From positions 100,959 to 164,958 of the forward strand of contig JAAXIF010000065.1 in the NCBI GenBank assembly GCA_012270485.1: DNA of 64,000 bases, written 5' to 3'. The position numbers and the translations under genes are program-made. The stretch comes from Sphingobacteriales bacterium (lineage in GTDB: Bacteria; Bacteroidota; Bacteroidia; Chitinophagales; Chitinophagaceae). Below, piece after piece: positions 1-64,000 of this stretch; within the stretch, counting starts at the first letter, position 1, and each line of letters begins with the position of its first letter. The notes under the pieces were generated by a model. The model was not told where the DNA came from and searched no databases. It saw only the letters and a list, made by a program, of their open reading frames with translations.

Positions 1-2
1 GT

Positions 3-437
3 GGTAGTCCGGCTCAATTCAAACCGTTATTCGATTATTATCATAAAGTCTGCACACATTTCAAACATCCAGCATCACATCAAAAAACCGGTGTTCACAT
101 GCATGCTTTCTTTGGTAAGGATGGTAAAGCAACTGCTGATCAGTATTTTCAGCAGTATGCACAGCAGATGAATAGAATTGGTCGTGAAAGAGGATGGTCG
201 CCCTATACAAAAGAGCAGTATGAGGCTGGACGAGGCAAACAAGGAGCGCTGATTATTGGTGATGCCAATGAAGCCATCGACAAAATTCTTTACTTACATG
301 AGGTACTCGGATTTGATCGATTTGCAGCGCATATGGATGTGGGTGGACCTTCACACAAGGATTTAATGGGATCGATAGAAATTTTTGGAACAAAAATCGC
401 TCCGGCCGTGAAAGCAGCTTTGAATACTACAAATTAA
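3..437 (+). CDS. LLM-class flavin-dependent oxidoreductase, C-terminal part
   Basis: The frame is open from the left edge, so the start of the gene lies outside the window; 144 residues remain. The fragment reads GSPAQF near its beginning and ends with a helix containing FGTKIAPAVKAAL. This is the usual C-terminal pattern of bacterial luciferase-like (F420/FMN) monooxygenases: a segment GVGGPS/MDVGGPSHKDLM followed by a final helix. These enzymes use reduced flavin to oxidise small organic substrates; the substrate cannot be read here. The stop codon is interlocked with that of the convergent deaminase gene in a TTAA tetranucleotide. The family call is good, the exact reaction unknown. Confidence 0.8.
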   Translation, partial: GSPAQFKPLFDYYHKVCTHFKHPASHQKTGVHMHAFFGKDGKATADQYFQQYAQQMNRIGRERGWSPYTKEQYEAGRGKQGALIIGDANEAIDKILYLHEVLGFDRFAAHMDVGGPSHKDLMGSIEIFGTKIAPAVKAALNTTN

Positions 438-931
438 ACATCTGTTTCATCAAAAGACAGATGTAATTGTTGAACACTTGAGATTACTTTACGATAACTA
501 ACTCCTGCAGTACCCAACATTTTTTTGGAAGCGATGGATGTATCCGATCCATTATACTTATCTGATAAATACACTACTTCCTTGATCCCTGATTGAATAA
601 TGGCTTTTGTACATTCATTACAAGGGAAAAGAGCTGTATAGATTTTACACCCTTTTAAATCCATTCCAATATTATTCAGGATGGCATTTAACTCTGCGTG
701 ACAAACATAGGGGTACTTGGTATCCAGAAAATCGCCTTGCTTACTCCAGGGAAATTCATCGTCGTTACAACCAATAGGCAGTCCATTGTATCCGGTTCCT
801 ACAATTTTGTTTTGATCATTCACAATACAGGCACCCACTTGAGTATTGGGATCTTTGCTTCGTTTGGCAGATAATATAGCAATGCCCATGAAGTATTCAT
901 CCCAACTGATATAATCTTGTCGCTTTGTCAT
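434..931 (-). CDS. dCMP/deoxycytidylate deaminase family protein
   Basis: A 165-residue zinc-dependent deaminase. It carries the family signature HAE at residues 78-80 (His zinc ligand, Glu proton shuttle) and PCNEC at 103-107 (Cys104 and Cys107 as zinc ligands). The N-terminal motif RSKDPNTQVGA is typical of ComEB-type dCMP deaminases, which convert dCMP to dUMP for thymidylate synthesis. Length is normal for the family. It lies tail-to-tail with the upstream oxidoreductase, sharing the stop region, and just downstream of the beta-lactamase gene on the same strand (15 bases apart). Related Bacteroidota proteins are annotated as dCMP deaminase; a CMP or tRNA substrate is not favoured. Confidence 0.88.
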   Translation of the reverse strand: MTKRQDYISWDEYFMGIAILSAKRSKDPNTQVGACIVNDQNKIVGTGYNGLPIGCNDDEFPWSKQGDFLDTKYPYVCHAELNAILNNIGMDLKGCKIYTALFPCNECTKAIIQSGIKEVVYLSDKYNGSDTSIASKKMLGTAGVSYRKVISSVQQLHLSFDETDV

Positions 932-946
932 CCAGTCAATAATTGC

Positions 947-1783
947 TTATCGTTTACCCTCAAAAAATCCCTGCTCTTTTAAAATACCTTTTAAGATATT
1001 CATCCTTGCATCCATCATTTTGGCATCAGCAGGTCCTTCTGCATTCAGTACAAAGAAATAAGGATGTTTGTTTTCTTCAATCCATCCAACAATCCACCCA
1101 ATCAGATTACCATTTTCCTTAAACCCTAAGCCAGTCTTATATGCCAGCTGATAATTCGCATTGTTTTCTCTGATCATCATTTTTTTGACGATATCTTGGG
1201 TACGTTTTTGAAAAGGTAATTGACCGAAGTACAATCTTTTTACCAAGCCCAGTTGCTCATCCGGAGAAATTTTCAAGGAGTTGTTGATCCAAAAAGAATC
1301 AATGGCGCTTCCTAATTGCTTATTTCCGTACTGCAAACTATCGATCCAACGCTGCATGGTATCTTTACCAATTCTTCGGGCCACTTCCTGATAATAAGGT
1401 AATGCGGAAGCTGCAAAAGCTTCTTCCATGGTTAAATCCTTGTTCCATCCATGAGCAGTATCACCACCCGGCATTACACGAACTACCCCATCCCATTTGA
1501 TCACCATTTTTTCATTGCTAACTCTTCCGGTTTCAATACCAATCAATGAGTTGACAATTTTAAAAGTAGAAGCCGGTAGATAAGAGGAATCTTTGAATCG
1601 GGATAAATTATAGATCGTGAATTGTCCGCTACCATTATCAAATAATCCGAAAGTACCCGTCACTTTGTTTTCATCAAAATACTTTTGATATCCGTTTTCT
1701 ACCGTTACATTATTGGGTGAGCAAGCAGCGAATAAAACCACTATAGCGGTAAATACCGAAAGCAATACTTTTGAAAAATTCAT
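947..1783 (-). CDS. Class D (OXA-type) beta-lactamase-like lipoprotein
   Basis: A serine beta-lactamase fold protein, 278 residues from the ATG at 1783. An ATG six codons upstream is possible, but the signal peptide reads best from MNFSK. It has a lipoprotein signal with lipobox LFAAC (Cys21). All class D motifs are present: STFK at 72-75 (nucleophile Ser72, carbamylated Lys75), SAL at 126-128 in place of SxV, YGN at 152-154, the tryptophan ten residues after it that protects the carbamate (Trp165), and KTG at 216-218. OXA enzymes hydrolyse penicillins and sometimes carbapenems; the related BlaR sensor domain lacks this freestanding lipoprotein form. It is chromosomal, with no mobile element nearby, so probably intrinsic. 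Hydrolysis spectrum is not predictable. Confidence 0.88.
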   Translation of the reverse strand: MNFSKVLLSVFTAIVVLFAACSPNNVTVENGYQKYFDENKVTGTFGLFDNGSGQFTIYNLSRFKDSSYLPASTFKIVNSLIGIETGRVSNEKMVIKWDGVVRVMPGGDTAHGWNKDLTMEEAFAASALPYYQEVARRIGKDTMQRWIDSLQYGNKQLGSAIDSFWINNSLKISPDEQLGLVKRLYFGQLPFQKRTQDIVKKMMIRENNANYQLAYKTGLGFKENGNLIGWIVGWIEENKHPYFFVLNAEGPADAKMMDARMNILKGILKEQGFFEGKR

Positions 1784-1813
1784 ACAGATAGATTTAGCCA
1801 CTTGGAGTGGATG

Positions 1814-3001
1814 TTATTTCAATACTTTCAATTCCTTTCCAACTTTAATGAAAGCTGCGATGGCTTTATCAAGATGTTGTTGTTGATGTGCAGCGCTTAA
1901 CTGTACACGTATACGTGCTAGTCCTTTGGCTACCACCGGATAAAAGAATCCGATTACATATACTTCCTCTTCCAGCAATTTTGCTGCAAATTGTTGTGCT
2001 ACCACTGCATCATACAACATAATTGGCACGATGGGATGATCTCCGGGTTTGATATCAAAACCCGCTTCTGTCATTTTTGTGCGGAAGTACTTTGTATTGT
2101 ATTCGAGTTGATCTCTTAAAATAGTTGTCTCCGTAAGCATATCCAATACTGCAATAGATGCCCCTACAATGGAAGGAGCTACTGTATTGGAAAACAAATA
2201 AGGTCTACTTCGTTGACGTAACATTTCGATGATCTCTTTTCTACCGGATGTAAAACCACCGCTGGCTCCACCCAAAGCTTTTCCAAGGGTTCCGGTGATG
2301 ATATCAATCCTTCCCATTACACCTCTGTATTCATGAGTACCCCGTCCTGTTTTACCCAAGAAACCGGATGAATGACATTCATCAATCATCACAATAGCAT
2401 CATACTGATCTGCTAAGTCACATATTTTATCTAATTGCGCAATCGTTCCATCCATGCTGAAAGAACCATCTGTTACAATGATTCTACTTCTACAACCCGC
2501 ACTCTCTTTCAACTTCGCTTCCAGATCTTTCATATTGTTGTGCTCATAACGGAAACGCTGGGCTTTACACAAACGAACACCATCAATAATAGAAGCATGA
2601 TTGAGCGCATCGCTAATAATGGCATCTTGCTCATTAAAGAGTGGCTCAAATACACCCCCATTTGCATCAAATGCAGCTGCATATAGAATCGTATCTTCTG
2701 TTCCGAGAAAATCAGCCAGCTTTTTTTCCAATTCTTTATGGATGTCTTGTGTTCCACAAATAAAACGAACACTGCTCATACCATAACCATGTGTATCAAT
2801 GGCTTTATGTGCAGCTTCTATCACTTTGGGGTGTGAAGAAAGACCCAGGTAATTGTTGGCACAAAAGTTTAAAACGGTTTTACCATTCACTATAATCTCG
2901 GGACCTTGCTCGCTGGTAATAATACGTTCTTTCTTGAACAATCCGGCTGCATCTATTTCTTGTAATTCTTCCCTTATACGGGTTACAAACTTTTCATTCA
3001 T
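1814..3001 (-). CDS. kbl: Glycine C-acetyltransferase (2-amino-3-ketobutyrate CoA ligase)
   Basis: A 395-residue PLP enzyme of the alpha-oxoamine synthase family. It splits 2-amino-3-ketobutyrate with CoA into glycine and acetyl-CoA, the second step of threonine degradation. Family landmarks are visible: FCANNYLGLSSHP at 46-58, the motif HGYGMSSVRFICGT at 71-84, DECHSSG at 207-213 and the PLP lysine in GTLGKALGG (Lys241). The N-terminal segment and the absence of a pimeloyl-type active-site pattern favour Kbl over 8-amino-7-oxononanoate synthase. No threonine dehydrogenase gene is adjacent. A long hairpin repeat separates its start from the response regulator gene upstream. Confidence 0.9.
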   Translation of the reverse strand: MNEKFVTRIREELQEIDAAGLFKKERIITSEQGPEIIVNGKTVLNFCANNYLGLSSHPKVIEAAHKAIDTHGYGMSSVRFICGTQDIHKELEKKLADFLGTEDTILYAAAFDANGGVFEPLFNEQDAIISDALNHASIIDGVRLCKAQRFRYEHNNMKDLEAKLKESAGCRSRIIVTDGSFSMDGTIAQLDKICDLADQYDAIVMIDECHSSGFLGKTGRGTHEYRGVMGRIDIITGTLGKALGGASGGFTSGRKEIIEMLRQRSRPYLFSNTVAPSIVGASIAVLDMLTETTILRDQLEYNTKYFRTKMTEAGFDIKPGDHPIVPIMLYDAVVAQQFAAKLLEEEVYVIGFFYPVVAKGLARIRVQLSAAHQQQHLDKAIAAFIKVGKELKVLK

Positions 3002-3046
3002 AGCTTGGCAATTATGGAATGCGAAGGTAGGAAAAGTCGGGGGAAC

Positions 3047-3117
3047 GTTGATAGTTGATAGTTGACAGTTGACAGGAAAAACTTCCTGCTGTCAACTGTC
3101 AACTATCAACTGTCAAC
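3047..3117. repeat. Word-tandem inverted repeat, locus 1 (GTTGAYA words)
   Basis: The left arm consists of four tandem 7-mers (GTTGATA, GTTGATA, GTTGACA, GTTGACA) ending in GGAA. The right arm, starting at 3082, is the reverse complement of the same series, with one mismatch and a 3-base bulge over about 29 paired bases, and a loop of only a few A residues. It lies just after the stop of the response regulator gene and upstream of kbl. A role as transcription terminator or mRNA 3' end is likely; no clean U-run follows. Confidence 0.85.
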
Positions 3118-3122
3118 TAAGA

Positions 3123-3806
3123 TTAAACAACAAACCGATAGCCTACCCCTTTAATTGTGATAATTTCAAGAGAGGGGTCTTCTTTCAGATAACCTCTGAT
3201 TTTGGTAATGTATACATCAAGATTACGGCTATTGAAAAAAGAATCATTGCCCCAGATATGGTTTAATAGATCTCTTCTGTCGATTACGTCATTTTTATGA
3301 CGATAGAGATACTTCACCAGCTCTGCTTCACGATAAGAGAGTTTTCTTTCTGTAGCACCCTTCGTGAGGACTTGTTTATTCAAATGGAATTGGTATTTAC
3401 CCATGGTTATGCTATCTCCATTTTCGGGAATCAGTACTTCTTTTTTTACACGCAAAGCATTTTCAATACGAACGATGAGTTCTTCCATACTAAATGGCTT
3501 CCTGATATAATCATTACCACCTATTTTAAATCCTTGCACCACATCTTCTGTTTGCGTTTTGGCGGTGAGGAAAATTACAGGCACATCATCATTCAGTTTG
3601 CGAATATCTTCTGCCAACTCAAAACCACTTTTATTGGGGAGCATGACATCTAGTATACAGATATCGGGATTTTCATCTTCAAAACTGCGGATTACATCCG
3701 CACCATCCGATTCCATGATCACTTCAAATCCTCTTGTTTCGAGTGTTTCTTTCACAATCTTTCCCAGAAACAACTCGTCTTCTACATATAGTACTTTGAT
3801 TGGCAT
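3123..3806 (-). CDS. OmpR-family response regulator
   Basis: A 227-residue two-domain regulator. The receiver domain (about 1-118) has the acidic pair E9/D10, phospho-acceptor Asp53 in CILDVMLP, Thr81 and Lys103 in the KPF motif. The C-terminal winged helix (about 130-226) ends in the typical ITIKGVGYRFVV. It resembles RprY-like regulators of Bacteroidota. It follows the histidine kinase with six bases between, so the pair is one operon. Its targets are not shown by the sequence; the palindrome at 5709-5735 upstream of the kinase is a candidate site. Confidence 0.92.
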   Translation of the reverse strand: MPIKVLYVEDELFLGKIVKETLETRGFEVIMESDGADVIRSFEDENPDICILDVMLPNKSGFELAEDIRKLNDDVPVIFLTAKTQTEDVVQGFKIGGNDYIRKPFSMEELIVRIENALRVKKEVLIPENGDSITMGKYQFHLNKQVLTKGATERKLSYREAELVKYLYRHKNDVIDRRDLLNHIWGNDSFFNSRNLDVYITKIRGYLKEDPSLEIITIKGVGYRFVV

Positions 3807-3812
3807 GGTTCA

Positions 3813-5639
3813 TTATTTATGACTAACCGGAAGTGTTACTGTAAATGTACTTCCTTTCTCCGGTTCGCTATCCACTGAGATGGAGCCTTTATGGCTTTTA
3901 ATCACTTCTGCTACATAACTCAAACCCAAACCATAGCCCTTGATATTATGCTTATCACCGGTGGGAACACGGAAAAACTTGTCAAATATTTTACCCTGAT
4001 ATTCAGACGCTATTCCCATACCGTTATCTGAGACTGTTAATACAATTGATCTATGATCTACTAAGTCTAAGTTTACTTGAATCTGCGCGTTGTTTTTACT
4101 GTACTTCAATGCATTGTCCAATAAATTATAGATCACACTAGTGATATGCAATTTATCCGCTTCCAACATAAAGCTATGATCACCGGAGGTGAAAGTTACC
4201 ACTGCTTTTTGTTTATCAAACTGAAGCTTCATGATTTTCAATGTCTCTTGCATCAGTTCTTTCAAATCAAAAGGTTCTTTATTCAGTTCAATCTGTTGTT
4301 TCTCGAACATCGAAAGTTTTAATACTTTATCTACCAACAAACTCAATCGCTGTAATTCAGCAGCAGAAATATCCAGATATTCTTTTGTTCTTTCCGGACT
4401 TTGCATTGCATTAAAATTTCTTAATGCCTCAATCGCTACACCTACTGTTGCAATAGGTGTTTTGAGCTCATGCGTGATATTACTGATAAAATCGTTTTTG
4501 ATTTCTGCAAGTCTTTGTTGCGCTAGCAGATTACGATACAATACGATAAAAGATCCTGCCACTAATAATAATACCAATAAAGACCCACTTATCTGCATTT
4601 GCATTTTTCCCAATACATACATTTGGGTGTCTTCGAATTTCGCTTGGTAAGCATAAGGTGTAGTATATCCTACAAAAACCTTATCGGTAACAACTGCATT
4701 TGAACTGTCGCGTTTAAGATTCCATATTTTTTGACTACTATCTTTGTAAGATTCAAACTGTATTGAAAATTTTAATTGCTTATTGGTCTTATTCAATTCT
4801 ACTCTATAAGCAGAGTCTACAGTTTTAACAGGAATAGAATCGTTAATCGTTTTATTATTAGAAAGAAAACGAATGATGGGTGAACTTGTAGTCTTTTGAA
4901 CCGGAGATCTAAACTGTAAAATAGTATCTACCGGAGGGTTAATGGTTTTTGTAAAACGGATACTATCTCTTCTACGCATTCTATCTTCCAATGTTTTTGC
5001 AGCACGTAACATTGGCATTGTGAAAACCCTGGTAGACAATTTAGCCATGCTATCGCCCAGCATTTTCAGTCCAGCAGTATCTTTCCCCTTGATGCTAATG
5101 GTGAGTCCGTTACGTCTCTCAAATGTTTTTCCATCTATATCTTCATGGAATGCACTATCGACTCTAATCACTATTCTCCGTGGAGAGTCAATAGCATTTT
5201 GTGATTGTTTCATGATTAACTCAATCAAAGCGGGATTGGGTGCTCCCTTAAAGCTAAAACCGGAAGCTGCTCCTTTCAATACTGTAACCGACTCAATGGA
5301 ATCTGGTGGTATTTTTTTTAATACATCCGGTGAAGTAATTGACCGATAAACAAATGTAGAAGGTCGTGTATTTCTTTTAACTGATTCATCCGATTTAAAA
5401 GTGGTATTATTCTTTTTGGAAGTCAGTGTTGTGGTAAATACTTCCCCAACTAGTGCTGTATCTTTTTCAAATCTGCCTAACTGGAGTTTATTCATGGTTT
5501 CTCTAAAGCTAACATCTACTTCTTTGCGTAAACCATCATACTCGTCTTTGTATAGTTTATGCAGCCAATAACCTTCGAATGCAGCCAAGAGCAAAATGGT
5601 GGCCATCATCAATAAAAGGGTGAGCTGTACTTTTTTCAT
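3813..5639 (-). CDS. Sensor histidine kinase with TonB-plug-like periplasmic segment
   Basis: A membrane-bound kinase of 608 residues when started at the ATG at 5639 (MKKVQLTLL); an ATG 15 codons upstream at 5684 is less likely because the signal-anchor starts here. Transmembrane segments lie at about 4-23 and 351-369. The cytoplasmic part has the H-box ITHELKTP (His390), an N-box around LLDNALKYSKNN, and G-boxes DNGMGIA and GYGLGLSYV. The periplasmic region of about 325 residues contains, at 104-145, a stretch (PPDSIESVTVLKG ... GAPNPALIELI) that resembles the end of a SusC/TonB-receptor plug domain. The cognate regulator is the next gene. The neighbouring GLPGLI and barrel genes suggest an envelope signal. 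Confidence 0.9.
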   Translation of the reverse strand: MKKVQLTLLLMMATILLLAAFEGYWLHKLYKDEYDGLRKEVDVSFRETMNKLQLGRFEKDTALVGEVFTTTLTSKKNNTTFKSDESVKRNTRPSTFVYRSITSPDVLKKIPPDSIESVTVLKGAASGFSFKGAPNPALIELIMKQSQNAIDSPRRIVIRVDSAFHEDIDGKTFERRNGLTISIKGKDTAGLKMLGDSMAKLSTRVFTMPMLRAAKTLEDRMRRRDSIRFTKTINPPVDTILQFRSPVQKTTSSPIIRFLSNNKTINDSIPVKTVDSAYRVELNKTNKQLKFSIQFESYKDSSQKIWNLKRDSSNAVVTDKVFVGYTTPYAYQAKFEDTQMYVLGKMQMQISGSLLVLLLVAGSFIVLYRNLLAQQRLAEIKNDFISNITHELKTPIATVGVAIEALRNFNAMQSPERTKEYLDISAAELQRLSLLVDKVLKLSMFEKQQIELNKEPFDLKELMQETLKIMKLQFDKQKAVVTFTSGDHSFMLEADKLHITSVIYNLLDNALKYSKNNAQIQVNLDLVDHRSIVLTVSDNGMGIASEYQGKIFDKFFRVPTGDKHNIKGYGLGLSYVAEVIKSHKGSISVDSEPEKGSTFTVTLPVSHK

Positions 5640-5708
5640 GTTGTTATCGTGAGCAACAAAGGTAAAGGGTTCAACTAGGTTCATAGGTATTTCATTAACC
5701 TAAATTAA

Positions 5709-5735
5709 CCTTTGAGCAAGAATGCTTAACAAAGG
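5709..5735. promoter_or_regulatory. Palindrome in the divergent region of the kinase and GLPGLI genes
   Basis: CCTTTG, AGCA, a 4-base spacer, TGCT, three bases, then CAAAGG: two nested inverted repeats in 27 bases. It lies between two divergently transcribed genes. Eight bases downstream, TAGCTTTG at 5743-5750 matches the Bacteroidota -7 consensus TAnnTTTG for the plus-strand gene; no good -33 element is visible. It could bind the adjacent response regulator. This is inference only. Confidence 0.4.
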
Positions 5736-5814
5736 CTAGGATTAGCTTTGAGGAAATTTATACATACTCACAATCAGTCTATTTTATTATTAAAAAAAGT
5801 AAATCGTAACCTTC

Positions 5815-6639
5815 ATGAAGAAAGCATTTTTATTGATATCCGCTGCGATGGGTATTAGTGCATTACAAGCCCAGATAAAAGAGGGTACAATTGTTTATGA
5901 ACGAAAAATCAATAATCATCGTAACATGCCCAATGAACAGATGCGTGCGATGATGCCGGAATTTCGCATCTCTAAACACTTATTGATCTTTAGTGATAGT
6001 ATTTCCGTATACAGAATGATCCCGGAGAATGAAGCTCCCGATCCATTTGCAGGCGGTGCCGGTGCTGGTGGTGGTGGTGTTCGTATGTCGTTCACCGTTG
6101 CCGGTAGCAATGATGGTGGAGATTTGTACAAGAATTTCACTCAATCAAAATCAATTCTTAGCTCTGAACTGGCAGGTAAAAGCTATTTGGTAGTAGACTC
6201 TATCACTCAGCAACCCTGGAAACTAACCAATGAAACCAAACAAATCCTTGGTTATACCTGCTTAAAAGCAACCAGAAAAATCAGTGTGCAAGCTGCACCC
6301 ATGAGAATGATGGTCATCGGTGGTCCGGGCGGCAATATAAACCGTGATACTTCTCGCCCTCAGCCACGCGAAATAGAATTGGTTGCTTGGTACGCTCAAG
6401 ATATTGCTAGTCCGGTTGGACCTGAAAACCACGGAGAGTTACCTGGCGTGATTCTTGAACTCGATACCGATAATGGTGGTACTGTTTACACAGCTTTAGA
6501 GTTCAAAAAGCAAGTAGATCAAAAACAATTGAAAGAACCTAAAAAAGGAAAAACTGTAACTGCAGCTGAGTTTTCAAAAATGAGATTGGAACTGATGCAG
6601 CAACAAATGCAAAATGGTGGTATTAGAATAGGTGGTTAA
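5815..6639 (+). CDS. GLPGLI-family secreted protein
   Basis: A 274-residue exported protein with a signal peptide (about 1-19, ending LQAQ). It opens with the family phrase EGTIVYERK and has the naming motif near residue 208, here as HGELPGVILELD instead of GLPGLILE. The family is confined to Bacteroidota and is often found next to TonB-linked outer-membrane barrels; its function is unknown. A glycine-rich loop (AGGAGAGGGG) lies at about 79-88. It is divergent from the two-component system and convergent with a barrel gene, so all four genes may belong to one envelope response, but this is not proven. A strong terminator follows. Confidence 0.85.
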   Translation: MKKAFLLISAAMGISALQAQIKEGTIVYERKINNHRNMPNEQMRAMMPEFRISKHLLIFSDSISVYRMIPENEAPDPFAGGAGAGGGGVRMSFTVAGSNDGGDLYKNFTQSKSILSSELAGKSYLVVDSITQQPWKLTNETKQILGYTCLKATRKISVQAAPMRMMVIGGPGGNINRDTSRPQPREIELVAWYAQDIASPVGPENHGELPGVILELDTDNGGTVYTALEFKKQVDQKQLKEPKKGKTVTAAEFSKMRLELMQQQMQNGGIRIGG

Positions 6640-6661
6640 TTCCCGTTTAACTGAATCTTAT

Positions 6662-6697
6662 AGAGGCTGTATCACATGTCTGATACAGCCTCTTTTT
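6662..6697 (+). terminator. Rho-independent terminator of the GLPGLI gene
   Basis: A perfect 13-base stem, AGAGGCTGTATCA paired with TGATACAGCCTCT, with a short loop and a TTTT run, 22 bases after the stop codon. Confidence 0.9.
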
Positions 6698-6719
6698 ATT
6701 CCAACCACTATCAGAGTCT

Positions 6720-6775
6720 TTCTTTTACCATGGACTATGGTCAATTATCCATAAGCCATGAACTATAAGCCATCA
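6720..6775. repeat. Word-tandem repeat, locus 2 (CCATGGACTATGG words)
   Basis: ACCATGGACTATGGT folds on itself (ACCAT/ATGGT) and is followed by ATCCATAAGCC, ATGAACTATAAGCC and AT. These are degenerate copies of the same ATGG/ACTAT vocabulary seen at 26638-26744 and 52274-52310. It lies between two convergent genes, just beyond a normal terminator. The least regular of the nine loci. Confidence 0.5.
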
Positions 6776-7141
6776 AACGAATCTCAAGGCTCCTATTTTA
6801 CTTTTGAGATACCCTTTTTTATTCACCTGCTTATATCGAATGATGGGACGCGGATTATCTCCACAGGAGTCCTTTGGACATGATTGTTATGATTGGCGCA
6901 GATAAATACTCCTTTAATTTTATAAAGACCTTGATATAGATTTATTTAATAAATTATTCTACTAATATGCTTTATGTGATTAAACATATACGAATCATAT
7001 ACTGCTTCTCAACGTCAAAGCACCTGACTTTTAAATAGTTCACTGTACTTTGGAACGTGCTTACCTATTTTCAGCGTGAGCTTATTTGATTCATACTAAT
7101 CCAGCTTGTGATCAATTATTTTCGGGGCTTAGCATGGTAAT
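6776..7141. other. Intergenic stretch without a recognisable gene
   Basis: About 365 bases between convergent genes. No reading frame of useful length is present on either strand. A short inverted repeat ATCTCAA ... TTGAGAT followed by a T-run (about 6781-6822) could be a second terminator. The remainder is AT-rich and shows no tRNA-like, riboswitch-like or repeat structure that could be recognised. Confidence 0.5.
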
Positions 7142-7169
7142 AAAAAATCCCCTCCTAGACAGGAGGGGA
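7142..7169 (-). terminator. Rho-independent terminator of the first outer-membrane barrel gene
   Basis: On the minus strand TCCCCTCCT pairs with AGGAGGGGA over a GTCT loop, followed by six T. It lies 32 bases after the stop of the barrel gene at 7202. Confidence 0.92.
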
Positions 7170-7201
7170 GACTGATAAATATGAGAAAGAGAAAAACTGA
7201 A

Positions 7202-10009
7202 TTAGAAGGTTCTGGTAATAACCCTTGCACCACCTGTTGTAGCGGCTTTATTTAAGCGATAAGTAAAGCTTACTAAGAAATAGCGTTGTAATACATTGTA
7301 GCGGGTATCTTCGATGTAGTTTTGATTGGCGGTACGATTGATACCTATATTTTTATTCAACATGTCGTACACCGTGAGCTTTACCTCTCCTCTTTTATTT
7401 TTCATAAAACCCTTGGCCAACGAGGCATTCCAATAAGGTACTCTGGTGTTAAATCCATCTGCGCGACCTGTATTCACGAGGTAATTAAAGCTGTTATTCA
7501 TTACCAGACCTAAAGGCAGGTAATTATTCATTTCAAAATTATACGTCTGTTGAAGGAAATTGGTATTCAACATGGGTTGAAGTGAATAAGTGGCTTTGCT
7601 GATATTCAATCTTGCACTTGCGGTAATATCCATCAACCCATCTTTATTAAAACTATAATTCAGTGACGGCCCGATACCTGTGTTAGAGATATCATTTCTT
7701 TTACCGTTGAGGAAGGCAATATTACGCTGGTAGTTAGTTCCGATACCGATGTCGATTCTTGACTTCAGTTTCTTTAAAGGAAATCCGGTACTGATATTAC
7801 CAAAAATAAAGTATTGTCCATCTGCATTCACCGGCATAGAAACCCTTGCGCCATTGGGTTGTATCACATCAGAATTCACGATGGCATTGTCTGTCTTAGT
7901 TGCAGAAATGAATGCAAACAAATTTCTTTGGGTATAAATGTTGGTAGAAAAGAAATTCAGATTGATCGACTGTACATAACTACGTTTCAGATTTGGATTA
8001 CCGGTATAAGTATTCAATGGATCACTCACATCAGCAACAGGCTGTAATTGTGCTGTTGAAGGCTGATTGGTTGAAGTGCTCAGATTGAAAGACAGTGTTT
8101 TTGTGGATGTCATTCGATACTGAATGTTCATACTGGGTAGAATATCCGAGAATCTTTGCTCTATCACATTCCCGTTGGTATTATTGGTGCTTCTCAAAGT
8201 TGCTGCCTGGAAAGAAGATCCTACAGTAAGCACTAACTTGTTCATATTTGATCTGAAATTCAGTGTACCGCCTCCATAATTATAACTGCTAGTAAAATCA
8301 TTACTTAGAATGGTATTGTAACGATCATATTTTCCTGAAATACCATCAAAATCAAAAGTCTTACGATCACTTTGTCCACTATTGGTGTTGTAGAAAGAAG
8401 TGATTTCTAATAAAGATTTACGCCCAATAGGTTCTGTATAAGTCACCATCGCGCCAAAATTTCTGGTTATGGCATTACGACTATTCTTTTGATTGGTAAT
8501 AGAATCACGCAAAGCTACTCTGGCTGCATAAAAGGTATTTCTGGTATACAGATCACCGGTTTGTTTACTATCATTATAATTCACACTGAAATTACCGGAT
8601 AAAGTTCTTCCCTTTTTCTTCAAACGCTGACGATACAATACATTTGCTGAAAGATTCAAAGCCTCTGAACGTGTTTTACTATCACTAAAACCATCATTGA
8701 TTTTTTGTCCGTTAGTGTTAGTAGAGGTATAACTGCTGTAGGTATTGGTATTATTCTGTTGTGCAGATACCTGTGGAGTGATCTTTAAAGAGATCATCGT
8801 ATCAAATTTATGGTCAATGGCTCCATTCCATCTTTGCTGCTGCACTTTTCTGGCTGAACTACTATTACTTCTATAATCAAAATTATTTCCCGGTAATAGA
8901 TTTTGTCTGTTTGTAACACGGTCTGTCAACAGATCACTATCACTAAACATTCCACTGGTATTCACATTTGCTGTTTTATTCCAGGTATCATTATAGTTGA
9001 CACCTCCAGCATAGGTAGTGGCAACACCTTGTTGGTTTTGTCCCAAACCAGTAACAGGCAATCCATTATCAGAAGGGCCACCTCCAATTGAAATATTCAC
9101 ACCCCCGCCATTGCGCATTCCTCTTGCTAGATCACCGGTAAAGTTCATAATATCATTCAACGTAAAGCCTTGTCTATTGGTATTATTACCCATTCCCAAT
9201 AAAGACAGTTGCTGATCGCCATTGAAACGATTCACATTGGTTTGTGCATCATATCGACCATCATCACCTCCGGCACCTGCTGCCACACGTCCAAATGTGG
9301 ATTTATTTCTATCCTTTTTTAGTTTCAGGTTAATGGCTTTTTCTGAATTACCATCATCAATACCTGAAAATTCTGCTCGATCGCTTTTTTTATCGAATAC
9401 TTGCACTTTATCTACTGCATCCGCATCTAAGTTCTTAGTAGCAATTTTTGGATCTCCAGTGAAAAAATCCTTCCCATTCACCAATACTCGATTAACCTTT
9501 TGTCCATTCACACGAATGGTTCCATCATTGTCTACTGTAACGCCTGGTAAGCGTTTCAGAAGATCTTCCACAACAGCATTCGGCTGTGTCTTAAAATTCT
9601 CTGTATTAAATTCTACTGTATCGTTATTGATGGTAACAGGCGCTCGTCTGGCTGTTACGGTAACATCACCACCATGTAATAGATCAGTCATAATGATCTG
9701 TCCCATATCCAGTTCCTGTCCGGTTTTCACTTCAATATTTTTCCACACAGGAATATAGCCTACATAAGAGGCAGAAAGAAGATAACTCCCTTTTTCAAGA
9801 GATTTAAAACTAAACTTACCCGTAGAATCTGCACGAGTAAAAGTTACGAGGGTAGAATCTTTTGCATGAACGATTGAAATGGTAGCATACGCTAACCCAC
9901 GTTTAGCGACCGTATCATATACATTTCCTTTAACAGCTGCCGGTTGCTGCGCTGTAGTTAAGATAGGCAAAGTAAAAAGAACGAGTAAGGTAGTAAGGTA
10001 TTTAAGCAT
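7202..10009 (-). CDS. TonB-linked outer-membrane beta-barrel protein (CarboxypepD_reg + plug + barrel)
   Basis: A 935-residue outer-membrane protein. It has a signal peptide (1-20, ending TTAQ), a CarboxypepD_reg beta-sandwich at about 23-105 (VKGNVYDTVAKRGLAYATI), a plug-like domain at about 115-230 (VVEDLLKRLPGVTVD, NGKDFFTGDP) and a long barrel rich in alternating aromatic/polar strands, ending in VSFTYRLNKA. It belongs to the outer-membrane beta-barrel family of Bacteroidota (PF14905-like) rather than canonical SusC, as no SusD gene is adjacent. Substrate unknown. A close paralogue lies at 19647-22502. The gene is transcribed alone, with a terminator on each side. Confidence 0.88.
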   Translation of the reverse strand: MLKYLTTLLVLFTLPILTTAQQPAAVKGNVYDTVAKRGLAYATISIVHAKDSTLVTFTRADSTGKFSFKSLEKGSYLLSASYVGYIPVWKNIEVKTGQELDMGQIIMTDLLHGGDVTVTARRAPVTINNDTVEFNTENFKTQPNAVVEDLLKRLPGVTVDNDGTIRVNGQKVNRVLVNGKDFFTGDPKIATKNLDADAVDKVQVFDKKSDRAEFSGIDDGNSEKAINLKLKKDRNKSTFGRVAAGAGGDDGRYDAQTNVNRFNGDQQLSLLGMGNNTNRQGFTLNDIMNFTGDLARGMRNGGGVNISIGGGPSDNGLPVTGLGQNQQGVATTYAGGVNYNDTWNKTANVNTSGMFSDSDLLTDRVTNRQNLLPGNNFDYRSNSSSARKVQQQRWNGAIDHKFDTMISLKITPQVSAQQNNTNTYSSYTSTNTNGQKINDGFSDSKTRSEALNLSANVLYRQRLKKKGRTLSGNFSVNYNDSKQTGDLYTRNTFYAARVALRDSITNQKNSRNAITRNFGAMVTYTEPIGRKSLLEITSFYNTNSGQSDRKTFDFDGISGKYDRYNTILSNDFTSSYNYGGGTLNFRSNMNKLVLTVGSSFQAATLRSTNNTNGNVIEQRFSDILPSMNIQYRMTSTKTLSFNLSTSTNQPSTAQLQPVADVSDPLNTYTGNPNLKRSYVQSINLNFFSTNIYTQRNLFAFISATKTDNAIVNSDVIQPNGARVSMPVNADGQYFIFGNISTGFPLKKLKSRIDIGIGTNYQRNIAFLNGKRNDISNTGIGPSLNYSFNKDGLMDITASARLNISKATYSLQPMLNTNFLQQTYNFEMNNYLPLGLVMNNSFNYLVNTGRADGFNTRVPYWNASLAKGFMKNKRGEVKLTVYDMLNKNIGINRTANQNYIEDTRYNVLQRYFLVSFTYRLNKAATTGGARVITRTF

Positions 10010-10103
10010 TTACTTCTGGTTTTAATGTTCCAAAAGTAGATGTACATCAAAGCAAATGCAGTTAATGAACTTTAGGGAAAGGTTAATGAAGGTTAATAGA
10101 ATA

Positions 10104-10141
10104 CAAAAGCTCTTTACACTATCCAGCATAAAGAGCTTTTG
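10104..10141 (-). terminator. Hairpin terminator of the FKBP gene
   Basis: A perfect 13-base inverted repeat, CAAAAGCTCTTTA and TAAAGAGCTTTTG, with a 12-base loop. The T-run lies in the stem, so it could act in either direction. It sits 16 bases after the FKBP stop codon and about 95 bases upstream of the barrel gene. Confidence 0.75.
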
Positions 10142-10156
10142 TAAAAAAAGTCAAAC

Positions 10157-10888
10157 TTATTTTTCGATAGATAACAATTCAACTTCAAAAATTAAAGTTG
10201 AACCCGGACCAATCTTAGGTCCTGCTTGCTGATCGCCATAAGCCAGCTCGGAAGGAACATAGAGTTTCCATTTACTTCCCACTGTCATTAGCTGTAAGGC
10301 TTCTTGCCAGCCTCTGATCACGCCTCCAACTGAAAACACGATCGGTTCGCCTCTGTCTACAGAACTATCGAAAATGGTTCCATCAATCAATGTACCGTGG
10401 TAATGGCATTTGACTTGGTCAGTAGCAGTAGGTTTTGTACCACCCGGATTATCTTTTAAGATCTCATATTGTAATCCACTCGGTAAAGTAATGACTCCCT
10501 GACGTTTCCCATTTGCAGCTAAAAAGTCCTTTGCTGCTCTTTTAGATTTTTCCAGTTTTGCAGTATTTACTTCATTCGCGAATGTGCCGATACAACGATC
10601 CAAGACATCTTCTTTGAGTAATAACGGTTTCTTTTGCAACATATCATTCATTGCCTTTTGTAGCATTACTACATTCACAGCATCAAGTCCTTGTGCCTGC
10701 AGGTTTTGAAGGATTCTGATACCTAAAGCATAACCGGCGGAATCTTTATTATTTTTTAAAGGATTCAGAGCGGCTGCATTGGATTTAACAGGTGCTTTAA
10801 CGGCAGCTTTTACAGGAGCTTTTGTCTGTCCGTAACTAATAACAGACAATGTCATAACAAAAAAGAGAAGTGATAATATTCGCATCAT
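10157..10888 (-). CDS. Secreted FKBP-type peptidyl-prolyl cis-trans isomerase
   Basis: 243 residues with a signal peptide (about 1-21, ending SYGQ) and a short low-complexity Lys/Ala/Pro/Val linker (about 23-37). An FKBP_N-type dimerisation helix region (about 45-125) follows, with GYALGIRILQNL and a KSKRAAKDFLA helix. The catalytic FKBP domain is at about 133-243, with GTIFDSS, FSVGGVIRGWQEAL and ELAYGDQ. The pattern matches periplasmic FkpA/MIP-like foldases that assist outer-membrane protein folding. A single-gene transcript is likely, as hairpins flank it. Confidence 0.93.
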   Translation of the reverse strand: MMRILSLLFFVMTLSVISYGQTKAPVKAAVKAPVKSNAAALNPLKNNKDSAGYALGIRILQNLQAQGLDAVNVVMLQKAMNDMLQKKPLLLKEDVLDRCIGTFANEVNTAKLEKSKRAAKDFLAANGKRQGVITLPSGLQYEILKDNPGGTKPTATDQVKCHYHGTLIDGTIFDSSVDRGEPIVFSVGGVIRGWQEALQLMTVGSKWKLYVPSELAYGDQQAGPKIGPGSTLIFEVELLSIEK

Positions 10889-10962
10889 TTCAGGTTTAAT
10901 ACACTCAAAACAACAATATTTCCCGCACTATGCCAAGAAAGAATAAAAGGAATGGCTACTGT

Positions 10963-12300
10963 TTAATTTTCTAATAACTTTTGATAAGCCTGGCTAATTT
11001 TCTCAAAATGAAAAGAATTAAAGGCTTCCTCCATTATAGAGCGAATTTTCTGGTTGCAAAGGTTTCCGATGCTTCCTTCATGCGTATGATACATGTCTTT
11101 AATATCGGATTGAAAATTACCAGCTTCAATAGCCGCCCCTACTTGTTGATAAGCATCTCTAAATGGAATACCTTTTAATACCAGCTTATTGACTTCTTCC
11201 ACACTAAAAGCATATCGGTATTTTTCATCTGCCATAATATCTTTTTTGATCTCAATAGCAGACAGCATGAGACAAGACATTTGTATACATTGCTTAAGTG
11301 TCTGAAAAGCCGGAAATAAATGCTCCTTCAATAATTGTAAGTCGCGATGATAACCGGAGGGTAAATTAGTGGTCATCATCATGATTTCATTCGGCAATGC
11401 TTTGATCCGATTACAATGTGAGCGAATCAGTTCGAAAACATCCGGATTTTTTTTGTGTGGCATAATGCTAGACCCCGTTGTAAGCTCAGTAGGAAAACTT
11501 ACAAAATCAAAATTTTGATTGAGGTATAAACACATATCCATACTCATCCTGCTTAAGGTATCTGCCAAATTCGCCATTGCCATGGCAGTAGTACGCTCTG
11601 CTTTTCCTCTTCCCATTTGAGCGTATACAACATTATAATTCAAATCGTCAAATCCAAGCAATTGGGTAGTAAGTGTACGATTGATAGGAAAAGAAGATCC
11701 ATATCCTGCTGCTGATCCTAATGGGTTTTTATTGACTACTTTATAAGCTCCTTGCAATAATACGGTATCATCTACCAGACTTTCAGCATAAGCCCCAAAC
11801 CATAGTCCGAAAGAAGAAGGCATAGCCAGTTGTAAATGGGTATAGCCGGGTAACAAATGGTTCTTATATTTTTCACTTTGCTCTTGTAATACAATAAAGA
11901 GTGTTTGCATTTCCTCTACCAATGATTGGATTTCATGACGAAGAAACATTTTGATATCTACCAGCACCTGGTCATTTCTACTTCGAGCACTATGAATTTT
12001 CTTTCCGATGTCACCCAGCTTTTGCGTAAGCAAGAATTCAACCTGTGAATGAATATCTTCTACGGATTCGTGAATGGTGAATTGTGAATCGTTAATTTGT
12101 TTGTAGATACTTCTTAGTTCTTGTACAAGTAAGTCCGCTTCAGATTTTGTAAGTAGCCCTACTTCTGCCAACATCATCACGTGTACAATAGATCCTAATA
12201 CATCAAAAGGTGCAAGCAGTAGATCTATTTCACGATCATTGCCTACAGTAAATCTTTCTACTGCAGATGATACATTGGTATTTTTTTGCCAGAGTTTCAT
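10963..12300 (-). CDS. argH: Argininosuccinate lyase
   Basis: 445 residues. It cleaves argininosuccinate to arginine and fumarate, the last step of arginine synthesis. Fumarase-superfamily signatures are present: HSARSRNDQ at 103-111, a TH pair in GYTHLQ at 152-157, and the catalytic-loop signature GSSIMPHKKNP at 276-286. It is the last gene of an eight-gene arginine operon and overlaps the preceding argE by four bases (ATGA), indicating translational coupling. Confidence 0.96.
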   Translation of the reverse strand: MKLWQKNTNVSSAVERFTVGNDREIDLLLAPFDVLGSIVHVMMLAEVGLLTKSEADLLVQELRSIYKQINDSQFTIHESVEDIHSQVEFLLTQKLGDIGKKIHSARSRNDQVLVDIKMFLRHEIQSLVEEMQTLFIVLQEQSEKYKNHLLPGYTHLQLAMPSSFGLWFGAYAESLVDDTVLLQGAYKVVNKNPLGSAAGYGSSFPINRTLTTQLLGFDDLNYNVVYAQMGRGKAERTTAMAMANLADTLSRMSMDMCLYLNQNFDFVSFPTELTTGSSIMPHKKNPDVFELIRSHCNRIKALPNEIMMMTTNLPSGYHRDLQLLKEHLFPAFQTLKQCIQMSCLMLSAIEIKKDIMADEKYRYAFSVEEVNKLVLKGIPFRDAYQQVGAAIEAGNFQSDIKDMYHTHEGSIGNLCNQKIRSIMEEAFNSFHFEKISQAYQKLLEN

Positions 12301-13382
12301 ACTGTTTGGTTTTGCATGATTTGATCCAATAGTGCGATGTATAATTCAATCCCCTCTTTTATTTCATTCAGATAAATAAACTCATCTGCTGAGTGACTCC
12401 TTGCAGAATCACCCGGACCCATTTTCAAAGTTAGAAATGGCATTAATGCTTTATCAGATGTGGTAGGAGAGCCATAGGTTTTTCTTCCAATCCTAGTCCC
12501 TGCTACTACCAAGGGATGATTTTCAGGTATTGCAGTTGATTTTATTCTTACACTTCTCGGCACTGCTATTGAAGAAACATGTTGCTGAATGGTTGCTAGG
12601 ATCTCTTCGAAAGAATACAATTCATTAACCCGTATATCTACTACAAATTTACATTGATCAGGTACCACATTATGTGCCTTATTTGCTGTTTCGATCACTG
12701 TTACTGACATTTTCACAGGGCCGAGTAAACCAGAAACACGCTCAAACTGATACTGACTAAACCATTCAATATCTTTCAATGCTTTGTACAATGCATTCTC
12801 ACCCTCACTTCTGGCTGCATGTCCGGGTTTACCTGTTGCTGTAACATCAAGCACCAACAATCCTCTTTCTGCTATAGCCATTTGCATTTGTGTAGGTTCC
12901 CCTACAATACCATAATTGATATTGGGTAGCTGTGGGAGTAGTGCTTCAATGCCATTCTTACCCGATACTTCTTCTTCTGCTGTTGCCGCAAACAAAATAT
13001 TATAAGGCAACTCTTTTTGTTCGTAGTAATATAAAAAAACAGCTACTAGTGATACCAATGCCCCACCCGCATCATTACTACCCAATCCAAACAGCTTACC
13101 CTCTTTTTCAATAGGCATAAATGGATCTATGGTATACGCCGGATTAGGCTTTACGGTATCATGATGTGAATTCAATAATAATGTAGGCTTTACCGGATCG
13201 AAATTATGATTGGTTACCCAAACATTATTTAGGTATCGATGAACCGGAATTTGCTTTTGCTGAAAAAATTGTTCAATAAGTTGAGCAGTTGTTTGCTCTT
13301 CTCTGCTATAAGAAGGAGTACCAATCAATGCTTTGAGTAGCTGTATACTATCCTGAAATAATATGTTGATATCCGGCTTCAT
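12297..13382 (-). CDS. argE: M20-family acylornithine/acylcitrulline deacylase (ArgE role)
   Basis: 361 residues of the M20 metallopeptidase family. Metal-binding and catalytic residues are visible: SHHDTVKP with His74 and Asp76-type residues, bridging Asp104 in GSNDAGG, the catalytic Glu cluster AEEE at 135-138, and GEPT at 161-164. In this operon it removes the N-acyl group from the ornithine or citrulline intermediate. Because the transcarbamylase is the ArgF' type, the natural substrate is more likely N-acyl-citrulline than N-acetylornithine, and the acyl group may be succinyl. It overlaps argH by four bases and is one base from argB. Confidence 0.88.
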   Translation of the reverse strand: MKPDINILFQDSIQLLKALIGTPSYSREEQTTAQLIEQFFQQKQIPVHRYLNNVWVTNHNFDPVKPTLLLNSHHDTVKPNPAYTIDPFMPIEKEGKLFGLGSNDAGGALVSLVAVFLYYYEQKELPYNILFAATAEEEVSGKNGIEALLPQLPNINYGIVGEPTQMQMAIAERGLLVLDVTATGKPGHAARSEGENALYKALKDIEWFSQYQFERVSGLLGPVKMSVTVIETANKAHNVVPDQCKFVVDIRVNELYSFEEILATIQQHVSSIAVPRSVRIKSTAIPENHPLVVAGTRIGRKTYGSPTTSDKALMPFLTLKMGPGDSARSHSADEFIYLNEIKEGIELYIALLDQIMQNQTV

Positions 13383-13383
13383 G

Positions 13384-14166
13384 CTATAATTGGATGGATG
13401 TTCCTGTTTTACCTGCTAATAATTCCTTCAACTGCTCTGCCTCTCCAATGATCACTTGCTTTACACCTGCTTGAATAGCACTAAAAGCATTGTCCAATTT
13501 GGGAAGCATTCCTGCAAAAATCTTGTTGTCTGATTTTAATTGTTGATATAGCGTGGGGGTTATCACTGGTATAACAGAATTATCGTCATTGACATCCGTT
13601 AATACACCCTTCTTCTCAAAAGAATAAATCAAACTAGTTGTATACAGATGACTCATGCTTTTTGCGATCTCTTGGGCAATGGTATCGGCATTGGTATTTA
13701 ATAGTTGTCCATTCCCATCATCCGTTATAGGTGCCAATACAATCGTCAAATTTTGTCTAATCAGTTGATGTACTTTTATTGAATCTACTGCATCAATATC
13801 TCCGACAAAACCATAATCAATGGTTGCATGTACTCTTTTATGTGCTCGAATCATCCCTGCATCTGCACCCGTAATTCCGATAGCATTGACATCTTTAGAT
13901 TGTAATTTGGCTACGATATTTTTATTGACATATCCGGCATACACCATGGTCACTATTTTCAAAGTCTCCGCATCCGTAATTCTGCGACCATCAATCATTT
14001 GTTGTTGAATACCCATTTGCGCAGCCAGCTTTGTAGCCAATTTCCCTCCTCCATGCACCAATATCTTATGTCCTTGCACAGCAGCAAATTGCTCCAGAAA
14101 ATGCTCTAGCCTTTTTGCATCATCAATGATGTTACCACCAATTTTTATGACATACAATTGTTCCAC
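13384..14166 (-). CDS. argB: N-acylglutamate kinase
   Basis: 260 residues of the amino-acid kinase fold. It phosphorylates N-acylglutamate in the second step of arginine synthesis. Motifs are KIGGNIID at 8-15, the glycine loop HGGGKLA at 39-45, the GITGADAG loop and TDDGNGQLLNTNAD near 147-161, which binds substrate and nucleotide. The length is typical of arginine-insensitive ArgB lacking the N-terminal feedback extension. This would shift control of the pathway to the leader or another step. One base separates it from argE and one from argF'. Confidence 0.94.
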   Translation of the reverse strand: MEQLYVIKIGGNIIDDAKRLEHFLEQFAAVQGHKILVHGGGKLATKLAAQMGIQQQMIDGRRITDAETLKIVTMVYAGYVNKNIVAKLQSKDVNAIGITGADAGMIRAHKRVHATIDYGFVGDIDAVDSIKVHQLIRQNLTIVLAPITDDGNGQLLNTNADTIAQEIAKSMSHLYTTSLIYSFEKKGVLTDVNDDNSVIPVITPTLYQQLKSDNKIFAGMLPKLDNAFSAIQAGVKQVIIGEAEQLKELLAGKTGTSIQL

Positions 14167-14167
14167 C

Positions 14168-15136
14168 TTACGATTGTTGATGTGTTAGTATGGTTTGTAA
14201 AACAGCCTGTGCTGCCCAAACACGATTTCCGGCTTGCTTGGTTACCAAACTATGTGAGCTATCTAATATCTCATCACTAAGTTCTACATTTCTTCTTACC
14301 GGCAAACAGTGCATCACTTTTGCAGCATTTGTATACTTTAGTTTTTCCTCTGTTAACATCCATGCGGGATCGTTTTCATATACTTTACCATAATCGGTAT
14401 ATGTGCTCCAGTTTTTAACATAAACAAAATCAGCGTCTGCTAAAGCGGCATTTTGATCGTGTGTAATCACTGCTCCTTTTGTAAACGCAGTTGATAATTC
14501 ATACTCCTGTGGATGTGTGATGACAAAATCAGCTTCACCCCATGCATTCACCCACTGCGCAAAGCTATTCGCTACACATTGGGGAAGTGGTTTGATATGT
14601 GGTGCCCAGGTCAGTACAATTTTAGGGCGGTGATTTATTTGCTTATCCTGTAACTCTTCCGCAATGGTCATCAGATCCGTCAATGATTGTAAAGGATGCA
14701 GTGTGGCGCTTTCCAGGCTCACCACCGGAACACCCGCATACTTAATAAATTGATGAATGAACATTTCACTATAATCATCTTCCCTATTTTTCAATGAGGG
14801 GAAAGTTCTGATACAAAGAATATCAAAATATTGTCCAAGAACGGGTGCTGCATCTTTCACATGTTCTACGTTATTACCACTCATGATTGCCCCTTCTTCA
14901 AACTCTAATGCCCACCCTTCTTTATCAATATTGAAAACAATGGCTTCCATACCCAGGTTACGGGCTGCAACTTGTGTACTTAACCTTGTTCTAAGACTTG
15001 GATTCAAAAAAAGTAATCCTATACGCTTACCGATTCCAAGACCTTGATATTGGAATGGATTGGCTTTGCATGCCATTGCCTTTGCAATGAGTGCATTGAT
15101 ATCCGGTACATCATTTACAGAAATGAATTGTTTCAT
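14168..15136 (-). CDS. argF': N-acyl-L-ornithine carbamoyltransferase (ArgF' type)
   Basis: 322 residues of the transcarbamylase family, using carbamoyl phosphate and an N-acylated ornithine. The carbamoyl-phosphate loop is LNPSLRTRLS at 44-53, in place of the STRTR of ordinary OTCases. HPLQSLTDL and HCLPVRR are the other signatures. The segment NNVEH at 88-92 puts a valine at position 90. By my recollection of the Xanthomonas and Bacteroides fragilis enzymes, this aligned position is Glu in acetylornithine enzymes and Pro in succinylornithine enzymes. A small residue here argues for N-succinylornithine. The gene sits between argD and argB. Confidence 0.92.
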   Translation of the reverse strand: MKQFISVNDVPDINALIAKAMACKANPFQYQGLGIGKRIGLLFLNPSLRTRLSTQVAARNLGMEAIVFNIDKEGWALEFEEGAIMSGNNVEHVKDAAPVLGQYFDILCIRTFPSLKNREDDYSEMFIHQFIKYAGVPVVSLESATLHPLQSLTDLMTIAEELQDKQINHRPKIVLTWAPHIKPLPQCVANSFAQWVNAWGEADFVITHPQEYELSTAFTKGAVITHDQNAALADADFVYVKNWSTYTDYGKVYENDPAWMLTEEKLKYTNAAKVMHCLPVRRNVELSDEILDSSHSLVTKQAGNRVWAAQAVLQTILTHQQS

Positions 15137-15148
15137 GTTTTTCAGTAA

Positions 15149-16315
15149 TTAAGATGATGGATTAGCGGTTTGTATGAATTTGATGGCCTCGCGAAGTCTC
15201 TGAAGAAAATCGTCTACCTGTTCTTTATTTAATGCAAGAGAAGGCAACAATCGTATTACATTAGGCTTGGCCTCTCCGGTAAATGTTTTGTATTCACTCA
15301 GTAATACTTTTTTCAAATCTTTGATCGCATCAGGAACATCAAATCCAATCATCCAACCTCTACCTCGAACATTTTGAATGTCTGGAATCGCTTTCAATTG
15401 TTCGATTATATACGACCCATTCACCATTGCTTTTTTCATCAAATCCTCTTGCTCTATGATTTCCAATACAGCTAAAGCAGCAGCACAAGCAAGATGGTTC
15501 CCTCCGAATGTGGTTCCTAGCATTCCATGTTTAGGCCTGATATGTGGTGCGATCAAAATACCTCCTATTGGAAATCCATTACCCATCCCTTTTGCCATAG
15601 AATATATATCTGCGTCTACTCCAGCATGATCATGTGCAAAGAATCTTCCTGTTCGTCCATAACCACATTGTACACTATCAGCAATAAATACCGAACCGTA
15701 CTGATCACATAATTGTCGGATAGCTTGTAGAAAATCATCGGAGGCTATATTAATTCCTCCTACTCCTTGTATGCCTTCTGTAATAACGGCTGCAATCGTT
15801 TCTCCATGCTGTTCAAAATATTCTTGTAGCGATGCAGTATCATTAAACGGCAGAAATACAATATTCTCTGTTTCATTTACAGGAGCTACAATTGCGGGAT
15901 TATCCGTAGCTGCAACAGCTAAAGAGGTTCTTCCGTGAAATGATTTTTTAAAAGCAATGATTTTTTTCCTGCCGGTATGAAAAGATGCCAGCTTCAATGC
16001 ATTTTCATTGGCTTCTGCACCACTATTACACAAAAAAAGTTCATAGTCTGTTTTACCACTCAGTTTTCCCAACTTCTCTGCCAGTTGCTGTTGCAATGGT
16101 ATGATCACAGAATTAGAATAAAAAGCTATCTGCTTTAACTGATCTTCTATTTTTTTCACCCAATGTGGATGTGTATGTCCAATACTGATCACTGCATGTC
16201 CTCCATACATATCCAAGTACTGATTTCCCTGGTCATCCCACACATAGGAACCCAGTGCTCTGCTAATGGTAATATTATTTAAAGGATATACATCAAAAAG
16301 TTTCATACCGATCAC
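15149..16315 (-). CDS. argD: Acylornithine aminotransferase
   Basis: 388 residues of PLP class III aminotransferase. It converts N-acylglutamate semialdehyde to N-acylornithine. Landmarks are the substrate/PLP loop NSGAEANENA at 97-106, SFHGRT at 125-130, Asp213 in IADSVQCGYGRTG and the PLP lysine 242 in MAKGMGNGFP. The residue after the catalytic Asp is Ser rather than the common Glu (DSVQ in place of DEVQ). The start could also be three codons downstream. It lies in the arginine operon, 12 bases from argF' and 8 from argC. Confidence 0.94.
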   Translation of the reverse strand: MIGMKLFDVYPLNNITISRALGSYVWDDQGNQYLDMYGGHAVISIGHTHPHWVKKIEDQLKQIAFYSNSVIIPLQQQLAEKLGKLSGKTDYELFLCNSGAEANENALKLASFHTGRKKIIAFKKSFHGRTSLAVAATDNPAIVAPVNETENIVFLPFNDTASLQEYFEQHGETIAAVITEGIQGVGGINIASDDFLQAIRQLCDQYGSVFIADSVQCGYGRTGRFFAHDHAGVDADIYSMAKGMGNGFPIGGILIAPHIRPKHGMLGTTFGGNHLACAAALAVLEIIEQEDLMKKAMVNGSYIIEQLKAIPDIQNVRGRGWMIGFDVPDAIKDLKKVLLSEYKTFTGEAKPNVIRLLPSLALNKEQVDDFLQRLREAIKFIQTANPSS

Positions 16316-16323
16316 TTGATTGA

Positions 16324-17325
16324 TTAGAAATAATTGGCTTTTAAATTCAGTCCTGTTTTTTCATCCAGACCCAACATGAGATTCATATTTTGTACTGCCT
16401 GTCCGCTGGCTCCTTTCAATAAATTATCAATCGCACTATGAACTATCAGTTTATTGCCCTGCTTCTCAATATGTAAAAGACATTTGTTGGTATTCACCAC
16501 TTGCTTTAGATCGATCATCGTTTCACTTAAAAAAGTAAAAGATTGTTTCTGATAATATTCGCGATACAGTTCTTTTACTTTTTCTAATGGGAAACTGCAA
16601 TCAATGATTGAGCTGGTATAAATACCTCTTGTAAAATCACCTCGCCAAGGGACAAAATGTATACCCGGACCCTCTCCTAAAGCAGATAAAGGAGAATCTT
16701 TCTGCAACTGATTGATAGATGCCGTGATCTCTTGAATATGCTGATGATTCAATGATTTATACGCTTGGATATTATTGGCTCTCCAACTAAAATGAGAGGT
16801 AGTACTCAGTGATTGACCGGCTCCCGTAGATCCGGTGATACCGGTCGTATGTACATCACTCAATATACCCGCTTTTGCCAAAGGCAATAATGCCAATTGA
16901 ATAGCAGTAGCAAAACAACCGGGGTTAGCAATATTGTGAGCAGTTTTAATTAGTTCTCGATTTAGTTCCGGTAATCCATAAACAAAGTTTCTGTTACCAA
17001 ATATTGATCCGGATGTCAACCTGAAATCCTGTGATAGATCGATGATCTTTACGGCATCAGAGATATGGTTCTGTTCCAAAAACTTTTTCGCGTCACCATG
17101 ACCTACACATAAAAACAGTACATCTACCTCTGTAAACGGCTGATCAGCGAATAATAGTTCTGTTTCTCCGATGAGGTCTTTATGAACTTCATATAAAGGT
17201 TTTCCTGCATTACTGGAACTATGTACACTTAATAAGTCTACTGCCGAATGACGCAGTAACAAACGAATCATTTCTCCACCTGTATATCCCGCACCACCAA
17301 TAATAGCTGCTCTTATTTGACTCAT
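16324..17325 (-). CDS. argC: N-acyl-gamma-glutamyl-phosphate reductase
   Basis: 333 residues. The NADPH-binding motif GGAGYTGGE is at 10-18 and the catalytic cysteine is Cys137 in NPGCFATA. Other family phrases are DLSQDFRL and YGLPELNR. It reduces N-acylglutamyl phosphate to the semialdehyde. It overlaps argG by four bases, so the two are probably translationally coupled. Confidence 0.95.
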   Translation of the reverse strand: MSQIRAAIIGGAGYTGGEMIRLLLRHSAVDLLSVHSSSNAGKPLYEVHKDLIGETELLFADQPFTEVDVLFLCVGHGDAKKFLEQNHISDAVKIIDLSQDFRLTSGSIFGNRNFVYGLPELNRELIKTAHNIANPGCFATAIQLALLPLAKAGILSDVHTTGITGSTGAGQSLSTTSHFSWRANNIQAYKSLNHQHIQEITASINQLQKDSPLSALGEGPGIHFVPWRGDFTRGIYTSSIIDCSFPLEKVKELYREYYQKQSFTFLSETMIDLKQVVNTNKCLLHIEKQGNKLIVHSAIDNLLKGASGQAVQNMNLMLGLDEKTGLNLKANYF

Positions 17326-18545
17326 TTGTTATCAGATTTAATGTTGTGATAAATAGCGGTCTGGTTACCAAAAATTTTGGAAAATCCTCTCACATCATCT
17401 CCTGTCCAGCCACTGTTCATTTCACCATACTTACCAAATTTGCTGCTCATTAAATCAAATGATGATTCAATACCAATAACAGCAAAACGGTAAGGCATGA
17501 GTTGTATAAAAACATCTCCTGTAACATGCTCCTGTGACTGAATCAGAAATGCCTCAATATCTCTCATCACAGGATCCATAATCTGCCCTTCATGCAACCA
17601 ATTGCCATAAAATTGAGCGAGTTGGTCTTTCCAATTCAATTGCCATTTGGTCAATACATGTTTTTCCAATGCATGATGCGCTTTCAGAATAACCATGGGT
17701 GCTGCTGCCTCAAAGCCTACACGTCCTTTAATACCGATAATCGTATCCCCCACATGAATATCGCGCCCAATACCAAATGGACCTGCAATGGACTGCAGGT
17801 ATTGTATCGCATCGGTTGGATGCGCAAATTGTTGATCATTGATGGTTTTCAGTTCACCTTTCACAAATCCAAGTTTCACTTCTTCAGGTTGTGATTTTGA
17901 AACTTTTGTAGGCCAAGCTTCTTCCGGGAGCATCCCTTTGGAATGCAATGTTTCTTTTCCTCCTACACTGGTTCCCCACAGTCCTTTATTGATAGAATAA
18001 GTGGCTTTTTCAAAATTCATAGCAACACCTTTCGATTGGAGATAAGTGATTTCCTCCTCTCTACTCAGTTTCATATCTCGAATAGGCGTAATAATTTCTG
18101 TATCCGGTATCATGATATGAAAAATCATATCAAATCTTACCTGATCATTACCGGCACCAGTACTGCCATGCACCACTGCTTTGGCATTCAGTTTTTTAGT
18201 GTGTTCAGCTATATGCAAAGCCTGACTCAGCCTCTCTGCACTCACACTCAATGGATAGGTATTGTTTTTCAATACATTTCCATAAATCAAAAAACGAATA
18301 ATACTGTCGTAATAGCTTTTCACTGCATCAACGGTCGTGTGGGTTTTCACCCCTAAATTATATGCATGCGTCTCTACCTGCTGTAATTCTTCCTTTGAAA
18401 AGCCCCCTGTATTCACAATTACGCTATGCACTTCAAAGCCTTTTTCTTCAGTTAAGTATTTGACACAAAAAGAAGTATCGAGTCCGCCACTAAAGCCTAC
18501 TACTACTTTTGTACCTGCCGGAAGATTTGTTGGAAGCTGATTCAT
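17322..18545 (-). CDS. argG: Argininosuccinate synthase
   Basis: 407 residues. The ATP-pyrophosphatase P-loop SGGLDTS is at 19-25. The segments KAVVHGSTGAGNDQVRF and SINKGLWGTSVGG are typical of the citrulline/aspartate binding regions. It condenses citrulline with aspartate using ATP. It is the second gene of the operon, which differs from many bacteria where argG and argH are adjacent: here they are at opposite ends of the cluster. Confidence 0.96.
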   Translation of the reverse strand: MNQLPTNLPAGTKVVVGFSGGLDTSFCVKYLTEEKGFEVHSVIVNTGGFSKEELQQVETHAYNLGVKTHTTVDAVKSYYDSIIRFLIYGNVLKNNTYPLSVSAERLSQALHIAEHTKKLNAKAVVHGSTGAGNDQVRFDMIFHIMIPDTEIITPIRDMKLSREEEITYLQSKGVAMNFEKATYSINKGLWGTSVGGKETLHSKGMLPEEAWPTKVSKSQPEEVKLGFVKGELKTINDQQFAHPTDAIQYLQSIAGPFGIGRDIHVGDTIIGIKGRVGFEAAAPMVILKAHHALEKHVLTKWQLNWKDQLAQFYGNWLHEGQIMDPVMRDIEAFLIQSQEHVTGDVFIQLMPYRFAVIGIESSFDLMSSKFGKYGEMNSGWTGDDVRGFSKIFGNQTAIYHNIKSDNK

Positions 18546-18565
18546 ATAATGGATTGCTTAGACGA

Positions 18566-19267
18566 TTAAAGATTAAAGAAATGATGAAAGAAAGATTTGG
18601 GTTTTGTTGTTCCACCGTTTTCCTTCTTTCGGAAAACACGCAATAACTTATGTTGCTTCACTTTCATGAAACGCTCATAGAGTTTAGATTTCCTTTTAAA
18701 TTCCGTAGATGTTTCTTCCGGTTCATAATGATCTGTAGGGTCATACAGCATGGCTGTACAAAAACAGTTCTTACGATCCTTACTCATCAATATTTCATAA
18801 TTGATACAACTTTTACAACCGGCCCAAAATTCTTCATCATCGGTTAACTCACTATATGTAACCGGCTCATAACCCAAGTCACTGTTGATCTTCATGACGG
18901 CAAGACCGGTAGTCAAACCAAATATTTTGGAAGTTGGATACTTTTCCCTTGATAAGTTGAAGATGGTTTGTTTGATTAGTTTAGCCACACCGCTTTTCCG
19001 AAAGGGTGGTGAAACAATTAAACCACTATTGGCCACGAATGCATCATGTCCCCATGCTTCTATATAACAAAAGCCTACCCAAGTTCCATCTGGAAGGAGT
19101 GCGATAACGGCTTTACCCTCTTCCATCTTACGAGCCACATATTCGGGACTGCGTTTAGCGATACCGGTACCACGTGCTTTGGCAGATGACTCCATTTCAT
19201 CTGTAATGGTTTGCGCGTAATGCGTGTCGCCACCATTGGCTACACGAACAATGATATTTTGTTCCAA
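18566..19267 (-). CDS. GNAT acyltransferase with four-cysteine insert, first gene of the arginine operon
   Basis: 233 residues from a TTG codon at 19267. No ATG or GTG lies upstream in frame before a stop, and the first internal ATG (residue 25) would cut the fold. The GNAT core runs from about 5 to 145, with the acyl-CoA pyrophosphate loop FRKSGVA near 89-95. A pattern C151-x2-C154 ... C168-x-C170 follows and could bind a metal. Leading an operon that lacks argA and argJ, it is the natural candidate for N-acylglutamate synthase (acetyl- or succinyl-CoA). The C-terminal tail (about 190-233) is basic. The function is inferred from context. Confidence 0.8.
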   Translation of the reverse strand: MEQNIIVRVANGGDTHYAQTITDEMESSAKARGTGIAKRSPEYVARKMEEGKAVIALLPDGTWVGFCYIEAWGHDAFVANSGLIVSPPFRKSGVAKLIKQTIFNLSREKYPTSKIFGLTTGLAVMKINSDLGYEPVTYSELTDDEEFWAGCKSCINYEILMSKDRKNCFCTAMLYDPTDHYEPEETSTEFKRKSKLYERFMKVKQHKLLRVFRKKENGGTTKPKSFFHHFFNL

Positions 19268-19339
19268 CTTATAATGAATTAAATAACGTAAACGGTAAGA
19301 CAGCTCTCTGTCAGATGATTGATTCCGGGGGATTTTTCA

Positions 19340-19379
19340 CTGATAGGGGCAAGTGCCAGTTGCTCGTCCTATCAGCAAC
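19340..19379 (-). promoter_or_regulatory. Competing hairpins in the arginine operon leader
   Basis: On the minus strand, GTTGCT and AGCAAC (19374-19379 and 19359-19364) can form one hairpin. CTGATAGG and CCTATCAG (19368-19375 and 19340-19347) form a second, longer one with an inner GCAA/TTGC pairing. The two share bases and cannot coexist. The 5' arm of the second covers the stop codon of the Arg-rich leader peptide. This is the geometry of an attenuator, although no U-run follows the second hairpin. Confidence 0.55.
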
Positions 19380-19419
19380 CACGTCGAGGTCGCGGCAAGA
19401 AGTTGAAAGCAGCTTCCAT
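19372..19419 (-). CDS. Putative arginine leader peptide, 15 codons
   Basis: An ATG at 19419 opens MEAAFNFLPRPRRGC followed by TGA. Three of the last six codons are arginine (CGA, CGA, CGT, separated by one proline). It sits about 105 bases upstream of the first arginine biosynthetic gene and its stop codon lies inside the hairpin region. Ribosome stalling at the arginine codons under arginine shortage would select between the two hairpins. No Shine-Dalgarno is seen, as for most genes here. Conservation in relatives would be the test. Confidence 0.55.
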   Translation of the reverse strand: MEAAFNFLPRPRRGC

Positions 19420-19511
19420 AGAGAATACCTGAATACGGGTATTCAACAGGAGGAATAAATATTGAGTGAGTATCTGCTTCACTTGTTTGATAATTATTTG
19501 CTTTGGAGCTG

Positions 19512-19545
19512 TAAAAGTATATCAGTTTGTGGGATATCGTTCAAA
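19512..19545 (-). promoter_or_regulatory. Candidate promoter of the arginine operon
   Basis: On the minus strand TTTG (19545-19542), 22 bases, then TACTTTTA (19519-19512). This resembles the Bacteroidota vegetative promoter (TTTG, about 20 bases, TAnnTTTG), with one mismatch in the -7 box. Transcription would start near 19505 and give a leader of about 240 bases. The -33 element lies inside the perfect palindrome 19538-19558 (CGTTCAAAAA, A, TTTTTGAACG), which could be an operator. Confidence 0.5.
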
Positions 19546-19591
19546 AAATTTTTGAACGGCATATTAATTCTATGCTAACAAGTGTAAGCAT

Positions 19592-19623
19592 AAAAATAGC
19601 CGTCATCAACTAATGGCGGCTAT
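19592..19623 (-). terminator. Rho-independent terminator of the second barrel gene
   Basis: On the minus strand ATAGCCGCCAT pairs with ATGACGGCTAT (one mismatch), followed by TTTTTA, 24 bases after the stop codon of the barrel gene. It separates that gene from the arginine promoter. Confidence 0.85.
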
Positions 19624-19646
19624 TATCATATAAAAAAGTACACTAA

Positions 19647-22502
19647 TTAAAATCCTCCACCGCCTCGCATCATCTGCATTTGTCTGCCACCACCACCCGG
19701 CATCATCATATTTATCGGCCCACGCTGCTGCTGTTGATTACCGCCAAAACGACGCAAATTATAGGTAAAGCTTACCATTACATATCTAGTCAGTACCCTT
19801 GTGGATACGTCTTGAATAGTGTTACCAGTAATCTCTCTTCGAATACTCACATTTTGATTCAGGAGATCAAACATGTAAAACTTCAACTCACCTGCTTTAT
19901 TCTTGAGCATTTGTTTAGAGATGCTTGCATTTAACAATGGAATACTGGTATTGAATCCTTGTGCTCTTCCTGCATTATAGATATAATCAAAATCAAGTGA
20001 GAATACCCAACCACTTTTTGAATAAGCGGTTGCCTCTGTTGAAACAGTTTGGGTAAAGAAGTCTCCATTCTGTTGTGGCTGTAAAGTATATCTGGCCATG
20101 TTGAAAGAAGAATTTGATGAGAAATTCATATCAAATCCTTCTTTCAGGTTAGTAGTCCAACCTACTTCACCGCCTAATGTAGTATTACGTGTATAGTTGC
20201 TGGCATTATTGATCAATGTTTGTGATTGATCTCTGGCTATAATTGCTCTTAGGTTAACAGTGCTCTTTGGTTTTTTTAATGGGAAACTATAATTGAAAAA
20301 TCCATTGATTCTATATGTTCCATTCAAATTCACCGGCATTGTCAACTGCGCTCCATTAGGCTGAAATACCGTTGAATTCTGAATATCATTTTGGATAAAG
20401 CTGGCATTGATGGTAGCAAAAATCAATTTCTGCGTAAATACATCAAATGAATTATACAAAAACCTAAAGCTATGCGTGAATTGTTGTTTCAGGTTTGGAT
20501 TACCTGTCCGAATGTTTAGTGGATTACTGTTATCAGCTACAGGTTGTAATTGCTCTGCGGTAGGCTGGGATGTACGTCCGTTATAAAACAATCGCAAACT
20601 CTTGGTCTTAGAAAACTCATATCTGAAATTCGCAGAAGGGAAAAGGTTGACAAAGTTTTGCTTAATTGATGTATTTCTGGTGATATTATTACTTACTAGC
20701 TCACCTACTTGTACACCTGATCCAATACTGAAATTGTATTTCGCATTCTGCAAACGGTAGTTCATCGTGAACCTGTTTGAACTAAATGTGTTTTCAAAAG
20801 TATTGGTCAAGTTAATCACCGGTATTTCATACTTACCGCTACCGGCATCATACTCCATGGTTTCTCTACCCGAATTATTTTTATTGTAAGAGTAGTTATA
20901 GTTGAATTCCAGTTGCTGATTTTTGGCAAGTGGCTCGGTATAAGATAAGGTACCACTGAAATTTCTGGTATCTCTATTAGTCGTGTACACCTGATCAATC
21001 GTATCAATATAAGAAGGTCTACTTGGTGGATTGAATTGATTCAGCGAATAATTCGATCCAGTCCCATCATTGGCACTACCACCCGCATTGATACCAATGG
21101 AATAAGTTCGACCTCTTTTTGGAAAACGATGACGGAAAGTAGCTTCAACACTACCATTGTATCCATTGTTCTCGCGAATAGATCTTGCATCAGAGCTATT
21201 CAATGCCGTGAATTTACCCCTAGTTGAAGATGTCTGTTGTAAGGTTTGAGACCAAGTATCCTGAAAACTGATATTGGGTCTAATAATCAAAGAATTGGAA
21301 GAATCAAATTGGTGTTCAATATTAAAATTGATCCTATGATTATTATTATACGTTTTAGAAGAGTTCGTTTGGTTATTGAAAATAGATGAATCAGGAGCAC
21401 CCGGAATTAAGTTCTGCACCAAGCTATTCTGATCACGATATGTTTTCTGATCATTATAGAAATAACTTCCTGAGAATTGTGTCTTTGGACTCCAAGTATC
21501 TCTATAGTTGATACCTCCAGCCCATGTGTTAACCAATCCACCTGCTCCACCACTTCCAGTAAATGCCTGAACACCACCACGTCCACCACCTCCGCCGCCA
21601 CCGCCAAAATTGCCCCCACCTAAAGAGCCTAACATATCCTGTACGGAGAAATTCTGTTTATTGACATTATTGGCTTGTCCGGTGAAAGTAATTTGTCGAT
21701 CACCATTAAAGCGACTCAAACTAAAACTGTTATCATACAAACCTTCATCCGCATTGGCACCAAAACCGAGTGTTCCTCGACCAAAATATCCTTTACGCCT
21801 GTCTTTTCGTGTGGTGATATTGATGGTTTTCACACGATTACCATCATCAAAACCGGTAAAAGCACTTTGATCACTGGCTTGGTCAAATACCTGAATTTTA
21901 TCAATAACATCCGGAGGAAGATTACGGGTAGCCATTCTGGGATCATCACCAAAGAATCTTTTTCCATCTACTAATATTCTTTGTACCTGCTCTCCTTGTG
22001 CAGTGATATTACCACTTTTATCAACCTGAATACCTGGTACTTTCTTGAGTAAGTCTTCTGCAACAGCGTTCGGCTTGGTCTTAAATGCTGAAGCACTGAA
22101 TTCCACCGTATCATTTTTCATTCTTACCGCAGATTGTGTAACGGTAACATTACCCAAATCATTGGCTGCAACAGTCATATAGATATTTCCAAGATCGACC
22201 ATACTATTGGTCTTGGAAAACGAAATCTTTTTAGAAAATGGTTCATAACCCTGAAACTTGATATCAACGATCATTTCACCAAATGTGATATTGCTGATCA
22301 AAAAACTACCATCTGCTTTGGTTAGTCCAAAAACATCCAATGTAGAATCTTTTGCATCCAGAATAGAGATAGATGCATCTTTTAGTGATTGCTTCCCCAC
22401 CGTATCTACCAGTTTACCCTTTAAGGTTGCACTGGTTTGAGCCTTCACGGTATATGCAAAGAACAAACAGGTGATAGCAGTTAGAATTTTGGTCATGCTC
22501 AA
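19647..22502 (-). CDS. TonB-linked outer-membrane beta-barrel protein, paralogue
   Basis: A 951-residue paralogue of the barrel at 7202-10009, with the same order: signal peptide (about 1-21, ending VKAQ), CarboxypepD_reg (about 25-110), plug-like domain (about 120-235, AEDLLKKVPGIQVD and DGKRFFGDDP) and barrel. It differs by a polyglycine loop (about 298-311) and a Met/Gly-rich C-terminal tail after the last strand (PGGGGRQMQMMRGGGGF), unusual because barrels normally end at the final strand. Substrate unknown. A single-gene transcript between the helicase and the arginine operon. Confidence 0.88.
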   Translation of the reverse strand: MSMTKILTAITCLFFAYTVKAQTSATLKGKLVDTVGKQSLKDASISILDAKDSTLDVFGLTKADGSFLISNITFGEMIVDIKFQGYEPFSKKISFSKTNSMVDLGNIYMTVAANDLGNVTVTQSAVRMKNDTVEFSASAFKTKPNAVAEDLLKKVPGIQVDKSGNITAQGEQVQRILVDGKRFFGDDPRMATRNLPPDVIDKIQVFDQASDQSAFTGFDDGNRVKTINITTRKDRRKGYFGRGTLGFGANADEGLYDNSFSLSRFNGDRQITFTGQANNVNKQNFSVQDMLGSLGGGNFGGGGGGGGRGGVQAFTGSGGAGGLVNTWAGGINYRDTWSPKTQFSGSYFYNDQKTYRDQNSLVQNLIPGAPDSSIFNNQTNSSKTYNNNHRINFNIEHQFDSSNSLIIRPNISFQDTWSQTLQQTSSTRGKFTALNSSDARSIRENNGYNGSVEATFRHRFPKRGRTYSIGINAGGSANDGTGSNYSLNQFNPPSRPSYIDTIDQVYTTNRDTRNFSGTLSYTEPLAKNQQLEFNYNYSYNKNNSGRETMEYDAGSGKYEIPVINLTNTFENTFSSNRFTMNYRLQNAKYNFSIGSGVQVGELVSNNITRNTSIKQNFVNLFPSANFRYEFSKTKSLRLFYNGRTSQPTAEQLQPVADNSNPLNIRTGNPNLKQQFTHSFRFLYNSFDVFTQKLIFATINASFIQNDIQNSTVFQPNGAQLTMPVNLNGTYRINGFFNYSFPLKKPKSTVNLRAIIARDQSQTLINNASNYTRNTTLGGEVGWTTNLKEGFDMNFSSNSSFNMARYTLQPQQNGDFFTQTVSTEATAYSKSGWVFSLDFDYIYNAGRAQGFNTSIPLLNASISKQMLKNKAGELKFYMFDLLNQNVSIRREITGNTIQDVSTRVLTRYVMVSFTYNLRRFGGNQQQQRGPINMMMPGGGGRQMQMMRGGGGF

Positions 22503-22687
22503 GTTTATTATAGTATACGAAGCTATGCTTTGGTATTAGACTGACTAATAAGCAAAAAGATTAATGGAAAGCTAGCAGGATGGTTGGGACGCTTCTTGTT
22601 AAAATCGGTGAAAGACATACGCGGATAGGTCGCTTAATCAATTAGCAGTCATCAATAAACTACACATAATCGTCTGACTAACAATTC

Positions 22688-25600
22688 TTAACTGAATAAG
22701 TACTCCACGTCCTCGCGTGTCAGGTTCTTCACAAAGCCTTCATCATCTGTAATCAATTCACGAGCTAAACTTCTTTTACGGTCTTGTAATTTGAGTATTT
22801 TATCCTCCACTGTATCTGTACAGATCATTCTGTAAGCAAATATATTTTTGGTCTGACCAATACGGTGTGTTCTGTCGATCGCCTGTTGCTCTACTGCAGG
22901 ATTCCACCATGGATCTACAATATACACGTAATCAGCAGCGGTTAAATTCAAACCTACGCCTCCCGCTTTCAATGAAATAAGAAATACGCGACATGAATCA
23001 TCGTTTTGAAAACGTTGGATGGCTCTCTCACGTTCATTCACTGTACTGCTTCCATCAAAATATTCATAATCAACCCCCAATTCCTTCATCTTTTCTTTGA
23101 TCAAAGCAAGCATACCGAGGAATTGTGAGAATATCAATGCTTTATGATTACCGATATTTTCGGTGATCTCACGACCTAACTCTTCCAACTTGACAGATAC
23201 ATTGGGGAATTTTTCTTCATCTTTAATGATGGCCGGACTATCACAGATCTGTCTAAGTTTCATCAGACCTTGTAAAATGGTGAGTTGCGATTTTTGTATT
23301 CCTTGATTATCTACTACTCCCAAAATTTTATCACGATAATCATTCCTGAATGCATCATAGATACGACGCTGTTCATCACCCATTTCACAGAATAGCACCA
23401 TCTCTTGTTTTTCAGGAAGATCTTTGGCAACCTGCTCTTTGGTTCTTCTAAGAATGAATGGGAACAATAGTTTACGTAAATGTTCTTTTTGTTCTTTTTC
23501 ACCAAACTTATCAATGGGAATTGAAAATTCTTGTTTGAAAAACTCTACACTTCCTAACATCCCCGGATTCAAGAAATTCATTTGTGCATAAATATCAAAT
23601 GTATTGTTCTGAAGGGGTGTACCACTTAGACAAAGTCTGTTTTTAGCTTTGATAAGACTCGCTGCTTTTGTGACTTTGCTAGAAGGATTTTTAATGGCCT
23701 GACTTTCATCCAACACTACATAATCAAATGCTACTTCTACAAATTGTTTGATATCACTTCGCAAAGTACCATAAGTAGTAATGATTACATCCGCATCTGT
23801 AGCGGCAAGACTATCACGTGTTCTCTGTGCACCATGGTGAACATAGAACTTAATCGTAGGTGTAAACTTTCCGATTTCATTCTGCCAGTTGAACATCAGT
23901 GTTGTTGGACAAACCACCAATGCTTTCAAGGATCCATTTTCTTCTTTGAGATGATGCAGAAAACTCAATGCCTGAATGGTTTTACCCAAACCCATATCAT
24001 CGGCCAGAATACCGCCCCACTGAACTTCACGCAGGTAATTCAGCCATTGGAAACCACTTTCCTGATAAGGTCGTAATATGCTTCGAAGATGCGCAGGTGC
24101 CGGAATCTCTTTGATGGAATGATTTTCTTTGAGTCGATCATATTTTTCTTCCAACTGAAAAAACAATTCTTCCTCATCACGCTGCATGTACAATTCTTCT
24201 ACCACACTGAAATGGTATTTACTGAGCTTCATGGAACCCGACTTTCCTTCTCCTACCCTAAATAACAATGAATATTTTTTAATCCATTCTTCAGGTAAGA
24301 TCCCTAATGTACCATCTCCCAATTGTACAAATTGCTGTTTATTGCTCAATGCTTTTTTCACTTCATCTACCGTCACTTTCTGATCACCGAAATTAATTTC
24401 GATCTTAGCATCAAACCAATCGGTATTGCTACTGATATAGATTTTGGTAGAAGGTTTCGCAGTATTGAATCTAAAGTTTTTCAACGCTTCAAATCCATAT
24501 ACCGGAATATTCATTTCTTTGACTGCATCTACAAAAAGGAAGAACCAGTTATTACGCAATACCTCTGCGCCTTTCAAAGCCAATACATCTCCTTCAGCAG
24601 GTCTGATAAAATGAGAGTGCAGCGATTCTATCTTTTGAACAAACTCTTTTTCCGCTTCCAAGTTTCGCTGAATGACCAATATTTTATCAGCCACAGGCAT
24701 GATGATCTTTTCTTTATCTGAAGTACGTACATCATAACCCCGATAATTGAATATGGGCTGGAATAATAAATATTCTCCTTTTTCTTTCAGTAATACTTTT
24801 ACTTCCGGCTTTACATCTTTCACTTCTTCTTTCTGCACATTTCCGAAATGAACATTGTATTCTTTGGACAGAGGCAATATAAATTGTTGCAGTTGTGCCG
24901 ACCAATCTTCTGCCGGGATAATAATTTTTCCTGAAGGAAGGAATTTCTCCAGTATCAATATGTCTTCTGTTCTTTTCCAAGTAAAAAACTGTTGGTGGTA
25001 TTGAAACAAAAGCGCCGAGCTACTTTCATTTTCTGAAATATTTAAATCTGCCAATGGTAATTTCACCCGACAGTCTACTTCATATTTCCCTTTCTGGTAC
25101 GTGACTTCAAATTCCGGACTAATAAAGTGAGTGATCAACTCTGCTTTTAAGAGATTGGCAGTAGTGAATGGTTTCTTTTCAGGTAAACAGAAAACAAAAT
25201 GACTGCTACTAAGCTCAGTAAATAATTTTTTTACTTTAGGATGCAGGTATTCATTGATCAAATGACGGGTTTCTTCAGGAAGCTCATCATCATGTTGCTG
25301 TATGATGTTTTCCCAGATACCACTAAACGGAGAGTTACGGTCTAAATAACGACTCACTTCTGAAGGCATCAACTTGCGAAGCTGTTGTAATAAACCTTTA
25401 TCATCTTCATCAAAAACTTCTGTATTGATAAAACGACTGAGATCCAGTTTAGCCACTTTCCCCGTGTACTTTGTTTTTTCTTCATCTGCTTCTCCCTGCA
25501 CTCCTTCGAATTGAACATAAGGATATTGTTGTTCATTGAAAGTGAGTACGAGTCCTAGTTTCAGTAACTCTTTCTCAGCTTCTTCAGATTCCTGCATAAT

Positions 25601-26458
25601 AGCAGTTGTAGCTACAGTTTGTTCTTCCTCTCTTTTGGGTTTTAATTCCGTACTTGGATTCAAGGCAACTCTTTTAATACTGGTATCCAATACCCTTAAA
25701 AAAGGTTTTCCATCCGTATACGTGAATTCAAATTTTCCTTTCAGGTCATCATTGAGTGAATACCCATACAGGGCCAATAATTTATTCTTCTCTTTGTCCC
25801 AATTACGAATCGAATCGAAATAACCCGGACCATAATTATGCAGTAATTGTAATAAGACGATGTCTTTATGTATACAGAGTGGATGTTCCCTATCAGAAGA
25901 ACAGGTGCAACTGGTATCAAAATTTCTTTCTTCATTTTTTTGAAGAAGAATGCGAAACGATTCGCCTTCATACTCAAGATCAGCAAGTACACGCTCATCT
26001 TTGGCTTCAAGAATATTGGAACGATTACTACGTAAATAATTTTCGGCTTTTTCAAAACTCTCTTGTGAAGAAAGCATCTTGATCAGTTTAAGATCGAGCT
26101 GCTTCATTTTTACCACCGTATGTTTTTGATCATAGCTGGTTTCTTTTTCACCCAACTGATTACGATCTAAGAGATCTTGCAGATGAAACAATGCACCTGC
26201 TTTATGCCTACAAACTTCAGATAGATTGTATGGACAACTGCAGCGCAGTGAAAGTGTTTTGGGATCCTTGAATTGATTGATATGTACTTTATAAAAAGTT
26301 GCATACCCATCATCTTTCACACGAAAAACGATGTTGGCCATGAGTTCATCATATTCTATCAACTCTACATTTCCGAGTGCGTGAATTTTTTTACCCCTGC
26401 GGATAACTTCTTCTGTTCCGCTATTATAGATATGTTTAACCAAATATGGAAGTGCCAT
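22688..26458 (-). CDS. SWIM zinc-finger SNF2-family helicase (RapA/HepA-like)
   Basis: 1256 residues from the ATG at 26458 (MALPYLVKHIY); an ATG five codons upstream is possible. The N-terminus has a SWIM finger, CSCPYNLSEVCRH at about 73-85 (CxC...CxH), and a second SWIM-like CTCSSDREHPLCIH near 190-203. The C-terminal SNF2 ATPase has DDMGLGKT (Walker A), VLDESQAIKNP (DESQ in place of DEAH), CLSGTPLQNN, ILRRTKEQV, SLKAGGVGLNLT and RTHRIGQ. Such proteins translocate on DNA and remodel nucleoprotein or RNA polymerase complexes. The SWIM domain probably contacts DNA or protein. Monocistronic. Confidence 0.93.
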   Translation of the reverse strand: MALPYLVKHIYNSGTEEVIRRGKKIHALGNVELIEYDELMANIVFRVKDDGYATFYKVHINQFKDPKTLSLRCSCPYNLSEVCRHKAGALFHLQDLLDRNQLGEKETSYDQKHTVVKMKQLDLKLIKMLSSQESFEKAENYLRSNRSNILEAKDERVLADLEYEGESFRILLQKNEERNFDTSCTCSSDREHPLCIHKDIVLLQLLHNYGPGYFDSIRNWDKEKNKLLALYGYSLNDDLKGKFEFTYTDGKPFLRVLDTSIKRVALNPSTELKPKREEEQTVATTAIMQESEEAEKELLKLGLVLTFNEQQYPYVQFEGVQGEADEEKTKYTGKVAKLDLSRFINTEVFDEDDKGLLQQLRKLMPSEVSRYLDRNSPFSGIWENIIQQHDDELPEETRHLINEYLHPKVKKLFTELSSSHFVFCLPEKKPFTTANLLKAELITHFISPEFEVTYQKGKYEVDCRVKLPLADLNISENESSSALLFQYHQQFFTWKRTEDILILEKFLPSGKIIIPAEDWSAQLQQFILPLSKEYNVHFGNVQKEEVKDVKPEVKVLLKEKGEYLLFQPIFNYRGYDVRTSDKEKIIMPVADKILVIQRNLEAEKEFVQKIESLHSHFIRPAEGDVLALKGAEVLRNNWFFLFVDAVKEMNIPVYGFEALKNFRFNTAKPSTKIYISSNTDWFDAKIEINFGDQKVTVDEVKKALSNKQQFVQLGDGTLGILPEEWIKKYSLLFRVGEGKSGSMKLSKYHFSVVEELYMQRDEEELFFQLEEKYDRLKENHSIKEIPAPAHLRSILRPYQESGFQWLNYLREVQWGGILADDMGLGKTIQALSFLHHLKEENGSLKALVVCPTTLMFNWQNEIGKFTPTIKFYVHHGAQRTRDSLAATDADVIITTYGTLRSDIKQFVEVAFDYVVLDESQAIKNPSSKVTKAASLIKAKNRLCLSGTPLQNNTFDIYAQMNFLNPGMLGSVEFFKQEFSIPIDKFGEKEQKEHLRKLLFPFILRRTKEQVAKDLPEKQEMVLFCEMGDEQRRIYDAFRNDYRDKILGVVDNQGIQKSQLTILQGLMKLRQICDSPAIIKDEEKFPNVSVKLEELGREITENIGNHKALIFSQFLGMLALIKEKMKELGVDYEYFDGSSTVNERERAIQRFQNDDSCRVFLISLKAGGVGLNLTAADYVYIVDPWWNPAVEQQAIDRTHRIGQTKNIFAYRMICTDTVEDKILKLQDRKRSLARELITDDEGFVKNLTREDVEYLFS

Positions 26459-26637
26459 ACAATCAATCAACAATTAGTGTAAACAGAAGAGCTGCATTAG
26501 GCATGACTACATCCTGTGTACCTGTTTAGCAATGAATGCCGCTCCGAAAAGGGCAATTTGCAAAAGTAAAGGAAAGCAATCCAGTAAATGAAAAGAAATA
26601 GGAGGAATGTGGATGAAATGTTTGTTAAGGTTGGTCT

Positions 26638-26744
26638 GTAGTCCATGGTCGATAGCCAATAGACCATGGTAGGAAACATTGATTATTAAAACTGCTAAAA
26701 ATATGGTTTTACCATGGACAATGGACTATCGACCATGGACTAAC
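26638..26744. repeat. Word-tandem inverted repeat, locus 3 (CCATGGTC words)
   Basis: The left arm (26638-26671) contains GTCCATGGTCGATAG and AGACCATGGTA. The right arm (26710-26744) contains TACCATGGACAATGG and ACTATCGACCATGGAC, the reverse complement with few mismatches over about 34 bases. The loop is about 38 bases. It ends on the stop codon of comB, placing the hairpin at the 3' end of that minus-strand gene. Confidence 0.85.
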
Positions 26745-27466
26745 TACCCACAAACCAAATCTCCATTCCTATAAATAGGAAGGACATTGGCAATGTCGGG
26801 AGTTACGCAGTATTCCAGGTCTTTTTCCAGTCCGTAGGAAGCGAGTCTGTGCCAGTGTGTAGTTCTGCGAATGAATTGTTGCATATCGTGTTGGTGAAGA
26901 CCGTACATGTCTGAAGCCATGAGACTGCTATCGCAGTGAATAGTGAAATGATCCTGTACCCTGTGAATGACTGCACCGGCAAACATGGCATCTTCCAAAT
27001 TAAAACGGTCTTTCCAAGCTGAACAACCCAAGATCACATTCTTTTGTTGTGCGATGAGGTAATCGCAAACAGCTGAAATATTAGGAAATGAACCTGTGAT
27101 CACTTCTGATGCACCACTATTCAAAGCCATGTGGAGTAATTTGGTACCATTGGTGGTTGTGAGTACCAGTGTTTGTCCCTCAATAAACGAGCGAGGATAT
27201 TCCGCCGGCGAATTACCATGCGCTAAACCTGGAATCACTTTACCGTCTCTTTCACCGGCCGTAATACCGCCTGTCTCCTTTCCGATGGCAATACATTTAT
27301 CCACTGCATCTACCGGAATCACTCTTTTCGCTCCATTGTACAATGCAGTAGCAATGGTAGAAGTAGCACGAAAAACATCAATGATCACAACAATACTGTC
27401 TGATACGTCATATATATCCAGTAGTCGAGGAGAAAGAATGGTATACAATGTCGGTTTCATGCTCAT
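26744..27466 (-). CDS. comB: 2-phosphosulfolactate phosphatase family protein
   Basis: 240 residues from MSMKPTLY (ATG at 27466; 27460 or 27484 are alternatives). Family phrases: VVIIDVFRATSTI near 22-34, AGERDGKVIPG near 68-78, GNSP, LTTTNGTK and ILGCSAW. ComB hydrolyses 2-phospho-3-sulfolactate in coenzyme M synthesis of methanogens. In bacteria without that pathway, as expected here, its physiological substrate is uncertain, perhaps sulfolactate-related. Its Mg-dependent active-site acids are present. It follows ssb on the same strand with a terminator between. Confidence 0.85.
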   Translation of the reverse strand: MSMKPTLYTILSPRLLDIYDVSDSIVVIIDVFRATSTIATALYNGAKRVIPVDAVDKCIAIGKETGGITAGERDGKVIPGLAHGNSPAEYPRSFIEGQTLVLTTTNGTKLLHMALNSGASEVITGSFPNISAVCDYLIAQQKNVILGCSAWKDRFNLEDAMFAGAVIHRVQDHFTIHCDSSLMASDMYGLHQHDMQQFIRRTTHWHRLASYGLEKDLEYCVTPDIANVLPIYRNGDLVCG

Positions 27467-27523
27467 AAGACTGCAAATATACACTCAAACAGAAGCAGTT
27501 GAAGCAGGAAAAGCCCTGCCTAG

Positions 27524-27550
27524 AAAAAGGCCAGCCTAGAAAAGCCGGCC
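27524..27550 (-). terminator. Rho-independent terminator of ssb
   Basis: On the minus strand GGCCGGC pairs with GCTGGCC (one G-T pair), then TTTTT. It lies 19 bases after the ssb stop codon. Confidence 0.85.
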
Positions 27551-27568
27551 GCTCAGAAAGAAAGGCTA

Positions 27569-27907
27569 CTACTTTTTGGGGGTAATAATCAGTAGCTCAT
27601 GTACATGAATTTCTGTGACAGATCGTTTCACACCTGTTTTGTCAACATACTGTCGATTCACCAGTTTTCCATCTACCGCCACTTGAATTCCTTTCACGAG
27701 GTATTTTTCGGCAAAGTCTGCCATCTTACCCCATGCTACTACCTGATGCCATTGGGTATCGGTTACTTTCTCTCCACTGGCATCTTTATAATTTTCCTTG
27801 GTAGCCAAACTCATACTGGCCAATTTTTTACCGCCTTCAAACTTTTTAATTTCAGGTGTCTGACCCAAATGACCGATCAGCTGTACCTTGTTTTTGATCA
27901 TATTCAT
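27569..27907 (-). CDS. ssb: Single-stranded DNA-binding protein
   Basis: 112 residues from MNMIKNKVQLIGHLG (ATG at 27907); an upstream ATG at 27946 adds 13 residues that do not fit the fold. One OB-fold: VQLIGHLGQTPEIK, SLATKENYKD, THWHQVV-like QWHQVVAWGK, and VDGKLVNRQY. It is short and lacks the acidic C-terminal tail (DDDIPF type) used to recruit partner proteins, ending instead in LLIITPKK. It is therefore probably a secondary SSB paralogue rather than the replicative one. Confidence 0.88.
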   Translation of the reverse strand: MNMIKNKVQLIGHLGQTPEIKKFEGGKKLASMSLATKENYKDASGEKVTDTQWHQVVAWGKMADFAEKYLVKGIQVAVDGKLVNRQYVDKTGVKRSVTEIHVHELLIITPKK

Positions 27908-28163
27908 ATCAGATGTTTTGATGAAAAAAGCTTTGCATGATTTCAAAACGAATATCTGACTGATCGCATCTTGTAGTCGGAATTTATCCGCTTATTTCCG
28001 TTTATAATCGCTTATTTTTCACGCGCTTTGCATGAGTTAAAGTGTCAGTCGATTATGAAGTGCTTTTAGGTATAAATACAGTTTTATGGCTTGTACAAAT
28101 ACCTGTTTTTATCCATGAAATGAATATCCTCCTCCATTGCAGGTATTTTCATAACATAAACCG

Positions 28164-28574
28164 ATGCTTATGTCTGTCAATACAAAACATTGCCTGACCT
28201 GTGGACATCCTTTACGTGGCAGAATTGATAAAAAATTTTGCGATGATCATTGCAGAAGCGTGTTTAACAACAAGAAATACATAGATGAAAAGGGCTTTGT
28301 AAAAAGTGTCAATCACTTGTTGTTGCAAAACAGACGTATTCTGGCTTCTTGTGTAAATAAGACCAAAGAAACAGAAAAGGTTCCAAGAGCATTATTGTAT
28401 CACCGCGGATTTCATTTTAATTATTTTACACATACCGCTATTAGCAAAGAAGGAACAACTTATTATTGCTGTTACGACCATGCATATCATATAGTATCAG
28501 AACAGGAATTACAAATTTGTAAAGTTTCGATTATGAAAGATGCGGCAACGGCTATTCCTGATAGTGAATCCTGA
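28164..28574 (+). CDS. Small zinc-ribbon hypothetical protein
   Basis: 136 residues with an N-terminal metal-binding pattern: CLTCG at about 10-14 and CDDHC at about 27-31, four cysteines typical of a zinc ribbon. The motif RGRIDKKFCDDHCRSVFNNKKY resembles zinc ribbons of restriction/DNA-binding proteins. The remainder (about 60-136) is not recognised. The start may be two codons downstream (MSVNTK). Divergent from ssb. Its 3' end overlaps the convergent RlpA-like gene by 23 bases. Function unknown. Confidence 0.7.
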   Translation: MLMSVNTKHCLTCGHPLRGRIDKKFCDDHCRSVFNNKKYIDEKGFVKSVNHLLLQNRRILASCVNKTKETEKVPRALLYHRGFHFNYFTHTAISKEGTTYYCCYDHAYHIVSEQELQICKVSIMKDAATAIPDSES

Positions 28575-28947
28575 CAGGCATTGAGATCACTTTGGTTGTA
28601 TCTAATTTTAGCGCAGCTGCTTTACTCAGCGCAATTACTTGTCCGCTTCCCGCCAAACCACGATCAATGATTTTTACGGTTACGGTTTTACCATTGAGTG
28701 TATGCGTTACCAATACTTTTGTACCAAAGGGTAAGGTTTTATGTGCACCGGTATAACGTGTGGAATCATATTTCTCACCACTTGCTGTAGCAAGTCCATG
28801 TAATGTGGACGGAATGACAATGGCATGTCCTACTTCATTTCCCAAAGAACCGATATCCGGCATAGAAGGCGCCGTATGCTGTCTGGGTTTACAAGAAATA
28901 CCCATCAACAAATAGAGTAATACATATGTCGCTTTTGGACAAAACAT
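28552..28947 (-). CDS. RlpA-like double-psi beta-barrel lipoprotein
   Basis: 131 residues from MFCPKATYVL (ATG at 28947; an ATG at 28965 is also in frame). The lipobox is LMGISC. A double-psi barrel follows at about 45-130: GLATASGEKYD, HKTLPFGTKVLVT, VKIIDRGLAGSG and LSKAAALKL, which match the RlpA family. The catalytic Asp of true RlpA lytic transglycosylases is present in IIDRG. No SPOR domain is present, so it is a minimal form acting in the periplasm on peptidoglycan. Confidence 0.82.
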   Translation of the reverse strand: MFCPKATYVLLYLLMGISCKPRQHTAPSMPDIGSLGNEVGHAIVIPSTLHGLATASGEKYDSTRYTGAHKTLPFGTKVLVTHTLNGKTVTVKIIDRGLAGSGQVIALSKAAALKLDTTKVISMPVRIHYQE

Positions 28948-29002
28948 TTTTAAAACTACATACAAATCATAAAACCATTGTCATCATGATGCCATATCCG
29001 GA

Positions 29003-29033
29003 TAAAAAAGCCATAACAATGAATTGTTACGGC
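29003..29033 (-). terminator. Rho-independent terminator of gcvT
   Basis: On the minus strand GCCGTAACAA pairs with TTGTTATGGC over a TTCA loop, then TTTTTT, 23 bases after the gcvT stop codon. Confidence 0.92.
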
Positions 29034-29055
29034 TTCATGACATCAACTTATATTT

Positions 29056-30141
29056 TTAAGCAAAAGGAAATTTTACAATTTTCGCTTTCACCGGCGTATT
29101 ACGAATTTCAATAAAGATTTCAGTATCTACTGCTGTAAAAGCAGTGTTTACATAACCTAAACCTACTGCCTTATTTAAAGAAGGCGCCTGTGTTCCGGAA
29201 GTCACTTTTCCAATGGTATTTCCTGCTGCATCTTTGATCAGATAATCATGTCGAGGAATACCTCTTTCCATCATTTCAAAACCAACCAGTTTACGGGTTA
29301 CACCTTCTGCCTTTTGTTTTTCCAGAATAGGTCTTGCCGTAAAATCTTTGGTGAACTTGGTGATCCAACCCAAGCCTCCTTCTAACGGAGAAGTAGTATC
29401 ATCAATATCATTACCATATAAACAATAACCCATTTCCAAACGAAGTGTATCTCTTGCCCCCAAACCTATAGGTTTCATTCCTTGTGGACCACCCGCAGCA
29501 AAAATGGCATCCCAAATTTTATCTGCCGCGCCATCTACATCTTCAAAATAAATTTCAACACCTCCGGCTCCTGTATATCCTGTGGCACTTACCAGTACAT
29601 TGTCTACACCTGCAAATTTCCCTTTTGCGAAGGTGTAGTATTTCAGATTCATAATATCCATATCAGTGAGTGGCTGTAAAATCTTGGTAGCATTGGGACC
29701 TTGAATAGCTAGCAGACAAGTCTTATCGCTGATATTATGCATTTCTACATTCTCTGTATTAAACTTACTGATCCAGTTCCAATCTTTTTCAATATTCGAC
29801 GCATTCACTACCAGCATGTACACTTTATTTTCTTCAATGCAGTATACAATCAGATCATCTACAATACCTCCTTGTTCATTGGGTAAACAGCTGTATTGCG
29901 CTTTCCCATTACTGAGTTTTGAAGCATCATTAGAAGTAACACGTTGAATCAAATCCAGTGCTTTATCACCTTTCAGGATGAATTCACCCATATGACTTAC
30001 ATCAAAAACACCGGCATTATTACGAACGGTTGCATGCTCATCGTTGATACCTGAATAACTGATGGGCATATTGTAACCTGCAAACTCGGCCATTTTAGCA
30101 CCGAGCGCGATGTGTTTTTGTGTGAAGGGTGTATTTTTCAT
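29056..30141 (-). CDS. gcvT: Aminomethyltransferase (glycine cleavage T protein)
   Basis: 361 residues of the folate-dependent T protein. It transfers the aminomethyl carbon from lipoyl-GcvH to tetrahydrofolate, releasing ammonia. Landmarks: [12 protein letters not shown] near 14-25, FDVSHMGEF with the catalytic-type Asp near 46-54, and [30 protein letters not shown]. Length and start fit the family. The partner gcvH is at 52335-52712, outside an operon with it. With Kbl producing glycine, both genes belong to glycine/one-carbon metabolism. Confidence 0.95.
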
Positions 30142-30288
30142 ATCTGTACTTTATAGTGGCGCAAAAATAAGAGAAAGGAAGATGGGAAATATATTTGTTT
30201 TAGCAATCATAGAACTGCCCTGCTGTCAAGACTTTATAAAGCCTTTATAACAGGGCAATCCGGTTTTCCATCATCAAGAAATTCTTCC

Positions 30289-31116
30289 CTATTGCCGGAA
30301 TGCCGGCGCTACACAGTAAGCATGACTAGACCCACAAATCAAAAACACACGCTCTCCTTTTTCAGTCAGCTCCTTAACGATCGTCACCAATTGTCTGTTG
30401 CGAATGTCATTGGAAGTTGCCATGAAGGAAGCAAGATATCCGGGTAAAGGGAATTCATCTGAGGTATCGCGCCAATCAGGTCCGGCAGGGAAATATTTTT
30501 TCCATAAACGATCTACATCTTCCACCGAACGGATACTGTCTTGTAGTCCTACAAAAGAGGCACGTTTCAAGTATTCCTTGATAAAGTTTTCAGGAGATGC
30601 CGGTTTGCCAAAACGTAGATTACCGAAATAAGGATTTAGTATTTGGTGTAATGCAATTTGTTCTTTGGTAAAATACTGTTGTAATGAATCTGCCAATGCT
30701 TCTTTAGACAGATCCCAGTTCATAATCTTTACCCCGTCTTTATGTGCCAGCGCTTTTACCCATCCACCTTCGCCCAATTCTTTTACCGGATTCATGAATA
30801 GGGGCAGGAGCAATCCCAATCTACCTTCAACCAAGGCAATGGTGGGATGAAACTCTCCCCACAACTCTTCCATCTGTGGTATTTGTGGATCATTGGGGTC
30901 TTTTGTATGTGTGGCACCAAAGATCAACGCTCTTTTTTGTTTGATGATAAAAGGCCGCTCATGTTCACCTGTATATTTTTCAAAAGGAACGATGGAGTCA
31001 GTTGTATGGTAAGATGTTGTTGGAATATAATATTGGGGAGACTTCCAGGCCATCAGATAAACAATGGCAAGTAGTACTATGATCACAAAGATGGACCTCA
31101 AAAGGGTTCGTTTCAT
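30289..31116 (-). CDS. Membrane-anchored TraB/EreA-like protein
   Basis: 275 residues with one N-terminal transmembrane segment (about 7-25), the rest presumably periplasmic. The pattern ALIFGATHTKDP near 63-74, VEGRLGL near 95-101, and LICGSSHAY near the C-terminus fits the TraB/PrgY or erythromycin-esterase-like fold, whose active sites use dispersed His and Glu residues. Function unknown. It follows the lipoprotein gene on the same strand with an 18-base palindrome in between. Confidence 0.55.
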   Translation of the reverse strand: MKRTLLRSIFVIIVLLAIVYLMAWKSPQYYIPTTSYHTTDSIVPFEKYTGEHERPFIIKQKRALIFGATHTKDPNDPQIPQMEELWGEFHPTIALVEGRLGLLLPLFMNPVKELGEGGWVKALAHKDGVKIMNWDLSKEALADSLQQYFTKEQIALHQILNPYFGNLRFGKPASPENFIKEYLKRASFVGLQDSIRSVEDVDRLWKKYFPAGPDWRDTSDEFPLPGYLASFMATSNDIRNRQLVTIVKELTEKGERVFLICGSSHAYCVAPAFRQ

Positions 31117-31144
31117 AAAGATGATGTTGTGATGGACTTAATGA

Positions 31145-31162
31145 ATGGCATACGTATGCCAT
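31145..31162. promoter_or_regulatory. Perfect 18-base palindrome upstream of the TraB-like gene
   Basis: ATGGCATACGTATGCCAT is an uninterrupted palindrome, 29 bases upstream of the start codon. A second, shorter inverted repeat, TAACC-ATC-GGTTA, lies 8 bases beyond. A dimeric repressor could bind here. No regulator is adjacent. Confidence 0.45.
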
Positions 31163-31227
31163 ACCTCATTAACCATCGGTTAATTTGCGGTTGCAAGTGG
31201 GGAAATCATCTATGTGCAGTGGGAAAA

Positions 31228-31623
31228 TTAGCGCCGAGCCTGATCTGAAGCTATAACAATCTTGATCTGATCTGCCAATCTTTTTACGCGATTATAAGTG
31301 ACTTCATCATTTTCATCCTTATCCAATCGAATTTTAAGACGCCCTTTTCGAAGTCTCACGAATAATTTATCGTCGTCACGAATGGTGAATGTGGTGGCAT
31401 GCATATTTTCATCAGAAGCATTGCGATCCAGTTCTTCTTTGATGATACGAGCAACTTGATCTGTTTGAGAGCGTTTGAATTTGGCATCAACTCTTAATTG
31501 GTGATCTGATTCTTTCACCGTAATTGAAACCCTGCCGTGTCTTACCCTGTCTGTTTCGTAACGGATACAACCTGAAAGCAACATGATAAAAAGGCAGATG
31601 GCTACTACATATTTCATTTTCAT
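31228..31623 (-). CDS. Small lipoprotein of unknown function
   Basis: 131 residues with a lipoprotein signal (LLSGC at about 15-19) and a charged mature part of alternating Arg, Lys and Asp. The segment TVKESDHQLRVDAKFKRS suggests a beta-rich fold; no family is recognised. It lies downstream of the PspC gene, on the same strand, with a hairpin (about 31665-31698) between. Confidence 0.65.
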   Translation of the reverse strand: MKMKYVVAICLFIMLLSGCIRYETDRVRHGRVSITVKESDHQLRVDAKFKRSQTDQVARIIKEELDRNASDENMHATTFTIRDDDKLFVRLRKGRLKIRLDKDENDEVTYNRVKRLADQIKIVIASDQARR

Positions 31624-31661
31624 GCCGGAAGTTTTAAGGGTTAAGCGGATTTTAAAGAGAA

Positions 31662-31698
31662 GGGAAGAACCTCATCATGAGAACAAGACGAGGTTCTT
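31662..31698 (-). terminator. Possible terminator after the PspC gene
   Basis: AAGAACCTC at 31665-31673 pairs with GAGGTTCTT at 31690-31698. Outer GGGAA/TTCCC-type pairing extends it. The downstream run is C/T-mixed, not pure T, so the strength is uncertain. Confidence 0.4.
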
Positions 31699-31720
31699 AT
31701 TTTCCCAACTTCAACCGTCT

Positions 31721-33931
31721 TTAGTATACCATTTGCATCATCAGTAAGCGAGATGCCTCAATTGGCAACAGCTGTTCTGACTTGTTTTCTGTTACATTTT
31801 TTACTTCAGTACTATTTTGCACTGTTTCTTTTTTGTAACGATAGCGTGTGGTATCAATAGGCTTTTCTAATTCTTTTTTCAGTTCTTCTGCCTCTTTTTG
31901 CTTACGCTCATATTCTTTCTGCAGTTCTTCTTTGCTCTTCTTGTATTGTTCGATTGTTTTCGATTTATCTTCTACACCATAAGTTCTATCATTATCACGA
32001 TTCTCTTCTTTATGTACTCTTTCTAATCCGCCCGGTGTCATGATATATTCCACATCAGAACTCCAGCTTTCATAATCATTATTCCACTCTTCTTCCCACT
32101 CCCAATCATTGTTAGAACCTAGGCTGAACCAATTCAATCTTCTAGAAACATTTCTTTCGATGAGGATTCTTTTTCCAACAGGAACTTGAATTATTACCTG
32201 AACACCCTGGTTACGGAAGCGAGTTCCTTTTTTCAAAGAGAAGCCACGATCTAGTGAGATAGTACTATCAGATTGATTGATACCATAAGAGATCTCTTTG
32301 ATATTACTCAATGCAGTTCCTTCATCCTTACCACTGCTGTATTTGAAAGCAGAGATATGATAAGCAGAATCCTGACTTTTTACGATACGTACTCTTACAT
32401 TATTCAAGAAAAGACTATCATCATTCATACTCACAATACCATCCATTTTAAACCAACGACCATACACTTTCACTTTGGTATCAGGCACTCGGATAATGAG
32501 TTTACCGGTAGAAGGCTGCTGAATACTGAATTCCTCTTTTTCTCTAGCTCTTGCATCGAAATTGGTAGCAATTGAGTAGACAAGGATACCACCGCAGATC
32601 AAGCCAATAAACCATAAACCACCGAAAGTAAATCCGAGATAACGGTTACCGGATTTTACACCCATGATACGACGGATCAACCAAGTTATGAATGCTACTA
32701 CCGGAACACCCAGGAATAATAAGAGTGTTGCCCATGCCAGGAAGTTTTGTCCGAAACCTTCCAAGAAGAAATTCTTCAGTGGGAATACACCAACCCCTGC
32801 AAACATCAAGGCTAAAACAGTAACTAGTAATGCGAAAGCCAATATACCTGCGATGAATAAAAAGAATGCTTTGAATAAGATGGCAATGATACCACCTAAT
32901 CTTCTACCACCTCTTTTCAATGCTGATCCTGTTTCTGCATTAAACTGCTGACTTTTTTGTCCTACAGTCTGACCAAATTCTTGTCCGAACTGGGTTGCTT
33001 TATCTTTGAATTCGCCGCCCCATTTTTCGGCGCGACTTTTAAATCCTTCCAAATCTTCTTGAATCGTATTCTTAATAGTGTTAAGATCTACTTTCTCACC
33101 ACGCATTTCCAATTTTTCTGAAGCACTTTTGGCTTCCGGAATCACCGCCCACAATACAGCGTACACTACAAATAAGGTTCCACCGAATGAGCCGAATACG
33201 ATACCGGGGAAGAAGTCATCATCCATCCAGAATACACCTCTGAAAATCGAGCTGATGATACCGATTACCAATGGGAAAGCAAAGATTAATCTTGGAACCC
33301 AAACAGCGATATCAAAATAAGAAGCAATACCACTGGCTACACCGGCAATTACTTTTTCTTCCGGATTACGGTACAAACGTTTGGTAGAAACGATATTGTC
33401 TAAAGGCTTTGACGGAAGAATGATCCATAATAAGATGTACAACAAGATACCTGAGCCGCCCATAAAAGTAATGAGTGCAAATACCAGACGTACAATGGTT
33501 GGATCGATGCGGAGGTAGTTAGCCAAGCCCCCGCAGACACCACCTAATATTTTTTCATTGTCATCGCGATACAATCTGCCTCTGGGAGAAGCTTCAGTAG
33601 AAGCAGTGCTACCGCTATTGGCAGACTGTCCACCTTCACCGCCCAATTGAGCGTGTACATTTCCTTCTTCGCCTTCAAAGTCTTCAGGTCTACCCATGCT
33701 TTTGATGATTTCGTTTACGGTATCATCGGTAATGCAGGTAGCACCCTTTTTCAGGCTATCGCCAAACAGTTCGGCTATACGACCTTCAATATCATTGATG
33801 ATCTCATCACGACCCTCCTCGTTGGCAAAGAATTTGCGCAAACTTTCTACATACTGCTTCAGCATGTCATAAGCAGACTCCTCAATGGGAATTACCCTGC
33901 CCTGAAAGTTTATATTGATTACCTTTTTCAT
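31721..33931 (-). CDS. Double PspC-domain membrane protein
   Basis: 736 residues. An N-terminal cytoplasmic region (about 1-90) with MGRPEDF resembles the DUF1700-like/anti-sigma-like start of Bacteroidota PspC proteins. Two PspC domains follow, at about 119-175 (KILGGVCGGLANYL) and 184-262 (KVIAGVASGIASYF). After a linker come further membrane segments (about 345-470), then a beta-rich domain and a charged coiled-coil stretch near 660-700 with many Lys/Glu. PspC proteins respond to envelope stress. Expression is probably controlled by the PadR gene 20 bases upstream. Confidence 0.88.
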   Translation of the reverse strand: MKKVININFQGRVIPIEESAYDMLKQYVESLRKFFANEEGRDEIINDIEGRIAELFGDSLKKGATCITDDTVNEIIKSMGRPEDFEGEEGNVHAQLGGEGGQSANSGSTASTEASPRGRLYRDDNEKILGGVCGGLANYLRIDPTIVRLVFALITFMGGSGILLYILLWIILPSKPLDNIVSTKRLYRNPEEKVIAGVASGIASYFDIAVWVPRLIFAFPLVIGIISSIFRGVFWMDDDFFPGIVFGSFGGTLFVVYAVLWAVIPEAKSASEKLEMRGEKVDLNTIKNTIQEDLEGFKSRAEKWGGEFKDKATQFGQEFGQTVGQKSQQFNAETGSALKRGGRRLGGIIAILFKAFFLFIAGILAFALLVTVLALMFAGVGVFPLKNFFLEGFGQNFLAWATLLLFLGVPVVAFITWLIRRIMGVKSGNRYLGFTFGGLWFIGLICGGILVYSIATNFDARAREKEEFSIQQPSTGKLIIRVPDTKVKVYGRWFKMDGIVSMNDDSLFLNNVRVRIVKSQDSAYHISAFKYSSGKDEGTALSNIKEISYGINQSDSTISLDRGFSLKKGTRFRNQGVQVIIQVPVGKRILIERNVSRRLNWFSLGSNNDWEWEEEWNNDYESWSSDVEYIMTPGGLERVHKEENRDNDRTYGVEDKSKTIEQYKKSKEELQKEYERKQKEAEELKKELEKPIDTTRYRYKKETVQNSTEVKNVTENKSEQLLPIEASRLLMMQMVY

Positions 33932-33951
33932 TTTCTGTTCAGTTTTGTTGG

Positions 33952-34317
33952 TTAAGGTTGGGTTGGATTTTTTTCGGAGGCCGTTTCAGTTTGGGAGATG
34001 GTCAGTGCGTGTACTGCATCAGCCAGTTCCTGCCAGGTTCTTTCCAGTTCATTGTAGAACTCTAAACCTTTATCGGTCATCACGAAATATTTTCTGGGCG
34101 GTCCACTGTTACTTTCCACCCAACGGTAGGTCAGTAAGCCGGAATTTTTTAAACGTGTCAGAAGGGGGTATAATGTACCCTCCAGAATGTGCAGGTTGGC
34201 AGCTTTCATTCGGTCCACGATATCACTGGGGTAAACCTCACCCTGCCTGATGATGGATAAAATGCAAAACTCCAATACACCCTTTCGCATCTGACTTTGT
34301 GTGTTCTGAATATCCAT
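33952..34317 (-). CDS. PadR-family transcriptional repressor
   Basis: 121 residues: a winged helix (about 8-85; GVLEFCILSIIRQGEVYPSD, EGTLYPLLTRLKNSGLLTY) and a C-terminal dimerisation helix (about 90-110). PadR proteins repress stress or efflux genes and are usually autoregulated. It is the middle gene of an operon with the upstream 64-residue protein and the downstream PspC protein. The palindrome 34687-34713 is the likely operator. Confidence 0.93.
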   Translation of the reverse strand: MDIQNTQSQMRKGVLEFCILSIIRQGEVYPSDIVDRMKAANLHILEGTLYPLLTRLKNSGLLTYRWVESNSGPPRKYFVMTDKGLEFYNELERTWQELADAVHALTISQTETASEKNPTQP

Positions 34318-34393
34318 AGCCGGAGTTTTTGTTTGTTCCTAAACCTTTCGGGGGGAATGGAACAATCGTTATTAAAAAAGATTCAAATTTTGA

Positions 34394-34588
34394 TTAAGCA
34401 ACCAAGTGTCTTCTAACAATTCTGTTTCTGCGGCTGCGCTGTAACTTGTAGTAATCAACGGCACCGAAAACTGTTTTGTTGTTCTGAAGGTTCACATTCG
34501 TAGCAACGGTTTCTTTTACTTCTTGTACCAAGTTATTCAGGTGTTCCTGTCCCAGTTGTTGTAAGAAGTTTGTGTTTTGCGTTTTCAT
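34394..34588 (-). CDS. Small protein, first gene of the PadR/PspC operon
   Basis: 64 residues, Gln/Asn-rich amphipathic helix at the start (LQQLGQEHLNNLVQEVKET), a short tyrosine-containing middle and a basic C-terminus (LQRSRRNRIVRRHLVA). No membrane segment, no known family. It is the gene closest to the operator-promoter at 34670-34713 and 76 bases upstream of padR, so it should be co-regulated with the stress genes. Confidence 0.65.
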   Translation of the reverse strand: MKTQNTNFLQQLGQEHLNNLVQEVKETVATNVNLQNNKTVFGAVDYYKLQRSRRNRIVRRHLVA

Positions 34589-34669
34589 GACTTAATATTT
34601 ATAAGTGTTTTTAATTTTTTCTTTTCTGAAGTTCTTCCGGGTGTTCCCTGATTCCCTTCTTTCATAACA

Positions 34670-34713
34670 CAAAGATGGGGAAACTTTTGGTACTATGCAA
34701 CACATAGTACCAA
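34670..34713 (-). promoter_or_regulatory. PadR-operon promoter with overlapping palindromic operator
   Basis: A perfect inverted repeat, TTGGTACTATG and CATAGTACCAA with a CAACA spacer, occupies 34687-34713. On the minus strand the spacer supplies the TTG of a -33 element. Twenty bases later CATCTTTG (34677-34670) matches the -7 consensus TAnnTTTG in six of the fixed positions but one. Binding of PadR would block the -33 element. Confidence 0.7.
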
Positions 34714-34830
34714 GTTTTTTTAGGTAATGGGCAGAGCTTAATAATAGGCTTAATATAAAATATTGATTTACAGCGTTTTATAAAAGAACATTGTCGAGTC
34801 AAAAGGATGAATGGTATTATTTCGTGAGAA

Positions 34831-35004
34831 GTGGCAACAAATCATATAAAGGGAGAAGGATTGAGTGATAAAGAGTTAGAGGATTTGAAAGAAGCAGAAG
34901 CCTTTATAAATAATGCTCAACTATTTTGCGAGGTTGAAATAGCAGATGGTAAGGTTGTATCAGTTGTGGTAAACGAATCCTTTAAATTGGTCAGGAGCAA
35001 GTAA
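34831..35004 (+). CDS. Possible small acidic protein
   Basis: An open frame with GTG at 34831 (or TTG at 34861) and TAA at 35002. The translation includes LSDKELEDLKEAEAF and CEVEIADGKVVSVVV, which looks like a real helix-strand protein (57 or 47 residues). It has no ATG. Its last 45 bases overlap, tail-to-tail, the minus-strand gene 34960-35397. It could be a remnant of a longer gene cut by the element insertion. Confidence 0.4.
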   Translation: MATNHIKGEGLSDKELEDLKEAEAFINNAQLFCEVEIADGKVVSVVVNESFKLVRSK

Positions 35005-35397
35005 AAATTGTGGCATGACTAATACACTACCATTCATATCCTTTAATTCAAGTTCCTTTACTGCATCACTTAGCAGATTAAAACACTTGTTTACTAATAT
35101 CCATAAGTCATTAGGCTCGTTTATTATTTCATCCTTGTATAATACGGCTGTGATTGTAGCAAATATGATGGCTTCATCTGTTTTCCCATCCCTCACTACA
35201 ATCATGAAGTCGGTTATCAATCGGTTTTCGGTTAATTGCTCTGTATTTTTTGTGTTTCCAAAATATACAAGCACAAACAAGTTATCCGAACTATCTAATT
35301 CTTTTATTCTGCTTTCAATAATTGTTTCATTGAAACGACTTATTCTGACTGCAACATTTTCTTCTTTAAAATCTATTGGTGTTTTTATTATACCCAT
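34960..35397 (-). CDS. Hypothetical protein, divergent to the IS1595 transposase
   Basis: 145 residues from MGIIKTPIDF (ATG at 35397). An ATG at 35454 adds 19 residues overlapping the transposase start and is less plausible. Predicted mixed alpha/beta cytosolic protein with no recognised motif. It starts only 40 bases from the transposase gene, in the opposite direction, so it may be a passenger of the element. Its low GC content matches the surrounding accessory patch. Confidence 0.55.
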   Translation of the reverse strand: MGIIKTPIDFKEENVAVRISRFNETIIESRIKELDSSDNLFVLVYFGNTKNTEQLTENRLITDFMIVVRDGKTDEAIIFATITAVLYKDEIINEPNDLWILVNKCFNLLSDAVKELELKDMNGSVLVMPQFLLAPDQFKGFVYHN

Positions 35398-35436
35398 AAA
35401 ATTTGCTTTGAAACAAGCTACAAAAAAATAACTTAT

Positions 35437-36372
35437 ATGTTTAAAAATCTTCATGAATTATTACAGTCAATGCCTACGGAGAAAGATTGTAGGGATTATT
35501 TGATTGAGCAGCGTTGGGGTGGATGTCCTGTATGTCCTTATTGTGGGTATAGTGATAAAACGTATTTAATAGAGAATGGCAAGAGGTTTAAATGTGGAGC
35601 AAGTCAGGACGTATGCGGTAAAAAATATAGCGTAACAGTGGGAACCATATTTGAGAGTTCACGCATACCCTTAACTAAATGGTTAAATGCTGTGTATGTT
35701 GTTACTGCACATAAGAAAGGAATTAGTTCACATCAATTAGGGAGAGATTTAGGGGTTACACAACGTACTGCGTGGTTTATGATCCACAGGATTAGAGAAA
35801 TGATGAAGAATGTAAGTAATGAAATGTTACAGGGTGCTGTCGAAGTAGATGAAACATACATGAGCCGTAAATACAAGTCCGACTATAAAGGATTAAGCCC
35901 AGAGCAAGTAGAGTACGCACAGAAAAGCCCATACACTAATAAGGGAGCAGTAGTAGGAATAAAAGAACGTGATGGAGATATAAGAGTGTTTGCATTTGAT
36001 GACCGTAAAGCAGCCCCAATAAAACAAGCTATTTATAATAACGTAATGGAAGGCAGTAGGATAATGACAGATGAAGCGTTTATATATCGTACAGGCTTAG
36101 AACAATACCAACACGCAGCCGTATTTCATGCTAAAAAAGAATGGGTTAGAAATGATGTACATACTAACGGAGTAGAAAACTTTTGGGGAGTAATGAAAAG
36201 GGCTATTCATGGTACGTGGCATCAAATCAGCTTCAAGCATTTACAAGCATATTGTAATGAATGTTCTTACCGATACAATACCCGTAAAATGAAAGATGCA
36301 GACCGCTTTACCTTATCCCTTCAAAATATGGAAAGAAGGTTAACATGGGTTAAATTGACTAAGAAAAGCTAA
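35437..36372 (+). mobile_element. IS1595-family transposase gene
   Basis: 311 residues. The N-terminal zinc ribbon has CPVCPYC at 30-36 and a second pair, Cys53 and Cys60. A helix-turn-helix stretch follows (about 95-120). The DDE-type core has VDETYM (Asp138), ITDEAF as second acid and the signature TNGVENFWG. This matches the ISXO2/IS1595 family. Frame intact, so possibly active. Terminal inverted repeats could not be assigned with confidence: AATAATAGGC occurs at 34740-34750 and again, inverted, near 36621-36632, but it also forms a local hairpin there. Confidence 0.9.
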
Positions 36373-36391
36373 GTTTCGCTAACTTAGTTCC

Positions 36392-36541
36392 ATGCCCAAC
36401 AAAAACAATAAGCCCATCAATGGCAAGCCCCCTGCCATGACTAAGAAAGCCCTCAAAGAGGAAAAGCCACTAAAGGTTAATATGACTGCTGATGAACTAC
36501 TTAAACTGGCTTTGAATACGCCGATTAAAAAGAAGAAATAA
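36392..36541 (+). CDS. Small basic protein downstream of the IS1595 transposase
   Basis: 49 residues from ATG at 36392 to TAA at 36539. Very Lys-rich, with NKNNKPINGKPPAMTKKA at the start and NMTADELLKLALNTPIKKKK at the end. It follows the transposase stop by 19 bases, after a small CTAAGTT/AACTTAG hairpin. Probably a passenger of the element; function unknown. Confidence 0.5.
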   Translation: MPNKNNKPINGKPPAMTKKALKEEKPLKVNMTADELLKLALNTPIKKKK

Positions 36542-37101
36542 ATCCTATTTTTTGCGGTCGCAAATATAGTGTTGTAGTTAGCACAAAAAATGGGTGTCTT
36601 ATCAACAACTGTTAATACAAAACGCCTATTATTTTCACATAATAGGCGTTAATGATTTAATTTGCATCAGCCTTCTAACCAAAGGATAGCTGAATGTAAA
36701 AAAGCGGCGAGGACTGGTGCTAAGTGAGTAACCATTCTGATATAATGCTACAACACTGCAATGTGTTCCCCATCGACACCCATCTACTCCAAATAGATGG
36801 GTTTTTCTTTTATGTAACCGTTGATTACATGATAAAAGTATTACGCTCAAACCTAAATACCAATTAAAATTATTCTAAATGAACATTTTAATCACATCCC
36901 AAATCAAGCATATAACTTTTACCACTAATTCAATAGATTTCAAATTCCTCTCCTTATCTACTCCCTTTAGGTGATTCGATACCTGAGAAGTGGTATTGAA
37001 CCCACTGAAGAGAAAATATGGGCATGGGCTATTATAGGATAATAGTAGTACGCTATTAAAAAGTCCTCTTTTTAGTAAATTGATATTCGATAATCAATGA
37101 T
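36542..37101. other. Gene-poor AT-rich intergenic region downstream of the IS1595 element
   Basis: No convincing gene is present in 560 bases. It contains TTTGCG-GT-CGCAAA at about 36551-36564, a perfect hairpin AACGCCTATTAT/ATAATAGGCGTT (36621-36650), and the terminator 36778-36807. The minus-strand frame 36635-36850 reads through that terminator and was not accepted. Between the hairpin and terminator an unknown small RNA could be encoded, but no promoter or family was recognised. Confidence 0.45.
36778..36807 (+). terminator. Rho-independent terminator without a visible gene
   Basis: ACCCATCTA pairs perfectly with TAGATGGGT over a 7-base loop and is followed by TTTT-C-TTTT. The nearest plus-strand gene ends 237 bases upstream (36541), so it terminates either a long 3' region or a small RNA. 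Confidence 0.8.
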
Positions 37102-37623
37102 ATGAGAAAAGTCTTTTTGATATTGACCTTATTGTTTCCAATCATTTTGTTTGCTCAATTCGATTTGACAAAAAAGCAATCTGAAATGATCGGCACCAAA
37201 ATAAAAGAACTAACAATAACCGATTATCTTTTAAACAAGCCGGCCAATACAAACTTCAATCATACATTCAAAGTGGTTGAATTTTGGGCAACATGGTGTA
37301 AACCTTGTCTTAGAGCCGTTCCACATCTCAATAGATTACAAAATAAATTCACGAACAGAAATCTAGTTTTCATTTCCGTTACTTATGAGCCACCAGAAGT
37401 AACTTTTAAAACTCTTGAGAAAGTGAAATTTGAATCTGTTGTTGTGAGTGATCAAACAAAAAGTACACACAGAAGCTTACATATTGAATACAAAGGCACC
37501 ATGGTTCTACCCAGAACAGTTTTGATTGATGATGAAAATAATATTGTTTGGTATGGAAAGCCAAACCAACTATCTGAAAAGCTACTGGAGAAGTTTCTCA
37601 GAAAAGAAAAAATCTTATACTAA
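37102..37623 (+). CDS. Secreted thioredoxin-like (TlpA family) protein
   Basis: 173 residues: signal peptide (about 1-18, ending LFAQ), then a thioredoxin fold with active site WCKPC (Cys66, Cys69) and a cis-proline in VLPRTVLID near 135. The mature protein is reducing or disulfide-transferring in the periplasm, of the AhpC/TSA-TlpA type. It lies in the AT-rich patch and has no obvious operon partner. Strong low-GC codon use relative to flanking genes suggests transfer with this patch. Confidence 0.85.
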   Translation: MRKVFLILTLLFPIILFAQFDLTKKQSEMIGTKIKELTITDYLLNKPANTNFNHTFKVVEFWATWCKPCLRAVPHLNRLQNKFTNRNLVFISVTYEPPEVTFKTLEKVKFESVVVSDQTKSTHRSLHIEYKGTMVLPRTVLIDDENNIVWYGKPNQLSEKLLEKFLRKEKILY

Positions 37624-37715
37624 AATATTGCTTCCTTAACAAGTAACTTCTTGAAGTACATTCAAAAAATAACATCAAGAATACTTGCAATTTTACAAAA
37701 TACAGATCTCTTTTA

Positions 37716-38009
37716 TCATTTATCTGTTGGGGTAATGATACGTTTTCTTCTATAGATGAAATATAAAATACCAGCTAAAATGTTCATGAAAAGAAAGCCT
37801 ATTACCCACATGAATTTTTCATTTCCGCCGATACGATCTGAGGGTAGAATTTCACTTAAGCTCATAAAAATAAAAGCTGCTATTGAAATAAGGCCCCCCA
37901 TTAAAATCAAGGGAGACTCATCAAAATGCATAATTTTCATGATAGCTCCACTCATAGATAATAAAAAGCCTAAAATAAAAAAGATAATAAGAAGTTTTTC
38001 TTTTCGCAT
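37716..38009 (-). CDS. Small GldL-like membrane protein
   Basis: 97 residues with three predicted transmembrane segments (about 5-25, 33-50, 67-88). The phrase SGAIMKIMHF followed by LILMGGLISI resembles the start of GldL-type gliding-machinery proteins and related short Bacteroidota membrane proteins. Function unknown. Convergent with the TlpA gene. Confidence 0.6.
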   Translation of the reverse strand: MRKEKLLIIFFILGFLLSMSGAIMKIMHFDESPLILMGGLISIAAFIFMSLSEILPSDRIGGNEKFMWVIGFLFMNILAGILYFIYRRKRIITPTDK

Positions 38010-38167
38010 TTTGATCCTGATTTCACTTATAAAAATACACTTTTTTTATAATAATTGAAATGGGCATACCGGTTATAGTACCACCATTCCACTCCTTTCC
38101 ATTGAACTGGATACCGGCTGAACAGTAGTAACCCAGTTTATATACAATTCTAGCTTTAAAAAATAAT

Positions 38168-38231
38168 TTATCGTTTTTGTACGATGAATGGGAAAAACCC
38201 TTTATTTTGTATTATCGTATAAAAACGATAA
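38168..38231 (+). promoter_or_regulatory. arsR promoter with two opposed operator sites
   Basis: Site 1, TTATCGTTTTTGTACGAT (38168-38185), and site 2, ATCGTATAAAAACGATAA (38214-38231), are reverse complements at 17 of 18 positions. TTTG inside site 1 (38176-38179) and TTATTTTG at 38202-38209 form a Bacteroidota-type promoter with about 22 bases between. Site 2 lies at the transcription start, five bases before the arsR ATG at 38236. Confidence 0.75.
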
Positions 38232-38235
38232 TAAA

Positions 38236-38571
38236 ATGGCAACACCTAAAACAGAAGCATTTTCAAAGAAAGAACAAGACCTGGCAGCTTTTGCAAAAGC
38301 CATTGCACATCCTGCACGCATAGCCATACTCAAAGTGCTGGCACAAAAGAATGAATGTATTTGTGGTGAGATCGTTGAAGTATTACCATTGGCCCAGTCT
38401 ACCGTTTCACAACATTTAAAAGAATTGAAAGAAGCCGGACTCATTGATGGATCTGTTGATGGTCCACGCAGTTGCTATTGCATCAACTGGAAAGCATTTG
38501 AGAAATTCAATGCAGAGTTTACCGGACTGTTCCATAAACTAAAAGATCAGCATACGAAATCCTGCTGTTAG
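38236..38571 (+). CDS. arsR: ArsR-family metalloregulator
   Basis: 111 residues from the ATG at 38236; a longer frame starts upstream but runs through the promoter. A winged helix with [11 protein letters not shown], the arsenic-binding cysteines in ECICGE (Cys41, Cys43) at the start of the recognition helix, and [11 protein letters not shown]. The C-terminus ends SCC, adding possible ligands. It represses the operon until trivalent arsenic binds. The two operator sites flanking its promoter indicate autoregulation. Confidence 0.93.
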
Positions 38572-38650
38572 TTGTCATCACTGTGTGCGAGTGATCGATC
38601 GCATACAATAGTGACCACGAACAGCTATTCATAACAATAAAACAAAGAAC

Positions 38651-39502
38651 ATGCAAACAGAAACCGCATTAAAAGCACTGGTAAAAGAAAAATATGGTGA
38701 AATAGCTGACCAGTCGCGCGAGAACAATGCTGCTTCCTGCTGTGGTGCAGGTGGCTGCAGCACCGAAGTATACAATATTATGGCAGACGATTACACACGT
38801 TTGCAAGGGTACAATCCGGATGCTGATTTAGGATTGGGTTGTGGCTTGCCAACCGAATTCGCTAAAATCAAAAAGGGTGATACCGTCATTGATTTGGGAA
38901 GTGGCGCAGGCAATGATTGTTTTGTAGCACGTGCTATTACCGGTGAGAATGGTAAAGTAATTGGTATTGATTTTACAGAGCGCATGATCGACAAAGCAAG
39001 AGCCAATGCCGAGAAACTCGGATTCAACAATGTTGAATTTCGCTTTGGAGATATTGAGCAAATGCCGGTATCCGCCAATGTTGCTGATGTTGTAGTGAGC
39101 AATTGTGTATTGAATCTGGTTCCCAATAAATTCAATGTATTGAAAGAAGTATACCGTGTTTTAAAACCCGGTGGACATTTCAGTATTTCTGATATTGTAT
39201 TAGAAGGAGAATTACCTGCTAAACTGAGAGAAGCTGCAGAAATGTATGCCGGTTGTGTATCTGGGGCTATTCAGAAAGAAGTATACCTTGAACTGATTCA
39301 GGCTACCGGTTTCAAAAACATTACCGTACAAAAAGAAAAAAGCATTTTATTACCGGATGATATTCTTCGTAATTATTTTTCTGCTGAAGAAATTCAATCA
39401 TTCAGAAACAGCAATGCCGGTATTTACAGCATAACAGTATACGCAGAAAAACCATTGACCGAAGAAGCAGCAGCATGCTGCGCTCCGGGATGTTGTTCAT
39501 AA
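38651..39502 (+). CDS. arsM: Arsenite S-adenosylmethionine methyltransferase
   Basis: 283 residues. SAM-binding motif DLGSGAGND at 81-89, acidic GIDFTERM and DIEQMP. Arsenic-binding cysteines typical of ArsM are Cys64 (GLGCGLP), Cys152 (SNCVLNLVP) and Cys202 (AGCVSGA). Extra cysteine clusters at the start (CCGAGGC at 30-36) and end (AACCAPGCCS) may act in arsenic transfer. It methylates As(III) to mono-, di- and trimethylated forms. 79 bases after arsR, in the same operon. Confidence 0.95.
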   Translation: MQTETALKALVKEKYGEIADQSRENNAASCCGAGGCSTEVYNIMADDYTRLQGYNPDADLGLGCGLPTEFAKIKKGDTVIDLGSGAGNDCFVARAITGENGKVIGIDFTERMIDKARANAEKLGFNNVEFRFGDIEQMPVSANVADVVVSNCVLNLVPNKFNVLKEVYRVLKPGGHFSISDIVLEGELPAKLREAAEMYAGCVSGAIQKEVYLELIQATGFKNITVQKEKSILLPDDILRNYFSAEEIQSFRNSNAGIYSITVYAEKPLTEEAAACCAPGCCS

Positions 39503-39517
39503 TTCAATTCAAGATCT

Positions 39518-39916
39518 ATGTCTGAAAAAAAGAAACTCCTATTTGTTTGTGTAGAAAACAGTAACCGTAGTCAAATGAGTCAGGCTTTTGCCATTATTCA
39601 TGGCGGTTCACATGTAGAAGCTTATAGCGCGGGTAGCAAACCCAGTGGCATCGTAAACCCCAAAGCCATTGCTGCTATGAAAGAATTGGGTTATGACCTT
39701 AGTACACACGACAGCAAATCGTTGCAAGAAGTAGAAGCTTTTGCTCCCTTTGATGCAGTAGTAACCATGGGTTGCGGCGATGCTTGCCCATGGATGCCCG
39801 CCAAGCAATTCATCGACTGGCAAATTCCGGATCCGAAACATCTAGAGCCAAAAGAGTTTAATGAGATCAGAGATTTGATCAGTGAGAAAGTAAAAGCATT
39901 GATTAGTTCCTTATAA
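39518..39916 (+). CDS. arsC: Arsenate reductase, low-molecular-weight phosphatase type
   Basis: 132 residues. P-loop CVENSNRS (Cys11-x5-Arg17), a second cysteine pair in GCGDACPW used to form the intramolecular disulfide of the thioredoxin-linked ArsC family, and the acid DP in IPDPKH. It reduces arsenate to arsenite, the substrate of ArsM. 15 bases after arsM. A hairpin (TCTGCGGTT/AACCGCAGA, 39948-39975) follows the stop. Confidence 0.93.
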   Translation: MSEKKKLLFVCVENSNRSQMSQAFAIIHGGSHVEAYSAGSKPSGIVNPKAIAAMKELGYDLSTHDSKSLQEVEAFAPFDAVVTMGCGDACPWMPAKQFIDWQIPDPKHLEPKEFNEIRDLISEKVKALISSL

Positions 39917-39947
39917 ATATCACGCTGTGAATCCTCTGCCTCTCTTG

Positions 39948-39975
39948 TCTGCGGTTGAATCTTTTTAACCGCAGA
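39948..39975. terminator. Hairpin between convergent arsC and holin genes
   Basis: TCTGCGGTT at 39948-39956 pairs with AACCGCAGA at 39967-39975 over a T-rich loop. No following U-run on the plus strand; it may serve both convergent genes. Moderate support. Confidence 0.45.
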
Positions 39976-40003
39976 ACGGGAGAAAAAGAGGTAACGCAGT
40001 ATT

Positions 40004-40366
40004 TTAGCTTTCAGTTTGCTCTCCTCCTTTACCGAGAATAGCTTCGATGATGGAAGTAACAAATGATACGAGTAAACTAAAGAATAGAGCAGATACCCAT
40101 CCATCCACTGTAAAACCCGGCACCAGTGTCGCCGCCCAGTTTACAATGATGATATTGATGACGAATAGAAATAACCCAAGTGTAATCACCGTAATAGGAA
40201 TCGTCAGCAGAATCAGGACCGGTTTAATAAAACTATTGAGCAAGCCTAGCACCACTGCCACAATCATGGCGGTCAATGGGTCTGCCACATCAATCCCTTT
40301 CAAAATATAAGCTGCTAATAAGATTGCCAATGTACTGGCAATGGTTTTTGTAAAAAATCGTCCCAT
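40004..40366 (-). CDS. Phage-holin-like family IV (DUF4020-like) membrane protein
   Basis: 120 residues, four hydrophobic segments (about 5-22, 32-50, 55-80, 90-110) separated by short loops. The pattern GLLNSFIKPVLILLTIPITVITLGLF matches the mycobacterial-4TMS holin superfamily seen in most Bacteroidota, where it is chromosomal and not linked to phage. Function unknown; probably not a lysis protein. Confidence 0.85.
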   Translation of the reverse strand: MGRFFTKTIASTLAILLAAYILKGIDVADPLTAMIVAVVLGLLNSFIKPVLILLTIPITVITLGLFLFVINIIIVNWAATLVPGFTVDGWVSALFFSLLVSFVTSIIEAILGKGGEQTES

Positions 40367-40458
40367 GATTCATGCATTCAGAAGAAACAAAATAGTATTT
40401 ATTTCTCTGAAGTCCATGTATACATAGAATTTTAACAGCAGCTATGCAACACTACCAT

Positions 40459-41757
40459 TTAAACCACCACCAATTCATAAAACTTCTCAGGATTCAAATG
40501 CTGTTGTGCTAAGGTTTGCAGATCATCTGCTGTTACCTTTCGAATGGTATCAATGCTATTATAGAAATATTGTTCATCTAACCCATTCAGGATATAGGTT
40601 TTCCAGCGACCGATGATTTGAAACGGACCATCGAGATCGCCCAATAATGAACCGATCATATAGTTTTTCACCAGATCCAATTCCTCTTGTTCTACCGGTT
40701 CCTGTCGCAATAATTCCATTTCTTTGTACACTTCGGTAATTGTTGCTTCACAAACATCTCTGCCGGCCTCCGTACTAATCATCCAGGCACTATGGTGTAT
40801 ATGATTTTGCAAATAACTATGGATACCATAGGTATATCCTTTGTCTTCCCGAATATTACTCATGAGTCTTGAGCCAAAAAACCCTCCAAAAATATTATTC
40901 AGTACCTGCACTTTCGGAAAATCAGGATGATGTCTGTTGAAGAAGGGCTGTGCAATTCTGATAGCTCCTTGTACACCTTCTTTGTCATTGATAATCCTAT
41001 ATTTTTTTTCTGTAGCAGGATTCAAGGAATAGTTGATCTCAGGTAGAGCGGCACTATTAAGTGGCAATGACCCAAATACCCGATTAAGTTGCTGATCCAA
41101 ATCAGTTGGTAATTTCCCTGCTGCAAATACCCTACATGTACCCTGCTGATAAAACCGATTGAAAAACTTTTCAAGTTCAGTTCGCTCAATTGCATCATAA
41201 TCTAATGTGGATGTGTATTTGCCATAGGGGTGATGAAATCCATAGACATACTCATCAATCAATCTATTGGAAACAAAATCGCATTTCTTTAAGTTAACCT
41301 CCAGCCTTTGCTTTTGATTCTGTTTATAAATTGCCAATTCCTGTTCTGGAAAAATACTTTCGGTGAGCAGCTCTGCTACTACCGGTAATAATTCCGCCAC
41401 ATGTTTACTCAAACAATGCAGTGTTACTGTAGCCGTTTCATTGTAACAACTTCTGTTCAGGTACGCACCATAAAATTCAAAATACTCATTGATGGAAAAG
41501 GCATTGCGTTGCTGGGTTCCATTCTTCAACATGAAGTTGGTGGTGCCGGCAACAATATTTTTTGATTCATACCAGTTTCCTGCATAAAACACCCATTCAA
41601 TCATCACTACTTCCTGTGCACCGGCATTGATGGCATACACCGGCACTTGATTATCTAAAGTATAACGATCGCAGGGTTTTAGGCGAAGATCAAAAGCTAC
41701 TGCATCTGTAATCGGTGGCGCTACGGTTCTATTTATCATATCTTCTTTACTATTCAA
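40459..41757 (-). CDS. M16-family peptidase homologue without zinc motif
   Basis: 432 residues with the M16 fold (ENDINPLFN and NLFGSRLM-like stretches). Where its partner has HLFEH, this protein lacks the motif: the equivalent region reads VAGTTNFMLKNG. It is therefore the non-catalytic subunit of a two-gene M16B peptidase, as in bacterial pairs. Nine bases downstream of the catalytic gene, so in one operon. Confidence 0.88.
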   Translation of the reverse strand: MNSKEDMINRTVAPPITDAVAFDLRLKPCDRYTLDNQVPVYAINAGAQEVVMIEWVFYAGNWYESKNIVAGTTNFMLKNGTQQRNAFSINEYFEFYGAYLNRSCYNETATVTLHCLSKHVAELLPVVAELLTESIFPEQELAIYKQNQKQRLEVNLKKCDFVSNRLIDEYVYGFHHPYGKYTSTLDYDAIERTELEKFFNRFYQQGTCRVFAAGKLPTDLDQQLNRVFGSLPLNSAALPEINYSLNPATEKKYRIINDKEGVQGAIRIAQPFFNRHHPDFPKVQVLNNIFGGFFGSRLMSNIREDKGYTYGIHSYLQNHIHHSAWMISTEAGRDVCEATITEVYKEMELLRQEPVEQEELDLVKNYMIGSLLGDLDGPFQIIGRWKTYILNGLDEQYFYNSIDTIRKVTADDLQTLAQQHLNPEKFYELVVV

Positions 41758-41765
41758 CTAAATGA

Positions 41766-43001
41766 TCAGTTGGCAAAATACAACAGCGTATTACTGTTGT
41801 GGGGTTGAAATATTTGTTGACTATACTGTCGAATATCTGCTATCGTGATATCCTGATACTTCTGTAATTCTGTATTCATCATGGAAGCATCACCCAATAG
41901 CTCATACATGGCTAGACTATTCGCCCGACTCATGATGCTCATGTCTTCAAATGCGATGACACTCTCTGTTTTATTCTTGATCTTTTGTAATTCCGGTTCG
42001 TCAATAAGTGAAGTGGTTAATTGTTGGATCTCATCATCTATCGCAGCTACTGCATCTTCCATTTTTACACCTTTCACCAATTTACCTTCCACAGTAAGCA
42101 ATCCGGAATCGATACTTCCAAAATGATAACAATCCACATTTGAGAAATACTGTTTTTCTTTCACCAATTGCTGATACAATCTGGAAGACCCTCCTCCTCC
42201 CAATATCTCAGTAATCATATCTGCTACATAATATCCTTTATCCAAACGCGCATCCATATGCCAGGTCTTGATCAACGCATCCAAGGGCACGGCAGCATGT
42301 ACTTCCTTTACGCGTTTTTCAGTTTGTGGTGGCTCCTTTGGCAGGTTTCGTACATATGGATCTCCCATCGGTATATCCCCAAACCATTTTTCAGACAATC
42401 GTTTCACCTGTTCAACAGTAACATGTCCGGCCACGACCAAAATGGCATTCACCGGACGATAATGTTTGAAAAAGAATTGTTTTACATCATCGATGTGTGC
42501 GTTCTCAACATGACTCAATTCTTTTCCGATGGTCATCCAGCGATAAGGATGTTTTGTGTAAGCAAGCTCACGCATTTTATGCCATACATCACCGTAGGGC
42601 TTATTCAAATAATGTTCTTTGAATTCTTCGCAGACTACTTTACGCTGTACTTCCAGACTTTTTTTACTGAAAGCCAAACTCAGCATGCGATCACTTTCCA
42701 GCCAGAAAGCGGTTTCAATGTTTTCCGCAGGTATCTGACAATAATAGTTGGTGAGATCATTGGTGGTATAGGCATTGTTTTCTCCACCTGCTCTTTGCAA
42801 TGGTTCATCATAATCAGGAATGTTGATACTACCTCCGAACATCAGGTGTTCAAATAAATGCGCAAAGCCTGTTTTATCGGGATTTTCATCTCTTGCCCCT
42901 ACGTCGTACATAATATTGACAACCGCCATTGGGGTAGAATGATCTTCATGTACCAATACTTTCAATCCGTTATCCAACACAAATCTTTCAAATGTTATCA
43001 T
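41766..43001 (-). CDS. M16-family zinc peptidase, catalytic subunit
   Basis: 411 residues. The inverted zinc motif HLFEH lies at 48-52 (His48, His52, catalytic Glu51), with a distal Glu further on, near residue 125. Other conserved phrases: LVHEDHSTPMAVV, DNEYTTNDLTNYY and GGGGSSRLYQQL. Cytoplasmic or periplasmic oligopeptidase; no signal peptide is clear. First gene of a two-gene operon. Confidence 0.93.
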   Translation of the reverse strand: MITFERFVLDNGLKVLVHEDHSTPMAVVNIMYDVGARDENPDKTGFAHLFEHLMFGGSINIPDYDEPLQRAGGENNAYTTNDLTNYYCQIPAENIETAFWLESDRMLSLAFSKKSLEVQRKVVCEEFKEHYLNKPYGDVWHKMRELAYTKHPYRWMTIGKELSHVENAHIDDVKQFFFKHYRPVNAILVVAGHVTVEQVKRLSEKWFGDIPMGDPYVRNLPKEPPQTEKRVKEVHAAVPLDALIKTWHMDARLDKGYYVADMITEILGGGGSSRLYQQLVKEKQYFSNVDCYHFGSIDSGLLTVEGKLVKGVKMEDAVAAIDDEIQQLTTSLIDEPELQKIKNKTESVIAFEDMSIMSRANSLAMYELLGDASMMNTELQKYQDITIADIRQYSQQIFQPHNSNTLLYFAN

Positions 43002-43067
43002 AGTTCAGCTTAAAAGGCGAAATTAAGTGAAATCAAATCATGGCAATTCCGAAACACGGAATACTGC

Positions 43068-44273
43068 TTATCGATTGCGTCTGATGTCTTTAATATTAAT
43101 GGTCAATACCAATGGTTTTTGATCGCGGAAAATGATCACTTTTACCTTACCAATAGCGTTTTGGAACAAAGTTTTGTATGCCTGGATATTTTTAGTGTAG
43201 TTATTTTCAACAGAGAAAATAATGTCACCCGGCTGGAATCCGGCTTTTTCACCTGGTGAACCTTTAATAATATCAATCACCCTGATCTCACCATCAATCA
43301 AATAAATACCCAATCCGGTGTACGCATAATCAAAATTTTCCGGAAAATGATTATTGGGTTTGATATGGATAGATCTTTCCGGATAATTCAGAATCACATT
43401 AAAGCGACGCATGATATCATTACCAATCAATCCGCCTAACAAAGGATAAGAAGTTACATTGTACTCATCATCAAAGACATGTATTGGTACATTTCGAAAC
43501 TTATAGGGCCCAATCCTGATTTCTGATGCCACGGTAATATCCATCATTTTCTTTCCGCCCAATCCTTCTGCCTGTGTTGGGTAAAATTTCCTTTTCCGTT
43601 TAAAGATCACACTGTCTTCCACAAATTCTTTTGATAATAAAAAAGTGAGTCCGGCACCAGTATCAAAAATAAATCTACCCATTACCTGCTTTTCATCTTT
43701 TACAGAAGCCATCTGTAAGGGAAGCGTTGAAAAATCCGGACGAAGCAGGTATCCGCCTTTGGGGTACTTGAATCTACCTGGTGTGTATACTTCCATCACC
43801 TGCTTGTCATAATCAATATGTACAATATACCTCCTCAAAAAACTGAATCCAATAATGCCATCAATCTTCAAGCCATATACACTGGTCAGCAATTCATAGT
43901 CATTGATATGGAAATCAAGTTTGTCAACCTCTAAACCCGGCAGTTTCAACGTGTGGTTATATGCAAATTCTACCGTTTTGATTCCAGCGATACCACGGAT
44001 GGTGCGGTCACTCATGGATTTGGTCATCCCTAAATAATTCACGGTCATTGAATCCAAAGAAATGCCCCCACTTCCTGTATCGAATACAAAATTCAGGCTA
44101 TCAGGATAGTTATCGATTCTTGCTTTGATGATGACAATACCCCCACTCAACTGGGTAAAAGGAAAACGGGTCAACAGCCTGGCTTCAGGCATAATAAACT
44201 CTTCCTGTGCGAACACAGGTTTACCGGCAAATAACAAGCCTATATAGGTTAAGGCAAGCAAAAAGGGTTTCAT
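43068..44273 (-). CDS. Retropepsin-like aspartyl protease with PDZ domain
   Basis: 401 residues from the ATG at 44273 (MKPFLLALTYIG), which opens a signal peptide; the longer frame from 44387 has no plausible reading. Two DTG motifs: VFDTGSGG near residue 65 and IFDTGAGL near 205, i.e. both halves of the pepsin-like active site within one chain. A C-terminal PDZ-like domain (about 310-400) contains GSPGEKAGFQPGD. Exported protease of unknown substrate. Confidence 0.9.
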   Translation of the reverse strand: MKPFLLALTYIGLLFAGKPVFAQEEFIMPEARLLTRFPFTQLSGGIVIIKARIDNYPDSLNFVFDTGSGGISLDSMTVNYLGMTKSMSDRTIRGIAGIKTVEFAYNHTLKLPGLEVDKLDFHINDYELLTSVYGLKIDGIIGFSFLRRYIVHIDYDKQVMEVYTPGRFKYPKGGYLLRPDFSTLPLQMASVKDEKQVMGRFIFDTGAGLTFLLSKEFVEDSVIFKRKRKFYPTQAEGLGGKKMMDITVASEIRIGPYKFRNVPIHVFDDEYNVTSYPLLGGLIGNDIMRRFNVILNYPERSIHIKPNNHFPENFDYAYTGLGIYLIDGEIRVIDIIKGSPGEKAGFQPGDIIFSVENNYTKNIQAYKTLFQNAIGKVKVIIFRDQKPLVLTINIKDIRRNR

Positions 44274-44439
44274 GCAATTTGAAAATACGCTGATTTTAGC
44301 ACTCGATGCAAGGATTATGTGATAAGCAAACAACGAGTTGATGATCGGCTGATAGGAAGGACAAACAAAAGCCCAGTTTTGTTGCAACAGGAATCAACCA
44401 TATCCTCCTACCTTTGTTGTTCAATTGAAATGATAGGGT

Positions 44440-45564
44440 ATGCAATTAGCTGATTTGTATCAAAAAGCATTGAATTTTGAATTTTTAAGCATCGGAGAAG
44501 GAATGTTTCTGTTTGAACAAGCCCCTCTTTCAGAGTTAATGCATGTAGCTGACGAGCTTCGTAAAAAACAGGTTCCCCATGGTAAAGTAACCTGGCAGAT
44601 CGATCGAAATGTCAATACCACCAATGTTTGTATCGCCAATTGTAAGTTCTGTAATTTTTACAGGATACCCGGACATGCGGAAGCCTATATTACTGATATG
44701 GACACTTACCGTAAAAAAATTGATGAAACGCTTCGGTATGGTGGTGATCAGTTGCTATTACAAGGCGGACATCATCCTGAATTAGGGTTGGATTTTTATA
44801 CAAATACCTTCAGACAAATCAAACAGGAGTACCCGCATCTGAAATTACATGCTCTCGGACCACCCGAAGTAGCTCATATCTGTAAACTGGAAAAGATGAG
44901 TCACCAAGCGGTTCTGGCGGCTTTAAAAGAGGCGGGATTGGATTCTTTACCCGGTGCCGGTGCTGAAATATTGGTAGACAGGGTACGTAGGCTGATTTCC
45001 AAAGGAAAATGTGGGGCAGATGAATGGCTGGATATTATGCATGAAGCGCATAAACTGGACATTACCACGAGTGCTACCATGATGTTTGGACATGTAGAAA
45101 CCTTGGAGGAGCGATTTATCCATCTTACTCGAATCAGAGAAGTACAAAGTCGTAAACCAGAGCATGTAAAAGGATTTTTGGCCTTTATTCCATGGACTTT
45201 TCAGGATGTTGACACATTATTGACTCGCATTAGAGGGGTACATAACCTCACCACTACAGATGAATATATTCGCATGATTGCTATCAGTCGCATCATGCTG
45301 CCAAACGTAAAAAATATTCAGGCCAGCTGGTTAACGGTAGGAAAGCAAACCGCTCAGATCTGTCTACATGCCGGTGCCAATGATTTTGGTTCCATTATGA
45401 TTGAAGAAAATGTAGTAAGCGCCGCCGGAGCCCCTCATAGATTTACCTATAAAACCATGCAGGATGCCATCCGCGAAGCAGGCTTCGAACCCCAATTACG
45501 CAGCCAGCAATATGATTGGAGAGAGATTCCTGAGAGCATTCAGGAGCAGGTGATTGATTATTAG
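44440..45564 (+). CDS. mqnC: Cyclic dehypoxanthinyl futalosine synthase
   Basis: 374 residues, radical SAM. CxxxCxxC cluster Cys64-Cys68-Cys71 in CIANCKFC, preceded by the family phrase NVNTTNVC. LQGGHHPELG, GAGAEILVDRVR, TTSATMMFG and SIMIEENVVSAAGAPH distinguish it from MqnE (aminofutalosine synthase). It makes the naphthoquinone precursor of menaquinone by the futalosine route. No other menaquinone genes adjacent. A repeat hairpin follows its stop. Confidence 0.93.
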   Translation: MQLADLYQKALNFEFLSIGEGMFLFEQAPLSELMHVADELRKKQVPHGKVTWQIDRNVNTTNVCIANCKFCNFYRIPGHAEAYITDMDTYRKKIDETLRYGGDQLLLQGGHHPELGLDFYTNTFRQIKQEYPHLKLHALGPPEVAHICKLEKMSHQAVLAALKEAGLDSLPGAGAEILVDRVRRLISKGKCGADEWLDIMHEAHKLDITTSATMMFGHVETLEERFIHLTRIREVQSRKPEHVKGFLAFIPWTFQDVDTLLTRIRGVHNLTTTDEYIRMIAISRIMLPNVKNIQASWLTVGKQTAQICLHAGANDFGSIMIEENVVSAAGAPHRFTYKTMQDAIREAGFEPQLRSQQYDWREIPESIQEQVIDY

Positions 45565-45571
45565 TGCTAAA

Positions 45572-45643
45572 TGAGTGATGAGTGAGTAGTCAGTAGTGAG
45601 TAAAACATATACCCTCACTCTGACTACTCACTCCTCACTTTTT
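45572..45643. repeat. Word-tandem inverted repeat, locus 4 (GAGTAGTGA words)
   Basis: Left arm 45572-45601 is built of GAGTGATGAGTGAGTAGTC and AGTAGTGAG. Right arm 45613-45641 begins CCTCACTC, then TGACTACTCACTCCTCAC and TTTTT, the reverse complement with few mismatches. It could act as a terminator of mqnC, since T5 follows directly. Confidence 0.8.
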
Positions 45644-45716
45644 AACTTCATTTAACGTTTAAAGCTTCCTGTTTAAGATTCAAGCGTATACCTTTATGCA
45701 TTCTTAAACTGAGCTT

Positions 45717-45935
45717 ATGAAAACAAGGCATCTTTTCGTTCCCGGCTTAGCGGTAGCCGTTTTAGCTTTTGCAGGTTTTGTAACCAATAACCTAAATGGC
45801 CGAAAGATGTGTTCAGTCAACAATAAAGATTGTCCGCTCAAGCAGAAAAAACAAGTGACACAGCCCCAAGGGAGTAGTCCGGATGAGCTCCATTACGGTG
45901 GACTAAACCGTTTAATCGTCTCAACTTTCCGATAA
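45717..45935 (+). CDS. Small secreted hypothetical protein
   Basis: 72 residues: a signal-like hydrophobic start (about 5-23) and a short polar mature part with two cysteines (Cys32 and Cys39). Family not recognised. Good codon use and a strong terminator at 45942-45971 support that it is a real gene. Confidence 0.6.
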   Translation: MKTRHLFVPGLAVAVLAFAGFVTNNLNGRKMCSVNNKDCPLKQKKQVTQPQGSSPDELHYGGLNRLIVSTFR

Positions 45936-45941
45936 TCATTG

Positions 45942-45971
45942 ATCCTGCGCCAAAAACGCAGGATTTTTTTT
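45942..45971 (+). terminator. Rho-independent terminator after the small secreted protein
   Basis: ATCCTGCG pairs with CGCAGGAT over a 7-base loop and is followed by seven T. Confidence 0.92.
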
Positions 45972-46047
45972 CTTTGTACTGTAACAAAACAAATGCCTGT
46001 TCGTATAACTCCTATACAAGGCAATCAACTGAATTATCGCGCTGTTT

Positions 46048-46539
46048 ATGACTGAGCAAGAGTACAATCAATGTGTGAACCAATATGCGGACAACGTGTA
46101 TCGTTTCATCGTTAAAAATCTTCGGCATGAGGAAGATGCGCGCGATATTGTACAAACTGCATTCGAAAAACTTTGGCGGAATCGAGAAAATGTAGAGAAT
46201 AGTAAATCGAAGTCTTTTCTTTTCACCGTAGCCTATAACCAGATGATTGACCATATCAGAAAAGTGAAAAGGATTCATTTGAAAGATGAATTTCAGGAAA
46301 ACAGCAGAACAGAACAGGCAACAGGTCATAAACGAGAGATGAAAAAAATCCTGATGGAGGCATTGAACAGACTGAATGAAACACAAAGAAGTTTAGTGAT
46401 GCTGAAAGATTATGAAGGATATAGTTATGAGGAGATTGGTCAGATCATGGATTTGAATGAGAGTCAGGTGAAAGTTTACCTACACAGGGCTAGATTAACT
46501 TTGAGAAATTATCTGGTGAGTCCGGAAAACGTTTTATAA
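46048..46539 (+). CDS. ECF sigma factor
   Basis: 163 residues with sigma-70 region 2 (about 8-75; DARDIVQTAFEKLWRN) and region 4 (about 100-155; YEEIGQIMDLNESQVKVYLHRAR). No region 3, so group IV ECF. It lies 13 bases from an anti-sigma-like gene and an outer-membrane protein gene, suggesting a cell-envelope regulon. Confidence 0.92.
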   Translation: MTEQEYNQCVNQYADNVYRFIVKNLRHEEDARDIVQTAFEKLWRNRENVENSKSKSFLFTVAYNQMIDHIRKVKRIHLKDEFQENSRTEQATGHKREMKKILMEALNRLNETQRSLVMLKDYEGYSYEEIGQIMDLNESQVKVYLHRARLTLRNYLVSPENVL

Positions 46540-46552
46540 TAAATCAAGCATT

Positions 46553-47653
46553 GTGATCAACATCAACAGACATAATTACGAGGAATTTTTCCTGCTCTAT
46601 GTAGACAGGGAACTTTCTGCTGCCGAAAGAGTGGCTGTTGAACAGTTTGTTCAAGAGAATCCTGATCTGCAACATGAACTGGAAGCTTTACAACAAACCA
46701 TGCTTCCGGAGGATGTATTATTTGAAATGCCGGATAAATCTTCTTTATATAAAGAACAACCAACAGGTATCAGCTTACAAAACCACAGTACCTATTTCTT
46801 GATGTATGTAGATGATGAGCTGAGTGCAACAGAAAGAGAAGCGGTTGAAACTTTTGTATTACAACATCCTTCATTGCAGGAATCATTCATGCAATTGAAA
46901 CAAACCAAATTACCCATTGAGCATATTGCTTTTCCTAATAAAAAACTATTATATCGTTCAGAAGAAAGGGAGAAAAAACCGATCGTATACATGCGTTGGT
47001 GGCGCATGGCTGCAGCAGCTGCTATTATTGGTTTTGCCTTTATGGTTTGGACATTATCGCCGGATACTCTTGAAAGTAGATCGGGCAATGAAACTGTGAT
47101 CACAAAAAACAGTACTAAATTACCTGCTACAAATAATAATCCGTTACAGAGTAACGTTATTGCTGATGATCAGTCATTGGCACCGAATGTAACAAGTGAG
47201 AGCAAGAAAGAATTAGCCACTACTGATAAGAGTTCAGCACCAACATTGTTTGTTGCAAATACTTCCAATGTTATTGCTGATGAAAAAATCAATAGACCAA
47301 ATCTTATCATTGATAATGCAGGAATAATTGAAAGCAATACTGTAGCGAAGGCAGATATTGTAGTTCCTGACCTAACAGGCATTACCGCAAACAAAGCGAT
47401 TCGTGAAAGTGAAATGATGAAAGCAAGCACTACTGAAACAACAGAGACAAAACCTGAATCTCTGGTGCAACAAGTAGTATACAGGGAGTTAGATACAGAA
47501 TCCGATAGTGACAATAAAAGTTTGCTTATCGGATCCGTTGAAATCAATAAAGACAAACTTCGTGGTATCTTCAGAAAAGCAACCAGTATATTCAGAAGCA
47601 AAAGAAATGAAGAAGAAAGAGCCGAAACCGGCCCCTCACGACCATTAAAATAA
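46553..47653 (+). CDS. Membrane anti-sigma-like protein with duplicated N-terminal module
   Basis: 366 residues from a GTG codon at 46553. The cytoplasmic N-terminus has two similar modules: YEEFFLLYVDRELSAAER near 9-26, then STYFLMYVDDELSATERE near 79-96, each followed by a leucine-rich stretch. One transmembrane segment (about 147-165) precedes a long Thr/Asn/Ser-rich periplasmic part with no recognised fold. In the sigma/anti-sigma/OMP order it is the natural inhibitor of the preceding ECF factor. Confidence 0.8.
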   Translation: MININRHNYEEFFLLYVDRELSAAERVAVEQFVQENPDLQHELEALQQTMLPEDVLFEMPDKSSLYKEQPTGISLQNHSTYFLMYVDDELSATEREAVETFVLQHPSLQESFMQLKQTKLPIEHIAFPNKKLLYRSEEREKKPIVYMRWWRMAAAAAIIGFAFMVWTLSPDTLESRSGNETVITKNSTKLPATNNNPLQSNVIADDQSLAPNVTSESKKELATTDKSSAPTLFVANTSNVIADEKINRPNLIIDNAGIIESNTVAKADIVVPDLTGITANKAIRESEMMKASTTETTETKPESLVQQVVYRELDTESDSDNKSLLIGSVEINKDKLRGIFRKATSIFRSKRNEEERAETGPSRPLK

Positions 47654-47669
47654 AAGAAAAGCACATTGT

Positions 47670-48545
47670 ATGAAACGTTTAGTAATTGTAACAGCAGGCA
47701 TCCTGCTCTCAGGGAGTCTTATGGCTCAAACAGACAGTACTTCTAAGACACAAGAATCAGATACTGTGAAAGTGGGCAACTTTATCATCATCAAAAAAAA
47801 TAAAGATGGTAATAGCAGCAACAGTGTATGGAAAGATTGGGATCGAAATTTTGATATCAAAATAGAACGTAGAAACAGAGCCAAGCGTAATATTAGCACC
47901 AATTGGTGGATCATGGATCTGGGTTTTACCAATTTCCGTGATCAAACCAACTATACTGCTGCTCAGGCAGGAAGCTATTTCAGAACCTTCCGCTCTGCTG
48001 ATGGACCAGTAAATGAAAATAGCTTTAAACTGAATAACGGCAAATCAACCAACGTAAATATTTGGTTCTTCATGCAAAAAGTAAATGTGATCAAGCATGT
48101 GGTGAATCTGAAATATGGCTTAGGTTTAGAAATGTATAATTTCCGATACGATTCTAGACTGAGTTACCGAAAAGATGCAAATCCATATGTATACAATGAT
48201 TCCATCAGTTTCTCTAAGAATAAATTGTATGCAGGTTATTTGACTGTGCCATTCATGATCAATATCAACACATCTCCCAACAATAGAAGAGGTTTCAGCA
48301 TTAGTGCAGGTATGAGTGCAGGTTATTTGATCAGCAGTCGCAACAAACAAAAGAGCAGTGAAAGAGGTAAACAAAAATCTCCGGGCGATTTCAACTTAGA
48401 ACCTTTCCGCGTAGCAGCTATCGGTGAAGTAGGACTCGGACCTATTCGCTTATACGGAAGCTATAGCCTGAATAAGCTGCATAAAGACATTACACGCGTT
48501 GAGCAGTTCCCGTATGCGTTTGGGATTCGATTTAGTAGATGGTAG
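47670..48545 (+). CDS. Outer-membrane beta-barrel protein of the ECF operon
   Basis: 291 residues with a signal peptide (about 1-20, SLMAQ) and a small barrel of alternating hydrophobic strands (about 75-291; WWIMDLGFTNF, LKYGLGLEMYNF, YGSYSLNKL, final strand FGIRFSRW). It resembles PorT/OmpW-sized Bacteroidota barrels. 16 bases after the anti-sigma-like gene, so part of the same transcript and the likely surface output of that system. Confidence 0.8.
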   Translation: MKRLVIVTAGILLSGSLMAQTDSTSKTQESDTVKVGNFIIIKKNKDGNSSNSVWKDWDRNFDIKIERRNRAKRNISTNWWIMDLGFTNFRDQTNYTAAQAGSYFRTFRSADGPVNENSFKLNNGKSTNVNIWFFMQKVNVIKHVVNLKYGLGLEMYNFRYDSRLSYRKDANPYVYNDSISFSKNKLYAGYLTVPFMININTSPNNRRGFSISAGMSAGYLISSRNKQKSSERGKQKSPGDFNLEPFRVAAIGEVGLGPIRLYGSYSLNKLHKDITRVEQFPYAFGIRFSRW

Positions 48546-48692
48546 CAGCAACAAAGCTGCAGGTTTCAAGCTACAAGCTTTACGCCACAAGCTGCAAGCT
48601 TCAAGTAAATAAAAACAGAGTGTTTGAGTAGACACTCTGTTTTTATTCTAACCTAATACTTGCAGCTTGTAGCGTGCAGCTTATGGCTTATA
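48546..48692. repeat. Word-tandem inverted repeat, locus 5, around a terminator
   Basis: Outer arms use AAGCTACAAGCTT / ACAAGCTGCAAGC words upstream (48555-48604) and ACTTGCAGCTTGTAGCG / TGCAGCTTATGGC downstream (48658-48690), the reverse complement. Nested inside is a regular terminator: AAAACAGAGTGT/ACACTCTGTTTT at 48612-48643. So one locus combines the repeat with a normal terminator after the barrel gene. Confidence 0.75.
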
Positions 48693-48807
48693 GCCTATCA
48701 CTTTAACATAAAGCCTGTTAACCAAAACTTTTGTCAATTAACCGAAGAACAACAACATTCGGTGCAGCGTAATTTTAGTTTAGGGGTCGAATCAAAACCC
48801 TACTATT

Positions 48808-49356
48808 ATGCGCCCCCTCATGTATGTCACTTGTTTGTTGTCGGTATGTATCGGCAGCACTTCTTTCAAAACACCTACACCCATCAACACTCTCCATGCT
48901 ACCAAAGACACGTATCGGATTTTGGTGATCAAGACAAAGTATGCGATGAAAATTTTTGACTCCACCGGTGAATGTCTGGCCACTTATCCTGTTGTCTTTG
49001 GCAATAAGGATATGGGTGATAAAATGATGCAAGGTGATCGCCGAACACCGGAAGGAACATTCAAAATTTCTTTTAAAAGAAAACACGAAAAATGGAGTCG
49101 GTTTTTATTGATCGATTACCCGAATGCAGAAAGTGTTGCCAAATTCACCCAAAGAAAAGCAGCCGGGCTCATCCCCGCTAATGCTCAAATTGGAGGCAGC
49201 ATTGGTATCCATGGCACCTGGCCCAATGAAGATTTTGCTATTGACGGACTACAAAACTGGACCGAAGGATGTATCAGTACCAAAAACCGATATGTGGAAG
49301 AGATCTTTGACGTACTGCCGGTGGGAACGCAGATTACGATTAGGAGGGAGAAGTGA
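48808..49356 (+). CDS. L,D-transpeptidase (YkuD-type) family protein
   Basis: 182 residues with a signal-like start (about 1-20). The YkuD catalytic block is complete: HGTWP with His135 and WTEGCIS with the nucleophile Cys155. It forms 3-3 peptidoglycan cross-links or attaches proteins to peptidoglycan. An isolated gene between repeat loci 5 and 6. Confidence 0.9.
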   Translation: MRPLMYVTCLLSVCIGSTSFKTPTPINTLHATKDTYRILVIKTKYAMKIFDSTGECLATYPVVFGNKDMGDKMMQGDRRTPEGTFKISFKRKHEKWSRFLLIDYPNAESVAKFTQRKAAGLIPANAQIGGSIGIHGTWPNEDFAIDGLQNWTEGCISTKNRYVEEIFDVLPVGTQITIRREK

Positions 49357-49360
49357 TATT

Positions 49361-49550
49361 GTGAAAAGTGAAAGGTGAAACGTGAAAAGGTCGGGTTCTA
49401 CTCTTTCAACCCTCCTTGCAATTCCGTGCCGTACACTGTGTCACTCCTATGTTTACAAAGTAATAAAAACAGGGGTATAAATAGAAAAGCAGTATGTATT
49501 TGTATGTTCCGCTTCCCACCCCCTTTCACCTTTCACCTTTGACTTTTCAC
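49361..49550. repeat. Word-tandem inverted repeat, locus 6 (GTGAAAAG words)
   Basis: Left arm 49361-49390 is GTGAAAAGTGAAAGGTGAA and ACGTGAAAAGG. Right arm 49522-49550 is CCTTTCACCTTTCACC and TTTGACTTTTCAC, the reverse complement at about 27 of 29 positions. The loop of about 130 bases lies between two convergent genes. Confidence 0.85.
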
Positions 49551-49560
49551 CCAAAAAAGC

Positions 49561-50505
49561 TCATTTATTTAGAAAAAAGCTCATTACAGACACCCATTTT
49601 GCCTTTTCTTTCTTAAAAAGACTCTCATGTCCGCTTTGCAAGTATTTGATCATGACCTTGTCGCGACTACCGATATTTTTAAATAATTCATTGGTTTCAT
49701 CCTCGGTTACCCGTTGGTCGCCGGCACCCCATTGCAATAAAACAGGGCAATTTACTTTTTTCGCGTAGATAGATGGCTGATGGTTAAACGCCCAAGTACC
49801 CAGTTCAAGTCCACCCCAAAAAGTCAACAAAGTACTAAGGGGTTCTGCGGGTAGTCCCATGGTTTTCATACGTCCTTGCACAGCTAGGTGTAAAGAACCA
49901 AAGGGCATTTCGATGATCATTTTGGTGGGTTTGATACCATATTCATCCACCGCTTTCAAAGCTGTAGCAGCTCCCATAGAGATTCCCCAGATGATGATAT
50001 TTTTTTCCCCTTTTGCAACAACATAATCATACACGGCTTTTACATCTTTTGATTCATTGATGCCAATAGAAGTTACGGAGCCTTCACTGTTGCCGTGAGC
50101 ACGAAAGTCGGTCAGTACAAGATTATATCCCATTGCATGAAGTTCTCGAGCCTCTGCAATGATGCCACTTTTACTACTGCCATGTCCATGAAACATAATT
50201 ATTGTTCCTCGTGCGGAATCTTTTGGCACATACCAACTTTCTAAAGAAACACTATCGGTGGTTTTTAAAGAAATGGTTTGATGCGGAATATTGAGCGAAT
50301 CTGCCACCTTACTTTTTGGATAGCGAATACCCAAAAAGATGGCTTTTATTTTATCGCCTGTACTCATCTCTTGCGGCTTTTTTACAGGACTGGCATCTGC
50401 ATAGAAGTGCGTAAACTTATAGGCATGAAAAGCAGCGATGATATTGACCAAAACAAATAAAACAAGAAAGGTAAAACCAACTCTTTTGAGCCATTTAGAT
50501 AACAT
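49561..50505 (-). CDS. Membrane-anchored alpha/beta hydrolase
   Basis: 314 residues from the ATG at 50505 (MLSKWLKRVGF), which opens a transmembrane anchor (about 8-25); an ATG at 50541 overlaps serS. Alpha/beta-hydrolase features: oxyanion GHGSSKSG, nucleophile elbow GISMGAA, catalytic Asp in VTEDETNE and His in SGHESLF. Substrate unknown (probably a lipid or peptide ester on the periplasmic side). 28 bases downstream of serS. Confidence 0.87.
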   Translation of the reverse strand: MLSKWLKRVGFTFLVLFVLVNIIAAFHAYKFTHFYADASPVKKPQEMSTGDKIKAIFLGIRYPKSKVADSLNIPHQTISLKTTDSVSLESWYVPKDSARGTIIMFHGHGSSKSGIIAEARELHAMGYNLVLTDFRAHGNSEGSVTSIGINESKDVKAVYDYVVAKGEKNIIIWGISMGAATALKAVDEYGIKPTKMIIEMPFGSLHLAVQGRMKTMGLPAEPLSTLLTFWGGLELGTWAFNHQPSIYAKKVNCPVLLQWGAGDQRVTEDETNELFKNIGSRDKVMIKYLQSGHESLFKKEKAKWVSVMSFFLNK

Positions 50506-50533
50506 GTATAGTTGTTTTAAATGTATGGTGATC

Positions 50534-51805
50534 TTAATCAATCATTGCTGCACCAAAGTATGGAACCAGTGCAGTAGGTAGTTGAATACCATTTTCCTTT
50601 TGATGATTTTCCAGTAAGCAAGCAACAATTCTTGGCAATGCCAATGAACTTCCATTCAGTGAATGCGCCAATTGCATCTTACCGTTTTCATCTTTGTATC
50701 TGCATTTCAAACGATGGGTTTGAAAACTTTCGAAATTACTTACACTGCTCACTTCCAGCCAGCGTTCCTGAGCTGCACTGAATACTTCAAAATCATAAGT
50801 GATTGCACTGGCAAAACCCATATCACCACCGCATAAACGAAGGATATGGTAGGGTAATTCTAAAGATTGTAAGAGCTTTTCTACATGCAACACCATTTCT
50901 TCCAATACTGCATAACTTTTTTCAGGTTGAACAATTTGAATGATCTCTACTTTTTCAAATTGGTGCAGACGGTTGAGTCCTCGTACATCTTTTCCATAAC
51001 TACCTGCTTCTCTTCTAAAACAAGGAGAATAAGCCGTCATTTTTATCGGGAACTGCTCTTCTTTAATAATTACATCCCGATACACATTGGTCACCGGAAC
51101 TTCTGCGGTTGGAATCATGTAAAAATCATCTTCCGGCATATAGTACATCTGTCCTTCTTTATCGGGTAACTGACCGGTACCCATAGCAGATGCTGCATTC
51201 ACCATAAAAGGAGGAAGGTATTCAGTGTATCCGGCAGCGGTATTAAAATCCAGAAAATATTGTATCAAAGCTCTTTGCAGCTTCGCACCTTTTCCGATAT
51301 AAACAGGAAATCCGCTTCCGGTAATTTTATTCCCCAATTCAAAATCAATGAGGTTATATTTTTTGGTGAGATCCCAGTGAGCTTGTGCTCCGTTTGGTAA
51401 GCTGGGTTTATTTCCCCCTTCTCTAACAACTACATTTTCTTCCGGCGTTCTTCCTTCCGGCACGTCTGCCGCAGGTAAATTGGGTAATTGTAATAAGGTA
51501 TCCAGCAATGTTTGTTCCGTGATGGCCATTTTCTCTTTCAGCGGTTCTAACCCGGTTTTTAAGCTCGACACCTCAGCTTTCATCGCCTCCGCTGCTTCTT
51601 TGTTTCCTTGGCCCATCAGTTTACCAATCTCTTTAGAAGCCGTATTGATACTTGCTTGTATGGTATCAAAATCCAATTGAATTTTTTTACGTTCATCATC
51701 CAATGAGATGATTGTATCCACTAATTCAAGTTGTTTAAAATGCTTTTTGGCCAGTTTTTTCTTTACTTCCTCCGGATTCGCTCTCAGAACACTCACTTGT
51801 AACAT
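50534..51805 (-). CDS. serS: Seryl-tRNA synthetase
   Basis: 423 residues from the ATG at 51805 (MLQVSVLRANPEEVKKK); the longer frame to 51931 adds a low-quality tail. Coiled-coil tRNA-binding arm (about 30-100), class II motif 2 FRREAGSYGKDVRG, motif 3 in LNGSSLALPRIV. Length and motifs are typical. Divergent from the small gene at 51878. Confidence 0.96.
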   Translation of the reverse strand: MLQVSVLRANPEEVKKKLAKKHFKQLELVDTIISLDDERKKIQLDFDTIQASINTASKEIGKLMGQGNKEAAEAMKAEVSSLKTGLEPLKEKMAITEQTLLDTLLQLPNLPAADVPEGRTPEENVVVREGGNKPSLPNGAQAHWDLTKKYNLIDFELGNKITGSGFPVYIGKGAKLQRALIQYFLDFNTAAGYTEYLPPFMVNAASAMGTGQLPDKEGQMYYMPEDDFYMIPTAEVPVTNVYRDVIIKEEQFPIKMTAYSPCFRREAGSYGKDVRGLNRLHQFEKVEIIQIVQPEKSYAVLEEMVLHVEKLLQSLELPYHILRLCGGDMGFASAITYDFEVFSAAQERWLEVSSVSNFESFQTHRLKCRYKDENGKMQLAHSLNGSSLALPRIVACLLENHQKENGIQLPTALVPYFGAAMID

Positions 51806-51877
51806 AAGGGTCAATTTTGCGCAAAGATAAAGGCTAGCTGCTGATGAAGGATGGCTTTCAGCGTTTACCTTTGCCCT

Positions 51878-52234
51878 ATGCAATTTATAAGTGATGATCT
51901 GCAGCAGCGTTGGTGGGCGTTGGAAGCCCAACTGGTAGAACGTTTTGGAAAAAAACCGGATCTGGAAGCCATTCTTTTTCTGATTGGATTACAGGAGACA
52001 GGATTTATTCAGGAAAAAATATCAAAAGAACAGAAACAAGACCTGATGCATGTAGCCGTGTGCACCGTTCTTGCGCAAAGTGGTTATTATGTGGTGGAAG
52101 GAAAGGATGCAGACGGTTGGCCTCATTTCCGTCAATTAAAAGAATTACCCGTAATGGCTTTGCCCGACCAGGAGAATTTTATCAAAGACCATGTTCTCTT
52201 ATATTTTCAACAATCAAAACTTCCCGAGGAATAA
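51878..52234 (+). CDS. Small hypothetical protein
   Basis: 118 residues from ATG at 51878 (MQFISDDLQQR); the ATG at 51851 overlaps the promoter area of serS. Mixed helical protein with FGKKPDLEAILFLIGLQE and two tryptophans; family not recognised, but it looks like the conserved Bacteroidota protein usually next to serS. Function unknown. Confidence 0.6.
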   Translation: MQFISDDLQQRWWALEAQLVERFGKKPDLEAILFLIGLQETGFIQEKISKEQKQDLMHVAVCTVLAQSGYYVVEGKDADGWPHFRQLKELPVMALPDQENFIKDHVLLYFQQSKLPEE

Positions 52235-52273
52235 ATTTTTCATGTTGAGGAATTAAGCAATATTTGCACGTGA

Positions 52274-52310
52274 TTAGACCATAGTCCATGGACCATGGTC
52301 TATGGACTAA
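52274..52310. repeat. Word-tandem inverted repeat, locus 7 (CCATAGTCCATGG words)
   Basis: TTAGACCATAGTCCAT and ATGGTCTATGGACTAA pair at 14 of 16 positions with a 5-base loop in between. It shares its ATGG/CCAT vocabulary with loci 2 and 3. It lies 25 bases upstream of gcvH, after the small gene. Confidence 0.8.
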
Positions 52311-52334
52311 CTGCTAATAAATAAAAACCACCAT

Positions 52335-52712
52335 ATGAATTTCCCAGCTGAATTACGTTACACAAAAGATCATGAATGGATCAAATTAGAGGGTAATATC
52401 GCTACAATTGGTATTACTGATTTTGCTCAACATGAACTGGGTGATATTGTGTACGTAGATATCAATACTGTAGGTAAAAGCCTGGCTTCTGAAGAAGTTT
52501 TTGGTACTGTAGAAGCGGTAAAAACAGTGAGTGACCTGTTTTTGCCAGTTGCAGGTACCATCAATGAAGTGAACAGCTTATTGGAAAAGCAACCGGAATT
52601 GGTCAATTCAGACCCATACGGTGATGGCTGGATGATTAAAATGACGGTGAATAGTCCGGCAGATGTAGAAGCTTTGATGAATAGTGAAGCTTATGCAGCG
52701 CTCGTAGGATAA
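52335..52712 (+). CDS. gcvH: Glycine cleavage H protein
   Basis: 125 residues of the lipoyl-domain H protein. The lipoylated lysine is Lys63 in [10 protein letters not shown], and the phrase HEWIKLEGN near 13-21 is typical. It shuttles the aminomethyl group between the P and T proteins (gcvT is at 29056-30141). It is preceded by the hairpin of locus 7. Confidence 0.96.
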
Positions 52713-52792
52713 TTCCTCTTGCGGTTAAAATCCATCTGAACAATTTCTCCGTATATTGGTTACCTAACCTTGTACTAAACACCAACCTGCTT

Positions 52793-53335
52793 TTGGAAGT
52801 AGCTAAAAAATACAGCGAGTCCGAACTGGTCCGTTTGCTTCAGCAGCGGAGTCAGCATGTATTCAGCTATTTGTATGACAACTACTCAGGCGCCCTTTTA
52901 TCCATTATCTGCAACATTGTCAAGGATCAAGAACTTGCTAATGATGTACTTCAGGAGGTGTTTGTAAAAATCTGGCGCCAGATAGAAAGCTATGATAGCA
53001 GCAAGGGAAGATTGTTTACCTGGATGCTGAATATTGCCCGAAACGCATCTATTGACACGGTTCGAAGCAAAAGCTACCAAAATAGTCTTCAAAACCGTGA
53101 ATTGTCGGAAGACGTATATGTATCAGCAGGAACTGCACAATTACAAGTAGATCAGATTGGTTTACGAAAAGTAGTGCACCAGCTGAAAGAGGAACATCGT
53201 GTATTGATTGATCTGTCTTATTTTCAGGGCTTTACCCAAGATGAGATATCCAAAATGTTGGATATACCTTTGGGAACCGTAAAAACAAGACTACGCACAG
53301 CATTAACACAATTAAGAGGCATTATTAAACCATAA
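52793..53335 (+). CDS. ECF sigma factor (SigK-like) of a sigma/RskA pair
   Basis: 180 residues from a TTG codon at 52793; no ATG lies between this and the previous in-frame stop. Region 2 (about 10-85; LANDVLQEVFVKIWRQ) and region 4 (about 120-178; TQDEISKMLDIPLGTVKTRLR). It directly abuts the anti-sigma gene with no gap, a common cotranslated pair. Confidence 0.92.
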   Translation: MEVAKKYSESELVRLLQQRSQHVFSYLYDNYSGALLSIICNIVKDQELANDVLQEVFVKIWRQIESYDSSKGRLFTWMLNIARNASIDTVRSKSYQNSLQNRELSEDVYVSAGTAQLQVDQIGLRKVVHQLKEEHRVLIDLSYFQGFTQDEISKMLDIPLGTVKTRLRTALTQLRGIIKP

Positions 53336-54139
53336 ATGGATATAAAGGCATACATAGAAAGCGGAATGATTGAGAGCTATGTTTTAGGCATAGCCGATGA
53401 TCAGGAGCGTGCCGAGTTGGAACAGTACTCACGTCAATACCCGGAAATCAGGGCTGCTATTGATGCGTTTGAACTGTTGCTCGAGCAAAATGCTATGGCC
53501 AGTGCCATTCAACCTGCTGCACATGTAAAAGCCAATATTCTAGCGGAGATTGCCGGAGAATTTGCAGATAACGACACTTCTTCTAAAGTGGTATCGATGT
53601 CTACTCCTGCCATTGGTTGGTTGAGATACGTAGCCGCTGCTTCTGTAATACTTTTAGTGGTAAGTGCTGCTACCAATGTGTATTTCTATCGTCAATTTCG
53701 CGAGGCTTCTTCCCAATACCAAGCATTATTGATTGAAAAGTCCAGTTTGTTGGCACAGAATCAGACCCTGCAGGCTAAGGGACTGGATCTGTATCAGGGA
53801 ATGCAAATCATGAGTGATCCCGCCTACACAAAAGTGTCATTACCAGGCGTGAAAGCAGATGAGAATAAGCTGGCTACTGTTTTCTGGGATAAGAAGAGCA
53901 ATGAGGTATACCTACTTGCCAATCGCTTACCTCAAACTAATCCTGATACACAATATCAATTATGGGCAATTGTAGATGGAAAACCTGTAGATGCAGGAAT
54001 GGTAGATGTTTGCAACGGTCTCTGCAAAATGAAAAATATCAGTAACGCTACCGCTTTTGCCATCACCCTCGAAAAACGAGGCGGTAGTCCTACTCCGAAT
54101 TTGAACCAATTACAGGTATTGGGCGGCGTAAACGGGTAG
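53336..54139 (+). CDS. RskA-type anti-sigma factor
   Basis: 267 residues. N-terminal anti-sigma domain (about 1-85), one transmembrane segment (about 102-120), a periplasmic domain (about 160-265) of the RskA type containing YLLANRLPQTNPDTQYQLWA and ITLEKRGGSPTP. It holds the preceding ECF factor at the membrane. Zero-spacing to the sigma gene is typical of such pairs. Confidence 0.92.
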   Translation: MDIKAYIESGMIESYVLGIADDQERAELEQYSRQYPEIRAAIDAFELLLEQNAMASAIQPAAHVKANILAEIAGEFADNDTSSKVVSMSTPAIGWLRYVAAASVILLVVSAATNVYFYRQFREASSQYQALLIEKSSLLAQNQTLQAKGLDLYQGMQIMSDPAYTKVSLPGVKADENKLATVFWDKKSNEVYLLANRLPQTNPDTQYQLWAIVDGKPVDAGMVDVCNGLCKMKNISNATAFAITLEKRGGSPTPNLNQLQVLGGVNG

Positions 54140-54225
54140 GCATTTTCTCTTATTAACCTAATCACAACAGTTTCTTGCCAAGCGAAGTTTATTTTTGTGC
54201 TTCACGGCATAAATAATTCCCTGTT

Positions 54226-54627
54226 TTGAAAATCATTCATTTTATTCCAGCATTCATTTTCTTTATCATCAGCGTCTTTTTACTCTGTTTACCGGGCACA
54301 AAAAATTTTCCGGCTGCTTGGTGGTTTCAGAAAATACCTCAGTTCGATAAATTGGTACATATCGGTCTTTTTGGTTTATTGAGTCTTTTGTTTCATTGGC
54401 CGGCTATGAAAAGCAACTGGAATAATGGAAGAAGAAGAATCTGGTTTTGGGTCATTTCTTGTTCATCAGTTACTTATGGAACCATCATGGAGTTTGTGCA
54501 AAGGGAACTGATCGTCAACCGATCTTTTGAAGAAGCAGATATCCTTGCAGATAGTGTAGGGGCCTTTGCAGCACTGGCTTTTTCTTTGACATTTTTCCTT
54601 CAGAAACAACCTGCAAAAGCTAACTAA
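54226..54627 (+). CDS. VanZ-family membrane protein
   Basis: 133 residues from a TTG codon at 54226. Four to five hydrophobic segments, with the family phrase YGTIMEFVQ near 87-95 and DILADSVGAFAAL near 105-117. VanZ proteins of this chromosomal type have unknown function and are not evidence of glycopeptide resistance. Separate from the preceding anti-sigma gene by 86 bases. Confidence 0.85.
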   Translation: MKIIHFIPAFIFFIISVFLLCLPGTKNFPAAWWFQKIPQFDKLVHIGLFGLLSLLFHWPAMKSNWNNGRRRIWFWVISCSSVTYGTIMEFVQRELIVNRSFEEADILADSVGAFAALAFSLTFFLQKQPAKAN

Positions 54628-54664
54628 TACATTCAGAAACAGCAGTATAGACTTGGGTCTATGT

Positions 54665-54799
54665 AAAAAAATTGTCCCCTGTGGAAACAGGGGACGCAAC
54701 CAAAACTAACTGCTTATGAGAAAATTGACTACTTACTTATATTTATATAAACGCAAATTCAGTGCCAAAAGATTTCAGGATTTTGTTAATCCTTTCTAA
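54665..54799 (+). pseudogene. Possible remnant of a SusC/TonB-receptor 5' end
   Basis: A hairpin GTCCCCTGT/ACAGGGGAC (54674-54695) is followed by GCAACCAAAACTAACTGC and an ATG at 54716. The 27-codon ORF starts MRKLTTYLYLYK and ends at TAA (54797-54799). A leader hairpin followed by MRK(L/F) and a TonB signal peptide is the usual start of SusC genes in this family, but here no signal peptide core or barrel follows. This may be a decayed start. The same hairpin, read on the minus strand, is followed by TTTTTTT and could terminate the lysozyme gene. Confidence 0.3.
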
Positions 54800-54978
54800 A
54801 TAGATTCTTTTTCTTTCTTTACCGTTGCCTAGTGCAAAGGTCTATATAATAGACAGAAGAAAATGTCAATGGTTTAACAATGATTTGTTAAAGGAATAAT
54901 GACAGCATACCGTATCTATACTACGTTGTGAGATAACTGGATTAAGATCAGGAATATGTACACCTAGTACACTGATAG

Positions 54979-55767
54979 TCAATAAAATAGGATTTGTTTA
55001 AATTTCGTCGAATCTCCATTAAAGACATTGCAATCCACTTCAGCGCGTATGCCATCTATACGACCGGTTTCACTATGTTGCCAAAAACTCCAGTCTCGCT
55101 GGACCCTTGGTTTTTCCGGTTGAAAATAATGTGCTACCCACAAAGGGTACTCATTAAAATCTTTACCTAAATGTCTCTCATAGAAATCAGCAGAAGTATA
55201 AATAATGGGTTTCACCCTGTAATAGGCTTCCACTGTTTTGAGAAATTCTTTCACTCTTTGTCGCATCAACACCGGCTTTACACCATATAGTTTTTCGATA
55301 TCAATCACGGGAGGCAAATCACCTTTTTTGAGTTCAACTTGTTTGATGAATTGTAGAGCTTGTTGTCTACCGCTTTTAGTAGCCAGAAAAAAATGATACG
55401 CCCCCCTAATCATACCTGCTGCTTTGGCCTTTTCCCAATTGCTGTGAAAACGTTTGTCGGTATCATTCAATCCTTCTGTTGCTTTCATAAATACAAAGCC
55501 CATTTGTAAGTCTCCTGATATCATCTTTTTGACAGAAGGCCAGTGAATAACCCCTTGATAACTGCTCACATCAATGCCATGGATAGCATACCCCGAAGGC
55601 ATCGGTATACCGAACGGATTATAGCGAACGGATTCAATCCTTGCTGTTTGTCTTTCTTCCCATTTCTCCCATAAAACAAAATATAAAATGAGAGCAAAGC
55701 CACTCAACAACAAAACCAACCAAAGAAGTTGTGATCTGTTACGTTTTTGGGATCTCTTTCGCGTCAT
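54979..55767 (-). CDS. GH25 lysozyme
   Basis: 262 residues from MTRKRSQKRN (ATG at 55767; 55776 is also in frame). One transmembrane anchor (about 15-34), then a GH25 (N,O-diacetylmuramidase) domain: GIDVSSYQG, FVFMKATEG, catalytic DIEK in PPVIDIEK and WSFWQHSETG near the end. It cleaves peptidoglycan in the periplasm or at the cell surface. Its 5' end is divergent from the radical SAM gene. Confidence 0.92.
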   Translation of the reverse strand: MTRKRSQKRNRSQLLWLVLLLSGFALILYFVLWEKWEERQTARIESVRYNPFGIPMPSGYAIHGIDVSSYQGVIHWPSVKKMISGDLQMGFVFMKATEGLNDTDKRFHSNWEKAKAAGMIRGAYHFFLATKSGRQQALQFIKQVELKKGDLPPVIDIEKLYGVKPVLMRQRVKEFLKTVEAYYRVKPIIYTSADFYERHLGKDFNEYPLWVAHYFQPEKPRVQRDWSFWQHSETGRIDGIRAEVDCNVFNGDSTKFKQILFY

Positions 55768-55863
55768 ATAGTACAAAAATCGTTGAAAAGCGATTTCAAT
55801 ATTAATTTCTTAGTCAATAGATCCAAAGTCTGTTTCAAGCCTGTTTTTAGTAATTTTACACCG

Positions 55864-56895
55864 ATGGGCTATTTTAATTGGAATGACAGTATTAATTTTT
55901 TAAGCAAACTAACCCCTAGAAGGTTTTGGAATGCTTGTAAAGTATACGGCAGTTATCAGATCAGTCGCTTTACCAAGAAACCCATACAATGGGGGTATCC
56001 CATCTCTATTTCTTTTGAACCTACTACATCTTGTAATCTGCGATGTCCTGAATGTCCGAGTGGATTACGCGAGTTTACCAGACCAACAGGCATGTTGAAA
56101 AAGGATTTTTTCAGAGAAACCATTGATGACATCTACAAAGACCTGCTTTATCTCATCTTTTATTTCCAAGGAGAACCGTATTTGAATCCTGATTTTCTGG
56201 ATATGGTAAAATACGCACATGATAAAGGCATTTATACCGCTACTTCTACCAATGCACATTACCTGACTGATGAAAAAGCTAAAAAAACAGTTGAAAGCGG
56301 GTTGGATCGATTGATCATTTCTATTGATGGCACTACTCAGGATGTATACCAACAATATCGGGTAGGCGGTAAACTGGAAAAAGTATTAGAAGGTACTCGC
56401 AATATCGTGAAATGGAAAAAAGAACTGAATAGCAAAACCCCTTTTATCTTCTTTCAGTTTTTAGTTGTGAAACCCAATGAACATCAGATCGAAGAAGTAA
56501 AAAAGTTGGGGGCGGAAATAGGCGTGGATCAAGTTCGCTTTAAAACAGCACAGGTATATGACTATGAGAATGATCCAAACCAACTCATTCCCGAGAATAA
56601 AAAATATAGTCGCTATGCCAAAGACAAAGAAGGAAAAATGAAAGTGAAAAGTGGACTGAGCAATCGGTGCTGGAAGCTTTGGCATGCCAATGTAATTACC
56701 TGGGACGGATTGGTGGTTCCTTGTTGTTTTGATAAAGATGCGATGCATCAACTGGGTAATCTGAAGTCGCAAAGCTTTAAACAAATCTGGCAAAATGATA
56801 ATTATAAACAGTTTAGAACTGAATTGATGACCAGCAGAAAAAACATTGATATCTGCGCCAATTGCAGTGAAGGATTGAGTGTTTGGCAAGATTAA
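55864..56895 (+). CDS. Radical SAM protein with SPASM domain
   Basis: 343 residues from ATG at 55864; a longer frame from 55747 overlaps the divergent promoter. CxxxCxxC at Cys57, Cys61, Cys64 in SCNLRCPECPSG. The C-terminal SPASM region (about 255-343) has CWKLWHANVITWDG, VPCCFDKD and ICANCSEG, which would bind auxiliary Fe-S clusters. Such proteins modify peptides or act in cofactor synthesis; no peptide substrate gene is visible nearby. Alternative: the GlcNAc-like SPASM glycopeptide modifiers. Confidence 0.9.
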   Translation: MGYFNWNDSINFLSKLTPRRFWNACKVYGSYQISRFTKKPIQWGYPISISFEPTTSCNLRCPECPSGLREFTRPTGMLKKDFFRETIDDIYKDLLYLIFYFQGEPYLNPDFLDMVKYAHDKGIYTATSTNAHYLTDEKAKKTVESGLDRLIISIDGTTQDVYQQYRVGGKLEKVLEGTRNIVKWKKELNSKTPFIFFQFLVVKPNEHQIEEVKKLGAEIGVDQVRFKTAQVYDYENDPNQLIPENKKYSRYAKDKEGKMKVKSGLSNRCWKLWHANVITWDGLVVPCCFDKDAMHQLGNLKSQSFKQIWQNDNYKQFRTELMTSRKNIDICANCSEGLSVWQD

Positions 56896-56900
56896 GGAAC

Positions 56901-56959
56901 TGAAAAGTGAAAGAAAGCGTATTTCTTATGTTTTTCACTTTTCATCGCTCACTTTTCAC
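56901..56959. repeat. Word-tandem inverted repeat, locus 8 (TGAAAAGTGA words)
   Basis: Left arm TGAAAAGTGAAAGAAAGC; right arm TTTTTCACTTTTCATC and GCTCACTTTTCACC. Reverse-complement pairing in two registers. It lies between the radical SAM gene and the MarR gene; it shares the GTGAAAAG vocabulary of locus 6. Confidence 0.75.
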
Positions 56960-56973
56960 CTATTTTTACAGCT

Positions 56974-57429
56974 ATGGGTATTGAAAAAGATATACAACAA
57001 CAGCATTTCAGGAATGAATACCAGAAGGCTTCTGTGAATATCATTTATTCTGCCAACTGGTTAAATGAGAAGATCAAAACCATGCTTGATCCGGATGACA
57101 TTACCCCACAGCAATATAATATTCTTCGTATTCTCAGGGGGAGCCAGCAACCACTCAGTACTCTACAAATACGCTCAAGAATGCTGGATAAGATGAGTGA
57201 TACCAGCCGTATTGTAGAGCGACTACTCAAAAAGGGACTGGTCGAAAAGAAAGTTTGCACTGCTGATAAAAGGCTGGTAGATGTCAGCATCTCAAAAAAG
57301 GGGCTTTCATTGCTGGACAAACTGGATAAAAAGAATGCTGAAATCGATCAGTTAATGCAAAACTTATCAGAAACAGAAGCTGCTACACTCAATAAGCTGT
57401 TGGATAAAGTTCGTGAACTGACCTCTTAA
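56974..57429 (+). CDS. MarR-family regulator
   Basis: 151 residues. Winged helix at about 35-120: QYNILRILRGSQQPLSTLQI, SDTSRIVERLLKKGLVEKKV, and wing DKRLVDVSISKKG. The ligand is unknown. It is upstream of a glycosidase gene on the same strand (77 bases), which it could control, although no palindrome was seen there. Confidence 0.9.
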   Translation: MGIEKDIQQQHFRNEYQKASVNIIYSANWLNEKIKTMLDPDDITPQQYNILRILRGSQQPLSTLQIRSRMLDKMSDTSRIVERLLKKGLVEKKVCTADKRLVDVSISKKGLSLLDKLDKKNAEIDQLMQNLSETEAATLNKLLDKVRELTS

Positions 57430-57506
57430 ATGTTAATTTCCACGCTTATTATTTTGATTTCTTCCACAACGGGTCACTTCGCGCATGACTGGTTTATCTT
57501 TAGGAT

Positions 57507-58988
57507 ATGAAATCTTTGTTGCGTATACTCCCCTTGTCATTATTTCTTGTTCTGTTTTTGCATCCAAAAGCACAATACTCGCCGAACTATGAATTCAGAG
57601 CGGCTTGGGTGGCTACGGTGGAAAATATCGACTGGCCTAGCAAAAGAACCTTATCTACCGAAGAGCAACAAGCTGAGTTTATCAAGCTGGTGGAAATGCA
57701 TCATCGCAATGGCATGAATGCATTGATCGTTCAAATTCGTCCTTCAGCAGATGCATTCTATCCTTCATCGTTAGAACCGTGGAGTGAGTATCTTACTGGG
57801 AAACAAGGGTTACCGCCATCTCCTTATTATGACCCACTTGAATTCATGATTCAAGAAACACATAAACGAGGTATGGAATTTCATGCATGGTTAAATCCTT
57901 ATCGGGCTGTATTCAATATTCTTCGCTCTTCCATTGCACCCAATCATATCAGCAAACAGCACCCCGAATGGTTTGTAACCTATGGCGATAAAAAATACTT
58001 CAATCCCGGAATCCCGGAAGTACGCGATCATGTTTCAGCAGTAGTAAAAGATATTGTAAAGCGTTATGCCATTGACGCCATTCATATGGATGATTATTTC
58101 TATCCTTATAAAATTCCCGGGAGAGAATTTCCGGATCAATCTACTTTTCAGCAATATGGAAAAGGAATGACGAAAAACGAATGGAGAAGAAGTAATTGCG
58201 ACAGTATCATCGTTCAACTACAACAAACCATCAGAAAAACAAACCCAAAAGTAAAATTTGGTATCAGTCCATTTGGCGTATGGCGCAATAAACATCAAGA
58301 TCCGATGGGAAGTGAAACCAGATCGGGACCTACCAATTACGATGAGCTACATGCAGATGTATTATTATGGTTACAAAAAGGATGGATCGATTATATCGCT
58401 CCACAACTGTATTGGGAACGTGGACATGCTTTAGCGAGTTATGATATCCTACTCCGTTGGTGGAATGAACATAGCTATGAAAGACACTTATACATCGGTC
58501 ATGGAATTTATCGTGCCGGAAGCAATAATGCTTGGAAGAACAGAAATGAAATTCCTGAACAGATCAAGGCACTAAGAAGCTATGAAAATGTGCAGGGAAG
58601 TATTTATTACAACAGCAGTTCATTCAACCGAAACCCAAATGGATGGAATGATAGCTTACAGCAAAACTATTATCGTTATCCGGCCTTGGTTCCTCCAATG
58701 CCCTGGATCGACAATACCATTCCCCCACAGCCTTTGGTAGAAAAAGCAAATGAACATACCTATAAACTTGCCTACAAAGGAGAAGAAAAGATCAAAGGTT
58801 TTGCGGTATTCATGCATCAGGGAAAAGAAGAGCCTGATTTTGCAAATAGTCAAATGATTCTTTTTATCCCCGGTGATAAAAACGCAATTATCGATCTAAG
58901 CAAGCTACCGGAAACAAAAAATAAAAATGTATTGATCGCTTCTGTAGATACAGATAATAATGTAAGTCCGCTCCGTTTATTACAATGA
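57507..58988 (+). CDS. GHL10 (DUF187/family-10-like) glycosyl hydrolase
   Basis: 493 residues with a signal peptide (about 1-22, HPKAQ). The YngK-type barrel begins EFRAAWVATVENIDWPSK near 27-44 and includes FHAWLNPYR, MDDYFYPY, GISPFGVWRN and YIAPQLYWER. It is presumably exported and acts on a bacterial cell-wall or extracellular glycan; the substrate of such proteins is poorly known. Its 3' end overlaps the convergent SRPBCC gene by nine bases. Confidence 0.9.
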   Translation: MKSLLRILPLSLFLVLFLHPKAQYSPNYEFRAAWVATVENIDWPSKRTLSTEEQQAEFIKLVEMHHRNGMNALIVQIRPSADAFYPSSLEPWSEYLTGKQGLPPSPYYDPLEFMIQETHKRGMEFHAWLNPYRAVFNILRSSIAPNHISKQHPEWFVTYGDKKYFNPGIPEVRDHVSAVVKDIVKRYAIDAIHMDDYFYPYKIPGREFPDQSTFQQYGKGMTKNEWRRSNCDSIIVQLQQTIRKTNPKVKFGISPFGVWRNKHQDPMGSETRSGPTNYDELHADVLLWLQKGWIDYIAPQLYWERGHALASYDILLRWWNEHSYERHLYIGHGIYRAGSNNAWKNRNEIPEQIKALRSYENVQGSIYYNSSSFNRNPNGWNDSLQQNYYRYPALVPPMPWIDNTIPPQPLVEKANEHTYKLAYKGEEKIKGFAVFMHQGKEEPDFANSQMILFIPGDKNAIIDLSKLPETKNKNVLIASVDTDNNVSPLRLLQ

Positions 58989-59489
58989 GCCATCAAACAG
59001 CACCCGTTTCTCTTGCACACCTGACCAAGCCCCAAAACGTTGTTCTACCGCCTGAAAGCGGTGATCAAATATCCCCCTGAGTTGTGTGCGCACCATAATG
59101 GTATTGGCAATATCTCCCAAAAACCAAAGTGGTAATTTGTAATGAACAATATCCGTCATTTCCACACCCCCATCAATAGCCTTGAAATGGTGTTGATGAT
59201 GCCATAAACTATAGGGACCAAATCGTTGCTCATCTACAAAAAAATTCTGCTCCTCCACATGTGTGATTTCTGTCATCCAATACAAAGGAATACCTAGCAT
59301 GGGACTCACTTTATACTCAATGATTTGTCCTTGGTACATTCTGTCGCCATGGTGTTTACTAATGATATTGAAACCAAGATTAGAAGGAGTGATTTCTTTC
59401 AGGTTCTGTGGCCGACTAAAAAAATCCCAAGCCTCTGCCAGCGAGATCGGAATTTTCTGTACGGTTTTGAGCGAATAGACCTTTGACAT
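58980..59489 (-). CDS. SRPBCC-family protein
   Basis: 169 residues of the polyketide cyclase/START-like fold: IPISLAEAWDFFSRPQNLKEITP near 14-36 and FVDEQRFGPYSLWHHQHHF near 87-105, typical of the Bacteroidota 'cell division inhibitor' SRPBCC proteins that bind a hydrophobic ligand in a beta-sheet pocket. Ligand unknown. Confidence 0.85.
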   Translation of the reverse strand: MSKVYSLKTVQKIPISLAEAWDFFSRPQNLKEITPSNLGFNIISKHHGDRMYQGQIIEYKVSPMLGIPLYWMTEITHVEEQNFFVDEQRFGPYSLWHHQHHFKAIDGGVEMTDIVHYKLPLWFLGDIANTIMVRTQLRGIFDHRFQAVEQRFGAWSGVQEKRVLFDGSL

Positions 59490-59536
59490 GCATTTGCTTT
59501 GTGTAATAACAGCTTCTGAGGCAAAAAGTTCGCGTT

Positions 59537-59666
59537 GGTGCAGGGTACTAGGTACTAGGTGCTAGGTTTTAGTGGCTGGGAATTTCTTGTTTATCATAGA
59601 GTATTGGAGTATTGGTTTCAACATTTACTTTTGCATTTCCACACCCAGTACCCAGCACCCTGCACC
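59537..59666. repeat. Word-tandem inverted repeat, locus 9, in a divergent region
   Basis: Left arm 59537-59566 is GGTGCAGGGTACTAGG plus TACTAGG and TGCTAGG words. Right arm 59644-59666 is CCCAGTACCCAGC and ACCCTGCACC, reverse complement at about 20 of 23 positions. Unlike the others, it lies between two divergently transcribed genes, close to the helicase start at 59690. Confidence 0.8.
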
Positions 59667-59689
59667 TATTATTCCTCTATCTTTATTCC

Positions 59690-62600
59690 ATGATTACCCG
59701 TGAACAACAACAGGCTCAATTCAAGAAGATTTATGGAGGACTCAATGAGCAACAAAAAAGTGCCGTGGATAAGACCGAAGGTCCGGTAATGGTGATTGCG
59801 GGACCGGGTACGGGTAAAACACAAATTTTAGGAGCCCGTATCGGAAAACTTCGTTTGGAAACAGATACACAGCCTGATAATATTTTATGCCTAACCTATA
59901 CTGATGCAGGTGTGGTAGCTATGCGAAAAAGGTTATTAACTTTTATCGGACCGGATGCCTATAAAGTAAATATTTGCACTTTTCATGCTTTTTGTAATGA
60001 TGTGATTCAGGATAATCTCTCTCTATTTGAAAAAAATGCTCTTGATCCTGTATCTGATCTTGAAAGAATTGATTTGCTAAAAACATTGATCGACAGTTTC
60101 CCAAAAAATCATCCATTAAAAAGATATAGAGGGGATGTATATTTTGAAATAAAAAATCTCCAACAGCTTTTCAGTAACATGAAGAGAGAAGGTTGGCAGC
60201 CGGAATACATCAACCAATGTATTGATAGTTACTTGAATGATTTACCCAATCGCGAAGAGTTTATCTATAAAAGAAATCAGGGTTCTTTTAAGAAAGGAGA
60301 CCTGAAAGAAAATAAGATCGCAGAAGAAAAAGAAAAGATGGAAAAGCTTCGCGCAGCGGTAAATGAGTTTACTCGTTTTCAGCAAATCATGCGAAGCAGG
60401 AACTTATATGATTTTGATGACATGATCAACTGGGTGATTGATGTATTCAAAAACCATCCAAATGTATTGGCAAGGTATCAGGAACAATACCAGTACATTT
60501 TAGTAGATGAATTTCAGGATACCAGTGGCACCCAAAACATGCTGGTAAAATTATTGATCAGTTATTGGGAGGAACCGAATGTATTTGTTGTGGGCGATGA
60601 CGACCAGAGTATTTATCGTTTTCAGGGAGCGAACGTGGAGAATATGCATGAGTTTGCAAAACAATTCAGTGACTCATTGCATACAGTAATACTCACCAAC
60701 AACTATCGTTCTACACAACCTATTCTGGATGTATCCAGAACACTCATAGAGAGAAACCAAGAAAGATTGGTGAATAAAATTGAAGGATTGAGTAAAGTAT
60801 TGACTGCTGCCAATACCCAGATCAATGACAGTACAATACTTCCTACGATCAGAGAATATGAAAATCCACGTGAGGAAATGATCCACCTCACATTACAAGT
60901 GGAGGAACTGATACAAAGTGGTGTGGCACCCGGACAGATCTGTGTAATTTATCGAGAAAATAAACCACACGAAGACCTGGCGAAGTATTTTCAGCAAAAA
61001 CAAATACCGGTTTACACTAAAAGAGATATTAATATTCTTCATGAACAAATTTGTAAGCAATTATTACAATTGTTGAGATATCTCAAAGATGAACACCATA
61101 TTGCCTTTAGCAGTGACCAGCTATTATTTGAAATACTTCACTTTCAATGGTTCGCTATCCCATCCATTGAAATTGCAAAGCTGAGCGCTGAAGCAGCTCA
61201 AAAAAAACCGAATGACCAAAAAATATCTTTGCGTCAGTTGATCGCAGAGAAACTACAAGCTCCATTACCTGATTTATTCAGCACAGAAATACCCGGACTT
61301 AGAAAAGCACAGTCCGTCTTAGAAAAACTAATCACTGACGTTTCAAATGTAACCGTACAACAATTGTTTGAAAATTGTATTCGAGAAACAGGCTTGCTGG
61401 CTTATGTCATGAACAGCCCGGATAAACACTGGCTTTTACAATTGCTCACCGGATTATTTGACTTCATAAAAAAAGAAACGCATCGAAATCCAAACCTAAC
61501 ATTGGAAAAACTGCTGAATATTTTTGATTTGATGGAGGATGAATCATTAGTACTTCCATTGATTCGCGTATCGGGTACGGATCGAGCGGTGAATCTACTC
61601 ACCGCACATGGTTCAAAAGGATTGGAATATGATTACGTGTTCATTGCAGGATGTAACTCATCCAACTGGGAAAAGAAAAGAAAACCCGCAGGTGGATATA
61701 GCATGCCGGATACCATTTTTGCATCTCAGCCTGTACATAGTGAAGAAGAAGAGCTTAGAAGACTATTTTATGTAGCCATGACACGTGCAGCCCAACACTT
61801 GTTCATTTCTTATACCAGTACCAATAAGGATGGAAAAGCCATTGAACCTTCGATGTTCATTGCTGAAATCAGAGAAGAGCATGCATTACCGTATGAAAAG
61901 ATCAGTCTGCCGACAGAAACCATTGCTGATTTTGCTATTTTATCACTAAGCAAAGAATTAAAACCGGAGATCGAACATACCGAAGCAGCATTTATTGATC
62001 AATTGCTGGATAAGTTTGTAATGAATGTAACTGCGTTGAATAATTACCTGAAATGTCCATTACAGTTTTATTTCAATAACCTGGTACGTGTTCCTTCCGG
62101 AAAATCAGAAGCTACCGAGTTTGGATCGGCAGTTCACTATGCTTTACAGAAGCTATTTGAGAAAATGCAGGAGAACAATAATCAGTTCCCACATCAGTCG
62201 GAGTTTATGGCAGCATTTAAATCATACATGGATCGCAATAAAGAGCATTTTACCAAAGAGCAGTTCGCAAGAAGAATTGAACAGGGAGAACAGGTTTTAC
62301 CAGCCTATTATGAACGTTATATTCACGATTGGGAAAAGATTGTTAAGATTGAAGCCAATATCAGGAATGTTACTATAAAAGGTATTCCTTTAAAAGGCAA
62401 GCTGGATAAGCTTGAATTTAATGGCAGACAGGTGAATGTGGTAGATTATAAAACAGGGGATGCTGAAAAAGGAATCAAAAAATTAAATCCACCTAGCGAG
62501 AAAGAACCAAATGGTGGAGACTATTGGCGACAGGCGGTGTTTTATAAAATATTGGTCGATAACTACCCATCCAAAAACTGGGAAGCGGTGAGTGCAGAAT

Positions 62601-62836
62601 TCGATTTTATTGAGCCCGATAAAAAGAAAGGATATTTGAAAGAAAAAAGGGTTATTACAGCTCAGGATATTGCCAGTGTAACCGCACAAATTGAAATGGT
62701 TTGGGAAAAAATTCAAAAAAGAGATTTTTATACCGGATGTGGTAAAGAAGACTGTCGCTGGTGTGAGTTCGTAAAAACCAATGAGATGGCAGTTGCCTTA
62801 CATGAACCGGATGAAAATGAGGAAGAAGCAGTATGA
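59690..62836 (+). CDS. UvrD/PcrA-type helicase fused to an AddB-like Fe-S nuclease
   Basis: 1048 residues from the ATG at 59690 (MITREQQQAQF). N-terminal superfamily 1 helicase: Walker A AGPGTGKT at 37-44, DEFQDTSG motif II, VVGDDDQSIYRFQGA, LTAHGSKGLEYDYV and AMTRAAQHLF. The C-terminal quarter is a PD-(D/E)XK nuclease: YLKCPLQFYFNN, FGSAVHYALQ, KGKLDKLE, VVDYKTG and a cysteine cluster GCGKEDCRWCEF, which with the earlier Cys would bind a 4Fe-4S cluster as in AddB. It probably acts in double-strand break processing. Confidence 0.92.
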   Translation: MITREQQQAQFKKIYGGLNEQQKSAVDKTEGPVMVIAGPGTGKTQILGARIGKLRLETDTQPDNILCLTYTDAGVVAMRKRLLTFIGPDAYKVNICTFHAFCNDVIQDNLSLFEKNALDPVSDLERIDLLKTLIDSFPKNHPLKRYRGDVYFEIKNLQQLFSNMKREGWQPEYINQCIDSYLNDLPNREEFIYKRNQGSFKKGDLKENKIAEEKEKMEKLRAAVNEFTRFQQIMRSRNLYDFDDMINWVIDVFKNHPNVLARYQEQYQYILVDEFQDTSGTQNMLVKLLISYWEEPNVFVVGDDDQSIYRFQGANVENMHEFAKQFSDSLHTVILTNNYRSTQPILDVSRTLIERNQERLVNKIEGLSKVLTAANTQINDSTILPTIREYENPREEMIHLTLQVEELIQSGVAPGQICVIYRENKPHEDLAKYFQQKQIPVYTKRDINILHEQICKQLLQLLRYLKDEHHIAFSSDQLLFEILHFQWFAIPSIEIAKLSAEAAQKKPNDQKISLRQLIAEKLQAPLPDLFSTEIPGLRKAQSVLEKLITDVSNVTVQQLFENCIRETGLLAYVMNSPDKHWLLQLLTGLFDFIKKETHRNPNLTLEKLLNIFDLMEDESLVLPLIRVSGTDRAVNLLTAHGSKGLEYDYVFIAGCNSSNWEKKRKPAGGYSMPDTIFASQPVHSEEEELRRLFYVAMTRAAQHLFISYTSTNKDGKAIEPSMFIAEIREEHALPYEKISLPTETIADFAILSLSKELKPEIEHTEAAFIDQLLDKFVMNVTALNNYLKCPLQFYFNNLVRVPSGKSEATEFGSAVHYALQKLFEKMQENNNQFPHQSEFMAAFKSYMDRNKEHFTKEQFARRIEQGEQVLPAYYERYIHDWEKIVKIEANIRNVTIKGIPLKGKLDKLEFNGRQVNVVDYKTGDAEKGIKKLNPPSEKEPNGGDYWRQAVFYKILVDNYPSKNWEAVSAEFDFIEPDKKKGYLKEKRVITAQDIASVTAQIEMVWEKIQKRDFYTGCGKEDCRWCEFVKTNEMAVALHEPDENEEEAV

Positions 62837-62900
62837 TTAACATGATTTTTAGCTCAATGAGTATAACGCTACACAGAAAGCCTGTAAGTTTGCACCACGC

Positions 62901-64000
62901 ATGAAAAATCTTTTGACGCTCATTATTCGCTTATATGGTATCGCGCTTTGTTTGGTGATCATGATCATGGCTAATTCTTGTGCGAATATGATACCCCCCA
63001 GTGGAGGTCCAAGAGATAGTTTACCTCCACGGTTGGTGATAGCCAATCCCAAAGACTCAGCTACCAATGTAAAGACTAAAAATATTCTACTCACATTTGA
63101 TGAATTTGTGTCTTTACAGAATACAGAAAACATCATTTATGCTCCTGTTCCCAAGAATCTTCCGCAGGTTGATTATAAATTAAGAAATGTAACAGTTCGC
63201 TTCAAAGATTCATTGGAAGAGAATACTACATATTCTATTGATTTTGGAAACAGTATCATAGATGTCAATGAAAGTAATGTAGCAAAAAATTTTCGCTATG
63301 TTTTTTCTACCGGACCTACTATCGATTTCCATACTTATGAGGGTAAGGTATTGGTAGCTGAGACAGGTAAAGTAGATAGTACACTGATTGTTGTATTACA
63401 CAAAAACACTTCCGATTCTGCGATCAAAAAATTAAGTCCGCGCTTTTTTACCAGAATTGATGGTAAAGGCGCATTCAAATTCAACAATCTTCCTTCCGGT
63501 ACCTTTGCAGCTTATATTGTGAATGGGAAAAGCTACAATAAAACTTTTGACAGCAGCTCACTCTTTGCTTTCAGAGATTCTTTGGTACAAATTGGCAGCA
63601 ATAGTAACAAGATAGATACTTTTTATGCTTTTACGCAATCCATTACTACCGATAAGAAAGCTACAGACCCATCCAGTGGCTTACCTCCTTCTTTGCGTGA
63701 CGATAAAAGATTGCGCTATATCGCCATTTTAGATAATGGTATGCAAGATCTTCTCAGCGATTTTAAAATGGTATTCAATAGAAAAGTATTTTCCTTGGAT
63801 ACCGGGAAAGTGAGATTAACAGATAATGATGACGTATTACAAAAGGGTTACACTGTTGCTTTAGATAGCCTCCGAAAAACATTCACCCTCCGCTATCCTT
63901 GGAAAGAAAATACGACATATAAACTGGTCATTCAAAAAGATGCTGCGCTGGATAGTAATGCTACTTCACTTCCCAAAACAGACACACTACTTTTGAGTAT
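62901..64000 (+). CDS. Large lipoprotein with Ig-like domain, 5' part
   Basis: The gene continues past the right edge; 366 codons are visible. A lipoprotein signal ends in MANSC (Cys27), followed by PPSGGPRDSLPP. A Bacteroidota Ig-like domain (about 45-125; NPKDSATNV, LLTFDEFV, YSIDFGNSI) of the type found in gliding- and envelope-associated lipoproteins follows, then further beta-rich regions. Function unknown. 64 bases after the helicase gene. Confidence 0.85.
   Translation, partial: MKNLLTLIIRLYGIALCLVIMIMANSCANMIPPSGGPRDSLPPRLVIANPKDSATNVKTKNILLTFDEFVSLQNTENIIYAPVPKNLPQVDYKLRNVTVRFKDSLEENTTYSIDFGNSIIDVNESNVAKNFRYVFSTGPTIDFHTYEGKVLVAETGKVDSTLIVVLHKNTSDSAIKKLSPRFFTRIDGKGAFKFNNLPSGTFAAYIVNGKSYNKTFDSSSLFAFRDSLVQIGSNSNKIDTFYAFTQSITTDKKATDPSSGLPPSLRDDKRLRYIAILDNGMQDLLSDFKMVFNRKVFSLDTGKVRLTDNDDVLQKGYTVALDSLRKTFTLRYPWKENTTYKLVIQKDAALDSNATSLPKTDTLLLS

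Follow-up and report, generated by a model that had tools for sequence, protein, structure and literature searches.

The window analysed here, a 64,000-nt stretch of a Chitinophagaceae genome, contains an arginine operon whose first gene is preceded by a leader region. The relevant features, all of them on the minus strand, are listed in the direction of transcription.

19511–19528, minus strand: promoter-like core AAACTGATATACTTTTAC, read in the window and 10 relatives and changed in L039 and L045
19372–19482, minus strand: leader ORF of 36 codons, MKQILTQYLFLLLNTRIQVFSMEAAFNFLPRPRRGC, with a GTG start at 19482 and a UGA stop at 19372
19381–19392, minus strand: regulatory codons CGA-CCT-CGA-CGT, with Arg codons at 19392, 19386, and 19383
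19374–19372, minus strand: stop codon UGA, inside stem P1
19340–19375, minus strand: stem P1, CUGAUAGG (19375–19368) paired with CCUAUCAG (19347–19340), from alignments A1 and A2 and RNA model R1
between P1 and P2, minus strand: 4 × 1 internal loop ACGA/C
19363–19349, minus strand: stem P2, GCAA (19363–19360) paired with UUGC (19352–19349), with the 7-nt loop CUGGCAC (19359–19353)
19299–19312, minus strand: small hairpin GACAG-AGAG-CUGUC, at the place where other members of the clade have a third hairpin, P3
18566–19267, minus strand: gene for a GNAT-fold acyltransferase, the first gene of the operon, with a TTG start at 19267
10963–18545, minus strand: argG, argC, argD, acetyl- or succinylornithine carbamoyltransferase, argB, M20 deacylase, and argH

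The product of the first gene has no match among the Pfam or NCBIfam models, and its predicted structure (mean pLDDT 81.9) matches GNAT acetyltransferases, including N-acetylglutamate synthases. We regard it as a candidate N-acyl-glutamate synthase and thus as a candidate for the enzyme of this kind that is missing from the known arginine synthesis of the phylum. In 74 out of 80 relatives, argG follows the gene on the same strand; in the remaining six, the contig ends too early to tell. Cys residues are invariant in the C-terminal part of the protein (C..C and C.C).

The leader was compared at 203 loci, 123 of them from family-labelled genomes and 80 being the best matches from a contig collection, whose titles often but not always name Chitinophagaceae genera. 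All loci come from genomes with the GNAT gene, which is present in 155 out of 195 searched, and a subset of those genomes was used; seven loci with an unreadable gene start (L141, L180, L182, L186, L199, L207, L214) were left out. The upstream sequences are distinct in 196 out of 203 loci, hence the loci are not independent. In this set of the family and its closest matches, a leader ORF is found upstream of the GNAT gene in 195 out of 203 loci and falls into three sequence classes. Class 1, which includes the window, comprises 124 loci, most commonly ending in RRGC (50 loci) and RRGF (26 loci); class 2 comprises 51 loci, with RRPRI in 43 and ends of a similar kind in the other eight; class 3 comprises 20 loci, with RVRR in nine and other residues followed by RR in the remainder. 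One locus, L017, was moved from class 1 to class 2. L035 (with only 64 nt upstream), L178, L183, L204, L213, L217, L218, and L220 were not classified, although some of them, L218 and L220 for instance, end in an Arg-rich stretch nonetheless.

The first-pass annotation of this region proposed a 15-codon ORF, MEAAFNFLPRPRRGC, with three Arg codons among its last six and a distance of approximately 105 nt to the first gene. This frame does read at positions 19419–19372 of the minus strand, and both its Arg codons and its distance to the TTG codon at 19267 are as described, but it is only the 3′ part of the conserved 36-codon ORF. In 119 out of 124 class-1 loci, a GTG, TTG, or ATG start codon lies 28–41 codons before the stop, being followed by a Lys or Asn codon in 88 of these 119, and the internal ATG, the start of the 15-codon reading, is replaced by ATA in L033, a locus of Sediminibacterium goheungense DSM 28323. 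At least three Arg codons among the last eight are present in 84 out of 119 non-redundant family loci, compared with a mean of 1.2 in shuffled sequences (maximum 3 in 20 rounds); on the reverse strand, the same rule is satisfied by 11 out of 119. The core idea of the annotation, a leader peptide with Arg codons ahead of the arginine operon, is thus strongly supported by family-wide conservation, and it also fits the absence of ArgR. The leader is real, conserved, and functional-looking, the original proposal being right in kind and partly wrong on the anatomy. Two other readings of the region were considered and rejected: a frameshift fusion of the leader with the gene, on inspection, since the distance from the leader stop to the gene varies by non-multiples of three; and a second ORF beginning at the invariant GUG that follows P1, because this frame stays open beyond the start of the gene in 23 out of 66 loci, compared with 29 out of 66 for frame 2.

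The Arg codons near the stop are retained throughout the classes. CGA with a further Arg codon immediately after it occurs within the last eight codons in 115 out of 124 loci of class 1, all 51 loci of class 2, and 19 out of 20 loci of class 3, that is, the tandem is present near the stop in 185 out of 195 classified leaders, despite their different C-termini. The last eight codons of the class-1 leaders contain three Arg codons in 81 loci, two in 32, four in eight, and one in three (L129, L163, L184), and the other two reading frames mostly yield zero to one. CGA accounts for 57% of the leader Arg codons, compared with 12% in eleven genes of the window. The tRNA-Arg(ACG), which decodes CGU, CGC, and CGA, is present in the genome (the tRNA search gave 41 matches, 11 of them without a locus of their own).

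The promoter that the annotation placed just upstream is supported by a promoter-like core common to the window and its relatives, most of which have AAACTGTTATACTTTTAC, and transcription would be expected to start near 19504. Between the promoter, recognized by its sequence only, and the first gene, there is a short ORF carrying codons for the amino acid that the operon makes. A perfect 21-nt palindrome is indeed present at 19538–19558, upstream of the promoter, but it is not conserved: among 40 loci compared, only the two nearest relatives retain it (L031, and L032 in an imperfect form), and it is gone in L033 and L034. Thus, the palindrome was rejected as a conserved operator.

The 3′ end of the leader ORF takes part in a conserved RNA fold. 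The class-1 consensus of P1 is CUGAYAGG/CCURUCAG, and its 5′ strand is formed by the last codon and the stop codon; P1 encloses the 4 × 1 internal loop and P2. The claim that the stop codon lies inside a hairpin holds, and this hairpin is conserved. P1 is paired in all 46 distinct sequences and varies at only two of its eight pairs; the other six are invariant and hence neither support nor refute it. All four pairs of P2 vary, with both-sided changes at three of them (14 cells), and the innermost pair is unpaired in 20 out of 46 distinct sequences. The last codon of the leader ends in C, forming the first pair of P1, in 87 out of 87 loci assigned to class 1 at that stage, L017 included; the later class-1 set was selected by a P1 pattern fixing CUGA, so that this C is there by construction, and the count over 87 loci is free of the selection. 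Alignment A1 contains 62 out of 63 references (L017 being excluded), and A2, 51 of those 62. The 3′ flank UGRAAA is conserved. The model R1 of P1/P2 finds a single copy in 35 out of 117 family genomes, each time immediately ahead of the GNAT gene, and in a phylum sample of 296 genomes it yields four marginal hits outside the family (E from 0.001 to 0.009). Since P1/P2 is found in only these 35 family genomes and is absent from classes 2 and 3, this readout is not universal. Class-3 leaders with RVRR ends, e.g., L198 and L206, have hairpins of their own, CAUAGU...ACUAUG after GCGACGUUGAUAC.

The annotation described two mutually exclusive hairpins, and the leaders of the relatives bear out a part of it: the short ORF, its Arg codons, and the stop-codon hairpin are kept, but the second, competing hairpin lacks covariation. 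This competitor, GUUGC/GCAAC, is paired at 72.2% compared with 71.7% in shuffled columns, and a hairpin within the Arg codons (CCGCG/CGUGG) at 70.6% compared with 71.9%; both were rejected. No conserved mutually exclusive structures and no antiterminator signal were found in the pairing scans of the leader.

Longer-range pairing was analysed by a matched-partner test, in which the pairing of each 8-nt leader segment with the downstream RNA of the same locus was compared with its pairing with the downstream RNA of the others. In 55 non-redundant class-1 loci and 45 segments, a specific signal is confined to the three segments over the P2 loop (t = −3.5, −4.4, −2.9), with t between −0.8 and 1.9 for every other segment; a shuffle-based forerunner of the test gave a weaker signal in the same segments. 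The partner of the loop sits in a small hairpin, GGAY-UGGUN-RUCC, in 31 aligned loci. Alignment A3 comprises 31 out of 34 loci (L163, L181, and L184 were dropped) selected with UGGU required in the partner loop, and its overall pairing of 87% is inflated for this reason. A clear contact of six pairs, UAACCA with UGGUUA, is seen, for instance, in Paracnuella aquatica N24 (L103). Position 19/93 and the matched-partner test are free of this choice: at this position, CG, UA, AU, GU, and GC pairs are observed, with 13 both-sided changes, a number reached in none of 500 shuffles, and 10 out of 31 loci are unpaired. The third hairpin, P3, is moderately supported (82.3% paired, compared with 79.8% in shuffles).

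For the sequence of the window itself, the loop contact is not supported, 69% of shuffles being as good. By group, it is weakly positive in window-like loci (t = −2.7, n = 15), positive in the UGGU clade (t = −3.4, n = 30), and null in the Ferruginibacter-like group (t = −0.2, n = 6). The contact is therefore a property of the clade that is not demonstrated for the window, and a single sequence could not reveal it. Pairing of the class-1 leader with the initiation region of the gene was not found (the strongest of 52 segments having t = −2.3, n = 27), nor was long-range pairing in classes 2 and 3.

Repression by ArgR would also regulate this operon by arginine, but ArgR (PF01316) was found neither in the genome of the window nor in any of 117 family genomes. 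The same model was positive in nine out of 14 control genomes, including a Bacteroides, and in seven out of 119 genomes of a class-wide sample. Three of these seven genomes, from other families (L318, L319, L320), also have the GNAT gene; in each of them, argR is its immediate upstream neighbour and takes the position of the leader, and no Arg-rich leader ORF was seen before the GNAT gene in any of the three (one Arg-rich frame in L320 lies inside argR). In the bacteria of the window's family, where ArgR was not found, arginine is probably sensed by the leader described here.

Taking the ORF, its Arg codons, P1/P2, the loop contact of the clade, the missing terminator described below, and the lack of ArgR as observed, we infer the stalling, the direction of the switch, and its output. 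We consider it rather likely that this is a regulatory leader of the arginine operon, in which the position of the ribosome reports the charging of tRNA-Arg and is read by a fold gated at the stop codon. The ribosome would start on the 36-codon ORF approximately 20 nt from the predicted 5′ end of the RNA. If charged tRNA-Arg(ICG) is scarce, it would stall at the tandem CGA-CGU, some 12 nt before the stop; the usual ribosome footprint places the front of a ribosome stalled there at the stop codon, so that P1/P2, in many relatives together with the loop contact, could fold and the operon would be on. If arginine is plentiful, the ribosome would reach UGA, and its footprint would lie over the 5′ strand of P1 and a part of P2 as the next RNA emerges; because UGA is a part of P1, both stems would be opened and the operon would be off. 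The assignment of the folded state to the on position is borrowed from the speF leader of Salmonella and would apply here by analogy. Instead of an intrinsic terminator, either premature termination by Rho or inefficient initiation at the GNAT start probably accounts for the off state.

Selection on the peptide bears on what the stalled ribosome would sense. In the window's own group, with PRPRRGC and PRPRRGF ends, pN/pS rises from 0.12 over the last eight codons through 0.39 in the middle to 0.79 in the N-terminal part, a gradient that would be expected if the Arg block is what mainly counts. For the THTKQ group of class 1, the respective values are 0.48, 0.17, and 0.08, so that here conservation extends to the peptide itself. 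This strong conservation of the N-terminal part is not accounted for by pure codon sensing and keeps alive a rival explanation: the nascent Arg-rich chain, perhaps together with free arginine, would arrest the ribosome, and the RNA would read the stall. Class 2, with values of 0.24, 0.58, and 0.47 and an HPSLMG-like stretch, is partly in line with such an arrest peptide; class 3 has 0.40, 0.51, and 1.15. Nevertheless, the Arg codons persist across classes with different C-termini, although this end of the chain would be the one close to the catalytic centre, and the N-terminal part is nearly free in the group of the window, so we think it unlikely that arrest by the peptide is the main principle. 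In the THTKQ group, e.g., at L019, L109, L147, L148, and L165, the N-terminal part THTKQFAFHAP...GVYAVGFDVF is strongly kept at the protein level, and class-2 peptides have the HPSLMG-like stretch in the context TH...HPSLMG.

Attenuators of the trp and his type have a short ORF with end-product codons between the promoter and the operon, and the arg leader shares this placement. The own genome provides a reference: downstream of its his leader (L311, contig C42), MKQFAHIHHHHYLPIG, there is a 12-bp hairpin and a U-run, which makes it a textbook His attenuator, and His-rich leader ORFs are found in 12 out of 14 his loci (11 out of 13 among those of the relatives). In place of the strong intrinsic terminator at the end of the his leader, class-1 arg leaders carry the conserved stop-codon stem. 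The annotation had pointed out that no U-run follows the stop-codon hairpin and had doubted classical termination, rightly so in both respects: good intrinsic terminators are absent from the non-redundant class-1 leaders and present in the his leaders. According to the stricter rule for a hairpin with a U-tract, none of 56 class-1 leaders reach −8 kcal/mol and one of 56 reaches −5, not above shuffles, compared with −8 in seven out of seven non-redundant his leaders (median −16.5; drawn from 12 loci, those of close relatives together with that of the own genome). Under the looser rule, one of 109 class-1 rows (L034) reaches −8, and six reach −5: L034 (−8.2), L039 (−7.5), L067 (−6.5), L175 (−5.8), L187 (−5.2), and L038 (−5.1).

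Competition of an antiterminator with an intrinsic terminator, as in the trp and his leaders, would explain the Arg codons before the leader stop, and it might draw on these six rows, on the weak hairpins ahead of a T-rich run in several Sediminibacterium-like leaders, and on the hairpins with U-tracts that reach −8 kcal/mol in 10 out of 45 class-2 leaders (2% of shuffles) and two out of 19 class-3 leaders (shuffles overall, 2–5%). A conserved class-1 terminator is, however, rejected under both rules, and the proposed competing hairpin does not covary. The class of the window hence does not fit the textbook terminator scheme, and we find classical attenuation improbable as the explanation of this leader.

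An arginine riboswitch, i.e., a metabolite aptamer whose P1 overlaps the stop codon by coincidence, with the ORF being secondary, could claim the conserved internal loop, the 3′ flank UGRAAA, and a long-range loop contact like those of known riboswitches. Yet the internal loop differs in L087, L105, L163, L181, and L184, classes 2 and 3 have the ORF but not the element, and no Rfam family matches at the gathering score in the window or in 20 loci (sub-threshold hits being at the chance level), leaving this explanation with a very small probability. An accidental Arg-rich frame in an AT-rich leader, for which the 11 out of 119 reverse strands passing the rule might be cited (perhaps since CGACG-type words are partly self-complementary), is refuted by the conservation, namely the 84 out of 119 loci against the shuffled mean of 1.2 and the constraint at the codon level, and is hardly worth considering.

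Returning to the ribosome-gated leader, a bolder version of it may be put forward, tentatively, as a possibility that we would not yet favour. The leader might be a new type of ribosome-gated switch, in which the stop codon is a structural part of the fold (P1/P2, in much of the clade with a kissing contact to a third hairpin) and the state is set by the arrival of the terminating ribosome and not by competition between a terminator and an antiterminator; some lineages might be further tuned by a conserved nascent peptide, and such leaders might replace ArgR family-wide.

The closest known system is the leader orf34 of Salmonella speF, where two consecutive Arg codons sense arginine and Rho is involved; a ribosome pausing at these codons allows a hairpin beyond the stop to form, whereas one that arrives at the stop blocks it (PMC6386406). 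In the leader class of the window, Arg codons likewise stand in tandem and the stop codon has a hairpin. It differs in its target, as orf34 controls ornithine decarboxylase, while the leader of the window precedes the GNAT gene and then argG; in its peptide, the HIRR core of orf34 being found in none of the 195 classified leaders; and in its RNA, that of speF being a different one, with no loop contact reported in the available part of the source (PMC6386406). In Staphylococcus aureus, the rbfL leader peptide senses arginine shortage via rare Arg codons; there, the paused ribosome covers the start of the next gene and represses a biofilm regulator, with no conserved RNA fold described in the available part of the source (PMC13009471). 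The carA gene of Pseudomonas aeruginosa is also mentioned as having a leader peptide, similarly placed before an arginine-related gene, but this gene comes with pyrimidine attenuation and the phylum is a different one (PMC4997734). Within the phylum, clues for leader-peptide attenuation upstream of amino-acid operons are given for Flavobacterium psychrophilum; the corresponding section does not name arginine, whose sole mention found in the main text concerns cyanophycin (PMC9723704). In a survey of structured RNAs with uORF motifs, the word Bacteroidetes is absent from the main text (PMC8632094). We found no earlier description of this arg leader or RNA in the open-licence literature, and it may have been reported elsewhere.

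The literature searched also contains no description of how arginine synthesis is controlled in the ArgR-less bacteria of the phylum. For the family, the leader offers an answer that can be tested directly, and leaders with unlike peptides extend it to other families of the class. The covarying contact beside the stop-codon stem suggests that translation termination may be coupled to RNA folding without an intrinsic terminator, and the textbook His attenuator in the same genome allows the two readouts to be compared within one cell.

Beyond the window's family, Arg-rich ORFs of unlike sequence precede the same gene in 23 out of 44 loci, compared with a shuffled mean of 1.05 (these 44 represent other families of the class, except for L244, L246, and L250, which belong to the window's family), and six out of 14 further loci without argR have an Arg-rich ORF by a looser rule. 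A further type of Arg-rich leader is observed in the order-level relatives L229, L233, L234, L241, and L242, where short ORFs end in RRRP before a UAG stop codon.
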